This document shows, in pieces, positions 1-45,146 of a DNA stretch of 45,146 bases. Position numbers and translations under genes: made by a program. Source of the DNA: a virus; IMG/VR virus record IMGVR_UViG_3300035183_000564, positions 1-45,146 of that record; one strand, 5' to 3'. Position 1 is the stretch's first letter. Every line of letters starts with the position of its first letter. The notes beneath the pieces were generated by a model that saw only the letters and a list, made by a program, of their open reading frames with translations, searched no databases and was not told where the DNA came from.

Positions 1-13
1 GAGTACAAGATCG

Positions 14-256
14 ATGTCGAACGAGACTGAGGACGGGCTGTGCGCGTGCTGCGGCTTGCTTCTGGATGTTCGTGGCGCCTGCACGGTCTGTGATGCCGAT
101 GGCGTTGCGGTTGATCCGCCTCATGAGTGTGACCGCAGGGGTAAGACGGTCGGGTCTGCCGAGCCAATCGTCGTCGAACAGGCGCTGCGGCGCATCGTTG
201 AGGCGGCCCAGCGGCGCGGCGCCTATGACAGCTACGCGCCAGTGAGGACGCGGTAA
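14..256 (+). CDS. small Cys-rich protein, zinc-ribbon-like
   Basis: Eighty-residue protein of unknown function. The N-terminal part has two cysteine clusters, CACC near residue 10 and CTVC near residue 23, followed by a His-Glu-Cys, which suggests a small zinc-binding knuckle. The C-terminal half is Arg-rich and probably helical. Its stop overlaps the next start (TAATG), so the two are probably translated together. It opens a run of three Cys-rich miniproteins. No family was recognised; zinc binding is inferred from spacing only. Confidence 0.65.
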   Translation: MSNETEDGLCACCGLLLDVRGACTVCDADGVAVDPPHECDRRGKTVGSAEPIVVEQALRRIVEAAQRRGAYDSYAPVRTR

Positions 257-576
257 TGCGGCGTCCTGATGTTGGCACCGAGCATCTAAAGCTGCGAAGT
301 GACCTAGAGCAACTGGCCGTCGCGGTCCGTGAGCGTCTCGCGGACTGCCAAGTGCTCGGGCTGGATGCGGTGTCGCTCGGGCGGCTGGAAGAGGCGGCCA
401 ATGAGATATGCCGCGCCGCCTATGCCGTGGAGCACGGTCATTGGCCGTGCTGCATGGACCCGGGGCATGAAGGCGAGATGGATCGTCATTTGGCCGAGCA
501 TCACCGCCAGGGCTGGCATACGTTGGTCGGCGGCTTCTCTGAGTGTCCGCTCTGTGTTGAGCAGGAAACAAGCTGA
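256..576 (+). CDS. hypothetical protein with C-terminal Cys/His cluster
   Basis: A 106-residue protein of unknown role. A helical N-terminal half is followed by CC, several His residues and a final CPLC over roughly residues 65-101, a layout typical of small phage zinc-finger proteins. Start is the ATG overlapping the upstream stop. The +1 shadow frame from 329 is mostly open here, but only its part after 590 looks like protein. Confidence 0.65.
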   Translation: MRRPDVGTEHLKLRSDLEQLAVAVRERLADCQVLGLDAVSLGRLEEAANEICRAAYAVEHGHWPCCMDPGHEGEMDRHLAEHHRQGWHTLVGGFSECPLCVEQETS

Positions 577-589
577 TGAGTCTGAAGCG

Positions 590-835
590 ATGGCAGTGCC
601 TGTCCGCTGCCGAGTCTGTCATACGCTGGGTCAGACGGAAACGCCCGGCATCCCGTGGGAGTGCGAAGCGTGTCGTGCGGGTGATCAGCCCGACAGCGCG
701 CCGCCTCCCGGTTGGTGCGACATGGGAAGGCACGTGGCGTTCGCGGTCTACGGTCCAACGCGCTGGGGGATGCTCTGCGCCGAGCACCTCCGGCTTTCCT
801 GCCGTGTCGCCGTCTGGCCAAAAGGATGGCCATAA
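590..835 (+). CDS. small zinc-finger-like protein
   Basis: The ATG at 590 gives an 81-residue protein with CRVC, CEAC and a later WCD...LC..H arrangement, consistent with one or two zinc-binding units. The frame is open further upstream (to 329), but that part lies inside the preceding gene and has no protein-like composition. A strong hairpin follows directly after the stop. Function unknown. Confidence 0.6.
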   Translation: MAVPVRCRVCHTLGQTETPGIPWECEACRAGDQPDSAPPPGWCDMGRHVAFAVYGPTRWGMLCAEHLRLSCRVAVWPKGWP

Positions 836-839
836 AGAA

Positions 840-868
840 GCGCCCCGCCATTCCTGACGGGGCGCCTT
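840..868 (+). terminator. GC-rich hairpin after small-gene cluster
   Basis: Perfect 8-bp inverted repeat GCGCCCCG / CGGGGCGC with a 10-nt loop, starting 5 nt after the stop of the 590-835 gene. It is followed by CTT rather than a long T run, so intrinsic termination would be weak; an mRNA 3'-end stabiliser is equally possible. Confidence 0.5.
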
Positions 869-921
869 CCCGGCGGTGCTATCGACCGGGGGGTCACATA
901 GACAGTGTACCATAGTGCGTC

Positions 922-1161
922 ATGATTACAACGCGAGACAGGGCCATGCCACGACTGACACTGACGTTCGACTTACCGGATGAGCGGCATGAGGCGGCCA
1001 TTGCTGTGCGTGCCCCGGAGCTGATCAGGGTGCTCTATGAGATTGAGTCCCTGATCAATAGGGACAGGGATGACCATGATTACAATGACACGCAGTGTTG
1101 TGGGATCGTGGGTGTCATTCGTGATGAGATCGAGCAAGCGCTCGCATTTGACCAAGACTGA
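922..1161 (+). CDS. hypothetical acidic phage protein
   Basis: A 79-residue protein; from the internal ATG at 946 it would be 71 residues beginning MPRLTLTFDLP. That beta-strand-like opening followed by two helices rich in Asp and Glu resembles a common class of small phage proteins with no assigned function. Neither start has a strong ribosome binding site. It lies just upstream of the small membrane protein gene. Confidence 0.6.
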   Translation: MITTRDRAMPRLTLTFDLPDERHEAAIAVRAPELIRVLYEIESLINRDRDDHDYNDTQCCGIVGVIRDEIEQALAFDQD

Positions 1162-1173
1162 AAGGAGAGAGAG

Positions 1174-1455
1174 ATGGATGCGCCGACGACGGGCCAGCTT
1201 CTGACGGTGGCCGGCAACGCAGTCGTCACGTCACTTCTCTGCGAGGTGTTCTGGCGGGCGCTGAACCCCTCGCCCGAGGTCAAGGATCGGTTCGGTCCAC
1301 TCGTTGCGGCTGGCACGGGGATCGCGCTGGCGCTTGTCGCGCTCATCGCAACGACTGGCCTTGGTGTCCCGTATGCGTCCATTGTGGATGCCTTCCTCAT
1401 CGGTCTGACGGGTGGCCTGGCGGCCATCGGAGTGCACGACGTCAGCTCGCGGTGA
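1174..1455 (+). CDS. small membrane protein, possible holin
   Basis: Ninety-three residues with a clear AAAGGAGAGAGAG ribosome binding site. Hydrophobic segments lie near residues 9-26, 43-62 and 68-86, giving two or three membrane spans, and the protein ends with a short polar tail. Size and layout fit a phage holin, but no endolysin is next to it, so the lysis role is only a guess. Its stop overlaps the GTG start of the glycosyltransferase. Confidence 0.65.
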   Translation: MDAPTTGQLLTVAGNAVVTSLLCEVFWRALNPSPEVKDRFGPLVAAGTGIALALVALIATTGLGVPYASIVDAFLIGLTGGLAAIGVHDVSSR

Positions 1456-2609
1456 ACATCCTCATCATTGGTGATGCCGGTGCCCACACCGGCTTTGCGA
1501 CCGTCGTTCATGCGCTCGGGGAGCGGTGGGCGGAGCGCCATCAGGTAAGCGTTCTTGCCGTCAACTACCTGGGCGATCCCGTCAAGACGAAGATGGCCCT
1601 CTACCGTGCCAATCTGCGCGAGCCGATGGATATCTATGGCTACAGTCGGGTCGTAGAGTTGCTGGGGGCCATCATGCCCGATGTGGTCTTCATCCTGAAC
1701 GATCCGCCGCTCATTTGCCATCTCCTTCTGGATAACCCGTTCGACCCAGACAGGGTGCTTTGGACGGGCTACAAGGGGTACAAGCCACCGATCGTGGCCT
1801 ACATCCCGATTGATGGGGAAAACTACCCGCGTCTTTGGGATGTGTTGGTCGAGCGGACATTGCGGGTCGCGATGAGCGACTACGGCCAACGCCTTATGCC
1901 GGACGCAGCCCGCGTCTACCATGGCGTCGATACCGACGTCTTCAAGCCGGTCCCGAAACCGGATGCCAAGCGGGAGCTGGGCTTCCCATTGGACTCCTTC
2001 CTGATCGTCAGGGTGGATAAGAACTCCTATCGGAAGGATTACCCGGCGACCTGGAAGGCGCTACGCCCAATCCTGCGGCTCCATCCCGATGTGCTCGTGC
2101 ACTTCCACTGCCTACCCACGTCCCGTGATGGCTATGACCTGCGGGCCTTCATGTTCAACGATGAGGACATCCGAGATCGTGTCACCTTCTCGCCGCACCT
2201 GACGGGATACCACGGATGGAGCATCAACAAGCTGGCGCTTCTCTATTCAGCCGCCGACCTGTTCGTTTCTACATCCCACGGGGAAGGCTTCGGCCTCACC
2301 ATCGCGGAAGCACTCGCATGTGGCACGCCCGTCATCGCGCAAGACTACTCCGCCATTCCAGAGGTCGTCGGCCCGGGAGGCATCCTGATCCCGCCTGGCC
2401 CGCCGACGCCGGTCCCTCTAGGGCATGAACAGCGCCTGCCGGACGTAGAGAAGTTCACCTACTGGATCGAGCGCTTCTACAACTTCTCCGACGATCGGAG
2501 AAAGGAGCTGGGCCGGCTTGGCCGGGAACACGTGATGAAGTTTTCCTGGGATGAGGCGGCCACGCAGTTTGAGAGGTTATTCGAGGATGCCCTACAACAC
2601 ACCGGATGA
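1452..2609 (+). CDS. glycosyltransferase family 4 (GT-B fold)
   Basis: A 385-residue enzyme with the two Rossmann-like halves of GT-B glycosyltransferases. The N-terminus MNILIIGDAGAHTGFA supplies the first beta-strand and glycine loop. Near residues 277-295, GEGFGLTIAEALACGTPVI is the E-x7-E nucleotide-sugar binding signature of GT4 retaining enzymes. The GTG start overlaps the preceding stop (GTGA). Phage GT4 enzymes transfer sugars to modified DNA bases, virion proteins or host surface glycans; the position just before the capsid genes fits virion or DNA glycosylation, but the acceptor cannot be read from sequence. Confidence 0.88.
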   Translation: MNILIIGDAGAHTGFATVVHALGERWAERHQVSVLAVNYLGDPVKTKMALYRANLREPMDIYGYSRVVELLGAIMPDVVFILNDPPLICHLLLDNPFDPDRVLWTGYKGYKPPIVAYIPIDGENYPRLWDVLVERTLRVAMSDYGQRLMPDAARVYHGVDTDVFKPVPKPDAKRELGFPLDSFLIVRVDKNSYRKDYPATWKALRPILRLHPDVLVHFHCLPTSRDGYDLRAFMFNDEDIRDRVTFSPHLTGYHGWSINKLALLYSAADLFVSTSHGEGFGLTIAEALACGTPVIAQDYSAIPEVVGPGGILIPPGPPTPVPLGHEQRLPDVEKFTYWIERFYNFSDDRRKELGRLGREHVMKFSWDEAATQFERLFEDALQHTG

Positions 2610-4074
2610 ACTGCCGGATGCTGTACGCGAACGCTATTCGGCCCGCTGCCAGCGGGCCTTTTTGATGGCCTGGAACGCAACCTATGAACGGACTGGCGAT
2701 GAGGCGACCGCTTTTCGGATCGCTCACACCGCCGCGAAACGATGTCAAGGAGGGACGATGGAAAAGATGACGCGGTTCCCTGGCGAGTTCCGCTTCGTCA
2801 CGAAGGCGCTCGCCGTCGATGAGATCACCGCCGAAACCACGACGCAGCCCCTGCGGTTCCGGACCGTCGCCAGTTCGACGATCCGCGATACGCATGGGGA
2901 TGAGATGACGCTGGCCGCTCTCGAAGACATGCGCAAGGCATTCGAGCGCGGCGTCGTCATCTTCATGAACCACAAGTACGACGTGCCCGACAACGTGTTC
3001 GGGCAATCGGATCGGGCCGAAATCCGAGAGACGGGCGAGCTGGATGCGAACGGGAACAAGATTTACGACCTGTACATCGAGGGGTTTGTCGATACGTCGA
3101 ACCCTCGCGCGCTTCAGCTGGCAAAGTCCATCGCCAATGGCATCCGACTCGGGACGTCCATTGGCGCATTCGTGAAAAAGGCTCGCAAAAACCCGAAGGG
3201 TCGGTATATTATCGAGCAAGTTGACCTAAAGGAGGGGTCGATCGTGGGCATTCCAGTCAACCAGCGGAGTTGGGTTCAGAAGGCCGTCGCCGCCCTCGAC
3301 GACGAAGATGCAGAGGCGACCATCGTGGACATTCTCCCTGATGAGGAAGCCGAGCAGACGAAGGGCGAGACGGCTGTTGTAGAACCCGAAACCACCGAGA
3401 CAGCTGCCGAACCCGAAGAGGTGAAGGGCGAGCTGTCGTACAAGGAACGGGAGAAGCTGCCAGACTCGGCCTTCGCCTGCCCGGAGAAGCGGCTCTACCC
3501 GATCCACGATGAGGCGCATGTCCGCAACGCGCTGGCCCGGATCGCCAATCCGAAGAACGATCAGTGCGGGCGCGACAAGATCATTGCGGCCGCCAAGCGA
3601 TACGGCATCGGCGAGTACGCCGAGAAGAAGTCGATTACCGACGAAGAGCTTCTGCGGTGGGCACAGGAACACCTGTGTGAGGACTGCGGATGCGATCGGG
3701 GTGCACCCAGTGACGGATGCACCTGCAACTGCCATGAGACGAAGCAAAGCGTCGATCCGCCAGCCGAGGAACCGGCGACGACGGAGACCGACGGCGGAGA
3801 CGTGGCTCGCCTTGCTGGCCACATCCGCATTCTCGTCAAGGCCATCATGGAGCGCGATGAGCGGATCGAGCAGCTTGAAACCCGCCTCGCGGCCCTGGAG
3901 GCCGAACGCGACCGTGTCCGTGCCGAAGCCGAGACGGTGAAGGCCATCATCACGAAGGTCGCGTCAATGCCGCTTCGCCCGAAGGCAGTGGGCCATCTGG
4001 CCGAAGCACAGACTCGACTTGCCTCGTTTGCGCCCGAAGTGGCCGAGGCGATCATCAAGCTCACGGAGGACTAA
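2587..4074 (+). CDS. prohead maturation protease fused to ChaB-like and scaffold-like domains
   Basis: A 495-residue protein from the ATG at 2587, which overlaps the glycosyltransferase end by 23 nt. Residues 1-54 (MPYNTPDELPDAVRERY...) match ChaB-type domains. About 58-240 is an HK97-type prohead serine protease, with the catalytic-type His in FMNHKYD near 129, Ser in LGTSIGAF near 190, and the family's E-S-I-V-x-I-P-x-N strand. Near 285-345 a KLPDSAF...HDEAHVRNALAR segment matches the phage DUF6582 domain. A Cys-rich patch (CEDCGCD...CTCNCH) and a long C-terminal coiled coil follow, probably serving as the scaffold cleaved off during capsid maturation. It directly precedes the major capsid gene. 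Confidence 0.88.
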   Translation: MPYNTPDELPDAVRERYSARCQRAFLMAWNATYERTGDEATAFRIAHTAAKRCQGGTMEKMTRFPGEFRFVTKALAVDEITAETTTQPLRFRTVASSTIRDTHGDEMTLAALEDMRKAFERGVVIFMNHKYDVPDNVFGQSDRAEIRETGELDANGNKIYDLYIEGFVDTSNPRALQLAKSIANGIRLGTSIGAFVKKARKNPKGRYIIEQVDLKEGSIVGIPVNQRSWVQKAVAALDDEDAEATIVDILPDEEAEQTKGETAVVEPETTETAAEPEEVKGELSYKEREKLPDSAFACPEKRLYPIHDEAHVRNALARIANPKNDQCGRDKIIAAAKRYGIGEYAEKKSITDEELLRWAQEHLCEDCGCDRGAPSDGCTCNCHETKQSVDPPAEEPATTETDGGDVARLAGHIRILVKAIMERDERIEQLETRLAALEAERDRVRAEAETVKAIITKVASMPLRPKAVGHLAEAQTRLASFAPEVAEAIIKLTED

Positions 4075-4076
4075 CA

Positions 4077-5384
4077 ATGTCTGACCTTCAGAAGCTTCTG
4101 GAGGTGCTCGACGAACTCGGGCCGACCCTCCAGAAGGCGGGAGAGCAGCCGCCGGCCGAGACGAAGCTCGCTTCGGTGGACGGCATCACGAAGCCCGAGC
4201 AGAAGGACGTGGTTCCGTCGCTCGGCTTCCTCTCGCTGTCCGATCAGCTCTATGTCCGGAAGCGGCTCATGCAGCTGTCTACCCCGGACCTGGAGCGCCT
4301 GTTCACTCATCAGCTCATCGCCGGGATCGGCAATGGTGTCCCGGTGGAGAAGGCAATCAATCCGTCGTACTTCCAGTCCGCTGTTGAGCGGAGCGAGCTC
4401 CTTACCAAGGAGCTCGATACGGCGGGTGGCGCTGCCCTCATCCGCCAGGACCTTGACCCGATCCTGCAGGTCCTCTTCATCCGGGCGTTCCCGGCCTGGG
4501 AGCGCATCCCGAAGGTCCCGGCCAATGGTGCCGTTCATGCCTGGAACCAGATCACGGACCCGGGCACGTCGGCGTTCATGGCCGAGCTGGGCACGGTGAC
4601 GGATGACAAGGGGACGTACGTCCGCAAGACCACGAACATCGCCGTCCTGGCGACTCGGCGCGGCGTGACCTTCAAGGAGCAGCTCGCGGTGCCGGCAGGC
4701 GGCATGAACTGGGATGCGGCTCGGCTCGAAATCCAGAACGGCCTCACCGCGATGGCCGCCAAGCTCCAGAAGACGATCTTCCAGGGGCAGGCGGACGACT
4801 CCGGCGGCACGGCATCGAACGAGCTTGGTGCCTACGATGCCAACGGCTTCACCGGCCTTCGTGCTCACCTGAACACGGTCCGGGCGGTGAACTTCTCGCC
4901 GTACCTCACCACGAACCCCGACAACTTCGTCAAGGCGTTCAACGACGCCATCGTCCAAATCACCGATACCGTCGGTGTCCCGCCGACGGTCATCTATGCT
5001 CGGGCGGGCGAAGCGTCGCAGTTCATGAACCAGCAGCTGGCCATCCAGCGGACCGTGGATCGCACGGAGTTCGTCCCCGGCGTTCGCGTTCCGGCGGTGG
5101 CCACTGCCGTCGGCGAGCTCCCCATCGTCCCGGTTCCGGGTCCGTCGATCGGGACGTACACGGCCGCGACCTTCAGCAACAAGACGGTCGCCGACCTGTA
5201 CATCCTGAACGAGCCGACGGTCGTCGTGCCGTACCTTGGCGGGCCGAACCCGCAGGTCCTCGAAATCCCGCCCGGCGTCTCGGGCCAGCTCACCCGCCTG
5301 TGGATTCTCTGGTTCATGGGCGGCCTGGCTGTCCTGAACCTGCCGGCGAACAACAAGCTCCGCGCAAACCTCGCCACGACCTAG
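4077..5384 (+). CDS. major capsid protein, HK97 fold
   Basis: A 435-residue protein beginning 2 nt after the protease gene, the standard order in HK97-type phages. The N-terminal region to about residue 50 is helical and acidic, like a delta domain removed by the protease. The rest has the alternating beta and helical pattern of HK97 capsid subunits, with an E-loop-like stretch near 160-200 (KGTYVRKTTNIAVLATRRG) and a C-terminal A-domain. A strong terminator follows, as expected for the most abundant virion protein. No Lys/Asn crosslink site can be assigned by eye. Confidence 0.88.
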   Translation: MSDLQKLLEVLDELGPTLQKAGEQPPAETKLASVDGITKPEQKDVVPSLGFLSLSDQLYVRKRLMQLSTPDLERLFTHQLIAGIGNGVPVEKAINPSYFQSAVERSELLTKELDTAGGAALIRQDLDPILQVLFIRAFPAWERIPKVPANGAVHAWNQITDPGTSAFMAELGTVTDDKGTYVRKTTNIAVLATRRGVTFKEQLAVPAGGMNWDAARLEIQNGLTAMAAKLQKTIFQGQADDSGGTASNELGAYDANGFTGLRAHLNTVRAVNFSPYLTTNPDNFVKAFNDAIVQITDTVGVPPTVIYARAGEASQFMNQQLAIQRTVDRTEFVPGVRVPAVATAVGELPIVPVPGPSIGTYTAATFSNKTVADLYILNEPTVVVPYLGGPNPQVLEIPPGVSGQLTRLWILWFMGGLAVLNLPANNKLRANLATT

Positions 5385-5395
5385 TAGAATGGGGG

Positions 5396-5480
5396 CCGGT
5401 GTCCTAGGTGGCACCGGAACCTCCTCGCGCGTTGGGGGAGGGGCGTGACCTAGCCTCCCACGTCCCTCCCCCAAACTTTT
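5396..5480 (+). terminator. intrinsic terminator after capsid gene
   Basis: Two hairpins lie between the capsid and connector genes. The first pairs CCGGTG (5396-5401) with CACCGG (5412-5417). The second pairs TTGGGGGAGGG (5432-5442) with CCCTCCCCCAA (5464-5474), an 11-bp stem ending in ACTTTT, the usual form of a rho-independent terminator. It would let capsid mRNA accumulate above the neck and tail genes. Confidence 0.8.
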
Positions 5481-5491
5481 GAGGTGGGCCG

Positions 5492-6361
5492 ATGTACTGC
5501 ACGCCGAACCGGTACCGCATCGGTAACTACGGGATCGACGTGAGCGCCATGACCGATCTCGATCTCGCGTCGCATCTGACGCGAGCATCGACGATCGTGG
5601 ACTCATGGTGCAACGTGCCAACCATTCCCACGAAGACGGACTTCCGGGGCGGAACCGTGACGGCCGAGCAGAACATCTGGCGGCCAGCCGAACGCCTGAT
5701 GCATGAAGTCGGAACCCGTCGGGTCTATCTGTCCCGGCGTCCTATCCGGCAAGTCCTCGCCTTCTCCATTGTCTTCACCGCGTCCTATCGGATCGATCTT
5801 GACCCATCGAACCTGTACGTGAACAGCCATGCTGGGTTCATCGAGGTCGTTGCATCGCAGCCGACGATCATCGGCTTCCCACCGCTTGGCTACTGGATGG
5901 GTCTTGCCGAGCCGATCACGGAGACGACGTACACCTACGGCTGGCGCTATGCCGTCGTTGACGAAGTCTGCTATGCCGCAACTTCGACGACGTACTACGC
6001 TAGCCAGGGGATGTGGGATAAGAGCATGCCCGTCACCGTCAAGGTGAACGGTTCTCCTACGTCCGCCACCATCAACTACGAGGACGGGTCGGTCACGTTC
6101 TCGGCGGCGCCGTCAGGGACGGTTACGGTGAGCTACACCGCCACCCTGCCCCAGGCCATCGCCGAGGCGACCGCCATCATCGCTACCCATTCCATCGCCG
6201 CGTCGCGCAACGCTGCCCGCGGCCTGCTTGGTCTGACGTCGCTTCGGGTGGCCGAGGTGACGTTTGACATGCTCCGGCCAACGGACATGGTGACGCGGAA
6301 CGGCATCTCCATCCCGGTCGAAGCGGCAAACCTGCTCGGCCCCTACGTCTACGGATCATGA
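5492..6361 (+). CDS. head-tail connector (adaptor) protein with beta insert
   Basis: A 289-residue protein placed directly after the capsid, where gp6/gp15-type adaptors lie. The N-terminal helices (residues 15-45, DLASHLTRASTIVDSWC) and the C-terminal helices with ATAIIATHSIAASRNA fit the adaptor bundle. Between them, about 165-215, is an Ig-like beta segment (VTVKVNGSPTSATINYEDG...VTVSY) similar to those at the ends of the two distal-tail proteins. The start has a GAGGTGGG site upstream. The assignment rests on position, size and helical ends. Confidence 0.75.
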   Translation: MYCTPNRYRIGNYGIDVSAMTDLDLASHLTRASTIVDSWCNVPTIPTKTDFRGGTVTAEQNIWRPAERLMHEVGTRRVYLSRRPIRQVLAFSIVFTASYRIDLDPSNLYVNSHAGFIEVVASQPTIIGFPPLGYWMGLAEPITETTYTYGWRYAVVDEVCYAATSTTYYASQGMWDKSMPVTVKVNGSPTSATINYEDGSVTFSAAPSGTVTVSYTATLPQAIAEATAIIATHSIAASRNAARGLLGLTSLRVAEVTFDMLRPTDMVTRNGISIPVEAANLLGPYVYGS

Positions 6362-6714
6362 TCTTCACGGTTGCTGAACGTGCCGCGCTAGAAGAAGCGC
6401 TCGGGGTCTTTCTGACCCAGACGGCGAACATCATGCGCCGCCATGTCAGCCAAAGCGACGACGGTCAGGTTGAGTCGTGGGTTCTTGTTGCCACAACGCC
6501 GTGTTTCGTTACCACGACACCAACGCCTGTCATCGTTGCCGATCAGCGGGTGGCGATGACGGTGAACTCGATCATGATCTATCTGCCAACGGTGACGCCA
6601 GTTGAGCCAGGCGATTGGATCAACATCGAGGATCGCACCTACGTCGTCGAAGACGTGACGACCGAGGCCACGCACAACCTTCTCCTTCGCATCACGGCGA
6701 GGGTCCGTGGATGA
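6358..6714 (+). CDS. head closure (head-tail joining) protein
   Basis: A 118-residue, beta-rich protein in the usual second neck position. After an N-terminal helix, strands such as VTPVEPGDWINIEDRTYVVE form the small barrel of SPP1 gp16-like stopper proteins (V-x-x-GD-W/x-I...Y-x-V/I). It overlaps its neighbours by 4 nt on both sides (ATGA), so the neck genes are translationally coupled. Confidence 0.75.
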   Translation: MIFTVAERAALEEALGVFLTQTANIMRRHVSQSDDGQVESWVLVATTPCFVTTTPTPVIVADQRVAMTVNSIMIYLPTVTPVEPGDWINIEDRTYVVEDVTTEATHNLLLRITARVRG

Positions 6715-7457
6715 GCGGGTTTTGGTTCGCGCCTGATCGCATCCTTGACCGTGCGCGGCGTGCGGCCGTTGAAGGGCTGGATCAGTCGGCCAAGGCTATC
6801 GCCATTGACGCCAAGCGTCGGGCGCCCATCCGGAAGGTATTCAAGCGCTCCGTTCGGCGATTTCGGCCTCTGACCGAGGAAGAGCGAGCTTTCGCCATCG
6901 CTCGCGCGCGCCACTACTACACCTACATCAATCCGAACCCCAAGAAACTTCAGCGCGCCGTTGCGCATCTCATGACGTCGGCGCGAGTTGAACTGCGGGT
7001 TCCCGGAGACCCCAATGCGCTGGTACGAAGCCGCTCCAAGCGTGTGATCGGCTATCACGTGCCGCCCTCGCGTAAGTACCTTGAAGGCTTTCGGGGTAAG
7101 CATGGTGGCTGGATGACGCTCCATGGTTATGACCCGGGAGAAGCGATCCGCGAGGAAATGACGCCTCGCGCCCTAGCTGATGTCCGGCGAGGCGTAGGAG
7201 TGCACTTTGTGCAGCTCAAGCGAAGCGTCAGGGTGCAAATGGGTGGCGCCCTAAAGGCGTCTATCCATGCTACGGCAGTCCGCACCGAGGGATCGAAGGA
7301 AACGGCAATGGTGGCGGCGTCAATCTACTATGCCAAGTTCGTCGAGTTCCCGACCATCAGGACAGCTGCACAGCCGTTTCTGCGGCCGGCCATGTTCGTG
7401 TATCGGGAACGACTCGCAAAGGTAGTTGCTGAGGCGTGGCGTAGAGGGATGACATGA
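6711..7457 (+). CDS. HK97 gp10-like neck/tail-completion protein
   Basis: From the ATG at 6711 (overlapping the previous stop) this is 248 residues, longer than the usual 110-150 of this family. The ends carry the family marks: SAKAIAIDAKRRAPI near residue 26 and YYAKFVEFPTIRTAAQPFLRPAM near 205-228. The middle, about 60-170, is an Arg/Lys-rich insertion. The family acts where the tail joins the head. Gene order (closure, gp10-like, tail terminator, tube) supports the call. Confidence 0.8.
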   Translation: MSGFWFAPDRILDRARRAAVEGLDQSAKAIAIDAKRRAPIRKVFKRSVRRFRPLTEEERAFAIARARHYYTYINPNPKKLQRAVAHLMTSARVELRVPGDPNALVRSRSKRVIGYHVPPSRKYLEGFRGKHGGWMTLHGYDPGEAIREEMTPRALADVRRGVGVHFVQLKRSVRVQMGGALKASIHATAVRTEGSKETAMVAASIYYAKFVEFPTIRTAAQPFLRPAMFVYRERLAKVVAEAWRRGMT

Positions 7458-7915
7458 TCACCGCGGTCTGGCCTCCCATTCGTCGCGCCATCATTCGAGC
7501 ACTGCGCGCCAATCTTGACCTCGTTGCTGTACTTCCAGGTGATTGGTCAGAAGGAGTCGCTCCGCAGGGGACGACGATGCCATACGGCACGATCAGTCTC
7601 GTACCAGCGCCCATCCTCTACGATTGGACGGGCCGAGTGCATGAGCTATTCGTTGACGTCGTCATCTTCGCGGAGTCGCAGGGAGATGCAGCCCGCATCG
7701 ACCAGCTCGTGCTAGCCACGCTGCAGGATGCCAAGCTGCACGTGCCCGAGCTTACCGTCCTCACGGTGCGCCGCACGGGCGACTTCGCCCTTGTGGATGT
7801 CAACCCGGAGGGCAAGCGCATCTTCGAGTCTGGCGGAACATACCTCGTTCGGGTCGCGCAGTCGGATCAGATTGCGTCCGCAACGAGTCTGCCAGTCATC
7901 ATGAGCATCAGTTAG
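7454..7915 (+). CDS. tail terminator (tail completion) protein
   Basis: A 153-residue protein of the gpU/DUF3168-like type that caps the tail tube. It begins with two helices (PPIRRAIIRALRANLDLVAVL) and continues with strands such as HELFVDVVIFAES and a helix IDQLVLATLQDA, the family's order. It overlaps the gp10-like gene by 4 nt and lies just before the tube gene. Confidence 0.75.
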   Translation: MITAVWPPIRRAIIRALRANLDLVAVLPGDWSEGVAPQGTTMPYGTISLVPAPILYDWTGRVHELFVDVVIFAESQGDAARIDQLVLATLQDAKLHVPELTVLTVRRTGDFALVDVNPEGKRIFESGGTYLVRVAQSDQIASATSLPVIMSIS

Positions 7916-7929
7916 GAAGGAGATAACCG

Positions 7930-8361
7930 ATGGCCTACAACGACACGCGGATCAGCGGCGTCAACGGCGCAATCTACCTTGGCGGCCTCAAGGGCTCTGG
8001 CGGGACGAAGGTCACTGCCAAGACGCGGTGGACGCTCTCGCAGTCCCGTGACTACTTCGATGCCTCTGCCTTCGGCGACAGCAACCGCCGCTGGCTGGCC
8101 GGTCTCCGGGACACCCAGGGCACCTATGAAGGCATCCTGGATGTGTCGGGCGACAAGCTGTTCGATGCGGCCGCCCTTGGCGCTCAGTTCATCGCTCTTT
8201 ACGCAGATGACAACAGTGGCGCCTCCAGCCAGGGTCTCTACCTCATTGCCCATGGCTCGGGCTTCCTCGATGCCCAGGTGGACTGCAGCCTGAACGACGT
8301 CGTCAAGATCACGGGTCAGTTCCGCGCCAGCGCGAACTGGACCTTCTTCACCGGTAGCTAA
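7930..8361 (+). CDS. major tail tube protein
   Basis: A 143-residue protein with a strong AGGAAGGAGATAACC ribosome binding site. It is beta-rich, with the pattern of a small tube protein (WTLSQSRDYFDASAFGDSNR, then GTYEGILDVSG, then a C-terminal ITGQFRASANWTFF strand pair). It lies between the tail terminator and the assembly chaperone and is followed by its own hairpin terminator, as expected for a highly expressed structural gene. Confidence 0.82.
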   Translation: MAYNDTRISGVNGAIYLGGLKGSGGTKVTAKTRWTLSQSRDYFDASAFGDSNRRWLAGLRDTQGTYEGILDVSGDKLFDAAALGAQFIALYADDNSGASSQGLYLIAHGSGFLDAQVDCSLNDVVKITGQFRASANWTFFTGS

Positions 8362-8371
8362 ACGGTGAGTA

Positions 8372-8404
8372 GCCCCCGGGGGTAGCACGTCTACCCCCGG
8401 GGGC
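8372..8404 (+). terminator. 14-bp perfect hairpin after tube gene
   Basis: GCCCCCGGGGGTAG (8372-8385) pairs perfectly with CTACCCCCGGGGGC (8391-8404) across a 5-nt loop. It starts 11 nt after the tube gene stop. The downstream sequence GTTACT is only weakly T-rich, so it may be a partial terminator or an mRNA 3'-end barrier. Confidence 0.7.
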
Positions 8405-8418
8405 GTTACTATGTCGTC

Positions 8419-8766
8419 ATGGCGCACTTCACGCTCATTCGCGGTGACGCTGGGAAGGTGACGGTGGCGGCTGGGGCCGTAGCCGGCATCATCAGCAAGT
8501 GGGTCATCGTCCCGACGGGGCAGTATCCGGACGGACGACCGATCCTTCAGCTGAGAGCCCAGTTTTCTTGGGTCAACGAAACGCTCATGAACTTGAAAAT
8601 CCGGGGCTTGCCCGTCCAAAAGCGGGTACAGCTACAGATGAAAACGAAGAATGGCCTTGAAACCGTTGATATCCTAGGGTGGCAAGAGTGGCGATACGAG
8701 AAAGGGCTGCTCATTCTGGAGCACATCGCACACGCCGAGCGCGTGACGTTTCGGAGGGTGTCGTGA
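8419..8766 (+). CDS. hypothetical tail-region protein
   Basis: A 115-residue protein of unknown function with a beta-rich N-terminus and basic central region (NLKIRGLPVQKRVQLQMKTKNG). No good ribosome binding site precedes the ATG. Its stop overlaps the GTG start of the assembly chaperone, so it belongs to the tail operon. Confidence 0.65.
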   Translation: MAHFTLIRGDAGKVTVAAGAVAGIISKWVIVPTGQYPDGRPILQLRAQFSWVNETLMNLKIRGLPVQKRVQLQMKTKNGLETVDILGWQEWRYEKGLLILEHIAHAERVTFRRVS

Positions 8767-9062
8767 AGAAGGAAAAGATCACGGTTGATGGCGTCACCTA
8801 CACGCTCCGGCCGATCACGGTGCGGGAGGCGGATGAGGCGTACGACGCGGCGAAGAAGCCGGATGGCGAGCTCGATGGTCGTCTCCACATGCGCCTCATC
8901 CTCGTGTCGTCCATCGACTCCCCAGCAACGACCCTAGAGGACGTGGAGAACTGGCCGCTTCCGCGGTATCTCCGGCTGCTTGAGGTGTGCAACCGCCTGA
9001 ACAGCGTGCCAGAAGAGGGAAACGCGGGCAAGGGGGAGACTGGGTCCTCCCCCGCGGACTAA
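8763..9062 (+). CDS. tail assembly chaperone, short form (gpG-like)
   Basis: A 99-residue acidic protein starting at the GTG that overlaps the previous stop. It opens with a strand-turn-strand (KITVDGVTYTLRPITVREADEA), then helices, as in lambda gpG-type chaperones that coat the tape measure protein before tail polymerisation. Near its 3' end lies a G GGA AAC slip site, so a share of ribosomes extend it into a longer form. It sits immediately before the tape measure gene, the invariant place for this pair. Confidence 0.8.
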   Translation: MKKEKITVDGVTYTLRPITVREADEAYDAAKKPDGELDGRLHMRLILVSSIDSPATTLEDVENWPLPRYLRLLEVCNRLNSVPEEGNAGKGETGSSPAD

Positions 9063-9178
9063 ACCGGGTCGCGATGGCGCACTTCTGGCGGATGCGTCCT
9101 CCAGAGGTGGATGACCTATTGCTCCCGGACGCGCTGCTTATGGCCAAGTACTGGCTCATGCAGATCAAAGGCGAGTAG
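8763..9178 (+). CDS. tail assembly chaperone, -1 frameshift long form (gpGT-like)
   Basis: Predicted fusion made when ribosomes slip -1 at 9017-9023: zero-frame codons GGA AAC re-pair as GGG AAA and translation continues from 9023 to the TAG at 9176-9178. The T part has the family's look: AHFWRMRPPEVDDLL, then a helix ending at IKGE. The long form would be 138 residues. The tape measure ATG follows the TAG directly. Established for lambda and most siphophages; inferred here from the slip site, hairpin and position. Confidence 0.78.
9017..9053 (+). promoter_or_regulatory. programmed -1 ribosomal frameshift signal
   Basis: GGGAAAC at 9017-9023 is in the correct phase (G GGA AAC) for a canonical X XXY YYZ slip. 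Eight nt later, GGGGGAG (9032-9038) pairs with CTCCCCC (9047-9053), a 7-bp stem with an 8-nt loop, the expected stimulatory structure at the expected distance. The -1 frame is open from here to 9178. Confidence 0.82.
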
Positions 9179-12100
9179 ATGGCAAACGAAGAGCGCGTTG
9201 GCGGCATCGCAATCGATCTATCGGTTGACCTTGCATCCCTGGAGCGTCAGCTCCAGGAAGTCAGCGCGCGTCTTGAGCGGTTCTCTCGCCAAGCCAGAGT
9301 CAATGTCGGTGTCGGTCTTCGCCAGGCGTCTGAACCCCAAGCTGCTGCCGCCCAGGCGGTCGCACCGGAGAGGGCACAGACGGCAGTACTGACTGCAGCA
9401 CGGGCGATTTCTAGTGGCGGGGCGGCTGATATCTCGGATGCCCTGACTAGCTTCCTGGATCAGCTTCAGAAGCTGGCGCAACATTTTGAGAAGGCATCCG
9501 AAGTTGTTAGCGAGTCAGCGGAGAAGATCAAGCCGGAGCGTCGGCATCGTCCAAAGCGACAGGCGCCAGAAGAGTCGGCTGATGTTCGCATCCCCATTGA
9601 GCATGATGCAGCTGTCATCCGCTCGATGGAGCAAGACCTTATCAACGCCCTACGCCAGAACACGGAGTTCTTCAATGGCGGTTCGGCGATGATGATCGGC
9701 GTCAACGACGCGATGCGCAAGACGTTCCAGTACATGGATAAGTCCAAGCTGCCTCCAGAGCTTCTGGAGACGGCCTTTCGCATGGGGCTTGGTGGCCAAC
9801 CTCCAGGTGGCGAAGGGGCAGCTGCCCCCACTGGCGGTCCTTCTGGGGGCGGTGGCGCCACGGGTGGCCCCGGCGGTGCCCCGGGCGGTCCTGGCGGCGG
9901 TGCCCCGGGCGGTCCTGGCGGCGGTGGCCCGGGCGGTCCGGAAGGCGGCGCTCCCGGCGATCAGGGTGGTCGCCCATCGCGTCGTGGTGCCCTTTGGCCA
10001 CGTAACGTAGAACGTGATTTCAACCGTGCTCAAGCCCGACTGGAGGCCACCCTTGGCATGGCGGCGCTGCGGAGCGAGTTGGCTGAACAGCGGGCCAGGA
10101 TGGAGTCTGAAGTCCAAGAGGCCCGTCTTGTTGCGCAGCAAGCGACGGCTGCCCGCACCGCCCGGACGCAGGCATCCGGCCTTGGTGGCCTGTTCCTTGG
10201 TGAACGGCGCCGCGAGCTCGAGCTTGAAGCGAAGTTGGCCGAAGCTCGGCGCGTCCTGACGGCACGGACGTCGTACTACATGGCGATTGAAAATCGTCGT
10301 ATTCAGGCCACGCAACGCCAAATCTTTGAAGAAATGGAGGCTGATTCACTTCGAGAGCGGGCGCGACGTGCTCGTCGGGCTCATAATGACGAGGAGGCAA
10401 AGGAATATACGAGACTTGCCGATGAGGCCAAGCAGGCCGCTTCTGCGTTCAAGGAGCTCGCATCGTCAATCGAGACTTCTCCGGAGCGCGAGGAAGCCAT
10501 TCGGCTACTGGAAGATGCCCAGACCAAGTACACGAACTTGAACGCCGAGCTCGGGCGCGTTTCTGGGTCGATCCCGAGCCTTGTGCGCAACCTTGCTAGC
10601 GTTACCGTAGCGGGTGCTGCGTTTGGGCTTGGTATGCAGGCCTTCAACTTCATCGTGAAGGCGGCCATCCCGATTGTGGCCGATTTCGTGGACCGCATGA
10701 CCGGGTATCAGACCCTGTCGAACCGCGTCACCATGTCCATTGCCGAACAAACCCGCCAGATGCGAGGCAATGTAGAAGAGGCGATCGCCCTGAAGGCGGC
10801 GCAGGCAGGCGCGGCGGAAAGTGGCGCGGCATATCTTGAGGCGACCTTGCGGCAGTCTTCGGCGGCCAAGGCCGGCGTTGCCGCCTTGGATGAACTCAAC
10901 ACGCTCTTTCGCGCTGCCGGTGGTCATGTGACCGGTCTCATTGGCGGCTACGGCGGCCTGTTCGGAACCGCATTTCTAGCCGAACAGCTTGGTGGCGGTA
11001 GAGGGCTTGATGAGACCATTGCGGACCAGCTGGATTTGATGACGAAGAACATGGGTCTCCATCCGCTAGACATTGCCCGCATGAAGGCCAAGGGGCGGTT
11101 GCCGCAACTGTCGGATGAGATGACCACCTATCTCGAACAGATCAATGATGCTCTTCGGCGCGGCGCCCAGCGCCTGGGGGAGACGTCGGAGATCGTTATT
11201 GAGCAAGCTCGCTCGCGGGCCGAGTCGGAGCAGGCGGCCAGGATCGCGCGAGAGGCCGGAGCGGGCGGGCTGGCTGACAGCATCGAACAGCTTGGGCTCA
11301 CCATCCGGCGAAATGGCGAGGTCATCACGTCGGCACAGGACTTTGTTGATGGCTTCCTAACTCGCCTTTCGGAAGGGCTGGCGACGCCTTCGATCGATAC
11401 CTTCATGCGCGCCCAGCGCGGAACCATTCGTGCCCAACAGCTCCTGTCGCAGCAAGCGCTGCAACTGACGCTCGGGTCTGAAATCCCGCGCGCCTTTGGG
11501 ATGCGGGCTGGCCTGGGGCCTGCTTTTCTTGGTGACAGGACTGCGCCCATCGCCGCCCTTGGCGGCACCAATCTCGGGCCGCTGGCCCAGCTCTACGCGC
11601 AAATCCGGTCTGACGCCGATGCGGCACTGCGGTCGTCGGTTGACCTCGTTCGCACGACCCTGACCGACATGCCGGCGGCGGCGATGGAGTACGCCAACGC
11701 GCTTGGCCAGGCGCGCCAGTATGCCGAAGAAATCGCGGCGACGGAACTCAATGTCACAACGAAGCAGGCGGCTTTGGCGGCCGATCAGTACGCGTTCCAA
11801 CTGTTCGTGGCCAAGCGCGCCCTGGCTGATGCCAAGGCACTGACTGGCGACATTACGAGTGCGAACGAGGATAACCTGGGCGTGATCGAGCGCCAGATTT
11901 CGCTTCTCAACCGCCAGCTCCAGATGCTGGGGTTCGAACTGACCCAGCGCCAGATCAACTTCCGGCGTGCCATCGCGGGGTTTGTCGTCCCTGGCCTTAC
12001 CCCAGAGGAACAGGCGGCCAGAGTCGAACAGGCGCAGATTGAGGCAGAGTTCGCCCAGAAGCAGCTGGACATTCAGAAGCAAATCTTTGCCCTGCAAGGG

Positions 12101-12718
12101 GTGAGCTTCCGGATCACGGCAACCCGTCAGGTTCAAGACCTGACGAAGCAGTTGGAGCTTCTGCGCCGTGGCTATGAGCTCCAGATCGATACGGCAAAGG
12201 CCCAGACGAAGATCGCCGCCTTGACGCTTCTCATGGATCAGCAAGCCGCCAAGGCGGACGCCATCTACCAGGTTGCTATTGGCCGCATCAGGAACATCTA
12301 CCAGGAAGCGGCTTCATATATCGCCAACTTTGCCAACGCGACGATGAGCCAGATGCTGCAGTTCGCTCAGGCGGTCGCCAAGGCATGGGGCATCGCTTTT
12401 GCGCCACTCAGCCTCTCCTTTGGTGGCGGTGGGGGTCAGCCGCCCAAGCTCCGTCAGTCGGGTGCTCTGTTCGCCACGAAGGGGCCGACGTACCTGCCTG
12501 GCCACAACATCGCCGGCGAGGCGGGGACGGAGTTCGTGGCTATCCTGCGGAACCCGCGGCCGTTCAATGGCCAGGGCGGAGTCGTCGTGAACGTGACGAT
12601 CAACGGCTCGGTGAACCTTGACCGCGCCGAGCTGGAGGCATGGGCTCGCCAGATCGGTGACATCGTTCAGCAACGCCTGGCCCAGCAAGGGGCGATCCTT
12701 GGCTTCCGTATGCCATGA
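9179..12718 (+). CDS. tail tape measure protein
   Basis: A 1179-residue protein, the longest in the window and directly after the assembly chaperones. It is mostly helical and coiled-coil, with hydrophobic segments near residues 480-500 (SVTVAGAAFGLGMQAFNFIV), a Gly/Pro-rich linker around 210-270 and a C-terminal beta region (VVVNVTINGSVNLD). Tape measure length sets tail length; at about 0.15 nm per residue this predicts a tail of roughly 175 nm. Start is the ATG abutting the frameshift-product stop. Confidence 0.9.
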   Translation: MANEERVGGIAIDLSVDLASLERQLQEVSARLERFSRQARVNVGVGLRQASEPQAAAAQAVAPERAQTAVLTAARAISSGGAADISDALTSFLDQLQKLAQHFEKASEVVSESAEKIKPERRHRPKRQAPEESADVRIPIEHDAAVIRSMEQDLINALRQNTEFFNGGSAMMIGVNDAMRKTFQYMDKSKLPPELLETAFRMGLGGQPPGGEGAAAPTGGPSGGGGATGGPGGAPGGPGGGAPGGPGGGGPGGPEGGAPGDQGGRPSRRGALWPRNVERDFNRAQARLEATLGMAALRSELAEQRARMESEVQEARLVAQQATAARTARTQASGLGGLFLGERRRELELEAKLAEARRVLTARTSYYMAIENRRIQATQRQIFEEMEADSLRERARRARRAHNDEEAKEYTRLADEAKQAASAFKELASSIETSPEREEAIRLLEDAQTKYTNLNAELGRVSGSIPSLVRNLASVTVAGAAFGLGMQAFNFIVKAAIPIVADFVDRMTGYQTLSNRVTMSIAEQTRQMRGNVEEAIALKAAQAGAAESGAAYLEATLRQSSAAKAGVAALDELNTLFRAAGGHVTGLIGGYGGLFGTAFLAEQLGGGRGLDETIADQLDLMTKNMGLHPLDIARMKAKGRLPQLSDEMTTYLEQINDALRRGAQRLGETSEIVIEQARSRAESEQAARIAREAGAGGLADSIEQLGLTIRRNGEVITSAQDFVDGFLTRLSEGLATPSIDTFMRAQRGTIRAQQLLSQQALQLTLGSEIPRAFGMRAGLGPAFLGDRTAPIAALGGTNLGPLAQLYAQIRSDADAALRSSVDLVRTTLTDMPAAAMEYANALGQARQYAEEIAATELNVTTKQAALAADQYAFQLFVAKRALADAKALTGDITSANEDNLGVIERQISLLNRQLQMLGFELTQRQINFRRAIAGFVVPGLTPEEQAARVEQAQIEAEFAQKQLDIQKQIFALQGVSFRITATRQVQDLTKQLELLRRGYELQIDTAKAQTKIAALTLLMDQQAAKADAIYQVAIGRIRNIYQEAASYIANFANATMSQMLQFAQAVAKAWGIAFAPLSLSFGGGGGQPPKLRQSGALFATKGPTYLPGHNIAGEAGTEFVAILRNPRPFNGQGGVVVNVTINGSVNLDRAELEAWARQIGDIVQQRLAQQGAILGFRMP
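9875..9946 (+). repeat. 24-bp tandem repeat encoding Gly/Pro linker
   Basis: Two exact copies of GGTGCCCCGGGCGGTCCTGG plus CGGC begin at 9875 and 9899, with a third degenerate copy from 9923. They encode a Gly-Ala-Pro-Gly-Gly-Pro linker in the tape measure protein. Such repeats expand and contract by slippage, which could alter linker length. Confidence 0.85.
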
Positions 12719-15378
12719 ACCTTGTCATCACCGTCGGCGGCGTTGACATCACATCCGACTGCCTCTTTGGCCAAACGACCTTTACGACTCTTACGAACGG
12801 GAACCCTGGTTCCTGCGAGATCGTCGTTCGGGCGTTCGCCGTCCGGTCATGGACGATCGGAGCACGGATCACGTGCGATGTTGACGGGCTCCGCATCTTC
12901 GATGGCTACCTACAGTCTGTAACGTACCGGTATCCCTTCTCGGCCGACAAGCGCGAGCCATCATCGGGGCGGCTCTATGTGCTCCGTGGGGTGGACGTGA
13001 ATGTCCTGTTCCAGAAGCGGTACGTCTACAACAAGACTACGCCGACGAGCATGGATGGGCCATTGTTCAACGAGAATACGGCCGACACGGCGGCCATCAC
13101 GGAGCTTGTGAACTGGCTCGACCTGTCCGGCGACAATCTCACGTTCGACGTCTCAAACGTCGGTACGATCAATCTCGATCAGAAGGCGCGCCCATTTGGC
13201 CCGAGCCAGACCTTTGGTGAGGCGATGGCTCAAATCTCCGCCCTGACTGGCGCCGTCTGGTACATCGACGCGACCCGGACCCTACGGTACAAGGATGTAG
13301 ATGTAGAGGACGCGCCGTTTGAACTATCTGACATGCCAACCGGTAGCCAGGTTGGCTATGCGAACGCCGAAATCGTGAGCGACGGGACGGCGCTGATCAA
13401 CGATCAGCTCGCCTGGGGCGTTGGTGGTGGCAGCCCAACGCCCGTCTTCTCCCGGGCGACGGATGCTTCCTCTGTCAGTACGCACGGTCGTTGGCAGGCT
13501 GGGGCCCTCTATCCGGGTGTCTGGAAGCAAGCGACCATCGACCGCATCGCATCCTCCATCGTCTATGGTTCGCCCTCTAACAAGCGTGGGCACAAGGATG
13601 ACCGTCTGTTCGTGACGTGCACCGTGTACCGTAACGGGCTTCGGGCAGGGATGAAGGTGCGCTTCATCTCGAACGCCTTTGGGATTGATAAGGTCATCCC
13701 GATTAGGAAGATGGTGGCGACACTTGTGGCGCCCGACATGATCCGTTACGACCTCACCCTATCCCATGAGATCGATGGCCCGTGGGCTTCGATTGACCCG
13801 ATTGTGATTGGCCTTGGGCCGTACCGCCCGCCGCGCCTTCGCATCCCATTCTTCGGTGGTCTGCCGTGGCTCCAGCCTGCCCAGTCTACGCCGTACACCT
13901 ACGTCATTGATGACTTCAATCGCGGCCCGGAGATGGAGGAACCGTACAAGGGCCGAAGTTGGCGTTGGTCGGCGGCGTACCTGAAAGGCGGAGCTGTATT
14001 TGGCAACACTGGTCTTGAAATAGATAACAGCACAAACCCGGCTTATCTTACCGATGCGGGCAGCCCAGCGGCTGGATCGGGTGAGACATGGGCGACGTTC
14101 AAAACTGGTGTGTACAGTCCTGGTTCGTATTTTCGTGGCTGGCATGTGTTCCTTGGCGGTGCCGTCAAAATCTATGAGCTGTACCTTCCTGGGATTGAGC
14201 TAGTTGGCTATGGCACGTGGGGTAAGGTCATCATCAATGGCGTGGAATACGACGTGACGACGTGGCCAAACAATAGCCCGCCACGAACGTGGGAACGCCC
14301 ATATGGTGGTCTAACGATTGACGGACCGCATATGACGTTTGATCCTCCGATTGTGGCGTCGGTGATCACGATCAAAGATGAATGGACCCAGACTGGGCTT
14401 GGTGGTAGGGGTGGGTTCAAATGCCTAGAGGTACTCGTTCGATCGTCTGGTTCGGTGGCCGGCTGGGGGACGGCAACGATTGGTTCCAAGTGGGAGCATC
14501 TTGACTTCGGCAATGACAGCTGGGCCGCGCACCCGGGGGATGACCGGCTCCAATGGGATCGCCCCACGGAACTCACTGATTGGAAGGTTGGCTATACGCG
14601 CCTTGACGGCCTTGGCACGATGCGATCGCACCTGCAAATCCCGCCTCTGGGCAGTAATACGACGAGGTTCGTGTTGACTTGTAAGATTTGGCAGCGTTCC
14701 TATGATCACCCCGGCGAGAGCAACACAATGTTGAGACTCCAAAACACCTTTGCGAGCGTCTCGCCGTACGCTGAAGTTGGAACGGGCAACAAAAGTCAGG
14801 GTGTTTATGCGGCCATGAGCAATGGCTCAACATCAAGCAGCACGAGCGTTGGAATGTCCCAGCTGGCCCAGAATACGTGGTACAAGCTGGAAATGGACGG
14901 CAACATTACGACGAACACCCTGACGGCGCGTGTCTACAACCCGGACGACACGGTTCGCGCGCAGGTATCGCTATCCAATCCCCCGGGGGCATTGGCCGGC
15001 CTTCGAAGTGGGTCCACACTATTTCTTGAGGTCAGGCAGGCGAAAGATATCTCCGGCATTCAGCACCTTGCCGTTGATGACATCACGATGTCGGAGTACG
15101 TCGGCGATGGGGACTACCCGAACCTCGGGCACGTGTGCCAGACCTTCCGCGGGCCGGGGCCAACCTATACACTTGCATCGTCCTTCGCCCCTGGTAGCGC
15201 AGAAGTATGGGTGAATGGCATGTATCAGTTCGACTACACCGAGAACCCGTCAGGCGGCACCGTCACGCTCGGCTTCACGCCGGGCGCGAACGACTGGGTT
15301 CGCATCTGCTACCTAGCCATGCCGCCGCTTGATGCGGGCTACGCCCAAGTCTGGGGATACGGGCCGAAGCTAGTCTGA
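12715..15378 (+). CDS. distal tail/baseplate-hub-like protein with carbohydrate-binding insert
   Basis: An 887-residue protein overlapping the tape measure stop by 4 nt. Residues 1-360 form a hub-like region shared with the next gene: ITVGGVDIT at the start, YRYPFSADK near 75, and LINDQLAWGVGG near 225. Residues about 395-800 are beta-sandwich-like, with two DDFNRGP/WEHLDFGN-type starts that resemble lectin or LamG-like modules. The last 60 residues are an Ig-like domain (GSAEVWVNGMYQFDY). In siphophages such proteins sit at the tail tip and contact the host surface. Confidence 0.72.
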   Translation: MNLVITVGGVDITSDCLFGQTTFTTLTNGNPGSCEIVVRAFAVRSWTIGARITCDVDGLRIFDGYLQSVTYRYPFSADKREPSSGRLYVLRGVDVNVLFQKRYVYNKTTPTSMDGPLFNENTADTAAITELVNWLDLSGDNLTFDVSNVGTINLDQKARPFGPSQTFGEAMAQISALTGAVWYIDATRTLRYKDVDVEDAPFELSDMPTGSQVGYANAEIVSDGTALINDQLAWGVGGGSPTPVFSRATDASSVSTHGRWQAGALYPGVWKQATIDRIASSIVYGSPSNKRGHKDDRLFVTCTVYRNGLRAGMKVRFISNAFGIDKVIPIRKMVATLVAPDMIRYDLTLSHEIDGPWASIDPIVIGLGPYRPPRLRIPFFGGLPWLQPAQSTPYTYVIDDFNRGPEMEEPYKGRSWRWSAAYLKGGAVFGNTGLEIDNSTNPAYLTDAGSPAAGSGETWATFKTGVYSPGSYFRGWHVFLGGAVKIYELYLPGIELVGYGTWGKVIINGVEYDVTTWPNNSPPRTWERPYGGLTIDGPHMTFDPPIVASVITIKDEWTQTGLGGRGGFKCLEVLVRSSGSVAGWGTATIGSKWEHLDFGNDSWAAHPGDDRLQWDRPTELTDWKVGYTRLDGLGTMRSHLQIPPLGSNTTRFVLTCKIWQRSYDHPGESNTMLRLQNTFASVSPYAEVGTGNKSQGVYAAMSNGSTSSSTSVGMSQLAQNTWYKLEMDGNITTNTLTARVYNPDDTVRAQVSLSNPPGALAGLRSGSTLFLEVRQAKDISGIQHLAVDDITMSEYVGDGDYPNLGHVCQTFRGPGPTYTLASSFAPGSAEVWVNGMYQFDYTENPSGGTVTLGFTPGANDWVRICYLAMPPLDAGYAQVWGYGPKLV

Positions 15379-16871
15379 TGGGCGTTACCCTGACCGTTGG
15401 CGGCACGGATGTGACGAACCGCGTTCTGGCGGGCGCCACTTTTGATCAGGGCGCAAACGCGACGCCAGGAACGTGTGAGTTCATCTTGCGGGACCTTCAG
15501 GCGAACTTCTCCACAGTGACGGGCGCCGAGATTGTCCTGTCGTTTGACGGGACTCCACTGTGGGGCGGCTATGTAACCTGGATTGGGCGCCGCTACCCCT
15601 TCTCGGCCGACAAGGTATCGCTCCCGTACGGGAAGCGACTCTGGTACATCCGCGGCGTGGACTACAACATCCTGCTCGACAAGCGGGTGATCCGCAACAC
15701 GGCGAACTATCTGCGTCTCATCGACTCCGGACTACCGCTGGCAACGACGCCGGATGGCCAGCTACTCCGCACGTTGCTGTCGAACTACGTCGATCTCACT
15801 GGGTTTGACGTGACCTCCAAGATTGACGACATCACGACGGTCGGTGGATCGGGGAATGCCATCTGGCAGCAAGGCAAGAAAATCCGCGACGTGTTCGAGC
15901 AGTACGCGATGTTCTCCGGCGCCGTGTACTGGATCGGGCCAGACAAGAAGGTCCACTGGCACGCTTATGAAACTGTGGAGCATCCCTGGGGCTTCTCCGA
16001 CAATCCGAACAACGGGACGCTCACGAACGATCCTGGCTATCAGGGGGTCACGATCGGCTTTCGCGACGGGGAGGTGACCCAGGATGGCTCGGTCATCGTG
16101 AACGATGCCTTCGTCTGGGGTGGTTCGGAGTGGGCGCAGGGGACCGTCTTTGCGCGCCGGACCGATAGTACATCAGTGGCGACACATGGCCGATGGCAAT
16201 ATGCCGAGACGCGCTTCGGCGAGCTTGCCATCCAGTCGGCCGTGGATGCACGGGCGGACGCCATTGTGTTCGGCCCGCCCGGGGCGGACGCGCTCGGCCA
16301 ACAGAAGGGTCTCCGCTACCCGCAGTGGCAAGCGTCACTGACATGGCACGCCTTCCGGGTCCCCAAGCAGGGTGGAGTTCCCAAGCACATCTTGCCGGGG
16401 TTCCTTGTCACGCTGGAACTCACGGCCTTCGGTACGACAATCCAGCTCCCCGCTCGGTCGATCCGCTATGTCCTGCCGTTCATCAACGAGACGGGCCAGC
16501 CAGAGATGGAAATCCACGGCTCCTTCTCGTTGCGGGTTGATGATCCTTGGACGCTGTGGCGGTACCTTCTGACTAGCCAGCAACGGATCAAGTCCACCGT
16601 CCTGGCCGTTGTCACGAACAGTTCAACGACGACGACCTATGGCGCCATCGGGCGCTTCACCCCATCCCCTGCCCCCGATGGCTCTACGGTCGTCTTCACC
16701 GTGCCGTTCGGGTATATCCCCGGCACCGGGAACCTCTATCTCAACGGTCTGATCCAGCGCCCCGGCGTGGACTGGGTAGAGTCAGACCCACAGGCGGGGA
16801 AAATCACCTTGACCTCTCCGCCGGTTTCAACCGACAACCTCTACTTCGTGTGTAGGACACTCGCATCATGA
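15378..16871 (+). CDS. distal tail protein, paralog of preceding gene
   Basis: A 497-residue protein that starts in the TGATG overlap with the previous gene. It repeats that protein's plan: LTVGGTDVT start, RRYPFSADK, IRGVDYNILLDKR, then VIVNDAFVWGG and a final Ig-like domain (GTGNLYLNGLIQRPGVDW). It lacks the large carbohydrate-binding-like insert. The pair probably arose by duplication, one copy keeping a core tail-tip role while the other gained binding modules. Confidence 0.72.
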   Translation: MGVTLTVGGTDVTNRVLAGATFDQGANATPGTCEFILRDLQANFSTVTGAEIVLSFDGTPLWGGYVTWIGRRYPFSADKVSLPYGKRLWYIRGVDYNILLDKRVIRNTANYLRLIDSGLPLATTPDGQLLRTLLSNYVDLTGFDVTSKIDDITTVGGSGNAIWQQGKKIRDVFEQYAMFSGAVYWIGPDKKVHWHAYETVEHPWGFSDNPNNGTLTNDPGYQGVTIGFRDGEVTQDGSVIVNDAFVWGGSEWAQGTVFARRTDSTSVATHGRWQYAETRFGELAIQSAVDARADAIVFGPPGADALGQQKGLRYPQWQASLTWHAFRVPKQGGVPKHILPGFLVTLELTAFGTTIQLPARSIRYVLPFINETGQPEMEIHGSFSLRVDDPWTLWRYLLTSQQRIKSTVLAVVTNSSTTTTYGAIGRFTPSPAPDGSTVVFTVPFGYIPGTGNLYLNGLIQRPGVDWVESDPQAGKITLTSPPVSTDNLYFVCRTLAS

Positions 16872-19210
16872 GCCGGAATACGCACGACCGCCTTCTTGAT
16901 CATCACGGCACCGACACGACGGCGAACATCGTCCTAGCGTCGGCGACACAAACGTATACCGCCGGGCTTACTGTTCAGTCCGTTCTCGCTGATCTCGATG
17001 GCCGGATCATCGGCTCATCGGTGAGCTGGAAGGGACCTTGTATCGTCGCCACGACCGGCAATGTGAACCTGTCAACCGGGCTCGTCAACGGCACGGTCAT
17101 TGACGGTGTAACGCTCGCAACCGGGAACCGTGTCCTCGTTCGTGCCCAGACGACCGCCTCCGAGAACGGCATCTACGTCGTCCCCGCCTCGGGCGCAGCG
17201 TCGCGAGCATCTGACGCCGACTCTGGGCCAGAGCTTGAAGGGGCGGCCGTGGTCGTTCAGAGAGGAACGACCTATGCTGACACGATCTGGCTGCAAACCG
17301 CCGACAACGTCGTTATTGACACGACAGCAATCAACTGGGTTCAGGTACGGATTACGCCTGGCACATTGACGACGTCATCCGCCCCGGGCGATACAACTAG
17401 CCACGGGACCTCGGATACGTATGCCCGCTCTGACCACCGTCATGGGCGCGAGCAGCATGGTACCGCGCAGCACTCTGCAGGGACGGTGGTCCCGACTGCC
17501 GTGGCTGGCTCATCTGCCCCGGGAGACACTGCGGCAGAGGGAACCGCTAGCACGCTTGCCCGATCCGATCATCGCCATGGCCGTGAACAGCACAGCACTG
17601 CCCAGCACTCTGCCGGAACGGTTGTCCCGACTGCTACCGCTGGCGCCTCTGCCCCGGGTGACACGGCTGCCGAAGGGACGGCAACTACTCTCGCCCGATC
17701 GGATCATCGCCATAGTCGGGAACAACATGGCGCTGCAGAGCATGCAGTGGGGACGGTTATCCTCACTGGCATCGCGGGCTCTTCTGCCCCTGGCGATACT
17801 GCGGCAGAGGGGACGGCAACGACCCTGGCTCGATCCGATCATCGTCATGGGCGTGAGCAACACGGGACCGCGCAGCATTCCGCCGGGACGGTTGTCCCGA
17901 CAGCTACGGCGGGCTCTTCTGCGCCTGGCGACACGGCGGCAGAGGGCACGGCAACAACTCTAGCCCGATCCGACCATCGCCATGGGCGCGAGCAACATGG
18001 AACCTCGGAACACGCTGCGGGAACGATTGTTCCGACAGCGGCGGCAGGGTCATCCGCTCCGGGCGACACGGCAGCCGAAGGAACGGCGACCACACTCGCC
18101 CGGTCGGATCATCGCCACAGCCGTGAGGCTTATGCCACAACTGCCGAGATTGCGGATGTTGCCGCAACGGAGGCTGCCGGCACATCAAGCACTGTTGCTC
18201 GCGGCGATCACGTGCATGCCTTGGCCAATGGGGTTGTGACGACCGACAAGATCGCCGCACGGACCATCCACGCTGGCCATTTCACTGGGTCGCCGCGGAA
18301 CCTCATTCCGAACCCAGGCTTTGAAGAGCCCCTCACGGGCACGATCGACGCCGACCGGGCAGATTGGCGCCGCACTGGCGGTGGCACTTTCACGCGGACA
18401 CAGGAAACACCCCGTTCGGGAGGCTGGAACGGGCGGGCAAATAACACGTCTGGGGTTGACGGCTACGTTGTGTCCGCGCGCTTCCCGATCGCCGGTGGAC
18501 GACGCTATCGCATCCGTGGCTGGGCGCGCGGCAACAGCAGCCAGAATGTCGCTAACTTCACGGTCACGTTGCGCGTGCGGTGGTGGAATAGCGACCTTAC
18601 GACATATAGCGATGTCACGGTTGCCTCAGCGGCAATCGGTACTGTGAACACGTACACCGAGTTTACGAACGTGCTCACAGCTCCATCGACGGCTGCCTAT
18701 GCACACGTCTTTTGGATTACCCCAAGTGATACTGGGACTGGTGTCGTCTACATCGACGACATGGAGATGTATGAGGTTGATGAAGACCATGCCCTTGGGA
18801 AAATCGCAGTTCGCCTCACGGCCGACCAAACGATTTCAACTGGGACTGCGACTACAGTTGTGTTCCAGACCATTGATCAGGAAGACGATCCTGGTGGCGA
18901 CATCAGTTACAGCACGTCCACCGGTGTTTTCACGATCAACCGAGCCGGCTGGTATCAAATGACGGCAGCAGTGCAATGGGCGTCAAACAGCACTGGCGAG
19001 CGTTATCTGGCGTTTGAGCTTGGTAGCGGTACTCGGCCATTCAATGATCGTCGCCCAGCAACAACCACTGCAGAGGCCACTATCGCGGCACTCATGTATC
19101 TCACGGCCACAACAACTGTCAAGGTTGTTGTGCTACAGTCGAGCGGTGGGAACTTGGCTCTGTCATCCGCTTCGAGTCGTACCCGTTGTGCGATCGCCCG
19201 TCTACTCTGA
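16868..19210 (+). CDS. tail fibre with HxH repeats, CBM-like and C1q-like C-terminus
   Basis: A 780-residue fibre. Residues 1-170 are the attachment region. About 170-420 holds six repeats, each with SDHRH, ending in a seventh GDHVH; HxH motifs bind metal along trimeric phage fibres. From about 475 (NLIPNPGFEEP) a jelly-roll region resembles carbohydrate-binding modules of the CBM4/9 type. The last 140 residues (VFTINRAGWYQMTAAVQW) have the C1q/TNF-like pattern common at fibre tips. It is probably the main receptor-binding protein. It overlaps the previous gene by 4 nt. Confidence 0.85.
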   Translation: MSRNTHDRLLDHHGTDTTANIVLASATQTYTAGLTVQSVLADLDGRIIGSSVSWKGPCIVATTGNVNLSTGLVNGTVIDGVTLATGNRVLVRAQTTASENGIYVVPASGAASRASDADSGPELEGAAVVVQRGTTYADTIWLQTADNVVIDTTAINWVQVRITPGTLTTSSAPGDTTSHGTSDTYARSDHRHGREQHGTAQHSAGTVVPTAVAGSSAPGDTAAEGTASTLARSDHRHGREQHSTAQHSAGTVVPTATAGASAPGDTAAEGTATTLARSDHRHSREQHGAAEHAVGTVILTGIAGSSAPGDTAAEGTATTLARSDHRHGREQHGTAQHSAGTVVPTATAGSSAPGDTAAEGTATTLARSDHRHGREQHGTSEHAAGTIVPTAAAGSSAPGDTAAEGTATTLARSDHRHSREAYATTAEIADVAATEAAGTSSTVARGDHVHALANGVVTTDKIAARTIHAGHFTGSPRNLIPNPGFEEPLTGTIDADRADWRRTGGGTFTRTQETPRSGGWNGRANNTSGVDGYVVSARFPIAGGRRYRIRGWARGNSSQNVANFTVTLRVRWWNSDLTTYSDVTVASAAIGTVNTYTEFTNVLTAPSTAAYAHVFWITPSDTGTGVVYIDDMEMYEVDEDHALGKIAVRLTADQTISTGTATTVVFQTIDQEDDPGGDISYSTSTGVFTINRAGWYQMTAAVQWASNSTGERYLAFELGSGTRPFNDRRPATTTAEATIAALMYLTATTTVKVVVLQSSGGNLALSSASSRTRCAIARLL
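17375..18130 (+). repeat. six tandem 135-bp repeats in fibre gene
   Basis: The SDHRH codons begin at 17429, 17564, 17699, 17834, 17969 and 18104, exactly 135 bp apart. Each unit encodes about 45 residues of the form SSAPGDTAAEGTA...SDHRHGREQHG...AGTVVPTA. Copies differ mostly at third codon positions, showing selection on the protein, while the exact spacing would still allow copy-number change by recombination. Confidence 0.95.
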
Positions 19211-19313
19211 CAAGTACCGTGAGCATGGCCATCATGGCCGCGAGCGACGTAAGAGATTGTCATCGTCCATGAGCATTATCTATGATGGTCTAGTCACAAA
19301 GGAGGGTTTGTAG

Positions 19314-19823
19314 ATGGCAGCATCGCTTTCGGTCCGGGTTTACACCGGTACAAATGCCGCGACGGAGTCGGCGGCAGTGACCGGTATCTCCTTCCTCTCA
19401 ATCGACTCCGCCGCAAACGATGTGACGACCCGTCAGAACAATCCAGTTCAGGCGGGCACGGCGTCGTATGAGAAGCACATCCGTCTCAAAATCGATACGG
19501 CCCCTGCAGTGTCCGTGTCGAACTTCAAGTGGTGGACGGATGGCTCTGGCACGGCGAACGTTGCCCTCCGTGCCAAGGAGCAAGTTGGAACTGGCGGCGC
19601 TTCACCTGGCTCCGGCGACACGACTCCTACGAACACGCCGATGTCAGGCGACATCGATGCCTATACCAGAACGTCATCGGCCAAGGGCACGTGGGACTCT
19701 GGTTCCTACTCCACGGCGGGGCATGTGACGAAGGCGCTCATCCTACAGCTCCAACCGAACTCCAGCGCCGCCCCTGGCGCATGGCCGCAGGAAACGATCA
19801 ACTACTCCTACGACGAAGTGTGA
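19314..19823 (+). CDS. hypothetical virion protein
   Basis: A 169-residue, Ser/Thr/Gly-rich, beta-type protein with a good AAAGGAGGG ribosome binding site. No family was recognised. Its place between the fibre and the repeat protein, its low charge and strand-rich pattern (LSVRVYTGTN, HIRLKIDTA) suggest a tail or decoration protein. The 100 bp before it holds no gene I can support. Confidence 0.68.
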   Translation: MAASLSVRVYTGTNAATESAAVTGISFLSIDSAANDVTTRQNNPVQAGTASYEKHIRLKIDTAPAVSVSNFKWWTDGSGTANVALRAKEQVGTGGASPGSGDTTPTNTPMSGDIDAYTRTSSAKGTWDSGSYSTAGHVTKALILQLQPNSSAAPGAWPQETINYSYDEV

Positions 19824-20197
19824 GCGAGTACGTCTACCGAGCCGTCGTCATGACCGACGACGGCTCGGAGACTGTCATCGACCTAGAAACCCCTGGCTGG
19901 GCGAAGAAAGACTTCCTCGCCAGGACCGTCCGTTGGACGCTGGTTCCACATGACGGCGCCAAGACGATCCAGGGAGCCGCATATCCCATCGTGACCGTCA
20001 GCATCCCAGCACGCGCCAAGCCAGTGTTCAAGACGCGCGTGTACGGCCGTGTTGGTGGGCCGCGGTTCCGATGCTACGCCATCGGTTACAAGCTCGGCCG
20101 CGCCGTTCATCTGACGTGGGTACTCCCCACTGGGGACATTGAAGTCACGACCCACGACGACGTCCTGTTTGCTGACCTCCTGCTCCGCACACTCTAG
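19820..20197 (+). CDS. hypothetical tail-region protein
   Basis: A 125-residue, basic, beta-rich protein beginning at the GTG that overlaps the preceding stop (GTGA). The frame is open further upstream, but that part overlaps the preceding gene completely. Segments such as FLARTVRWTLVPHDG and YPIVTVSIPARAKPVFK suggest a small beta-sandwich. Function unknown. Confidence 0.65.
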   Translation: MSEYVYRAVVMTDDGSETVIDLETPGWAKKDFLARTVRWTLVPHDGAKTIQGAAYPIVTVSIPARAKPVFKTRVYGRVGGPRFRCYAIGYKLGRAVHLTWVLPTGDIEVTTHDDVLFADLLLRTL

Positions 20198-20237
20198 CTC
20201 CGACTCCACGGAGCCATTCTAGAGGGACTCCACCCTC

Positions 20238-22436
20238 ATGGCCATCACCTTTGTTGGCGCTACAACTGGCGTTACCTCGGCCTCCCTCCCGTCCGGCTGG
20301 CAGCCGGGCGACCTGGCTCTCGTTTTCGCCTACCGCGATGGGTCCACCACAGCACCATCGTTGCCGACCGGTTGGACAAACATCATTACCGGCGGGGCGA
20401 ACTCATGCTCTGAGCGCGTTGGCTACCGCGTCCTCCAGGCCGGCGATAGCGGGACCGGCACCTGGACGAACGCGACTTCGGTCGTCTGCCTCGTTTACCG
20501 CGGCCAGGACACGACGACGCCGATCGGGGCCAACGCCCAGGGCGGCGGGGCCAGCACGACCGTCACCTATCCGGCGCTGACCCTGCAGATCACCAACGGG
20601 ACATCCTGGGTCGTTGGCCTCGCCGGGCATCGCTCGGTCGATACGGCGCTGGAGACGGCGCCGACCGGGATGGTGAACCGGGCGGACGTCGTTGATGCGA
20701 CCGATGAGGCAGCTGGGCACGACACGAACGGCGGGGTTACGAGCTGGTCGGCGCAAAATGTCAGTGTCGGCGGGACGAGCTCGGGCTGGCGGGCAGTCAC
20801 GGTTGAGATCAGGGCTGCGGGTGCCTCGACAACAGTTACTGGTTCGTTCACAGCCGACGCTTACATTCGGAAGACAACGACTGGCTCTTTTACTGCAGAT
20901 GCCTACATTCAGCGTCTTGGTCTTACGGACTCTTTTACAGCTGATGCGTACATTCTCCAGACAGGTACTGGGAGCTTTACGGCCGACGCGTTCATCGCCG
21001 TCGTTCAAACAGGCAGCTTCACCGCCGATGCTCATCTAGCAGCTACCGTCGTCGGTTCATTTACAGCCGATGCCTATATCAGGCGGCTAGGCATCGCGAG
21101 CACGTTCACGGCCGATGCCTACATCGCCACGACGACAGTAGGCACCTTCACCGCCGATGCGTACGTCAAGACGACACAGGCCGGCGCGCTGACCGCCGAT
21201 GCGTACATCAGGGTGACGCAAACCGGTTCGGTCACCGCCGATGCGTACATCAAGCGACTTGACCTGCCTGGCTCGTTTACTGCCGACGCCTTCATCGCGA
21301 CCCTGGGCACTGGCTCGTTCACGGCCGACGCGCACATCTCCGCAACGATTGGGGGGTCGTTAACGGCCGATGCATTTATCCGGACGACGAACCAGGCCGC
21401 CTTCACGGCTGACGCTCATATCACCGCGACGGTCGTTGGCTCGATCAGTGCCGACGCCTTTATCCGGGCCACCGCCATCGGCTCCTTCACGGCTGATGCC
21501 CACATTGCGGCCACAGTCGCAGCCAGCCTTACGGCTGATGCCTACATCCGACGGACGCAGGCAGGCTCCTTTACCGCGGATGCCTATATCCGGAGAACGA
21601 CTACTAGCTCGTTCACGGCCGATGCCTACTTGAAGGCTACGCAGACTGGCTCGTTTACGGCCGATGCCGAGATTGCATCGGCCGCGGCGACGACCAAGAC
21701 GGGTAGCTTCACCGCCGACGCTCATATCGCCGCGACGGTAACTGGAAGCCTTACGGCCGATGCTTACGTCCGGGCGACTCAGGCTGGGGCCTTCTCTGCC
21801 GACAGCTTCATCCGGGCGACGCAGGCAAGCTCGTTCACGGCTGACGCGTACATCTCCACGACGGCGAGTGGCAGCTTCACGGCCGATGGCTACATCCAGG
21901 CCGAAGTAGCCGGGAGCTTCACGGCCGATGCCTTTATCAGGCGGACTGCGAGTGGCGCGTTCACAGCCGATGCCACCATTGCTATCGCCGTAACTGGCTC
22001 CTTCACGGCTGACGCCCATATCGCCGCTACCGTCGTCGGGTCGTTCACTGCTAACGCTGTCATCCAAGGGGCGCTCTCGGTTCAGCGTCTTTCCGCGTTG
22101 CCCGTAACGGTGCAATCTATTAGGGAGACTCTCGTTACTGCCCAGGAGGTGAACATGACCATTGACGTTGGGAACGTCGTCACATTTACCACGACGATCA
22201 CTGATCAGAACGGCGCCGCCATTGATCCTGGCCAGCTCTTCTTCGACGTCCGCCAAGGTCCATCCAAAAGAACGTACACCTACGGTACGGACCCAGAGAT
22301 TGTTCGCACAGGGGCCGGGGCTTACAAGATCGTCCTCACCTTGGACACTCCAGGGACGCTCTTCTACGGCTGGCGGACCGAGTCGCCGAAGTCATCGCGC
22401 CAGAGCACCGTGACGATCCGGGCGTGGACGCCCTAG
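20238..22436 (+). CDS. large FTADA-repeat virion protein
   Basis: A 732-residue protein in three parts. Residues 1-198 form a beta-rich domain (LPSGWQPGDLALVFAYRDGS...) found in many phage and bacterial surface proteins. Residues about 200-612 hold 29 copies of a 14-15-residue repeat, consensus GSFTADAYIxxTxxT, probably building a long beta-structured fibre or shaft. The last 92 residues are a separate beta domain that also has its own ribosome binding site and in-frame ATG at 22155. It is placed last in the tail block and is probably an accessory fibre or adhesin. Confidence 0.75.
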   Translation: MAITFVGATTGVTSASLPSGWQPGDLALVFAYRDGSTTAPSLPTGWTNIITGGANSCSERVGYRVLQAGDSGTGTWTNATSVVCLVYRGQDTTTPIGANAQGGGASTTVTYPALTLQITNGTSWVVGLAGHRSVDTALETAPTGMVNRADVVDATDEAAGHDTNGGVTSWSAQNVSVGGTSSGWRAVTVEIRAAGASTTVTGSFTADAYIRKTTTGSFTADAYIQRLGLTDSFTADAYILQTGTGSFTADAFIAVVQTGSFTADAHLAATVVGSFTADAYIRRLGIASTFTADAYIATTTVGTFTADAYVKTTQAGALTADAYIRVTQTGSVTADAYIKRLDLPGSFTADAFIATLGTGSFTADAHISATIGGSLTADAFIRTTNQAAFTADAHITATVVGSISADAFIRATAIGSFTADAHIAATVAASLTADAYIRRTQAGSFTADAYIRRTTTSSFTADAYLKATQTGSFTADAEIASAAATTKTGSFTADAHIAATVTGSLTADAYVRATQAGAFSADSFIRATQASSFTADAYISTTASGSFTADGYIQAEVAGSFTADAFIRRTASGAFTADATIAIAVTGSFTADAHIAATVVGSFTANAVIQGALSVQRLSALPVTVQSIRETLVTAQEVNMTIDVGNVVTFTTTITDQNGAAIDPGQLFFDVRQGPSKRTYTYGTDPEIVRTGAGAYKIVLTLDTPGTLFYGWRTESPKSSRQSTVTIRAWTP
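20835..22074 (+). repeat. 29-copy 42-45-bp repeat (FTADA)
   Basis: Twenty-nine consecutive copies of a unit encoding [ST]G-S-F-T-A-D-A-[YFH]-I, mostly 14 residues (some 15, one 18), counted by eye. The DNA core reads close to TTCACGGCCGATGCCTACAT. Synonymous differences are many, so the array is old or under diversifying exchange rather than freshly slipped. Confidence 0.93.
22145..22157 (+). promoter_or_regulatory. internal Shine-Dalgarno and in-frame ATG
   Basis: GGAGGT at 22145-22150 lies 4 nt before an ATG at 22155, within the FTADA-repeat gene and in its frame. Initiation here would give a separate 93-residue protein (22155-22436) equal to the last domain. It may be a relic of a gene fusion or a working second start. 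Confidence 0.6.
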
Positions 22437-22439
22437 GTC

Positions 22440-22468
22440 TTGACATATGTCGTGACATGATGTAGGCT
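22440..22468 (+). promoter_or_regulatory. candidate promoter with palindromic operator
   Basis: TTGACA (22440-22445) is a perfect -35. Seventeen bp later TAGGCT (22463-22468) is a weak -10. Overlapping the -35 is the perfect palindrome GACATATGTC (22442-22451), and TGACAT recurs at 22453. The predicted transcript start falls within 1-2 nt of the ATG at 22477, so the mRNA may be leaderless. The HTH product of that gene is the natural candidate to bind the palindrome. Confidence 0.55.
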
Positions 22469-22476
22469 TCCGGACC

Positions 22477-22662
22477 ATGAAAGCATGGTCCGGTCCTGAA
22501 CTTCGAAGGCGACGTCTGGCCGCCGACATCCCAGTGCGCGTTCTTGCGCAGGCGATGGGAGTGTCCCGGCAGACGGTCTGGATCATTGAGCGCCGCGCTG
22601 TCGTCTCACCCGAGACGGCAGCGCGGTATCTGTTTGCCATTGAGAAGGCACAACCGAAATGA
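22477..22662 (+). CDS. small XRE-type helix-turn-helix regulator
   Basis: A 61-residue protein that is almost entirely one Cro/CI-type HTH: GPELRRRRLAADIPVRVLAQ, then MGVSRQTVWIIERRAVV, with the recognition helix near residues 29-42. It has no visible ribosome binding site and lies immediately downstream of a promoter with a palindrome. It probably controls its own transcription and that of the plus-strand accessory genes that follow in a coupled series. Confidence 0.8.
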   Translation: MKAWSGPELRRRRLAADIPVRVLAQAMGVSRQTVWIIERRAVVSPETAARYLFAIEKAQPK

Positions 22663-23309
22663 GCACTGGCCAAGACATCCCGCTGGCCGAAGCTCGCGCT
22701 GCAGCCGGAGAGATCATGGACCTCCTATGGCCTGCGACGCGACGGCTTGCGGTTGCAGGGTCCATTCGTCGGCGGAAGCCAATGGTCCATGACATTGAGA
22801 TCGTTGTTGAGCCGGCCGAGCAGTCGGAGCTGGACATCTGGGGCGAACCGATCAAGCCGGCCGAAGACATGTTCGAGGTTCAGATCGAAACGCTCCTTGG
22901 TCGCGGTACATTCCGATTGCGGGACGTCAGCCGAGACAATACGGCACTGAAAGGCACGCCGTCGTACCGCAATGGCCCCAGGTACAAGGCACTCACGTAT
23001 CACGATCTACCTCTCGACCTCTTCATCGTTCGTCCGCCTGCAACTTGGGGTGTGACGCTCTTCATCCGGACAGGACCGTCGGATTGGAACCAGCGGGTTG
23101 TCACCGAGTGCCAACACCGCTTCCGCGCGTTTCGCGACGGCCAGCTTCTTGTCATGGGTCAGCCGGTGCCGACTGATGAAGAGGATGACGTTTTTGCTGC
23201 ACTGGGCCTGAAGTGGGTTGATCCGCATGAGCGGTCGGCGGAGCGTGTGCAATGGCTGGCGCACGGGGAACCCTTGAAAGGAGGACGACATGCCCCCGAC
23301 AACCTTTGA
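22659..23309 (+). CDS. PolX-type nucleotidyltransferase (DNA polymerase beta-like palm)
   Basis: A 216-residue protein matching the palm and thumb of family X polymerases. GSIRRRK near residues 34-40 followed by HDIEIVV (D45, E47) is the GS-x-RR...[DE]x[DE] metal-binding motif, with the third acid at D120 in PLDLFIV. Then VTLFIRTGPSDWNQR matches the thumb and EEDVFAALGLKWVDPHER the C-terminal family motif. The lyase and finger domains of full PolX enzymes are absent. It could fill short gaps or tail DNA ends. It overlaps the HTH gene by 4 nt. Confidence 0.8.
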   Translation: MSTGQDIPLAEARAAAGEIMDLLWPATRRLAVAGSIRRRKPMVHDIEIVVEPAEQSELDIWGEPIKPAEDMFEVQIETLLGRGTFRLRDVSRDNTALKGTPSYRNGPRYKALTYHDLPLDLFIVRPPATWGVTLFIRTGPSDWNQRVVTECQHRFRAFRDGQLLVMGQPVPTDEEDDVFAALGLKWVDPHERSAERVQWLAHGEPLKGGRHAPDNL

Positions 23310-23574
23310 GGACTTCAAGCAGTGGGTGTTCGGCTATGCCCTGGGCTTGGCCACGTCACTGACTTCGGATGATGAGATGCCGGCTGTCGTTGCCGTCATG
23401 GCGGCGTGGCACCTAGGCGTTCAGCAAGGGATTGGTGTGGCGTTGGCTGATGCCGAAGCGGCAAAGCGGCTTCAGGCGCTGATGTTGGCAATGGTGGATG
23501 TTCAGCTGAAGCGCCCTGGGGACCTTGACGTTGACGACCTTCTTGCCGCGATTGCTGGCGTGACGCAACCATGA
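23290..23574 (+). CDS. hypothetical helical protein
   Basis: A 94-residue, mostly helical protein with a strong GAAAGGAGG ribosome binding site inside the end of the polymerase-like gene. It contains an Ala/Val-rich amphipathic middle (MPAVVAVMAAWHLGVQQGIGVAL). Its stop overlaps the next start. No family recognised. Confidence 0.65.
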   Translation: MPPTTFEDFKQWVFGYALGLATSLTSDDEMPAVVAVMAAWHLGVQQGIGVALADAEAAKRLQALMLAMVDVQLKRPGDLDVDDLLAAIAGVTQP

Positions 23575-23972
23575 CCTATGACTGGATCATCGCCGCGGCG
23601 GTGATTGCCGTTGTCCTGTACGTCATATGGGCACTTGACTTTCCACGATGGGTGAAGGCGACATACACCGCTGCCCTCGCGTTCGTTGTCATGAACCCAG
23701 AATGGGGGGCGATGGCGGTGATAGCTAACCTTGTCATAGCCTTTCTGGCCTTGGCCTATGCGATCACTCTGCTCGCGGTGAACGGATTGCGTCAACAGCA
23801 ACCGCTTGGCCCCGGGCCATGGTGCGCAGACTGTGGAGCTGAGGCGACGCCGGCGTACCGCAAGTCGCTTGACGGCCATCACATGCTCGTTCAATGTGCG
23901 CGCTGCGGGTTCGGGCTTGGCACTTTGGATGCCAAGGAGGCCAAGCGGGCGCGGCGAAGGATGGCGAAGTGA
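23571..23972 (+). CDS. membrane protein with cytoplasmic zinc ribbon
   Basis: A 133-residue protein with two to three membrane segments (about residues 5-21, 32-42 and 46-70) followed by a zinc ribbon: CADC near 86 and CARCG near 111. The C-terminus is basic. It is the first of three neighbouring ribbon proteins sharing the plan PWC-x2-C...H...V-x-C-x2-CG. Function unknown. Confidence 0.68.
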   Translation: MTYDWIIAAAVIAVVLYVIWALDFPRWVKATYTAALAFVVMNPEWGAMAVIANLVIAFLALAYAITLLAVNGLRQQQPLGPGPWCADCGAEATPAYRKSLDGHHMLVQCARCGFGLGTLDAKEAKRARRRMAK

Positions 23973-24181
23973 AAGACAAGCCGCGGCGAAGGTCTGGCCC
24001 ATGGTGTCTTTGTTGCGGCAATCGGGCGCCATTCCATGGCAAGGCCATTGACAACAAGCACGTCATTGTCCGCTGCGAGTACTGCGGCGTGGGGCCTGGC
24101 ACCTTCGATTACGATGAGCTTCATGCGGAATGGCCGTATGATCCTGGCGACTGGCTACTACCTAGGGAGGCATCTCAATGA
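23969..24181 (+). CDS. zinc-ribbon miniprotein
   Basis: Seventy residues from the GTG that overlaps the previous stop. The ribbon CLCCGN...CEYCGVGPGTFD closely follows the upstream protein's C-terminal ribbon (CADCGA...CARCGFGLGTLD), so the two are paralogs. Its stop overlaps the next ATG. Confidence 0.68.
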   Translation: MKDKPRRRSGPWCLCCGNRAPFHGKAIDNKHVIVRCEYCGVGPGTFDYDELHAEWPYDPGDWLLPREASQ

Positions 24182-24405
24182 CTCTGGCCGATGACCGACC
24201 GACTCGTAGCGCGGACGGCAATCAGGTGTACTGCACGCGATGCGGCTACGCGGCGGTGAACCTTGAACCGACGGTCCTGACTGAGTACGTCGTGGTGTTG
24301 TGCCTGCACTGCGGCCGCAGAACGGTTGGGACATTCGATGCGGCACTCGCCGACAAGATTGTCCGGGAGATAAGGCAGGCTGAAGAAAGGAGGCGGAAGC
24401 GATGA
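24178..24405 (+). CDS. zinc-ribbon miniprotein
   Basis: Seventy-five residues, third in the ribbon series: CTRCGYAAV...CLHCGRRTVGTFD, then a basic helix ending RRRKR. The repeated [VL]GTFD after the second knuckle links it to its neighbours. Such proteins often bind nucleic acids or modify host RNA polymerase, but nothing here shows the target. Confidence 0.68.
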   Translation: MTLADDRPTRSADGNQVYCTRCGYAAVNLEPTVLTEYVVVLCLHCGRRTVGTFDAALADKIVREIRQAEERRRKR

Positions 24406-24665
24406 CACTTGGAGGCTGGCTTCTTATCTTCATGACGCTCGCCCTGATTGTGTTCTGTCTCCGGGCGATCGACATGACCGAGCCGCGGCTGACGCGCTGG
24501 GCGAAGGTAGCGGTCGTCGGTGCCGTCATCGTCATGGCTTGGAGGTCGGAGCTGTGGCCGTGGCTGATGGCGGCCGGTCTGGCAGTCTGCGCTGGAGTCC
24601 TGATGCTCTACCTCGTTGCCGGGGTGATGGCCGAGGTTCAGCGCTGGCGGGAGACTCGGCGTTGA
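24402..24665 (+). CDS. small membrane protein
   Basis: Eighty-seven residues with membrane spans near 5-20, 34-46 and 52-75 and a basic C-terminus. An AAAGGAGG site within the end of the preceding gene precedes the ATG. It is part of the coupled accessory series. Function unknown. Confidence 0.65.
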   Translation: MTLGGWLLIFMTLALIVFCLRAIDMTEPRLTRWAKVAVVGAVIVMAWRSELWPWLMAAGLAVCAGVLMLYLVAGVMAEVQRWRETRR

Positions 24666-24668
24666 GCA

Positions 24669-24899
24669 ATGGTTCAGCGTACGACCCTGCGGTCTCCTTC
24701 GGGTTGGGCTATTCGGCGGCGTCATCACTACCGAGTCCAATCTGTCTTCCGGCGCGCCGAGGAACGCTGGTATCGTCGGCTCTCGGTGCGCGGCTATGAT
24801 GCCGTGACCCATGAGCGGCTGCTCTATGAGGCCCGGCGACTGATGGCGCGGTTGCTTTGCGCTGAGGTCAAGGCATGGGAGGCCTATCTTGATGGCTGA
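24669..24899 (+). CDS. hypothetical basic protein
   Basis: A 76-residue Arg-rich protein starting 3 nt after the preceding stop, in the same frame. It has a basic N-terminus (RRRHHYRVQSVFRRAEERWYRR) and a C-terminal helix. It overlaps the methyltransferase start. Probably nucleic-acid binding by charge alone. Confidence 0.6.
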   Translation: MVQRTTLRSPSGWAIRRRHHYRVQSVFRRAEERWYRRLSVRGYDAVTHERLLYEARRLMARLLCAEVKAWEAYLDG

Positions 24900-25581
24900 T
24901 CGCCCTCGACTCCTTGACCTTTATTGTGGCGCTGGCGGCGCTGCCGTTGGCTATTACCGCGCCGGCTTCGCAGTCGTGGGCCTGGATATTGAGGACCAGC
25001 CGCACTACCCCTTTGAGTTCATCCGTGGGGACGCTATTGAGGCACTTGATGCCGGGCTCTGGCGGGAGTTTGATGCGATCCATGCCTCGCCACCTTGCCA
25101 GGCATGGACGACGATATCCGTACGTCACCGTGGACGTGGAGGAAGGGCCGATGCCCACCTTGACCTATTGACGCCAACCCTAGAGCGATTGCGTCGGATT
25201 TCGCAACCCTGGGTCGTGGAAAACGTACCGGGCGCAGCAAGGGGGATGCGTACAGTCATCATCCTTCATGGCGGGATGTTTGGCCTAGGGGTCTATCGTC
25301 CAAGGCTGTTTGAGAGCAACGTGTTGCTTTTGGCGCCGCCTGATCGAGGACGGCCAGTGCATTCGATTGGCGTCTACGGAGAGCGGCCAGATGGCCGCCG
25401 TCTGACAAACCGAAAGGACGGCCCCAGGGCAGCACGCTCTGTTGAAGAGGCCCGCCAAGCTATGGGCATTAACTGGATGGACTGGCGTGAGCTGTGCGAG
25501 GCAATCCCGCCGGCGTATACGGAGTGGATTGGTCGCCAGCTCTTGGCGGCTGTGCGTCTATCGTTGATGAGGTGCATGTAA
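24892..25581 (+). CDS. C5-cytosine DNA methyltransferase
   Basis: A 229-residue enzyme from the ATG at 24892; a TTG directly before it is possible. Motif I is LDLYCGAGGAAVGYYRAGF (8-26), the catalytic cysteine lies in SPPCQ (66-70), motif VI-like WVVENVPG near 110, and the C-terminal motif PPAYTEWIGRQLL. It is short, with a small target-recognition region, like other phage Dcm-type enzymes. It would place 5-methylcytosine on phage DNA, probably against host restriction; the target site is unknown. No cognate endonuclease lies nearby. Confidence 0.88.
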   Translation: MADRPRLLDLYCGAGGAAVGYYRAGFAVVGLDIEDQPHYPFEFIRGDAIEALDAGLWREFDAIHASPPCQAWTTISVRHRGRGGRADAHLDLLTPTLERLRRISQPWVVENVPGAARGMRTVIILHGGMFGLGVYRPRLFESNVLLLAPPDRGRPVHSIGVYGERPDGRRLTNRKDGPRAARSVEEARQAMGINWMDWRELCEAIPPAYTEWIGRQLLAAVRLSLMRCM

Positions 25582-25823
25582 TGACCAAGTGGGCGCTCTT
25601 GGACTATGTGACACGGCTACAACGCCGGGCCGAGCGACGCGCTCTGCGCCGCTATGAGAAGAACCACCCGCTCTACAATGAGGCGGGGGAGCTCGCCAAT
25701 GCGCTTACGGCTATCAGACTCCACCTGAAGCGCCATGGTTACCTGCCATGGCCGGACGACATCCGTCCCGAGAACCGATGGCGGCGGCGGCTTGTCGCCG
25801 CGCTCTGGCGACGCTATGGCTAA
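25581..25823 (+). CDS. hypothetical basic helical protein
   Basis: An 80-residue protein starting in the TAATG overlap with the methyltransferase stop. It is Arg-rich and helical (RLQRRAERRALRRYEKNHPL). Its plan resembles the first half of the 26074-26445 protein (helix, HPL, helix, LWWR-type end). Function unknown. Confidence 0.62.
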   Translation: MTKWALLDYVTRLQRRAERRALRRYEKNHPLYNEAGELANALTAIRLHLKRHGYLPWPDDIRPENRWRRRLVAALWRRYG

Positions 25824-25837
25824 CCGGAGGATAAGGA

Positions 25838-26077
25838 ATGCGATCCAAGACAGTCGCTACGCTTCGCGATGCCTACGTCACCCGCCGCGTTCGGAAGGAC
25901 GGCACCGTTCGCGTTGCCGGGCGGCTATGGCGCCCACGTGGTCGCGAAGCCCAACCAGGAATGTGGCTCGGCTTCTTCTGCGATCACGACAAGCCAGGGA
26001 TGCTAGAACTCGATATCCCGGGCTTGGACCTACCGTCGGATATCCGGCCGGCCAGGATATGGGAGCCTGTCGGATGA
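25838..26077 (+). CDS. hypothetical small beta-type protein
   Basis: Seventy-nine residues. The segment RRVRKDGTVRVAGRLWRP reads as a small beta-barrel with a V-x-DG-x-[IV]-x-[IV]-x-x-R-x-W motif, also present in the next protein, and the two share a later D-x-PG. It has a GGAGGATAAGGA site upstream. Possibly a DNA-binding barrel; function unknown. Confidence 0.62.
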   Translation: MRSKTVATLRDAYVTRRVRKDGTVRVAGRLWRPRGREAQPGMWLGFFCDHDKPGMLELDIPGLDLPSDIRPARIWEPVG

Positions 26078-26445
26078 GCCGCATGGAGCTGTATGAGCAG
26101 TTCATCCGCGTGCACCACATGGCCGAGTGCCGCTGGCGCCGCCGCCATGACCGACTGGGCGCCGACCATCCTCTTACTCGCCAGGCGAACCGCCTGTTGT
26201 GGTTTCTGTGGTGGAACCTAGTAGGGGGAGAATGGTCAGCAACACGGGCATCGCGCTACGGCATTGAGGCGGTCCGCCGGGTTCGAGTAGATGGTTCGAT
26301 CCGTATCGCCAAGCGGCGATGGCGCCCTACCGATAGGAAGACATTCCTCAATCGTTTCGGCTGGGCATGGGTTTGGGTACCAAGGGGGAGTCGGCATGCA
26401 TACCGACTTGATGATCCTGGCCCGAGCTTTGAGGTAGAGCCATGA
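26074..26445 (+). CDS. hypothetical two-domain protein, helix plus beta-barrel
   Basis: A 123-residue protein overlapping its neighbours by 4 nt on both sides. The first half is helical and basic, like the 25581-25823 protein. The second (RRVRVDGSIRIAKRRWRP) is a close copy of the 25838-26077 motif. It therefore looks like a fusion of the two upstream single-domain proteins, or they are split copies of it. Confidence 0.62.
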   Translation: MSRMELYEQFIRVHHMAECRWRRRHDRLGADHPLTRQANRLLWFLWWNLVGGEWSATRASRYGIEAVRRVRVDGSIRIAKRRWRPTDRKTFLNRFGWAWVWVPRGSRHAYRLDDPGPSFEVEP

Positions 26446-27431
26446 GGGCGCCTTTGCAGTGGTACGGCGGCAAGGGCCTGATGCTGGCGAAGCTGTTGCC
26501 TTTGGTCCCGGTTGGGGGTCAGCCGTACTGCGAACCTTACATGGGGGCTGCAAGCCTATTCTTCGCTCGTGACCCGGCTCCCTGTGAGGTTTTGAACGAT
26601 CTTGATGGCGATCTGGTGAACTTGTTCCGCTGTCTCCAAGACCCCGTGTTGTTCCCCGAGCTATCGCATCGCCTGAAGTACACGCTGTACTCGCGCGCCG
26701 AGTTCATGCGCGCCATCGAGATTTTGAACTCCGATGAGCCAAACCCTGTTTTGCGGGCGTGGGCGATGTTCGTTGCAGTCAATCAATCCGTGTCCGGTAC
26801 GCCGCGCCCAGTAGTAGGACAATGGCGTAGAACCTTTACATCCTCATGCGGCATGCCAAAGGCCGTCAGAGAATGGACGATGCGTTTGGCTACCCTAGAA
26901 GATTGGCATCGCCGGCTAGCTCGGGCCATGATCGATAACCGTGATGCTTTGGAGGTGATTGAGTACTGGGATACGCCGGATACCGTCTTCTACGTCGATC
27001 CACCGTATCATCCGGAAACCAGAAGCGACGGCGCACGCTATGCTGTGGAGGCACAGCACGACCATCATGAACGGCTAGTTTCCCTGCTTTTGCGTTGCAA
27101 GGGGGCAGTAGTGCTATCCGGGTACGAGCATGAGGTGTATCGACCCCTAGAGGATGCAGGCTGGGAGGTGCTGAAGTTTCGCACGGCTGCCCATGCCGCC
27201 GTACGGTCACGTACGTCCCCAACCCGCGGTCTAGGCAACGCACTCAAGTACGTCCCCCGCACGGAATGCGTGTGGCGTAATCCCAAGGCGGTAGCCATGA
27301 CCGGCGGTGGGCTGTTCGGCGACTTGACATGGGCTTCCGATCCGCGTAAGATTGGCGATGACGGTAACGAGAACGCATCGCACCTCCTCCTCCCCACGCC
27401 TGCCAGCCTAGCGGATAGCCTCCCCCGCTAG
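26442..27431 (+). CDS. N6-adenine DNA methyltransferase (D12 class, Dam-like)
   Basis: A 329-residue enzyme with the alpha-class order: PLQWYGGKG (4-12) for S-adenosylmethionine binding, EPYMGAASLFF near 31-41, and catalytic DPPYH at 186-190. SGTPRPVVGQWRR lies in the target-recognition part. Dam-like enzymes methylate adenine in short sites such as GATC, but the site cannot be read from sequence. Together with the cytosine methyltransferase it suggests heavy modification of phage DNA. The C-terminal tail (about 300-329) is extra and ends inside a terminator stem. Confidence 0.88.
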   Translation: MRAPLQWYGGKGLMLAKLLPLVPVGGQPYCEPYMGAASLFFARDPAPCEVLNDLDGDLVNLFRCLQDPVLFPELSHRLKYTLYSRAEFMRAIEILNSDEPNPVLRAWAMFVAVNQSVSGTPRPVVGQWRRTFTSSCGMPKAVREWTMRLATLEDWHRRLARAMIDNRDALEVIEYWDTPDTVFYVDPPYHPETRSDGARYAVEAQHDHHERLVSLLLRCKGAVVLSGYEHEVYRPLEDAGWEVLKFRTAAHAAVRSRTSPTRGLGNALKYVPRTECVWRNPKAVAMTGGGLFGDLTWASDPRKIGDDGNENASHLLLPTPASLADSLPR

Positions 27432-27445
27432 GCTGGTCTCTTTTT
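27403..27445 (+). terminator. intrinsic terminator overlapping the methyltransferase stop
   Basis: CCAGCCTAGCGG (27403-27414) pairs perfectly with CCGCTAGGCTGG (27425-27436), a 12-bp stem followed by TCTCTTTTT. This is the clearest rho-independent terminator in the window. The stem includes the methyltransferase's last codons, so ribosomes ending translation would tend to open it, making termination depend on translation. Confidence 0.88.
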
Positions 27446-27451
27446 CAGACG

Positions 27452-27661
27452 ATGAATGAGCTGGAAGAACTTCTGACCCGCTTGAGTGCACGGACGTACA
27501 TCCGGTATCATCGTCGTTGCGACAAGTACGGTCGCGAGCACATACTGGCAAAGGAGGCGTTGGACTTGATGCAGGCCTGTCGGGCGGCGTTGGTACTGGT
27601 TATGGACCGCAAGCCCCGTCACCTACGGATCATCGCGGCAGCATTGAGAAGACTGCAATGA
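27452..27661 (+). CDS. hypothetical small helical protein
   Basis: Sixty-nine residues, basic and helical, starting 7 nt after the terminator. No clear ribosome binding site. Its stop overlaps the next ATG. Function unknown. Confidence 0.58.
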   Translation: MNELEELLTRLSARTYIRYHRRCDKYGREHILAKEALDLMQACRAALVLVMDRKPRHLRIIAAALRRLQ

Positions 27662-28155
27662 GGCGATTGGCGCATCTGACGACCTGGGGACTTTGGGGGG
27701 ATATCGACAAGAGGGACTGCGAGGACCGGGAATGGATGGGATGTTCGGAACCGGAGTGTGAGCACACGTACCATGACCCAGCGGCGCCATGGGTGCGATG
27801 GTCGCCGCCTGGCGGCCTGATCCATCTTGCGACCGATACGGAGCGCGAGTGGTACTGGCTACCAGAGGTTGGTGAGGTTGTTGAGCTGCAGCTTCGCCCG
27901 GCACAGTGGGTGCAGGCGCGCGTCGTGATCGACGTTCCCTATCAGGTCAAGCTAGCGCTCTACGCCAAATCTAGCCAGTGGAAGCGACGTCTTCGGCAGG
28001 CGCGCGACCGCGCCGCGCTACGCTTGAACCGTCGTGAGCAGAAGCTGGGTGCTACTCACCGCATCACGATGCAGGCGCGTCGGCTATTTCTGCGCATCAG
28101 TGACATGGAGAAACGGTTGCGGCTACCGATAGTGGAGATTGCAGGCGAGGCGTGA
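27658..28155 (+). CDS. hypothetical protein with Cys/His N-terminus
   Basis: A 165-residue protein. The N-terminal third contains CEDREWMGCSEPECEHTYH, a possible zinc site. The middle is beta-type (VVELQLRPAQWVQARVVID) and the C-terminus a long basic helix. The ATG overlaps the preceding stop and the stop overlaps the next start. Not recognised. Confidence 0.62.
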   Translation: MRRLAHLTTWGLWGDIDKRDCEDREWMGCSEPECEHTYHDPAAPWVRWSPPGGLIHLATDTEREWYWLPEVGEVVELQLRPAQWVQARVVIDVPYQVKLALYAKSSQWKRRLRQARDRAALRLNRREQKLGATHRITMQARRLFLRISDMEKRLRLPIVEIAGEA

Positions 28156-28541
28156 CCATGGCGGCAGATTTCAACATTCGCATCCTGGAAGGCGTCACCG
28201 AAGAAGAAATCCTCGAGTTCCTGGAGCCACAGTTTGATTACAAGGGCCGTAAGGAGCTCTTGCATCGGATCGCCATGACGCCGTGCGTTTTCGTCGGCCA
28301 AGTTTCCTGGCTCAAGGCGGCTATTTTTGAGGCGCCAGAGAAGTACATTCCAGGGCCAATCGCTATGCTCAATGACTTGATTGGCTTGAGTTTCCCTGTC
28401 ATTGATGATGCCTTCATTGAAGCTGTTGGTCATGCCCTAGAGGCGTCGAACACGACGACATACCATCTCAATAACCCTGAAACCGTGCTTGCATTTCTTC
28501 GCAAGCACAAAGGCAAGAAGTGCTTCTTCATGTTGGAATGA
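28152..28541 (+). CDS. hypothetical protein
   Basis: A 129-residue, mildly acidic, alpha/beta protein. The GTG at 28152 overlaps the previous stop; an ATG two codons later is also possible. It contains ILEGVTEEEILEFLEPQF and ends KKCFFMLE. Base composition is somewhat lower in GC than its neighbours. No family recognised. Confidence 0.62.
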   Translation: MTMAADFNIRILEGVTEEEILEFLEPQFDYKGRKELLHRIAMTPCVFVGQVSWLKAAIFEAPEKYIPGPIAMLNDLIGLSFPVIDDAFIEAVGHALEASNTTTYHLNNPETVLAFLRKHKGKKCFFMLE

Positions 28542-28774
28542 GTGGCCGTCTAGCTGGCCGCTGCGACTGCGGCCACCTGACTATCCCCCTAAACAGCTCC
28601 GAGTACTGCCCTTGCGAGGATTGCCATCCGGGCGGACGATTGTACTGGGCTCCGGGATCGCCGACTCCGGCGGGCACGGCGCTCCCGGAGACGCCGCGCG
28701 ATCGCACGGCGTCAAGACAGAGTGCAGGCCGGGGCCGGGGTGGAGGTCCGGCCCCGGCAGAAAGGAGAATGTGA
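28538..28774 (+). CDS. hypothetical zinc-ribbon-like protein with low-complexity tail
   Basis: A 78-residue protein from the ATG overlapping the preceding stop. CDCGH near residue 9 and CPCEDC near 24 suggest one zinc site. The tail is Pro/Arg/Gly-rich and is encoded over a 10-bp inverted repeat (28728-28758), so its sequence may be dictated by RNA structure. The function is unknown. Confidence 0.5.
   Translation: MSGRLAGRCDCGHLTIPLNSSEYCPCEDCHPGGRLYWAPGSPTPAGTALPETPRDRTASRQSAGRGRGGGPAPAERRM
28728..28758 (+). promoter_or_regulatory. 10-bp hairpin upstream of a ribosome binding site
   Basis: GCCGGGGCCG pairs perfectly with CGGCCCCGGC across an 11-nt loop. It ends 3 nt before the AAAGGAGA site of the 28774 gene. 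There is no T tract. It may guard the mRNA or position ribosomes; the role is unknown. Confidence 0.45.
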
Positions 28775-29028
28775 TGAGCGACGACCTGTCACGGCTCCGC
28801 GCGTTGGAAGAACGCCTCAATCTGGCCGTTTCTATGGACCCCGAGATCAGTGAGTATCAACGAGCCCGGGGGACGGACGCATTGGGGGCCATCCTGGGGG
28901 TTCTTGGCCAGACTCGGGAACTACGTGAGGCATCATCGGAGGCGTTGGTCCTGATGACCGAGCTTTTCGTGCAGGCCTCCATCGAGCGGCTTCGGCTATT
29001 GAAGAAGCGCGCCGATGCCAGTCAGTGA
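28774..29028 (+). CDS. hypothetical helical protein
   Basis: Eighty-four residues, helical, with a good AAAGGAGA site. It opens SDDLSRLRALEERLNLAVSM and ends in a basic helix, resembling small phage coiled-coil proteins. Its TGA overlaps the next start. Not recognised. Confidence 0.65.
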   Translation: MSDDLSRLRALEERLNLAVSMDPEISEYQRARGTDALGAILGVLGQTRELREASSEALVLMTELFVQASIERLRLLKKRADASQ

Positions 29029-29555
29029 TGTCGCTATACGTCCCCCGGCTTCTTGACGTGCCCATGGTTGGGCTTTACCCCTGCCCGATCGAAGAAGCGA
29101 ACAGGCTTCTTGTTGAGTGGGGGCATCGTCTTGGGCCGGTCAACCGACCGTTTCGGCAAGAGGGCTATGTTCTAGAGCTTGATGGGTATCCCATCGCCGT
29201 GGCTACATCCGGCTCGATCATCTCCCCATCGGTGGCCGGTTACCAGCGGGAAGAAGTCGTGGAACTAACGCGATTGGCGGCCGCGAAGCCATGGGCGTCA
29301 CGGGTGATGATCAGGTTGTGGAGAGAGGTATGCGGGCCGCGTTGGAAGTCCTGGCCAGTCAAGGCGGCGATCAGTTACTCGCACAATCTCATGCATCGGG
29401 GCAATCTGTACCGCTTCGATGGCTGGGAGAAGGTGACTACGAACGCCGGCTCGGGCGGCGGCGGCCGGTGGTCGCGTAAGCGAACACGGGATGAGGCCGT
29501 CTATGGCCCGAAGACCCTGTGGATTTGGAGATACGAGCGCGATGACGGGGAGTGA
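29028..29555 (+). CDS. Mom-like GNAT-fold protein, putative DNA modification
   Basis: A 175-residue protein. The order IEEANRLLVEWGHRLGPV, then IAVATSGS, then VVELTRLAAAKPWASRVMIR, then ISYSHNLMHRGNLYRFDGW fits the GNAT-related fold of phage Mom-type proteins, which alter adenine in phage DNA to block restriction. The [ED]-x-x-RL strand, arginine-rich helix and S/TYs...GxxYR..GW signature are visible. With two methyltransferases in the same block, a role in anti-restriction modification is plausible. A GTG one codon earlier is possible. The family call is from memory of pattern, not an alignment. Confidence 0.55.
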   Translation: MSLYVPRLLDVPMVGLYPCPIEEANRLLVEWGHRLGPVNRPFRQEGYVLELDGYPIAVATSGSIISPSVAGYQREEVVELTRLAAAKPWASRVMIRLWREVCGPRWKSWPVKAAISYSHNLMHRGNLYRFDGWEKVTTNAGSGGGGRWSRKRTRDEAVYGPKTLWIWRYERDDGE

Positions 29556-29715
29556 TGAGCGCAAGGCCTACTGTGTGAAGTGCGGCGCTGCCGCAGTTGT
29601 CATGGAAGAAACACTCGATCCGCGTCACCCCAAGGTCTTCTGCTACTCATGTGGTAAGCAGATGATGGGCAGGGTCCCCAAGGAGAAGAACAAGGAACAA
29701 GGAGGTGCGAAGTGA
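29542..29715 (+). CDS. zinc-ribbon miniprotein
   Basis: Fifty-seven residues from the ATG within the end of the Mom-like gene. CVKCGAAAV...CYSCGKQMMG is the same ribbon plan as the 24178-24405 protein (CTRCGYAAV...CLHCGRRTVG), so it is a distant copy separated by 5 kb. The tail is Lys/Glu-rich. Confidence 0.65.
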   Translation: MTGSDERKAYCVKCGAAAVVMEETLDPRHPKVFCYSCGKQMMGRVPKEKNKEQGGAK

Positions 29716-30083
29716 CACGCAAGTCCATCGGCCTGGCCGTCGTCTGGGCTGTCATCTGGTTCGGCGCCGGAGCGGCAATGGCGACCCCCCAACGCCAAGC
29801 TCCGCCATCGCCACCGCCACAGCCCACACCCCAGGTCATCTACGTCACCCCAGCCCCGCAGCCGACCCCAACGCCAGAGGTCCGCATCAGCTACAGCACG
29901 CCGCCGGAATGTCTTGTGGCGATCATGGACATGAAGGACCGTTACCAGCGGGCCCTGAACGTCATCGTGGCGCTGACAAACGGCAAGTACAACGACCCGG
30001 TCATCGAAGAGTTCATTACCAAGGACACGCCCGAGAGCGTCGATAGCCTGGCGACGATGGTGGATCGTTGCATCCGTCACTGA
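29712..30083 (+). CDS. exported or membrane-anchored Pro-rich protein
   Basis: A 123-residue protein from a GTG with a strong AAGGAGGT site. Residues 5-24 (SIGLAVVWAVIWFGAGAAMA) are a signal peptide or anchor. A Pro/Gln/Thr-rich linker follows (26-57), then a helical domain with two Cys. This layout occurs in phage spanin-like and superinfection-type proteins, but no lysis genes are adjacent. Function unknown. Confidence 0.65.
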   Translation: MTRKSIGLAVVWAVIWFGAGAAMATPQRQAPPSPPPQPTPQVIYVTPAPQPTPTPEVRISYSTPPECLVAIMDMKDRYQRALNVIVALTNGKYNDPVIEEFITKDTPESVDSLATMVDRCIRH

Positions 30084-30286
30084 TGACCGAAGAAGAACTG
30101 TTCCATTGCTATCGGAACATCAGGGTCACGGTCCCCTGCGCGTGCGGGGGAACCGTGACCGCTGATCCGAACAACCCAACCGAGGTCTACGGCGCAGTAT
30201 CGCGCCATCAGGACACGGAGGAACATCGACGATGGCGAAGTACGACCCTCGGCTTGACGACTACGAGGACCGAGTCGGCTGCCTAA
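30083..30286 (+). CDS. small C2H2-like zinc-finger protein
   Basis: Sixty-seven residues starting in the TGATG overlap with the previous stop. CACGG near 20 and H-x5-H near residues 44-50 form a likely single finger. The C-terminal 18 residues are Thr/Ser-rich and are read from DNA shared with the next gene, so they may not be functional. Confidence 0.55.
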   Translation: MTEEELFHCYRNIRVTVPCACGGTVTADPNNPTEVYGAVSRHQDTEEHRRWRSTTLGLTTTRTESAA

Positions 30287-30351
30287 TCGGCGCCCTGGCT
30301 ATCGCCACCGGGTTTCTATTGGGAGCGGTTCTGAGCCATCTTCTGCGCTGA
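30232..30351 (+). CDS. 39-residue membrane miniprotein
   Basis: A short gene overlapping the end of the zinc-finger gene in another frame. It has a CGGAGGAA site and ATG at 30232. The product starts MAKYDPRLDDYEDR, followed by one hydrophobic span of about 20 residues and HLLR. Its TGA is the last base triplet before the convergent minus-strand gene. It resembles the small single-span proteins often found among phage accessory genes. Confidence 0.6.
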   Translation: MAKYDPRLDDYEDRVGCLIGALAIATGFLLGAVLSHLLR

Positions 30352-30621
30352 TCAGGGATTGGCGGCCGCCATGAGCGACTGAACGATCGGGTCCATCCCG
30401 GCCAGGTCGCCTTCGGCGACGTCCATCAGGTGCGCGATCTGCCGGCGCACCTCCCTTGCCTGCGCCACGTCGGTGACCCCGATCCCGATCCCGATAAGGC
30501 AGCCGATTAGCCAGGCGATCGCCAGCTGGTTCATCAGATTGTTCTCATCGGAGCTTGCGGCGACGATGCCTGCGGAATAAGTCGCCGCCGCGATGGCCTC
30601 CGGGAAGCTCATCTTGCTCAT
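30352..30621 (-). CDS. small membrane protein
   Basis: Eighty-nine residues from the ATG at 30621, chosen because GGAGG lies 10 nt upstream and the ATG overlaps the previous stop (ATGA); an ATG three codons earlier sits too close to that site. A hydrophobic span near 32-50 (MNQLAIAWLIGCLIGIGIG) is followed by an acidic helical tail. It is the last gene of the leftward operon and ends 1 nt from the convergent plus-strand gene. Confidence 0.65.
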   Translation of the reverse strand: MSKMSFPEAIAAATYSAGIVAASSDENNLMNQLAIAWLIGCLIGIGIGVTDVAQAREVRRQIAHLMDVAEGDLAGMDPIVQSLMAAANP

Positions 30622-30911
30622 AGGAACCATTCCTCCAAGCTACCAACACCTGCTCCAACGACCAAGCCAACGACGGCACCTGGCAGACCGGCGATGATGC
30701 CACCACCAATGATGCCGATCACGGTGGTCACAAGAATGACCCACGGCCGGACGAGGACCTTGACGCCCCACCCCCTCCATCGCGCTGCGCTCCGACATCG
30801 TCGGCACGTCATCATCGGATAGCCGAAGTTGTTCCCCGGCCAGACGACTGTGGGCTTGCGCCAGCGGCTGCATTCCCAGACAAGGTGGGCGTCACACGGT
30901 GGATGGCTCAC
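30618..30911 (-). CDS. zinc-ribbon plus Gly-rich membrane protein
   Basis: Ninety-seven residues. The N-terminus holds CDAH...C and TCRRCR, suggesting a zinc site, and residues about 52-90 are a Gly/Val/Ile-rich hydrophobic hairpin. It mirrors the membrane-plus-ribbon plan of the 23571-23972 protein with the domains swapped. It overlaps the end of the Phd-like gene by 20 nt. Confidence 0.62.
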   Translation of the reverse strand: MSHPPCDAHLVWECSRWRKPTVVWPGNNFGYPMMTCRRCRSAARWRGWGVKVLVRPWVILVTTVIGIIGGGIIAGLPGAVVGLVVGAGVGSLEEWFL

Positions 30912-31071
30912 GTTGCGCCTTCACCACCACGTCCAAAGGTAACCAGAGGCCGATGGGGCGGTCCATGCTGGTAATGATGACTGGCTTTTCCAGACGCGGG
31001 TAGCGCTTGCGGAACTCACGGGACGGGATGCGCTCCCAGTCGAGCTTGCTGATGTCCTCGATCTTGATCAT
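30892..31071 (-). CDS. Phd/YefM-like antitoxin-type regulator
   Basis: A 59-residue protein from the ATG at 31071. DWERIPSREFRKRYPRLEKP followed by VIITSMDRPIGLWLPL follows the antitoxin plan: I-S-x-F/R-x-x, then V-I-I-T-x-x-x-R-P-x-x-x-x-P/L. Such proteins bind palindromic operators in their own promoter, and three TGTACC half-sites lie directly upstream. No toxin gene is adjacent, so a free-standing repressor role is likelier. The predicted transcript begins at or within 1 nt of this ATG, so it may be leaderless. Confidence 0.6.
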   Translation of the reverse strand: MIKIEDISKLDWERIPSREFRKRYPRLEKPVIITSMDRPIGLWLPLDVVVKAQREPSTV

Positions 31072-31078
31072 GGCCCCC

Positions 31079-31107
31079 ATTGTACCACATCGGTACAAGG
31101 GTGTACC
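31079..31107 (-). promoter_or_regulatory. promoter with three-half-site operator
   Basis: On the minus strand: GGTACA (31107-31102) as a weak -35, 17 nt, TACAAT (31084-31079) as a strong -10, then 7 nt to the ATG at 31071. Half-sites TGTACC/GGTACA occur at 31081-31086, 31092-31097 and 31102-31107, alternating in direction at 11- and 10-bp steps, one helical turn apart, so a repressor could sit on one face and cover both promoter boxes. Confidence 0.62.
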
Positions 31108-31556
31108 TACCAGAGTGTCGTCAGAAGATCGAGTCCGGAGATGACGAAAAGGGCGATGTCGGTCGGGGAGTACGGCGGTTCGCCGCGCCGCATACGGGTG
31201 TCATTCAGCCGGGACGCCATGACCTCATAGGGCACCCGGTGCATGATGAGCAGCCAGCATGCGTCGTACGCCTCTGGCGAGATGCGGCGAAGCTCACGGA
31301 AGGCTTTGCGCAACCGGCGGAAACCCTTGCCTCGTTCGAGGCGATAGGTGGCGCTCGTGCACGTGTGCTCGCCCGTGCAGAAGCAGACCCCTGCGTCCTT
31401 CAGATAGCCGGCGAACTCTGGGTGCCAGGCGAGGCCGCCAAGCTCGCCTTCGACTTCATCTGAACAAATCCGAAGCGGCAGTTCCTCCGATGGCCGCTGC
31501 AGGATGAGCGATAGGTGGCGGACAAGTCGATCTCGTTCAGTGATCAGCGTCTGCAT
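31107..31556 (-). CDS. putative HTH protein, possibly sigma-region-4-like
   Basis: A 149-residue protein. The first 70 residues include CFCTGEHTC, a possible metal site. The last 70 are helical: FRRLRKAFRELRRISPEAYDACWLLIMHRVPYEVMASRLN resembles the approach to a sigma region 4 helix-turn-helix. That is a pattern impression, not a firm family call. Its stop overlaps the operator of the next gene. Confidence 0.6.
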   Translation of the reverse strand: MQTLITERDRLVRHLSLILQRPSEELPLRICSDEVEGELGGLAWHPEFAGYLKDAGVCFCTGEHTCTSATYRLERGKGFRRLRKAFRELRRISPEAYDACWLLIMHRVPYEVMASRLNDTRMRRGEPPYSPTDIALFVISGLDLLTTLW

Positions 31557-31569
31557 GTCCGCCTTATTA

Positions 31570-31974
31570 TCACGACTCGATCAACGGATGCAAGCGATCT
31601 TTGTGCTGAAGGAAGACACGGAGCGGTTTCTCATCAGCTATTGCCCGCTCGATGACATGCCAGGCGCCAGTATCGGTTCGGTCAAGGGCGTCTTTTGACA
31701 AAACGACGACGACCTCATCGGCGTCCCGAACCAGGTCCACGTCACGCTGCCAGTTGTCCCGCCCTCCTTCCGATCGGTAGATGAAGGCGCGGATGTCATC
31801 CCGTAGGGCTTGCCAGAGGATGGCCTGCTCGGGTTCGCAGCGGCCCCGGGTGAGAACCACGACGTCCCCTGCGATCAGGTCACGCAGGTTGGGGTAGGGC
31901 TTGCTGGCCGTGCTGGAGATGACAATCGCAATCTTCTTCGTTGGCGATGGTGATGAGCGTTCGGGGTCTTGCAC
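31570..31974 (-). CDS. SLOG-like Rossmann-fold nucleotide-binding protein
   Basis: A 134-residue protein with the SLOG/DUF2493-like order: a first strand KKIAIVISSTASKP, a second DVVVLTRGRCEPEQA, then RDNWQRDVDLVRDADEVVVV and a final strand with IADEKPLRVF. These domains bind nucleotide-derived ligands and occur in phages and anti-phage systems. The first 31 codons overlap the end of the RusA-like gene; the first beta-strand lies in that overlap, so the start cannot be moved without breaking the fold. Confidence 0.55.
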   Translation of the reverse strand: MQDPERSSPSPTKKIAIVISSTASKPYPNLRDLIAGDVVVLTRGRCEPEQAILWQALRDDIRAFIYRSEGGRDNWQRDVDLVRDADEVVVVLSKDALDRTDTGAWHVIERAIADEKPLRVFLQHKDRLHPLIES

Positions 31975-32299
31975 GATCGACCTCGTTTGACCGGATGCAG
32001 GCGAGGAAGATGCGGTCGTTCACGCCAAGGCCAGTGGCGACGGCATCAAGCAAGGCCTTCAGCCCGGCGTCACAGTCGCGGGCCCTAGACGTCCGCCAAT
32101 CGATGACCACCCGTACTCGTCGGCCAGGCTGCCAGTCTGATGGGCGCGCCGTGCGCACCATCAGACTGACATATGCCTGCCAGTCACTGACTGACTGAAG
32201 CTTGACGATCCCCGGCCGGCCACGGATGTAGCCGATGCGGTAGCTGTGGTTCCAGGTTGGCGGGTCGCCATCGACTTCAATCTGCCACACGGTCATCAT
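31880..32299 (-). CDS. rusA: RusA-family Holliday junction resolvase
   Basis: A 139-residue protein from the ATG at 32299; a GTG two codons earlier is also open. It has the family order: DPPTWNHSYR at the N-terminus, VRVVIDWRTS, then RDCDAGLKALLDAVATGLGVNDR carrying the catalytic D-x-D...K...D set. It would cut four-way DNA junctions made during phage recombination or replication before packaging. It sits in a block with SSB, nuclease and annealing genes. The last ~30 residues are Gln/Cys-rich and overlap the next gene. Confidence 0.85.
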   Translation of the reverse strand: MMTVWQIEVDGDPPTWNHSYRIGYIRGRPGIVKLQSVSDWQAYVSLMVRTARPSDWQPGRRVRVVIDWRTSRARDCDAGLKALLDAVATGLGVNDRIFLACIRSNEVDRARPRTLITIANEEDCDCHLQHGQQALPQPA

Positions 32300-32306
32300 G
32301 GACACG

Positions 32307-32837
32307 CTAGGAGCACTTGATTACATAGAACGTGTCGGCTGTCATCACCATCGTATGGTAGTCAAGAATCTCATGGCGGCGGCGGCGCGGGCAAGCAGAG
32401 CACGCTGCAAGTGCGAGCATGGCTTCTTGTGTTGGCTGTGAATAGTCCTTGAGTTCGATCATTGGATCACCGACGCCGCCAAGCCAAGTTGCTTTGATCC
32501 TGACGCCCCAACGAAGCTCCGCAGGCCCGACAAACTGCACGCAGACCAAGTGCGTCTTTTTGAGCGTGCCCTTTTCTTGGTTACAGCTAACGACGTAAAG
32601 GGTGTCGTCGCCGGTCGTGTGACCGTCGATGACCTCGTGCTGGTGCTCGCACTCCGTGCAAGCTACGTGCGCGAGCACGGCTTCCTGTTCCAACCTTGGC
32701 CGCGCCAAATCGAGGTCCGCCGCGACTGGATCGCTTCGGCCGTCGAGCCGGGTCGCCCACAACCTGGTGTTGATACGAACGCCGCGAAACTCTTTTGGCT
32801 CAAGAAGCTTGATGGAAACCAGATGCGTCCTTGCCAT
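32307..32837 (-). CDS. tandemly duplicated CP-HE-C family protein
   Basis: A 176-residue protein from the ATG at 32837 made of two similar halves. Each begins THLVxxxxLxPxEFRxGVRI, continues to ...EAxLA..AC..C..xxHEx[ID].xxxHT, and ends D[TT][FL]YV[VI]xC. The single-domain relative is at 41920-42168 (ITHLVRVRYLGPTANRGARL...YVISC). Conserved Cys and His suggest a metal or disulphide site. The family is not one I recognise. The frame stays open upstream to 32933, but without protein-like sequence. Confidence 0.72.
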   Translation of the reverse strand: MARTHLVSIKLLEPKEFRGVRINTRLWATRLDGRSDPVAADLDLARPRLEQEAVLAHVACTECEHQHEVIDGHTTGDDTLYVVSCNQEKGTLKKTHLVCVQFVGPAELRWGVRIKATWLGGVGDPMIELKDYSQPTQEAMLALAACSACPRRRRHEILDYHTMVMTADTFYVIKCS

Positions 32838-32842
32838 CAACT

Positions 32843-33187
32843 TCAATCCGCCGCACCGTTCACCCTCGCCAGATAGGCACGCTCTTCGGCCCGATGGGCC
32901 GAGCACCATCCGAGCACGTTCGCCGCCCAACATGCGGCGACAAGATGGGCGGGATCAGATGGTGCTCGCTTGCCCATCATAGCGTGATCCTTGACGTGGT
33001 CGAGGGTCAAGTAGCGAACATCGTCAGGGCGGTGGACCATGCCCCATTGGTTTCGACAGACGTGGTCGGGGTCCGTCCTGGCCGCGATGCACATGCCATC
33101 GCGGCGCAGGACGAACTCCCGAACTTCTGGGGTGACGGGATCAGTGCGGCCCGACCAGTTCGATGAGGCCCTGGTCGATGTCCGCAA
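32843..33187 (-). CDS. HNH-type endonuclease
   Basis: An approximately 114-residue protein. FVLRRDGMCIAARTD, HVCRNQWGMVHRP, LTLDHVKDHAMMGKR and a late HLVAACWAANVLGWCSAHR give the Cys, DH and N/H pattern of phage HNH nucleases. HNH enzymes nick DNA during packaging or act as homing nucleases. No ATG or GTG lies near the expected start; the TTG at 33187 is proposed, overlapping the previous gene by 47 nt. The true start is uncertain. Confidence 0.72.
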   Translation of the reverse strand: MRTSTRASSNWSGRTDPVTPEVREFVLRRDGMCIAARTDPDHVCRNQWGMVHRPDDVRYLTLDHVKDHAMMGKRAPSDPAHLVAACWAANVLGWCSAHRAEERAYLARVNGAAD

Positions 33188-33392
33188 GGAGCCGGATGAT
33201 GCCCGAGAGGCGGTGGCGGATTTCCTGGATTTCCTCATCGTCCTCGGCTCTCCCCTCGTCACGGAGCTCGGCCAGACGGTCATAGGCGGCATCCTGCTCA
33301 CGTTGCAGGATGTCCCGGATCGTATCGACGGTGTCAGCGTAGATGCGGACCCGGATGAACCGAAGTGGTCGGGGTCCCTTACTCCATCCCAT
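33141..33392 (-). CDS. hypothetical coiled-coil protein
   Basis: Eighty-three residues: a short basic strand (RFIRVRIYADTVDT) then a long charged helix (DILQREQDAAYDRLAEL...), so probably a coiled-coil dimer. The ATG abuts the previous stop (TAGATG) with GGAG upstream. It lies between the annealing-type and HNH genes. Confidence 0.65.
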   Translation of the reverse strand: MGWSKGPRPLRFIRVRIYADTVDTIRDILQREQDAAYDRLAELRDEGRAEDDEEIQEIRHRLSGIIRLLADIDQGLIELVGPH

Positions 33393-34490
33393 CTACTTCT
33401 CCAGCTGTGCAATGACTTGACCCAGCTCATCCGCTTCCAGGGCGGACAGGAGCTTTAGCAGCTCAATCCCCTTCTGGCGGCGGCTGGGGAATGCTGACAG
33501 GTCCACGTTGATGTTCAGCACCTTGGCCACGACTGCGCCGACTTCGTCGGGACCCAGTCCTTTAGCCTTGGCGATCCGTTGGACTTCGGCGATCTGAACA
33601 TCCGTCGCAGTCGTCTCTCGCCCGCCCTTTGCCACCTCCTTCGGCTGTTCCACAACTTCGACCACCGGCGGTTCTGGCGGCGTCGGGACCTCGCTGGCCT
33701 GGGCTTCCACCGATGGCGAGTCGGGGTCCTGGGTAAAGAGGCCAGACGTGCCAGTTGCGCGGCGCACCGCGGCGACAAGGCTCCGCTTCACCGCCATCTG
33801 AAGGATCGTCTCGGCGAGCCCCCAGATGTCGGTATTCTCAACCTTCCGGCGCGGCTTGATGAGGTCCTCGCCATTCTCATCCTTGGCGTTGGGCTCGAAG
33901 GTACGGTTGCACCCGCCTTCACGCCCCGGGCACCACCACTTCCCGGCCAGCTTGCCGTCCGGCCGGCCCTGGATCAGGCCCTCGCGTCCACACGCCGGGC
34001 ACGTGGGCTTCTGCCAGCGGTAGCGGTAGCGTTCCTCGTAGGGGTTCGCCTCACCGTAGCCCATGGCCACGATGGGGCCGTCAAAGGAGCCAAGGTGAAC
34101 GTAACTGCGGCAGTGGAACTCGTACGGCGGGATGTCGGGTGAGTCGTCGGCGCGCCGCACGATCCGATCGACCTCATGGCGGATGGCAAGGCCGTAGAAG
34201 TTCGCCAGAAGCTCGGCGCCGGCCTGGAACAGGAACGGGCGATCAATCCCCTTCACCCGTCCGTAGTCGCGGTCTTCCTCCAGGATTTCCCGGACGACTT
34301 CCTGCATGCGGTCAAGGCCGCGGCGCATTTCTTCCTTGCGGCGCTTGAACTCTTCCTCTGGCATCGTCGCCAGGGTGCGAAGGCCGACAAGGATGTGGTG
34401 CTGTGACGGCACTGGTTGGTGAGACTCGGTCTCAATATAGGGCACCATCCCCCCTTCGAGGGTTGGCTCCAGCGTCTCGGTATCAGGCAT
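33393..34490 (-). CDS. phage recombination-type protein, putative annealing (SSAP-like)
   Basis: A 365-residue protein. The N-terminal half carries EEDRDYGRVKGIDRPFLFQAG and then AELLANFYGLAIR, the pattern I associate with phage proteins of the form DYG-x-x-x-G-x-x-KP-x-L-x-x-x-GAE-x-L. A zinc ribbon follows (CPACG...CPG...GGCNRTF, about 178-214), then WGLAETILQMAVKRSLVAAVRRATG, a helix pair like those of ERF/RecT-like proteins. The C-terminal quarter is a Pro/Glu linker and helix. Its partner in the next gene is a RecB-like exonuclease, so an annealing role is plausible but unproved. Confidence 0.6.
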   Translation of the reverse strand: MPDTETLEPTLEGGMVPYIETESHQPVPSQHHILVGLRTLATMPEEEFKRRKEEMRRGLDRMQEVVREILEEDRDYGRVKGIDRPFLFQAGAELLANFYGLAIRHEVDRIVRRADDSPDIPPYEFHCRSYVHLGSFDGPIVAMGYGEANPYEERYRYRWQKPTCPACGREGLIQGRPDGKLAGKWWCPGREGGCNRTFEPNAKDENGEDLIKPRRKVENTDIWGLAETILQMAVKRSLVAAVRRATGTSGLFTQDPDSPSVEAQASEVPTPPEPPVVEVVEQPKEVAKGGRETTATDVQIAEVQRIAKAKGLGPDEVGAVVAKVLNINVDLSAFPSRRQKGIELLKLLSALEADELGQVIAQLEK

Positions 34491-34493
34491 TTG

Positions 34494-35108
34494 TCAGTCC
34501 TCCAATCGGTACTCGCAGGCGCTCCGCACGGAGCACCAATGACATGCCCCATTCAAGCGTCCCGTGGGCTCGAAGCGCCCATCCTGAACGCCATCTCGAA
34601 CGATCTCTAGGACATCCACAACCTCATCATACGAGGGCTTGACGACATGCCTAGACGTCCGCCCAGAGACGTCTAGGCGGTCGATGACCAAGGCCGATGG
34701 CTCCATGCCGAAGTGGGCCCGGTAGGCCATGGCATAGATGGATAGTTGCAGACGGTACGATGCCGCCCGGAAGCGACCGCCGTTCGTCGTCTTGAAGTCA
34801 TGAACCTCCGTCCCCGCGATGCAATCGATGACGCCGGAGACATCGACCCCATTGATCCGAACCATGAACGGCCACTCGGCCACTCGTGGCTCGGGTAGGG
34901 CCGGCAGGATGTGTGACCGAAAGGCCGAGACGAACGGCTCCGGCCCGGTTGCGTCCTCTCCATTGATGATCTTCTCGATTGCCTCGTGAACGGCGATCCC
35001 AGTTTGCATTTCTTCGGTCGGCTGCGGTGGCACGCGAAGAACGTACTCCAGCCGCCAGCGGTACGGGCACGATAGGTAGGTACCAAGTGACGACGACGAC
35101 AAGATCAT
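34494..35108 (-). CDS. PD-(D/E)XK exonuclease, RecB/Cas4-like with likely Fe-S cluster
   Basis: A 204-residue protein from the ATG at 35108. SLGTYLSCPYRWRLEYV opens the fold. A GIAVHEAIEKI helix follows, then VSGVIDCIAG and EVHDFKTTNGG, the D...[DE]-x-K catalytic core. Near the C-terminus CHWCSVRSAC with the early Cys could bind a 4Fe-4S cluster, as in Cas4 and AddB. It would trim DNA ends for the annealing protein encoded next. The start overlaps the preceding stop by 4 nt. Confidence 0.82.
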   Translation of the reverse strand: MILSSSSLGTYLSCPYRWRLEYVLRVPPQPTEEMQTGIAVHEAIEKIINGEDATGPEPFVSAFRSHILPALPEPRVAEWPFMVRINGVDVSGVIDCIAGTEVHDFKTTNGGRFRAASYRLQLSIYAMAYRAHFGMEPSALVIDRLDVSGRTSRHVVKPSYDEVVDVLEIVRDGVQDGRFEPTGRLNGACHWCSVRSACEYRLED

Positions 35109-35359
35109 CGTAGCCGGTCCGGTACGCTCTCGGGGATCAAGTACTCTACGGGCACAGAATAGCCCAGCGAGGCGATCATCTGGCACCGCTTTACGCCGAT
35201 GTTGTGGAGGATGTACGGTGTCCTCCAATGGCACGTCTGAAGAACACGGTGGAGACGTTCCCTTGCTTTGCCGGAGCGGTCCGCCTTTGATGCATCGATG
35301 AGCAGCCGAAGGACTAGAAGAAGTTGGCGCTGTGCGATCGGACCGCGCTTTGCACCCAT
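35105..35359 (-). CDS. hypothetical basic protein
   Basis: Eighty-four residues, Arg/Leu-rich and helical (AQRQLLLVLRLLIDASKADR), then a mixed C-terminal part. ATGA overlap with the nuclease start suggests coupling, so it may serve the same pathway. No family recognised. Confidence 0.62.
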   Translation of the reverse strand: MGAKRGPIAQRQLLLVLRLLIDASKADRSGKARERLHRVLQTCHWRTPYILHNIGVKRCQMIASLGYSVPVEYLIPESVPDRLR

Positions 35360-35727
35360 CGTCGCATTTCCTTTGGCATCGTGGCACTCCGCCGTTCAGC
35401 CATCAACTGCATCAACTCAGCTTTCTGCGCCCAGTCGGAGGGACGGACCCTGACGCCGACCTTCCGTAGCAACTCCGTGGCCTCCATGACGTCGCGCCAC
35501 AGGTTGTACCAATCGTATAGCGGATCATAGTTCCGTGTCTGTTCCCGGCGGGCGCGGGCGACTAGGTAGGCAAATCGAAGGAGGCCAGGACGATAGACCT
35601 TTCGGTCAGCCCAGTGGATCGTCCAGAATGCGCCAATGAAGCCACGGGCGTGGGCGCCGTTTGAGCGCCCGCAGCCGCCCTTGCAATAGCGGACGCCCCA
35701 CGCCTTGGCAATCTCATCATAGCTCAT
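35314..35727 (-). CDS. hypothetical protein with Cys motif
   Basis: A 137-residue protein from the ATG at 35727. MSYDEIAKAWGVRYCKGGCGR could be a short HTH-like helix pair followed by CxxxC. The rest is basic and helical (YDWYNLWRDVMEATELLRKVG). It overlaps the next gene by 46 nt and its upstream neighbour by 4. Function unknown. Confidence 0.62.
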   Translation of the reverse strand: MSYDEIAKAWGVRYCKGGCGRSNGAHARGFIGAFWTIHWADRKVYRPGLLRFAYLVARARREQTRNYDPLYDWYNLWRDVMEATELLRKVGVRVRPSDWAQKAELMQLMAERRSATMPKEMRRWVQSAVRSHSANFF

Positions 35728-35966
35728 GACAGCCGCTCCGCTCCCAGGTGCACAGCCGCCCAAAAGTCCAGCCGACCGGTGAGCATGTCGGTCGCCAGAG
35801 CTGCCCACCATGCCCCGTCGGCGTTTGTCGCCTCACCCCGCATCCCGCGCAGGGCTTCCTGGTAATCGGGCAGGTCGTGCGTTTCATCAGCCGTCGTCCC
35901 TGCTAGGCGCAGGGCGATGAACTGGCGGGCGACCCACCATTCCTGCTCGGTTAGGTCGCGGATCAT
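35724..35966 (-). CDS. hypothetical small acidic protein
   Basis: Eighty residues with WW near residue 10 and a C-terminal WWAALATDMLTGRLDFWAAV helix. Its ATG shares a base with the SSB stop and its stop overlaps the next start. Probably translated with SSB. Not recognised. Confidence 0.62.
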   Translation of the reverse strand: MIRDLTEQEWWVARQFIALRLAGTTADETHDLPDYQEALRGMRGEATNADGAWWAALATDMLTGRLDFWAAVHLGAERLS

Positions 35967-36268
35967 CAGAACGGCTCCTCATCGGGCACGACCTCGCGCT
36001 CGCCATCCAGGATGTCGATGTCCTGGATGACGACCTCGGTGATCGTGCGCTCCTGGTTGTCCTGGGTCACGTAGCTTCGCGTTGCCATGCGGCCGGCCAG
36101 GATGACCCGGGCTCCCTCATCGGGCACCGACTCGGCCAGATCACCCCAGGCAACGCAGCGCAGTGACGTGCCGCTGCAATCGACGATGAAGTTGGCGAGG
36201 TGGCGATCGGTCCCCACGATCTTGCGGGTGACCGACTTCACCGTCCCGTAGGCAATGACTCGGATCAC
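35966..36268 (-). CDS. ssb: single-stranded DNA-binding protein (OB fold)
   Basis: A 100-residue protein with the SSB/PriB order: VIAYGTVKSVTRKIVGTD, then LANFIVDCSG, then LRCVAWGDLAESVPDEGARV, then ILAGRMATRSY and a final strand, ending in an acidic D-x-x-P-F-type tail (VPDEEPF) like the partner-binding tip of bacterial SSB. It coats single-stranded DNA in phage replication or recombination. Confidence 0.86.
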   Translation of the reverse strand: MIRVIAYGTVKSVTRKIVGTDRHLANFIVDCSGTSLRCVAWGDLAESVPDEGARVILAGRMATRSYVTQDNQERTITEVVIQDIDILDGEREVVPDEEPF

Positions 36269-36825
36269 GACAAACTCCTTTCCTGCTTGATTTCAATGAC
36301 GGCGTCAGACGCCGCCGCAACGCCGTAGAGGATGCCCATCCGTGGCGGGTGCCAATAGCACTCATCAGGGTGGGCGTCCATGACCCAGACCCGGAACCGG
36401 TTCGGCTGAACGAGGAAGACCTTGTCTGCTTCCTCCTTCGGGAACCACACAGACATTTGCTGGATGTGCGGGAGGCCGACAATGGCCTTCATTGGGTTAT
36501 CCGTGGCGATTTGTGACTCGGGTTCCAGGTCGTCAATGATCTCTGCCGGGGCCTTGCACGGCCGCCCGTTGTAGCGCCAGATGCCCACTAGGAGCAGTCC
36601 GGACTCCATGTCGGAGAGAAATCTGTCGCTAAAGAACCCTCCCGTCTCGTACATGATGCCGAGCTTGATGACCCTCACAGTCTCGATGTCTAGGTCCCTG
36701 ACCCCATCGGGAGCTGTGCTGGCATCCCAGCGCGGCCGGCGGAGAAACATCATCTGGTTCATCCCCTGCCAGCCGTCATGTAGCCATGACGGCAGTTGGC
36801 GGATGGGGGATTGTTCGAGGTTCAC
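36265..36825 (-). CDS. hypothetical protein
   Basis: A 186-residue alpha/beta protein between two coupled genes in the SSB operon. Segments ETVRVIKLGIMYETGGFF and FRVWVMDAHPDECYWHPPR are distinctive but not recognised. It overlaps neighbours by 4 nt on both sides. A DNA-processing role is only suggested by context. Confidence 0.65.
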   Translation of the reverse strand: MNLEQSPIRQLPSWLHDGWQGMNQMMFLRRPRWDASTAPDGVRDLDIETVRVIKLGIMYETGGFFSDRFLSDMESGLLLVGIWRYNGRPCKAPAEIIDDLEPESQIATDNPMKAIVGLPHIQQMSVWFPKEEADKVFLVQPNRFRVWVMDAHPDECYWHPPRMGILYGVAAASDAVIEIKQERSLS

Positions 36826-37007
36826 TTTGTCACCTCATCTCGCACCACCTTTCCTGTGCGCCTGTCCACGATCCGCCAGCGGATCGTGCCGTAGTACCCA
36901 ACTTCTTCGGCGGCCGCCTTGGCGGCGTACTGCGCCGCCTCGGTGAGCGTCCTGAATGTGCCCCAGGACATCTTGCCGACCCGGACTTCGTACATGGCCT
37001 CCCTCAT
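36822..37007 (-). CDS. hypothetical small protein
   Basis: Sixty-one residues from the ATG at 37007, which overlaps the preceding stop (ATGA). An ATG four codons later is closer to GGGAGG but only 2 nt away. Strand-helix-strand: MYEVRVGKMSWGTFR, AAQYAAKAAAEEVG, TIRWRIVDRRTGKVV, a compact fold seen in many tiny phage genes. Confidence 0.62.
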   Translation of the reverse strand: MREAMYEVRVGKMSWGTFRTLTEAAQYAAKAAAEEVGYYGTIRWRIVDRRTGKVVRDEVTK

Positions 37008-37384
37008 CGGTAGATGCCCCGGCCATAGAGACCGGGATCGGTATGTCGCCAGCCGCCGCGCACGCGGTGGACGGGGATGCCGCAGTAGCAGCAGCGCTCC
37101 TGCCATCGGTAGTCCTTCCAGACGCGGTGGACGACGATCAGATGATCGTCGCGGTACCGCTCGAGCGACGGCTCAAAGGTGCAGGAATAAGGACCCTGAA
37201 GGAGCGTGTTCTTTGCTGCCCGCAGGGCCATGTCATCCCCCCAGGCCTCATGGTCGAGGTAGGCGTAGACCACGTCCTCGGGGATGTGCTTTCGATGGAG
37301 CAGCTTCTGCAGCGTGGCCTCGGCTTCTTCCCGGGCTTCCCGGGATGCCTCACGCCAGAAGTCGAGAGTCTCGTATGCCACCAT
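37004..37384 (-). CDS. hypothetical protein, first gene after strong promoter
   Basis: A 126-residue protein from the ATG at 37384, chosen because GGAGGTGA lies 8 nt upstream. The N-terminal half is a charged helix (EASREAREEAEATLQKLLHR). The second half is basic with CCYCG, a possible zinc knuckle. It is the first gene of the transcript from the 37427-37455 promoter, so it is expressed at the highest level in that operon. Confidence 0.68.
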   Translation of the reverse strand: MVAYETLDFWREASREAREEAEATLQKLLHRKHIPEDVVYAYLDHEAWGDDMALRAAKNTLLQGPYSCTFEPSLERYRDDHLIVVHRVWKDYRWQERCCYCGIPVHRVRGGWRHTDPGLYGRGIYR

Positions 37385-37426
37385 GTCGGTCACCTCCAGT
37401 GCTTCCAATCCCTACTGGGTGCGCCC

Positions 37427-37455
37427 ATTGTACCGAACACAAAAATGTATGTCAA
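37427..37455 (-). promoter_or_regulatory. consensus sigma70 promoter
   Basis: On the minus strand TTGACA (37455-37450), a 17-nt spacer, TACAAT (37432-37427). The -35 is perfect and the -10 has one mismatch. The start would be near 37420, giving a 36-nt leader with a good ribosome binding site before 37384. The box context GGTACAATGGG also occurs at the 31079 promoter. It drives the SSB/nuclease/resolvase operon leftward. Confidence 0.85.
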
Positions 37456-37461
37456 GGGGTA

Positions 37462-37797
37462 TCATGTGGTATCTGGCCGCGACGTAGACGATCGGGCGTA
37501 GAACCACGCCCATAGGTCGGCCTTACGAACCCGGTACCCGACCCGGTTGGCGTTGCCACCGCCGGGGATCACAGCCGGCAATCGGCCCAGCTTGATCGCC
37601 CGGCGGATGGTGTGCACCGAGCATCCGGTTAGTTGCGCGGCCTCCTTGGCCGTGATCCAGTCGTTCGTCATGTTCACTTCTTGCTGCAGCCGCGTCCGGA
37701 GACCCAGCATCTCCCATCCCTGCGCGTTCCAGCCATCGCGGCGCAGCTTCTCGATTTGCTCATCGAGCCGCTTGATTGCCTGTTCGTACTGCTTCAT
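37462..37797 (-). CDS. excisionase/MerR-like helix-turn-helix protein
   Basis: A 111-residue protein. Residues 1-42 form a coiled coil (KRLDEQIEKLRRDG...). Then DWITAKEAAQLTGCSVHTIRRAIKLGRL is a winged-helix HTH_17/Xis-type motif, and RVGYRVRKADLWAWF the wing and last strand. The promoter for the next operon begins 7 nt after its stop, so it is a good candidate to act on it. An internal start at the second Met would give the HTH alone. No integrase is seen, so a role in excision is not supported. Confidence 0.78.
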   Translation of the reverse strand: MKQYEQAIKRLDEQIEKLRRDGWNAQGWEMLGLRTRLQQEVNMTNDWITAKEAAQLTGCSVHTIRRAIKLGRLPAVIPGGGNANRVGYRVRKADLWAWFYARSSTSRPDTT

Positions 37798-39647
37798 CGC
37801 AACACCTCCATGAGTTGAACCGGTAGTTGGCGGGCATAGCGCAGGGCGAGCTTGCGGGCCAGACGCGCCTGCCCGGCCGTCAGGTGCGGCAGCTCTGCCA
37901 GCTTATGCCCCAGGGCGCTGTCGTACTTGCTGAAGCCTGCAGCGTTCCTGGCGCTGGCGTAATCCCGATCAAGGCCTGCCAGGTAGCGGACGGCGTCATG
38001 AGCGGCCCGTGCCACCTCGGGCGGCAACGGCTCGGCCAGGTCCTCGCGCCGAACTGGCAAGGCGTCGGGGACGACGATGTCCTGCTCATCCACGGGAGCA
38101 TCGAGGGCCTTGTCGATGATTTCCTGCTTGGCCACGATCGTCTGCGCCAGGCGGGCATCGAGCGAACCATCCACAACGAGATGCTGCACCAGGACCGAGT
38201 CGTGCTGCCCGATCCGATGGCAACGGTCCTCTGCCTGGGTGATCTTCGCGGGCACCCAATCGAGCTCGGCAAAGACGACGTGCGAGGCCCGAGTCAGGGT
38301 GATCCCCACGCCGGCCGCGCCGATCGTGGCAACGAAGACGTCGGCCTTGCCGGCCTGGAACGCATCGACGGCGGCCTGCCGTTCCTCGGCCGTCTGATCA
38401 CCGGTGACCAGAAGCCCACGCGTCGCCTCGGCAATCTTGGCCGCCACATCCCGATGGTGGGCGAAGACGACCACAGGATGGCCCACGTCCTGTAGGTGGC
38501 CCACGACATAGGGGACCTTTGCCAAGGCGAGCTCATGGCGGATGGCCGACATTTCCTCGAACGCCACTCTGGCGGCGTCGGCCAGCTTCTTGACGGCTGC
38601 CCGGTAGCGTTCCTCGTCATCGAGGGCGGCGTCAGCTTCGGCCCGCAGCTCGGCCAGGGTCGCTTCGTGCTTATCCCAGCTCGCCCGCTCGCGGGCCACC
38701 AACGGGGCCAGTTCTGGCGCATCAAGGACGATGAGCTGCCGGACCTTCGGGGGCAGCTCGGTCAGCACATCCGCCTTGCGGCGGCGGATCATGAGCGTCG
38801 CCCGCAGCTTTTCTTGCAGTTCGTCGAGGTGCGATGCACCATCGACGACCCAACCGTAGGCCCCCTGGTAGCCGTCGCAGTAGCGCGTCACGTAATGGCG
38901 CCAGTTGCGCCACTCGTTGGGGAGCCAGGCATGAAGCAGGGGCCACAGTTCGATCGGCCGGTTCAGGATCGGCGTTCCGGTCAGGGCCAGCCGCCGCCTG
39001 CCCTTGAGGGCCAGCGCCAGTTGGGTCCGCTTTGCCTTCGGATTTTTCGCATAGTGGGCCTCATCGAGCACGACAAGGTCCCACTCCCGGTTGGGGAGCC
39101 GATCGAGCAACTCCCAGTTCACGATGAGGATGTCGGCATCAGGGACATCCGATCCACGGACAATCCCCACCCGGAACGGTCGCACCAACCACCGCTCCGC
39201 CTCCCGTGCCCAGTTCAGTTTTACAGCGGCTGGGCAGACGACGAGCACGCTTTTGATGCTGGGGTCGGCATTGATGACCCCCAAGGCCTGGATCGTCTTC
39301 CCGAGCCCCATTTCGTCCGCAATGAGCGTGACGGGCCGCGCCAAGGCGTAGGCAATCCCGGCACGCTGGAAGGGTAGGTAGGTGCGCCCTTCAGGACTCG
39401 GGATGTCGATGTCGGCCGACGTCGCCCGCGAGGCGGCAATGGCAGCCTCCCGCTCGGCCATGATGGCATCAAGTTGAGCGCGCGTTGCAGCGTCGGCGTA
39501 CTGCCGTAGCTTGGCCGCGATCAGGGGGTCAGATGTCCACCACCGCCGCCGGTCCGGGTCCCACCGGAAGCCGGCCTGCTTCAGAATGTCCTTCTCACGG
39601 TACTCACTGATGGCCTCGTACCGAGACCCCATTGCTACGAGTTGCAT
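37794..39647 (-). CDS. SNF2-family (SMARCAL1-like) DNA helicase/translocase
   Basis: A 617-residue protein from the ATG at 39647 (GGGAGG 6 nt upstream). An N-terminal region with FRWDPDRRRWWTSD is typical of phage SNF2 enzymes. Helicase motif I is DEMGLGKT near 111-118, motif II DEAH near 197, motif III LALTGTP near 224, and motifs V-VI are found in GAAGVGITLT and DRCHRIGQ. Such translocases remodel DNA or anneal strands and commonly replace a replicative helicase in siphophages with GC-rich hosts. It overlaps the HTH gene by 4 nt. Confidence 0.88.
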   Translation of the reverse strand: MQLVAMGSRYEAISEYREKDILKQAGFRWDPDRRRWWTSDPLIAAKLRQYADAATRAQLDAIMAEREAAIAASRATSADIDIPSPEGRTYLPFQRAGIAYALARPVTLIADEMGLGKTIQALGVINADPSIKSVLVVCPAAVKLNWAREAERWLVRPFRVGIVRGSDVPDADILIVNWELLDRLPNREWDLVVLDEAHYAKNPKAKRTQLALALKGRRRLALTGTPILNRPIELWPLLHAWLPNEWRNWRHYVTRYCDGYQGAYGWVVDGASHLDELQEKLRATLMIRRRKADVLTELPPKVRQLIVLDAPELAPLVARERASWDKHEATLAELRAEADAALDDEERYRAAVKKLADAARVAFEEMSAIRHELALAKVPYVVGHLQDVGHPVVVFAHHRDVAAKIAEATRGLLVTGDQTAEERQAAVDAFQAGKADVFVATIGAAGVGITLTRASHVVFAELDWVPAKITQAEDRCHRIGQHDSVLVQHLVVDGSLDARLAQTIVAKQEIIDKALDAPVDEQDIVVPDALPVRREDLAEPLPPEVARAAHDAVRYLAGLDRDYASARNAAGFSKYDSALGHKLAELPHLTAGQARLARKLALRYARQLPVQLMEVLR

Positions 39648-39668
39648 GTGTAGCCTCCCGCCCACATT

Positions 39669-39914
39669 CTACACCTTGCTGACTTCGACGTGCTCGAGAC
39701 ATTCCACGACCCAGTAATCCCACAGGTCGCGGTGCCCGGCCGGCCCGCGCACCACATGCGCCAGCTTGCAGTGGGCCTGCACCGCATCCAGCACGGCCTG
39801 GGCTTCGTCGTCTCCGTCGTGGTAGGTGGCACTCCCGTCTGCCACAAGGCGCGCCTGCGGCCGCGGCAGAAGCGTCAGCACTTCCACAACGTGCCATCTA
39901 GTGATCGTTGCCAT
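39669..39914 (-). CDS. hypothetical small protein
   Basis: Eighty-one residues from the ATG at 39914 (AAGGGAGGCTAGC upstream, like the ribozyme-array genes). Strand-helix-strand: TRWHVVEVLTLL, AQAVLDAVQAHCKLAHVV, LWDYWVVECLEHVEV, ending near a conserved V-x-C. It may be a distant member of the CP-HE-C family. The tRNA lies immediately upstream. Confidence 0.6.
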   Translation of the reverse strand: MATITRWHVVEVLTLLPRPQARLVADGSATYHDGDDEAQAVLDAVQAHCKLAHVVRGPAGHRDLWDYWVVECLEHVEVSKV

Positions 39915-39937
39915 TGCTAGCCTCCCTTCAAAGTAGG

Positions 39938-40010
39938 TGGCGGGCGCCGGGATCGAACCGGCCACGCGGGGGCATGAGCCCCGCCGGGGCACCAGCCCCA
40001 GCCGCCCGCA
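39938..40010 (-). tRNA. tRNA-Met (CAT), initiator-like
   Basis: Minus-strand 73-nt cloverleaf. The T arm is GCCGG TTCGATC CCGGC. The anticodon arm is CGGGG CTCATGC CCCCG with U33 and anticodon CAT. The D arm is GGGG CTGGTG CCCC. The acceptor pairs GCGGGC with GCCCGC, leaving position 1 unpaired with 72. GGG:CCC in the anticodon stem and the 1:72 mismatch are hallmarks of initiator tRNA. CCA is not encoded (ACCT follows). The D-arm spacing is one to two nt unusual, so a covariance search should fix its boundaries. Confidence 0.72.
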
Positions 40011-40018
40011 TCCCCATT

Positions 40019-40282
40019 TTACCGCCGATGTAGCAACCGTTCGGCCGCCGCATATGCAATCTTGGCCGTGTCGGGCAATGCCAGAACCCGAACATGCGGC
40101 CGCAACTGCGGCATCCGACGCAACTTGTCGGCATAGGCCACGACGACGTCGGCGTGTTCCCGAAGCGTCTCCCGGACGGCCTGCGCCAGTTGGTCGGGGT
40201 CCGGCGTGCAGCCCGTAGCCCATTGATAGCAGTCTGCCGCCATGTGCCCCACCGACTGCATCAGTTCGTCTGCGATGTCCAT
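40019..40282 (-). CDS. hypothetical helical protein
   Basis: Eighty-seven residues with GGAG nine nt before the ATG. Helical, with CYQWATGCTPDPDQLAQAVRE near the middle. The tRNA follows directly. Function unknown. Confidence 0.6.
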   Translation of the reverse strand: MDIADELMQSVGHMAADCYQWATGCTPDPDQLAQAVRETLREHADVVVAYADKLRRMPQLRPHVRVLALPDTAKIAYAAAERLLHRR

Positions 40283-40288
40283 TGCGTA

Positions 40289-40537
40289 CTACTCCGTCTC
40301 GTAGGACGCGAACGCTGGCGCTGGCATAAGCGCACTTCGCCAGGCAAACGTCCTGCAGCCCGGGATTGCGTAGGCCTCGAAGATGAGCGATCCTTCGAAG
40401 CGGACTTCGGCTCGCGTAGCTTGACGGCTTTTCACAAGCTGAAAAGCCAGGGCATCGTAGTCTGGATTGTCGGTCCTGACCATCCGAAGTCCCTTACCAG
40501 TGTCGGCATAGAGCCTCCATTTCGGTCGGCGGCCCAT
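40289..40537 (-). CDS. hypothetical small protein downstream of ribozyme
   Basis: Eighty-two residues; ATG at 40537 with AAAGGAGG upstream, preceded by the leftmost hammerhead. Mixed basic alpha/beta (RLYADTGKGLRMVRTD...LAFQLVKSRQATRAEVRF). First gene of the transcript made after cleavage at 40604/40603. Not recognised. Confidence 0.62.
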   Translation of the reverse strand: MGRRPKWRLYADTGKGLRMVRTDNPDYDALAFQLVKSRQATRAEVRFEGSLIFEAYAIPGCRTFAWRSALMPAPAFASYETE

Positions 40538-40560
40538 TGTGATCTAGCCTCCTTTCTTTC

Positions 40561-40628
40561 ACCCCACGCCATCGTCAGGCCCTGGGCGGGGTCACCCCAG
40601 GACGACGGGCCAGGTGGCCCGTTTCGGC
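40561..40628 (-). ncRNA. hammerhead ribozyme 1 (type II)
   Basis: GCC-GAAA-helix III (ACGGGCC/GGCCCGU, loop ACCU)-GUC-helix I (GUCCUGGG/CCCAGGGC)-CUGACGA-U-GGC. Predicted cleavage is between 40604 and 40603. Helix II is the GCC/GGC pair, open at both RNA ends. Loop I ACCCC can pair with GGGGU just before the next gene's AAAGGAGG. The G of GCC is the G of the upstream gene's TAG stop. Confidence 0.82.
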
Positions 40629-41143
40629 TACTCTGGCCAGCACACCCGACAATCACCCGTCCAATCCAGCACCTGCCCGCAGGATGGGCACAGTTGGGGT
40701 GGGCGCTGTTCGGAGATGCAACGCGCCGCCGTGGCACCGGATGCGAGGGCACGAACCACAGACGGCCCACCGTACAGAATGCGGATGTCGGGGGTGAGAT
40801 AGTCGCCAAAACACATTGGGTTTGTGCAATGGCCAGGGATCGGCCGATACAGCCCAACCTGAACGAGCAGGTCGGACGGCTGCACCGTCACGTCACCCGG
40901 TGCGGTGGCCCGCGTCGCAAGCCGGACCGCAACGACGATGTCACCATCGCCCGGCGTAATCGAGCGCCGGTTTGGCACAACGCCAAGCAGCCCGGCCGTC
41001 GATGGGTGGCCAATGGCCGTATCGGCGGCGGCCTTGGCAATCGCCCGTACTTCATCGATTACGTCGTCGAGCGGCCATGCTGTAGAGAGAACGACGAGGC
41101 CGCCAAGGGGATGGGGCGGGAGCGCGTTTGTCACGAACAACAT
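40628..41143 (-). CDS. CP-HE-C-family-like protein with double zinc ribbon
   Basis: A 171-residue protein. The first 80 residues are alpha/beta (VIDEVRAIAKAAADTAIGHP...VVPNRRSITPGDGDIVVAVRL), resembling the end of the neighbouring family domain in order and in VPNRRSI/VPDRRPI. The C-terminus holds HCTNPMC and then CPSCGQVL...CRVC, probably zinc-binding. The start follows the previous stop without a gap, with GGAGG eight nt upstream. Function unknown. Confidence 0.66.
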   Translation of the reverse strand: MLFVTNALPPHPLGGLVVLSTAWPLDDVIDEVRAIAKAAADTAIGHPSTAGLLGVVPNRRSITPGDGDIVVAVRLATRATAPGDVTVQPSDLLVQVGLYRPIPGHCTNPMCFGDYLTPDIRILYGGPSVVRALASGATAARCISEQRPPQLCPSCGQVLDWTGDCRVCWPE

Positions 41144-41431
41144 TTAGTTAGCCTCCTCTTCACAGCTGATAATCACCAGCTCCGCTTGCTTCGTGTGCCG
41201 ACGGTCGTAGATCGGCCGTCGGTCGGGAACCCAGGCGAGCGCAAGGTGCCGCCGCTCTGGGCAGATGTTGACCATGAGGGCAGACAGCGCATCCGCAACT
41301 GCCTGGTTCTGTGACGTTTCGCCTGGCTGATACAGCGCACTGATGCGCTGGTCAGGATCGGTCACATCCTCGGCTGTCACGGCACGCCCACCGTAGCGGA
41401 CGGCCACGATGTGAAATCGGGCGCCGATCAT
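41144..41431 (-). CDS. CP-HE-C family protein
   Basis: A 95-residue protein. After IVAVRYGGRAV and a middle helix (VADALSALMVNICPERRH) comes LALAWVPDRRPI and a final strand AELVIISCEEEAN. It matches the pattern A...M...CP...H...[VI]PD-x-R...C of the two-domain 42254-42736 protein. The next ATG abuts its stop, so its last codons supply that gene's ribosome binding site. Confidence 0.68.
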   Translation of the reverse strand: MIGARFHIVAVRYGGRAVTAEDVTDPDQRISALYQPGETSQNQAVADALSALMVNICPERRHLALAWVPDRRPIYDRRHTKQAELVIISCEEEAN

Positions 41432-41652
41432 GCCATGGCCTCCTCATGGTCGCCCCAGTCAATCCGGACGGGGCGGCCGTCCTTCAGGGCGACAATGCAT
41501 GTTCCAAGCTCGCCATCCCAGGCGTGCTTGACCGCAACCGCCTTGGCGCGAGCTCGGGAACGACCGCGCCAGATCAGATCATCCGGCTCCCGACCTGGGC
41601 GCCAAGTGCCGCCGTCGCCATAGCGGATGCGTCGTACTTCGTACATTCTCAC
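41428..41652 (-). CDS. hypothetical basic protein
   Basis: Seventy-four residues from a GTG overlapping the upstream stop with GAGGAGG seven nt before it; an ATG two codons later is possible. MYEVRRIRYGDGGTWRPGR and a Lys/Ala helix, then VALKDGRPVRIDWGDHEE. A small beta-helix-beta fold, perhaps related to its neighbours. Function unknown. Confidence 0.6.
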   Translation of the reverse strand: MRMYEVRRIRYGDGGTWRPGREPDDLIWRGRSRARAKAVAVKHAWDGELGTCIVALKDGRPVRIDWGDHEEAMA

Positions 41653-41834
41653 GCCACAGCCTCCTCGTGCAGCGTCTCCCGGATTGACTGTCCAACGTAG
41701 ACAATCCGGACCCGCTTGGCACCTTGCTGTCGGGCGTCCTCGACAGCCGCGGCCACCCAAGCGGGCGCCAGGCGGCCACGTAGCCACGTCACAATCCAGC
41801 GGTCACCGTCTGCTTCTGCAACAACGTAGGTCAT
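41649..41834 (-). CDS. hypothetical small protein
   Basis: Sixty-one residues from the ATG at 41834, preceded by AAGGGAGGCTACC and a hammerhead. Strand (WIVTWLRGRL), helix (AAAVEDARQQGAKRV), strand (VRIVYVG). It heads a four-gene processed unit (41834 to 40628). Function unknown. Confidence 0.62.
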   Translation of the reverse strand: MTYVVAEADGDRWIVTWLRGRLAPAWVAAAVEDARQQGAKRVRIVYVGQSIRETLHEEAVA

Positions 41835-41850
41835 GGTAGCCTCCCTTCTC

Positions 41851-41919
41851 ACCCCTGCCATCGTCAGGCCCCGGGCGGGGTTACCCCGGAGCGACGGGCC
41901 CTAACGGGCCCGTTTCGGC
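41851..41919 (-). ncRNA. hammerhead ribozyme 2 (type II)
   Basis: Helix III ACGGGCCC/GGGCCCGU with loop GUUA, GUC cleavage between 41893 and 41892, helix I GCUCCGGG/CCCGGGGC, CUGACGA, helix II GCC/GGC. Loop I ACCCC pairs with GGGGU. It begins right after the TAA of the upstream gene. Confidence 0.85.
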
Positions 41920-42168
41920 TTACAGCTCGCAGCTGATGACATACGCCGTATCGTGATTCGGTGGCAGATCATGCGAACCGATCACGTCATGGCGCCCCGG
42001 GCACTCGGGGTTCACGATGCCAAGGGCCAGCTGGGCCCCCTGCTCTGACGAGCTGAGGACGTAATCGCGATTGACGGTCACTTGGCGGCCGAGCCAGACC
42101 GCTTTTAGCCTGGCGCCGCGATTAGCTGTAGGCCCCAGGTAGCGAACCCGGACTAGATGCGTGATCAT
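41920..42168 (-). CDS. CP-HE-C family protein, single domain
   Basis: Eighty-two residues: ITHLVRVRYLGPTANRGARL, VWLGRQVTVNRDYVL, a helix SSSEQGAQLALGIVNPECPG, then RHDVIGSH and final strand DTAYVISCEL. It is the clearest single-domain relative of the 32307-32837 tandem protein: same opening THLVxVxxLGP and same YVIxC end. AAAGGAGG precedes the ATG. It lies alone between two ribozymes. Confidence 0.72.
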   Translation of the reverse strand: MITHLVRVRYLGPTANRGARLKAVWLGRQVTVNRDYVLSSSEQGAQLALGIVNPECPGRHDVIGSHDLPPNHDTAYVISCEL

Positions 42169-42182
42169 GCTAGCCTCCTTTC

Positions 42183-42251
42183 ACCCCCTGCCATCATCAG
42201 GCCCCGGGCGGGGGTTACCCCAGGACGACGGGCCTAGCGGCCCGTTTCGGC
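42183..42251 (-). ncRNA. hammerhead ribozyme 3 (type II)
   Basis: Helix III ACGGGCC/GGCCCGU with loop GCUA, GUC cleavage between 42227 and 42226, helix I GUCCUGGG/CCCGGGGC with wobble pairs, CUGAUGA, helix II GCC/GGC. It has five C's in loop I and five G's in the downstream strand, where other copies have four and four. Confidence 0.85.
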
Positions 42252-42253
42252 GG

Positions 42254-42736
42254 TTAGGTGCGGCACCTCATGGCAATGAGCTGCCCGCGGTCGGCTGGGC
42301 GCCGGGCCCGATTGTCGGGCACCGTGGCCACGATCTCATGATCGCAGCCCGGGCAGACCTTGGCCATGAGCTCATCCAAGGCCGTTGCGACCTCGTTAGC
42401 TTCGATGTCCTGGATGCGGCCGTCTGGGCCAACCGCCACGACGTGATGCGGGCCGACCGTGTCGGGGATGCTGACCGTCTGGCCATCGCCCTCCTTACAT
42501 GCCAGGACGATAACCGCGCGGCGGTCGGCCTTGCGGCGCTGCACAGGCCGATTGTCGGGTATCCAGGCCACGACCTCATGACCGCGGCCCGGGCAGACCT
42601 TGGCCATGATGTTTTGCAGCACGGTCAGCCCTGGCCAGGCCCCGCCGAAGATGAGCCCAGCCGACGCATAACGCGTTTCAGTGTCGACTCCCTCAATCCA
42701 GTTCAGCCCATCATCCCGAAGTGCGATTGCATGCAT
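42254..42736 (-). CDS. CP-HE-C family protein, two domains
   Basis: A 160-residue protein. First domain: VLQNIMAKVCPGRGHEVVAWIPDNRPVQR...VIVLAC. Second: ALDELMAKVCPGCDHEIVATVPDNRA...LIAMRC. The two CP-x3-HE-[VI]-V-A-x-[IV]-PDNR stretches are nearly identical, so this is an internal duplication. CAGGGAGGC lies before the ATG at 42736. The Cys-His-Glu arrangement might bind metal. Family not recognised. Confidence 0.72.
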   Translation of the reverse strand: MHAIALRDDGLNWIEGVDTETRYASAGLIFGGAWPGLTVLQNIMAKVCPGRGHEVVAWIPDNRPVQRRKADRRAVIVLACKEGDGQTVSIPDTVGPHHVVAVGPDGRIQDIEANEVATALDELMAKVCPGCDHEIVATVPDNRARRPADRGQLIAMRCRT

Positions 42737-42738
42737 CG

Positions 42739-42987
42739 TCAGCCTCCCTGTCGGGCCCAGCGGCCGACGTAATGCCAGACACGGCGGCCGCGGCCTCCCC
42801 AATCAACGGTGCCAGTTGGCCCGTAGATGACGTCGGCCCCAGCTGGGGGCCGTCCGGTCCCCACCGGGCGATAGCCAGCCGCCCGAAGGGCTGCGATAGC
42901 CTCCCGAGCGTAGGCCGCACCGCCGCGGCCCAGCGCTCGCCAGTGCGAGTACTGGCCAAAGTTGCGCCGCACATCTTCGATCGTCAT
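42739..42987 (-). CDS. hypothetical small protein
   Basis: Eighty-two residues from the ATG at 42987, following AAGGGAGGCTACC and a hammerhead. IEDVRRNFGQYSHWRALGRGGAA, REAIAALRAAGYRPVGTGRP, then beta strands ending VWHYVGRW. Its stop is 2 nt before the next ATG, so the two share one processed transcript. Not recognised. Confidence 0.62.
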   Translation of the reverse strand: MTIEDVRRNFGQYSHWRALGRGGAAYAREAIAALRAAGYRPVGTGRPPAGADVIYGPTGTVDWGGRGRRVWHYVGRWARQGG

Positions 42988-43003
42988 GGTAGCCTCCCTT
43001 CTC

Positions 43004-43070
43004 ACCCCTGCCATCGTCAGGCCCTGGGCGGGGTCGCCCCGGGGCGACGGGCCAGGTGGCCCGTTTCGGC
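43004..43070 (-). ncRNA. hammerhead ribozyme 4 (type II)
   Basis: Helix III ACGGGCC/GGCCCGU with loop ACCU, GUC cleavage between 43046 and 43045, helix I GCCCCGGG/CCCAGGGC with one C.A mismatch, CUGACGA, helix II GCC/GGC. Loop I ACCCC can pair with GGGGU before the GGGAGG site. Confidence 0.8.
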
Positions 43071-43073
43071 GGT

Positions 43074-43334
43074 TCAATCCCAATACAGGCTCAGCTCTTC
43101 CTCCCACTCGGGGGGAATGGGCCCCCGAGCGGCCGCCGCCTTTGCATAAGCGGCCGCCTCACTATTCCAGCTTACGGGGATATAGGCCCCGCAGTTACCG
43201 CAGCTGAGAGGAGTAGATGTTTCATCCCAGCTGTAGTGAGGTTGACAACAGCTGTTTGGCCCGTAGAAGTGGGGCCCGCACCTTGTGCACAGGTCAGCTG
43301 CAATATCGGTGCAAGCGTAGCCCATGATTGCCAT
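43074..43334 (-). CDS. double zinc-knuckle miniprotein
   Basis: Eighty-six residues from the ATG at 43334. GYACTDIAADLCTRCGPH, then CCQPHYSWDETSTPLSCGNC, then a helix and EAAAYAKAAAARGPIPPEW. The cysteines form about two zinc sites. It is a close paralog of 44283-44546, sharing the IAADLC, SxPLSC, AYIPVSW and ARGPIP stretches. Single gene between two ribozymes. Confidence 0.7.
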   Translation of the reverse strand: MAIMGYACTDIAADLCTRCGPHFYGPNSCCQPHYSWDETSTPLSCGNCGAYIPVSWNSEAAAYAKAAAARGPIPPEWEEELSLYWD

Positions 43335-43351
43335 GACAGCCTCCCTTTCAG

Positions 43352-43418
43352 TCCCCATGCCATCGTCAGGCTCCGGTTGGGGAGTCCGGAGCGACGGGCC
43401 AGGTTGGCCCGTTTCGGC
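43352..43418 (-). ncRNA. hammerhead ribozyme 5 (type II)
   Basis: Helix III ACGGGCCA/UGGCCCGU with loop ACC, GUC cleavage between 43393 and 43392, helix I GCUCCGG/CCGGAGC (all Watson-Crick), CUGACGA, helix II GCC/GGC. Loop I UCCCCA pairs with UGGGGA, six pairs, instead of the ACCCC/GGGGU of copies 1-4. Confidence 0.87.
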
Positions 43419-43419
43419 T

Positions 43420-43716
43420 TCAATCGGTCGGCTGGCAGGTGACGATCGCCGCCAGCTTGGCATGATCGTCGGCGCGATCGATCGTCTCCAGCTGGGCGAT
43501 CGCATGGGCGCCAGCTGGGCAGCTGAAGTGACGGTTTAGGTGTCGGGCCCGCTGGAAGGCCCGATCGATCGCAGTTTGGATATCCTGCTCGACAAACGGG
43601 CCCGACTGCCGATCTACAGTCCCAAAGATCGGGCGGCCGTCCAGCCGTGATTGTCGGGGCCCGAGAATGCGAGCTTGGACCCGCCGCGGCCCAACATTGA
43701 TGATTGCGAGGTGCAT
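43420..43716 (-). CDS. CP-HE-C family protein, divergent
   Basis: Ninety-eight residues: LAIINVGPRRVQARILGPRQ, a helix (IQTAIDRAFQRARHLNRH), FSCPAGAHAIAQLETIDR and a last strand LAAIVTCQPTD. The order helix, CP-x3-H-x-I, strand ending I-V-x-C matches the family despite low identity. ATG with AAGGGAGGC. Alone between two ribozymes. Confidence 0.66.
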   Translation of the reverse strand: MHLAIINVGPRRVQARILGPRQSRLDGRPIFGTVDRQSGPFVEQDIQTAIDRAFQRARHLNRHFSCPAGAHAIAQLETIDRADDHAKLAAIVTCQPTD

Positions 43717-43734
43717 GTTTCAGCCTCCCTTCGA

Positions 43735-43801
43735 TCCCCATGCCATCGTCAGGCTCCGGTTGGGGAGTCCGGAGCGACGGGCCAGGTTGGCCCGTTTCGG
43801 C
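43735..43801 (-). ncRNA. hammerhead ribozyme 6 (type II)
   Basis: Helix III ACGGGCCA/UGGCCCGU with loop ACC, GUC cleavage between 43776 and 43775, helix I GCUCCGG/CCGGAGC, CUGACGA, helix II GCC/GGC. UCCCCA of loop I pairs with UGGGGA. Its core is almost identical to copy 5, whereas the flanks differ. Confidence 0.87.
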
Positions 43802-43802
43802 G

Positions 43803-44198
43803 CTAGCGCATGGCGGCCTCGACGCGCAGGGCGGCCTCGACGCGTCGCACAATATCCCGACCCGCGGGGCAAAGGCCCACCGCGCGGCCGAAGATCGGCG
43901 CGCCCCAGTAACTCCACACGACGTGCCCGATGGGCTGCAGCCCGAGCTCCCAGGCTGCTTGCGCCCAATCGCCGGGGAGCGCCGTATCGCAGCGTTCGGC
44001 GCGGCCCATAGCGGCCTCATGAGCCAACATTGCCAGGTCAGCTTGGGCCAGCTTGGCCCGCTCGGGATCGTCCCCGACAGCTGCTTCCTCGAGCTCCCGA
44101 AGGCGCCCATTGGCCAAGTGCGGCCGCCGCAGCTGGATATCCTCCCGAAGATGGCGCACATCCTCGAGCAGCTCATAGGCATTGCGATAGCAGTTCAT
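43803..44198 (-). CDS. hypothetical helical protein
   Basis: A 131-residue, mostly helical protein (YELLEDVRHLREDIQLRRPH, AKLAQADLAMLAHEAA), then a GLCPAGRD loop and a basic end. CPAGRD echoes the CP motif of the neighbouring family but without the final Cys strand. AGGAGG precedes the ATG. Alone between two ribozymes. Confidence 0.66.
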   Translation of the reverse strand: MNCYRNAYELLEDVRHLREDIQLRRPHLANGRLRELEEAAVGDDPERAKLAQADLAMLAHEAAMGRAERCDTALPGDWAQAAWELGLQPIGHVVWSYWGAPIFGRAVGLCPAGRDIVRRVEAALRVEAAMR

Positions 44199-44212
44199 CG
44201 GTTAGCCTCCTA

Positions 44213-44278
44213 TCCCCTGCCATCATCAGGCCCCGGTTGGGGAGTCCGGAGCGACGGGCCAAGCTGGCCCGTTTCGGC
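44213..44278 (-). ncRNA. hammerhead ribozyme 7 (type II)
   Basis: Helix III ACGGGCCA/UGGCCCGU with loop GCU, GUC cleavage between 44253 and 44252, helix I GCUCCGG/CCGGGGC with one U.G, CUGAUGA, helix II GCC/GGC. UCCCC of loop I pairs with GGGGA, which sits 3 nt from the AGGAGG site. Confidence 0.85.
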
Positions 44279-44282
44279 GCGG

Positions 44283-44546
44283 TCAGCTATGCCATTCAAG
44301 CTCAGCTTGCCATTCCTCGGGGATCGGTCCCCGCGCCGCCGCCTCCCTCACGTATGCCACTGCCTCACTATCCCAGCTGACGGGGATGTAGCTGTGGCAC
44401 ACATCGCAGCTGAGGGGTATCGAGGTGCTATCCCATTCAGCATAGGGATAGCAACAGCTCTCGGGGTCATCTACGTCCCCGTGAGGCCCGCAGCTGACGC
44501 ATAGATCAGCTGCTATTCGATTGCAAGCGTAGCCCAATACTCGCAT
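44283..44546 (-). CDS. double zinc-knuckle miniprotein, paralog
   Basis: Eighty-seven residues: GYACNRIAADLCVSCGPH, CCYPYAEWDSTSIPLSCDVC, SYIPVSWDSEAVAYVREAAA and RGPIPEEW. It is closely similar to 43074-43334 over its whole length, so the two arose by duplication about 1.2 kb apart. It is preceded by the second class of spacer element, not a hammerhead. Confidence 0.72.
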   Translation of the reverse strand: MRVLGYACNRIAADLCVSCGPHGDVDDPESCCYPYAEWDSTSIPLSCDVCHSYIPVSWDSEAVAYVREAAARGPIPEEWQAELEWHS

Positions 44547-44657
44547 GTTCGCCTCCCATGTATGGGGGCAGCTGTGTCAGCTGCCAGCGCCCTATCCTGG
44601 GCGCTCGGGGGCCCGTGAACGGCGGGCCCTCGAGCGCTCGGGAGCGAGCGCCCTAGG
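44547..44657 (-). repeat. structured spacer element, class 2, copy 1
   Basis: Minus-strand GAGCGCUC-GA-GGGCCCG...CGGGCCC-CC-GAGCGCC, then CAGGAUAGGGCGCU. A second hairpin GGCAGCTG/CAGCTGCC (44567-44585) precedes GGGAGGCGAAC and the ATG. It shares its core with the 44892 spacer. It lacks the CUGANGA/GAAA core, so it is not a hammerhead. Confidence 0.7.
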
Positions 44658-44891
44658 TTAGTCGGGGACCCGAACCCTACCGATTCGGTAGACCCGCTTG
44701 CCACCCCGATATACCCTGGGGTAGCTGAACCGGAGGGTACCGGTCTCACCTGCCACCTCAGTCCGGGCATGATCGTAACAAAGATCGATTAGATCATCCC
44801 GGTCCGGGCAGCAGTGACAGCTGCTGAGGTAGGTGAACTCCACCTCATAGCCAGCTGGCTTACCGCACTTGGCGCACAGCCGCTTATGCAT
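44658..44891 (-). CDS. zinc-finger miniprotein
   Basis: Seventy-seven residues: CAKCGKPAGY, then CHCCPD, then CYDH, about three knuckles, and a beta-type end (RFSYPRVYRGGKRVYRIGRVRV). GGGAGGCGAAC precedes the ATG. It sits between two class 2 elements. Function unknown. Confidence 0.68.
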   Translation of the reverse strand: MHKRLCAKCGKPAGYEVEFTYLSSCHCCPDRDDLIDLCYDHARTEVAGETGTLRFSYPRVYRGGKRVYRIGRVRVPD

Positions 44892-44985
44892 TGTTCGCCT
44901 CCCATTATTCTGTTAGCTAGCGCCCTATCCTGAGCGCTCGGGGGCCCGCCAATACGGGCCCTTGAGCGCTCGGGCTCTCGAGCGC
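44892..44985 (-). repeat. structured spacer element, class 2, copy 2
   Basis: Minus-strand GAGCGCUC-AA-GGGCCCG-UAUUGG-CGGGCCC-CC-GAGCGCUC, then AGGAUAGGGCGCU: 8-bp and 7-bp stacked helices around an internal loop. The core matches copy 1 (44547-44657), while the loop and flanks vary. It ends with a GGGAGGCGAAC ribosome-binding site, as copy 1 does. Confidence 0.7.
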
Positions 44986-45146
44986 TTATGCGCTAGGGCG
45001 CGCCGCCCGGATGGCCTCAAGGATATCCTCACGTTGCCATTCCTCGAGGTCCCGAAACAGCTGGTAGGTGCAGTACACCGGGGACCCGCCCCGCCTGAGT
45101 TCGAACTTGCGTTCGAGACAGCGCCAACAGGCGAACGTTTGATAGC
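44986..45146 (-). CDS. zinc-ribbon-like protein, cut by window edge
   Basis: Open frame from the right edge to a TAA at 44986-44988; its start lies beyond the window. At least 52 residues: TFACWRCLERKFELRRGGSP, then VYCTYQLFRDLEEWQREDI and a helical end. CWRC and a later C suggest a zinc site. It precedes a class 2 element, like the 44658 gene. Confidence 0.6.
   Translation of the reverse strand, partial: YQTFACWRCLERKFELRRGGSPVYCTYQLFRDLEEWQREDILEAIRAARPSA

Follow-up and report, generated by a model that had tools for sequence, protein, structure and literature searches.

The window analysed here is a complete 45,146-bp virus record (IMGVR_UViG_3300035183_000564), which contains the phage families of a major head protein and a helicase/exonuclease and, on its minus strand, a run of small genes interspersed with seven type II hammerhead ribozymes (Table 1). 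The RF02276 covariance model together with sequence inspection placed all seven at the positions originally predicted. Seven gaps in the gene run are 84-90 nt wide, and each of them holds one ribozyme and a Shine-Dalgarno sequence; none of the remaining five junctions (-4 to 6 nt) holds a ribozyme. Several hammerheads on one strand of a phage record are thereby found on either side of single genes or small blocks of genes, and their predicted cleavage sites lie 54-66 nt ahead of the next start codon. Family and profile comparison found no known functions for the array genes, which are mostly orphans, and searches for homologues that would mark sister arrays returned none in viral contigs and, at the DNA level, none in phage isolates. 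A search for relatives of the second structured spacer found none. Hammerheads were absent from nine contigs encoding a related head protein, but the longest of these is also devoid of any array gene, so that the comparison does not bear on whether relatives retain the spacers after losing the core. Consensus promoter-like sites were absent from the array and the only terminator-like match in it, a weak one, falls within a gene, which is weakly consistent with one transcript.

Table 1. Ribozymes and genes of the hammerhead array in the window.
Feature	Position	Strand	Remarks
Array gene, 87 aa, Cys-rich	44283..44546	-	open frame without stops; paralogue of 43074..43334, 61% identical
Type II hammerhead 1, subfamily A	44211..44279	-	RF02276 44.1 bits; predicted cleavage 44253/44252
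Array gene, 131 aa	43803..44198	-	no known family
Type II hammerhead 2, subfamily A	43734..43802	-	RF02276 34.8 bits (<37); pseudoknot 6 bp; predicted cleavage 43776/43775
Array gene, 98 aa	43420..43716	-	no known family
Type II hammerhead 3, subfamily A	43351..43419	-	RF02276 36.9 bits; predicted cleavage 43393/43392
Array gene, 86 aa, Cys-rich	43074..43334	-	paralogue of 44283..44546
Type II hammerhead 4, subfamily B	43002..43071	-	RF02276 36.2 bits; helix I C-A mismatch; predicted cleavage 43046/43045
Two array genes, 82 aa and 160 aa	42254..42987	-	tightly packed, gap 2 nt; one segment between ribozymes
Type II hammerhead 5, subfamily B	42182..42252	-	RF02276 39.5 bits; predicted cleavage 42227/42226
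Array gene, 82 aa	41920..42168	-	weak match to PHROG 3199 (function unknown)
Type II hammerhead 6, subfamily B	41849..41920	-	RF02276 44.5 bits; predicted cleavage 41893/41892
Four array genes, 61, 72, 95 and 171 aa	40628..41834	-	gaps 2, -4 and 0 nt; one segment between ribozymes
Type II hammerhead 7, subfamily B	40564..40629	-	RF02276 36.9 bits; predicted cleavage 40604/40603
Array gene, 82 aa	40289..40537	-	beyond the last ribozyme

The original prediction had suggested a covariance search of the spacers as a check. This search with the Rfam model Hammerhead_II (RF02276) revealed matches at all seven ribozymes, covering model positions 1-66 in every copy, and nowhere else in the whole record. 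Three copies scored above the curated cut-off of 37 bits, and the other four fell at most 2.2 bits short of it (E-values from 7e-5 to 2.6e-4). The core elements CUGAYGA, GAAA and GUC are present in all seven copies as invariant alignment columns, with UH at the predicted cleavage site, and C17 sits at the predicted cleavage position throughout (44253 and 40604 were checked by hand). The prediction of seven type II hammerheads with a full core and an open helix II was thus borne out. A chance origin of the seven motifs was ruled out by shuffles: the exact motif CTGAYGATGGC occurs seven times in the record, always at these ribozymes, its matches with one mismatch permitted number 14 against 3.1 ± 1.7 expected, and the full type II descriptor was matched once in 461 kb of shuffled sequence.

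Helices I and III are closed and helix II is open in all seven copies (97.3% of cells paired in the pair table). Helices II and III are identical across the copies, and helix I varies at three of its seven pairs, in two of them with both sides changed; pairing is kept in 98% of cells, although the helices are not perfect in the ribozyme predicted to cleave at 43046, which carries the mismatch listed in Table 1. Covariation among seven such similar copies alone is not significant, as 75 of 500 shuffles reached an equally high level. A feature overlooked earlier is the complementarity between loop I and the 3' tail (CCCC/GGGG), which would allow a pseudoknot of 5-6 bp in every copy and extends to a 6-bp run in hammerhead 5, where loop I has five C and the tail five G. 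Such a pseudoknot is common, if not universal, in type II hammerheads. Over 253 ribozymes, the mean pseudoknot run was 4.10, compared with 2.84 ± 0.05 when partners were swapped (200 shuffles, no overlap). Helix II is GCC/GGC here, with a bulged U after CUGAYGA that had been regarded as a deviation. This U is instead a common natural variant, and its interpretation as a defect was ruled out: among copies collected without selecting for the insertion, CUGAYGA was followed by a single U in 26, A in 2, UU in 1 and no additional nucleotide in 55. Secondary-structure prediction, in which pseudoknots are outside the model, favoured alternative pairings in the minima of several copies, for example of the 5' arm of helix II with GGAGGCU around the Shine-Dalgarno sequence, and in the four copies of subfamily B, possible self-pairing within loop I would compete with the pseudoknot. 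The high similarity of the copies and the sub-threshold scores of four of them would also fit decayed or non-functional hammerhead-like repeats that spread merely as DNA, but we regard this as highly improbable, given the intact core bases of all seven copies, the helix I changes that preserve pairing, the pseudoknot retained across the 253 copies and a placement at stop codons, described below, that is retained at many other phage loci.

Furthermore, ribozyme arrays on the same plan recur in other viral contigs, with a maximum of 23 copies within about 13 kb and mostly one gene per segment. Loci with four copies are also found in contigs of Paractinoplanes rishiriensis NBRC 108556 and Gemmiger sp. 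An120. The seven copies of the window share with RF02276 the permuted order with open helix II, the CUGANGA/GAAA/GUC core, closed helices I and III and the pseudoknot between loop I and the 3' tail; the model differs in specifying a shorter helix II and counting the U as inserted, probably one cause of the low bit scores. With the Rfam cut-off, three of the window's seven copies are detected, and in the largest array 4 out of at least 20, so current annotation hides such arrays. The AUG within CUGAYGAUGGC was rejected as a start codon, since it gives an in-frame extension in about one third of the segments of the largest array, matching chance.

Ribozymes are more alike within the window array (mean similarity 0.86) than between arrays (0.63), and pairs of nearly identical ribozymes (85-99%) have neighbouring genes that show no clear similarity on either side; hammerheads 2 and 3, for instance, are 97% identical and lie between unrelated genes on both sides. 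The two subfamilies are contiguous along the window, in the order AAA BBBB. Together with the mostly orphan array genes, this pattern would fit spacers that are copied and homogenised within the phage and might serve mainly as repeated DNA for the gain, loss or swap of small gene cassettes, self-cleavage then shielding the mRNAs of neighbours from newly inserted genes. We consider this possible, with the balance somewhat against it: cassette exchange alone leaves the conserved catalytic core and the pseudoknot unexplained, and no close relatives with gene swaps at ribozyme gaps were found. It is also compatible with processing of the transcript and not exclusive of it.

The view that hammerheads occur singly in bacteria and phages proved wrong, as Perreault 2011 (PMC3088659) had reported prophages in which individual genes or short blocks of genes are bordered by multiple hammerheads and proposed that long phage transcripts are processed to single-gene mRNAs. 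Three of those tandem arrangements cleave in vitro, and one triple cleaves in E. coli (PMC3088659). The prophage clusters of Clostridium scindens, Azorhizobium caulinodans and Agrobacterium tumefaciens (PMC3088659) likewise place several hammerheads around single genes or short blocks; the present array, known from its sequence, differs from them in having seven consecutive ribozymes, all of type II and one per wide gap, with up to 23 in another contig. Haloviruses HF1/HF2 also have a hammerhead directly ahead of a gene, that of the helicase, with a mapped 5' end near the cleavage site (PMC3088659), but it is a single copy with a variant core in an archaeal virus. According to a 2017 review (PMC6155905), phage hammerheads flank small ORFs of unknown function and their purpose is still an open question. 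The claim that the arrangement was undescribed therefore fails for the clusters and the polycistron proposal (PMC3088659). Short hammerhead clusters have been known since 2011; runs this long and the tight attachment to stop codons appear undescribed, and the array goes beyond earlier reports in how many copies follow one another, in the regular presence of one per gap and in the abutment on stop codons.

Type II hammerheads in a serial self-processing polycistron are still the best reading of the locus. As judged from the sequence, the seven elements are very likely pseudoknot-stabilised type II hammerheads of the bacterial and phage kind that punctuate one long phage transcript, which probably divides itself into fragments the size of genes. 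The ribozyme and the Shine-Dalgarno sequence of the next gene occupy the entire gap from stop codon to start codon, and each ribozyme would cut itself behind GUC once transcribed. This would leave the upstream fragment with an intact reading frame and a 3' end formed by the helix III hairpin and carrying a 2',3'-cyclic phosphate. The downstream fragment would carry a 5'-OH and open with the helix I hairpin, which could form the pseudoknot with the tail, and its start codon would follow after the 54-66 nt given above. The outcome would be separate mRNAs carrying one to four small genes. In this window we observe the motif, the structure, the pseudoknot complementarity, the position in the gaps and the stop-codon abutment; cleavage in vitro and in E. 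coli is drawn by analogy from the published work on other clustered phage hammerheads. Four of 18 hammerheads fitting the consensus were inactive in vitro in published work, and strengthening stem I or II sometimes slows these ribozymes. We expect with good confidence that all seven cut inside the infected cell. Since hairpin starts with a 5'-OH and hairpin ends with a cyclic phosphate should offer little access to bacterial mRNA decay where it normally begins, the benefit might be independent, longer-lived mRNAs, a suggestion to which we give slightly less than even credence.

As predicted, the helix III hairpin follows the upstream stop codon, and the attachment is close: relative to helix II, the stop codons of the seven copies end at -4, -1, -1, -3, -2, 0 and +1. 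The stop upstream of hammerhead 1 ends 4 nt ahead of helix II, the TAA upstream of hammerhead 6 immediately adjoins it, and at hammerhead 7 the G of the upstream TAG doubles as the first helix II base. With abutment defined as an upstream stop within -5 to +1 nt of the ribozyme, it was found in 167 of 233 viral ribozymes (72%), in 72 of 103 ribozymes of genome contigs (70%) and in 94 of 120 when one per locus was counted, compared with 13 of 115 and 8 of 73 intrinsic terminators (11%). The longest-open-frame rule could inflate abutment, and the same rule was therefore applied to random GAAA sites, where a stop fell within -12 to +3 in 9% of cases versus 74% at ribozymes. The 3' side is less tight, with the start codon 22-33 nt away (quartiles). 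Stop codons are not mentioned in the text of PMC3088659.

With the stop codon in contact with the ribozyme, a terminating ribosome would cover the helix II arm, the GAAA and the beginning of helix III. Cleavage might hence be gated by translation, the ribozyme folding and cutting only when no ribosome finishes the upstream gene, so that cleavage would report on translation and never sever the mRNA beneath a terminating ribosome. The frequent abutment and the looser 3' side are in favour of such gating, which we nevertheless hold to be somewhat unlikely, as compaction of the phage genome alone could push the element against the stop codon and a stop later than +1 would enter the ribozyme core, a natural wall. 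That stop-docked type II hammerheads in long operons form a widespread phage architecture, in which ribosomes finishing the upstream gene would time self-cutting into single-gene mRNAs, is a speculative and, in our estimation, unlikely generalization. For the self-processing polycistron itself, arrays of up to 23 copies with mostly one gene per segment are hard to write off as coincidence, and the abutment of stop codons connects translation with self-cleavage in a concrete way that can be tested.

Our Rfam search of the whole 45,146-bp record, which carries phage-type genes (major head protein, helicase, recombination-type exonuclease and DNA methyltransferases), revealed seven Hammerhead_II matches, all on the minus strand, and no Hammerhead_II match in the window outside the interval that they span. 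Three copies scored above the curated cut-off and four fell short of it by 0.1-2.2 bits; all seven were full length. In the seven-copy alignment GCCGAAACGGGCC, GGCCCGUC and CUGA(U/C)GAUGGC are invariant, in agreement with the original prediction of seven type II hammerheads, and its cleavage coordinates were right at both positions compared with the sequence (44253 and 40604). The helices had been described as perfect in every copy; helix I of the copy with predicted cleavage at 43046 contains a C-A mismatch, and the remaining helix I differences among copies preserve pairing. Judged by sequence, the elements are almost certainly hammerhead ribozymes, and their self-cleavage is very likely because comparable clusters have published activity.

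The extra U between CUGANGA and helix II had been regarded as a deviation, which was not borne out. A U-requiring pattern scan covered viral and bacterial/archaeal contigs, and 84 ribozymes from the same loci, outside the scanned pattern, served as the test set; among the matches listed, a single U occurred in 26 of the 84, A in two, UU in one and no nucleotide in 55. Helix II variants in this set, found with a descriptor that demanded at least two pairs, included GCC/GGC, GGC/GCC, GUC/GAC, ACC/GGU and GAC/GUC. The extra U is by this comparison an ordinary variant, a bulge beside a real helix. In the type II consensus loop I pairs with the tail behind helix II, an interaction important for fast cleavage (PMC3088659). 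This pseudoknot, overlooked in the original prediction, can form in all seven copies with 5-6 bp between loop I CCCC or CCCCC and tail GGGG or GGGGG. Among 253 distinct ribozymes from the contigs analysed, the maximum number of consecutive Watson-Crick pairs joining loop I to the tail averaged 4.10, compared with 2.84 (sd 0.05) when tails were swapped between contigs, and runs of four pairs or more were found in 66% versus 22%. Self-pairing within loop I is also possible in the four copies of the downstream subfamily and might compete with the pseudoknot.

The junction gaps between successive minus-strand gene calls are 84, 86, 85, 86, 2, 85, 85, 2, -4, 0, 90 and 6 nt. A ribozyme accounts for each of the seven wide gaps (84-90 nt), and the five tight junctions lack one; the ribozymes are therefore the sole intergenic sequence of any length in the run. 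Each ribozyme starts 0-4 nt past the stop codon, or overlaps its final base, and its gap ends with GGAGGCU and then the start codon. No consensus promoter was found by the promoter scan of the array, and its one terminator-like match is weak, lies inside a gene and is below the number in shuffled sequence; this scarcity weakly supports a single transcript. The array may extend past the record, since the record is linear. The same strand carries a tRNA-Met (CAT) gene a short distance downstream of the array.

Features of the array and its surroundings
Feature	Position	Strand
Run of gene calls	44,546 to 40,019	minus
Seven Hammerhead_II matches	40,564-44,279	minus
Repeated structured RNA, two gaps upstream of array	44547-44657 and about 44906-44985	minus
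tRNA-Met (CAT) gene	39936-40007	minus
Proteins seemingly sharing CPxx(x)H	42254-42736; 41144-41431; 41920-42168; 32307-32933	

Counted from the first base of helix II, the stop codons preceding the seven window ribozymes end at -4, -1, -1, -3, -2, 0 and +1 nt. By a longest-open-frame rule rather than trained gene calls, a stop fell within -5 to +1 nt for 167/233 viral ribozymes and for 72/103 of a further set taken from genome contigs, both being pattern-selected samples, among the matches listed, that may share prophage lineages. Intrinsic-terminator hairpins of the same loci lay within this range in 13/115 viral and 8/73 genome cases. With one ribozyme per locus, the sole correction for relatedness, 94/120 viral and 59/83 genome ribozymes remained within it (among the matches listed). 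Stops at +1 were TAG in 46 of 47, the G being also the first base of helix II, and the start codon was more distant and variable (quartiles 22-33 nt). Stop codons are not mentioned in the main text of the 2011 paper (PMC3088659), and the literature searched, with many subscription papers outside that scope, held no statement of hammerheads abutting stop codons. Compaction is the simplest cause of the abutment; a role of the terminating ribosome would be more interesting and is testable.

The type II descriptor, which gave one match in 461 kb of shuffled sequence, found many multi-copy loci. The 112-kb contig IMGVR_UViG_3300033112_000310 carries 20 RF02276 copies on a single strand, all in its first 14 kb, and whole-record searches gave 7-9 copies in each of several further records. 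In the first 16 kb of the 112-kb contig (locus L160) the descriptor found 23 type II hammerheads in ~13 kb, of which just four passed the Rfam cut-off, separating segments of ~200-980 nt with mostly one open frame each. The products include a Ku protein and an ArdC-type antirestriction protein; one cluster in the 2011 report flanked ardA, likewise an antirestriction gene (PMC3088659). Four or more copies were present in at least 12 of 128 viral loci, a lower bound as the loci are short and drawn from among the matches listed. Phage hammerheads had been said to occur singly; this was wrong, polycistron processing by clusters having been proposed in 2011, so the window array is not a novel kind. 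It is a strong further example of a known one, to which we add the size of the arrays, the placement of one ribozyme per gap and the abutment on stop codons.

Ribozymes resemble each other more within an array than between arrays (0.86 in the window array, 0.63 between arrays); in the window the three upstream copies form one subfamily and the four downstream copies another. Ribozyme pairs 85-99% identical have flanking genes without clear similarity on either side; in the arrays at loci L109 and L124, ribozymes 94-97% identical lie between unrelated genes, which suggests either that the spacer spread recently by itself or that cassettes were exchanged. The overall pattern fits spacers copied or homogenised apart from the genes, or gene cassettes swapped at the spacers. 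The array genes are orphans, except two Cys-rich paralogues (61% identical). Four proteins seem to have in common a short CPxx(x)H motif followed by a V.SC-like end, and possibly represent one expanding family; that of 42254-42736 has two motif copies and a 62-nt DNA repeat (89% identical). The repeated structured RNA upstream, distinct from the hammerheads, is a long nested GC-rich hairpin (folding z about -4.6 and -4.7) placed directly 3' of a stop codon and followed by GGGAGGCGAAC and a start codon. Its 3' side is 94% conserved over 33 nt, with AGGAUA unpaired or weakly paired. It matched no Rfam family and was absent from the other viral contigs searched; it is a candidate for another processing element.

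Operon processing, proposed already in 2011, is the best-supported function of the array. Cleavage would yield mRNAs bounded by consecutive ribozymes and carrying 1, 1, 1, 2, 1 and 4 genes, as well as two end pieces, the products bearing hairpin ends, 5'-OH and 2',3'-cyclic phosphate. Such ends should retard bacterial mRNA decay and uncouple neighbouring genes, and we infer that this is the benefit of processing. In all seven gaps (e.g. 43335-43425) the GGAGGCU at the Shine-Dalgarno is able to base-pair with (A)GCC, the 5' arm of helix II, and predicted minimum-energy folds favour this pairing over helix II in several copies. If the pairing is real, uncut RNA could hide the ribosome site, and cleavage would release it.
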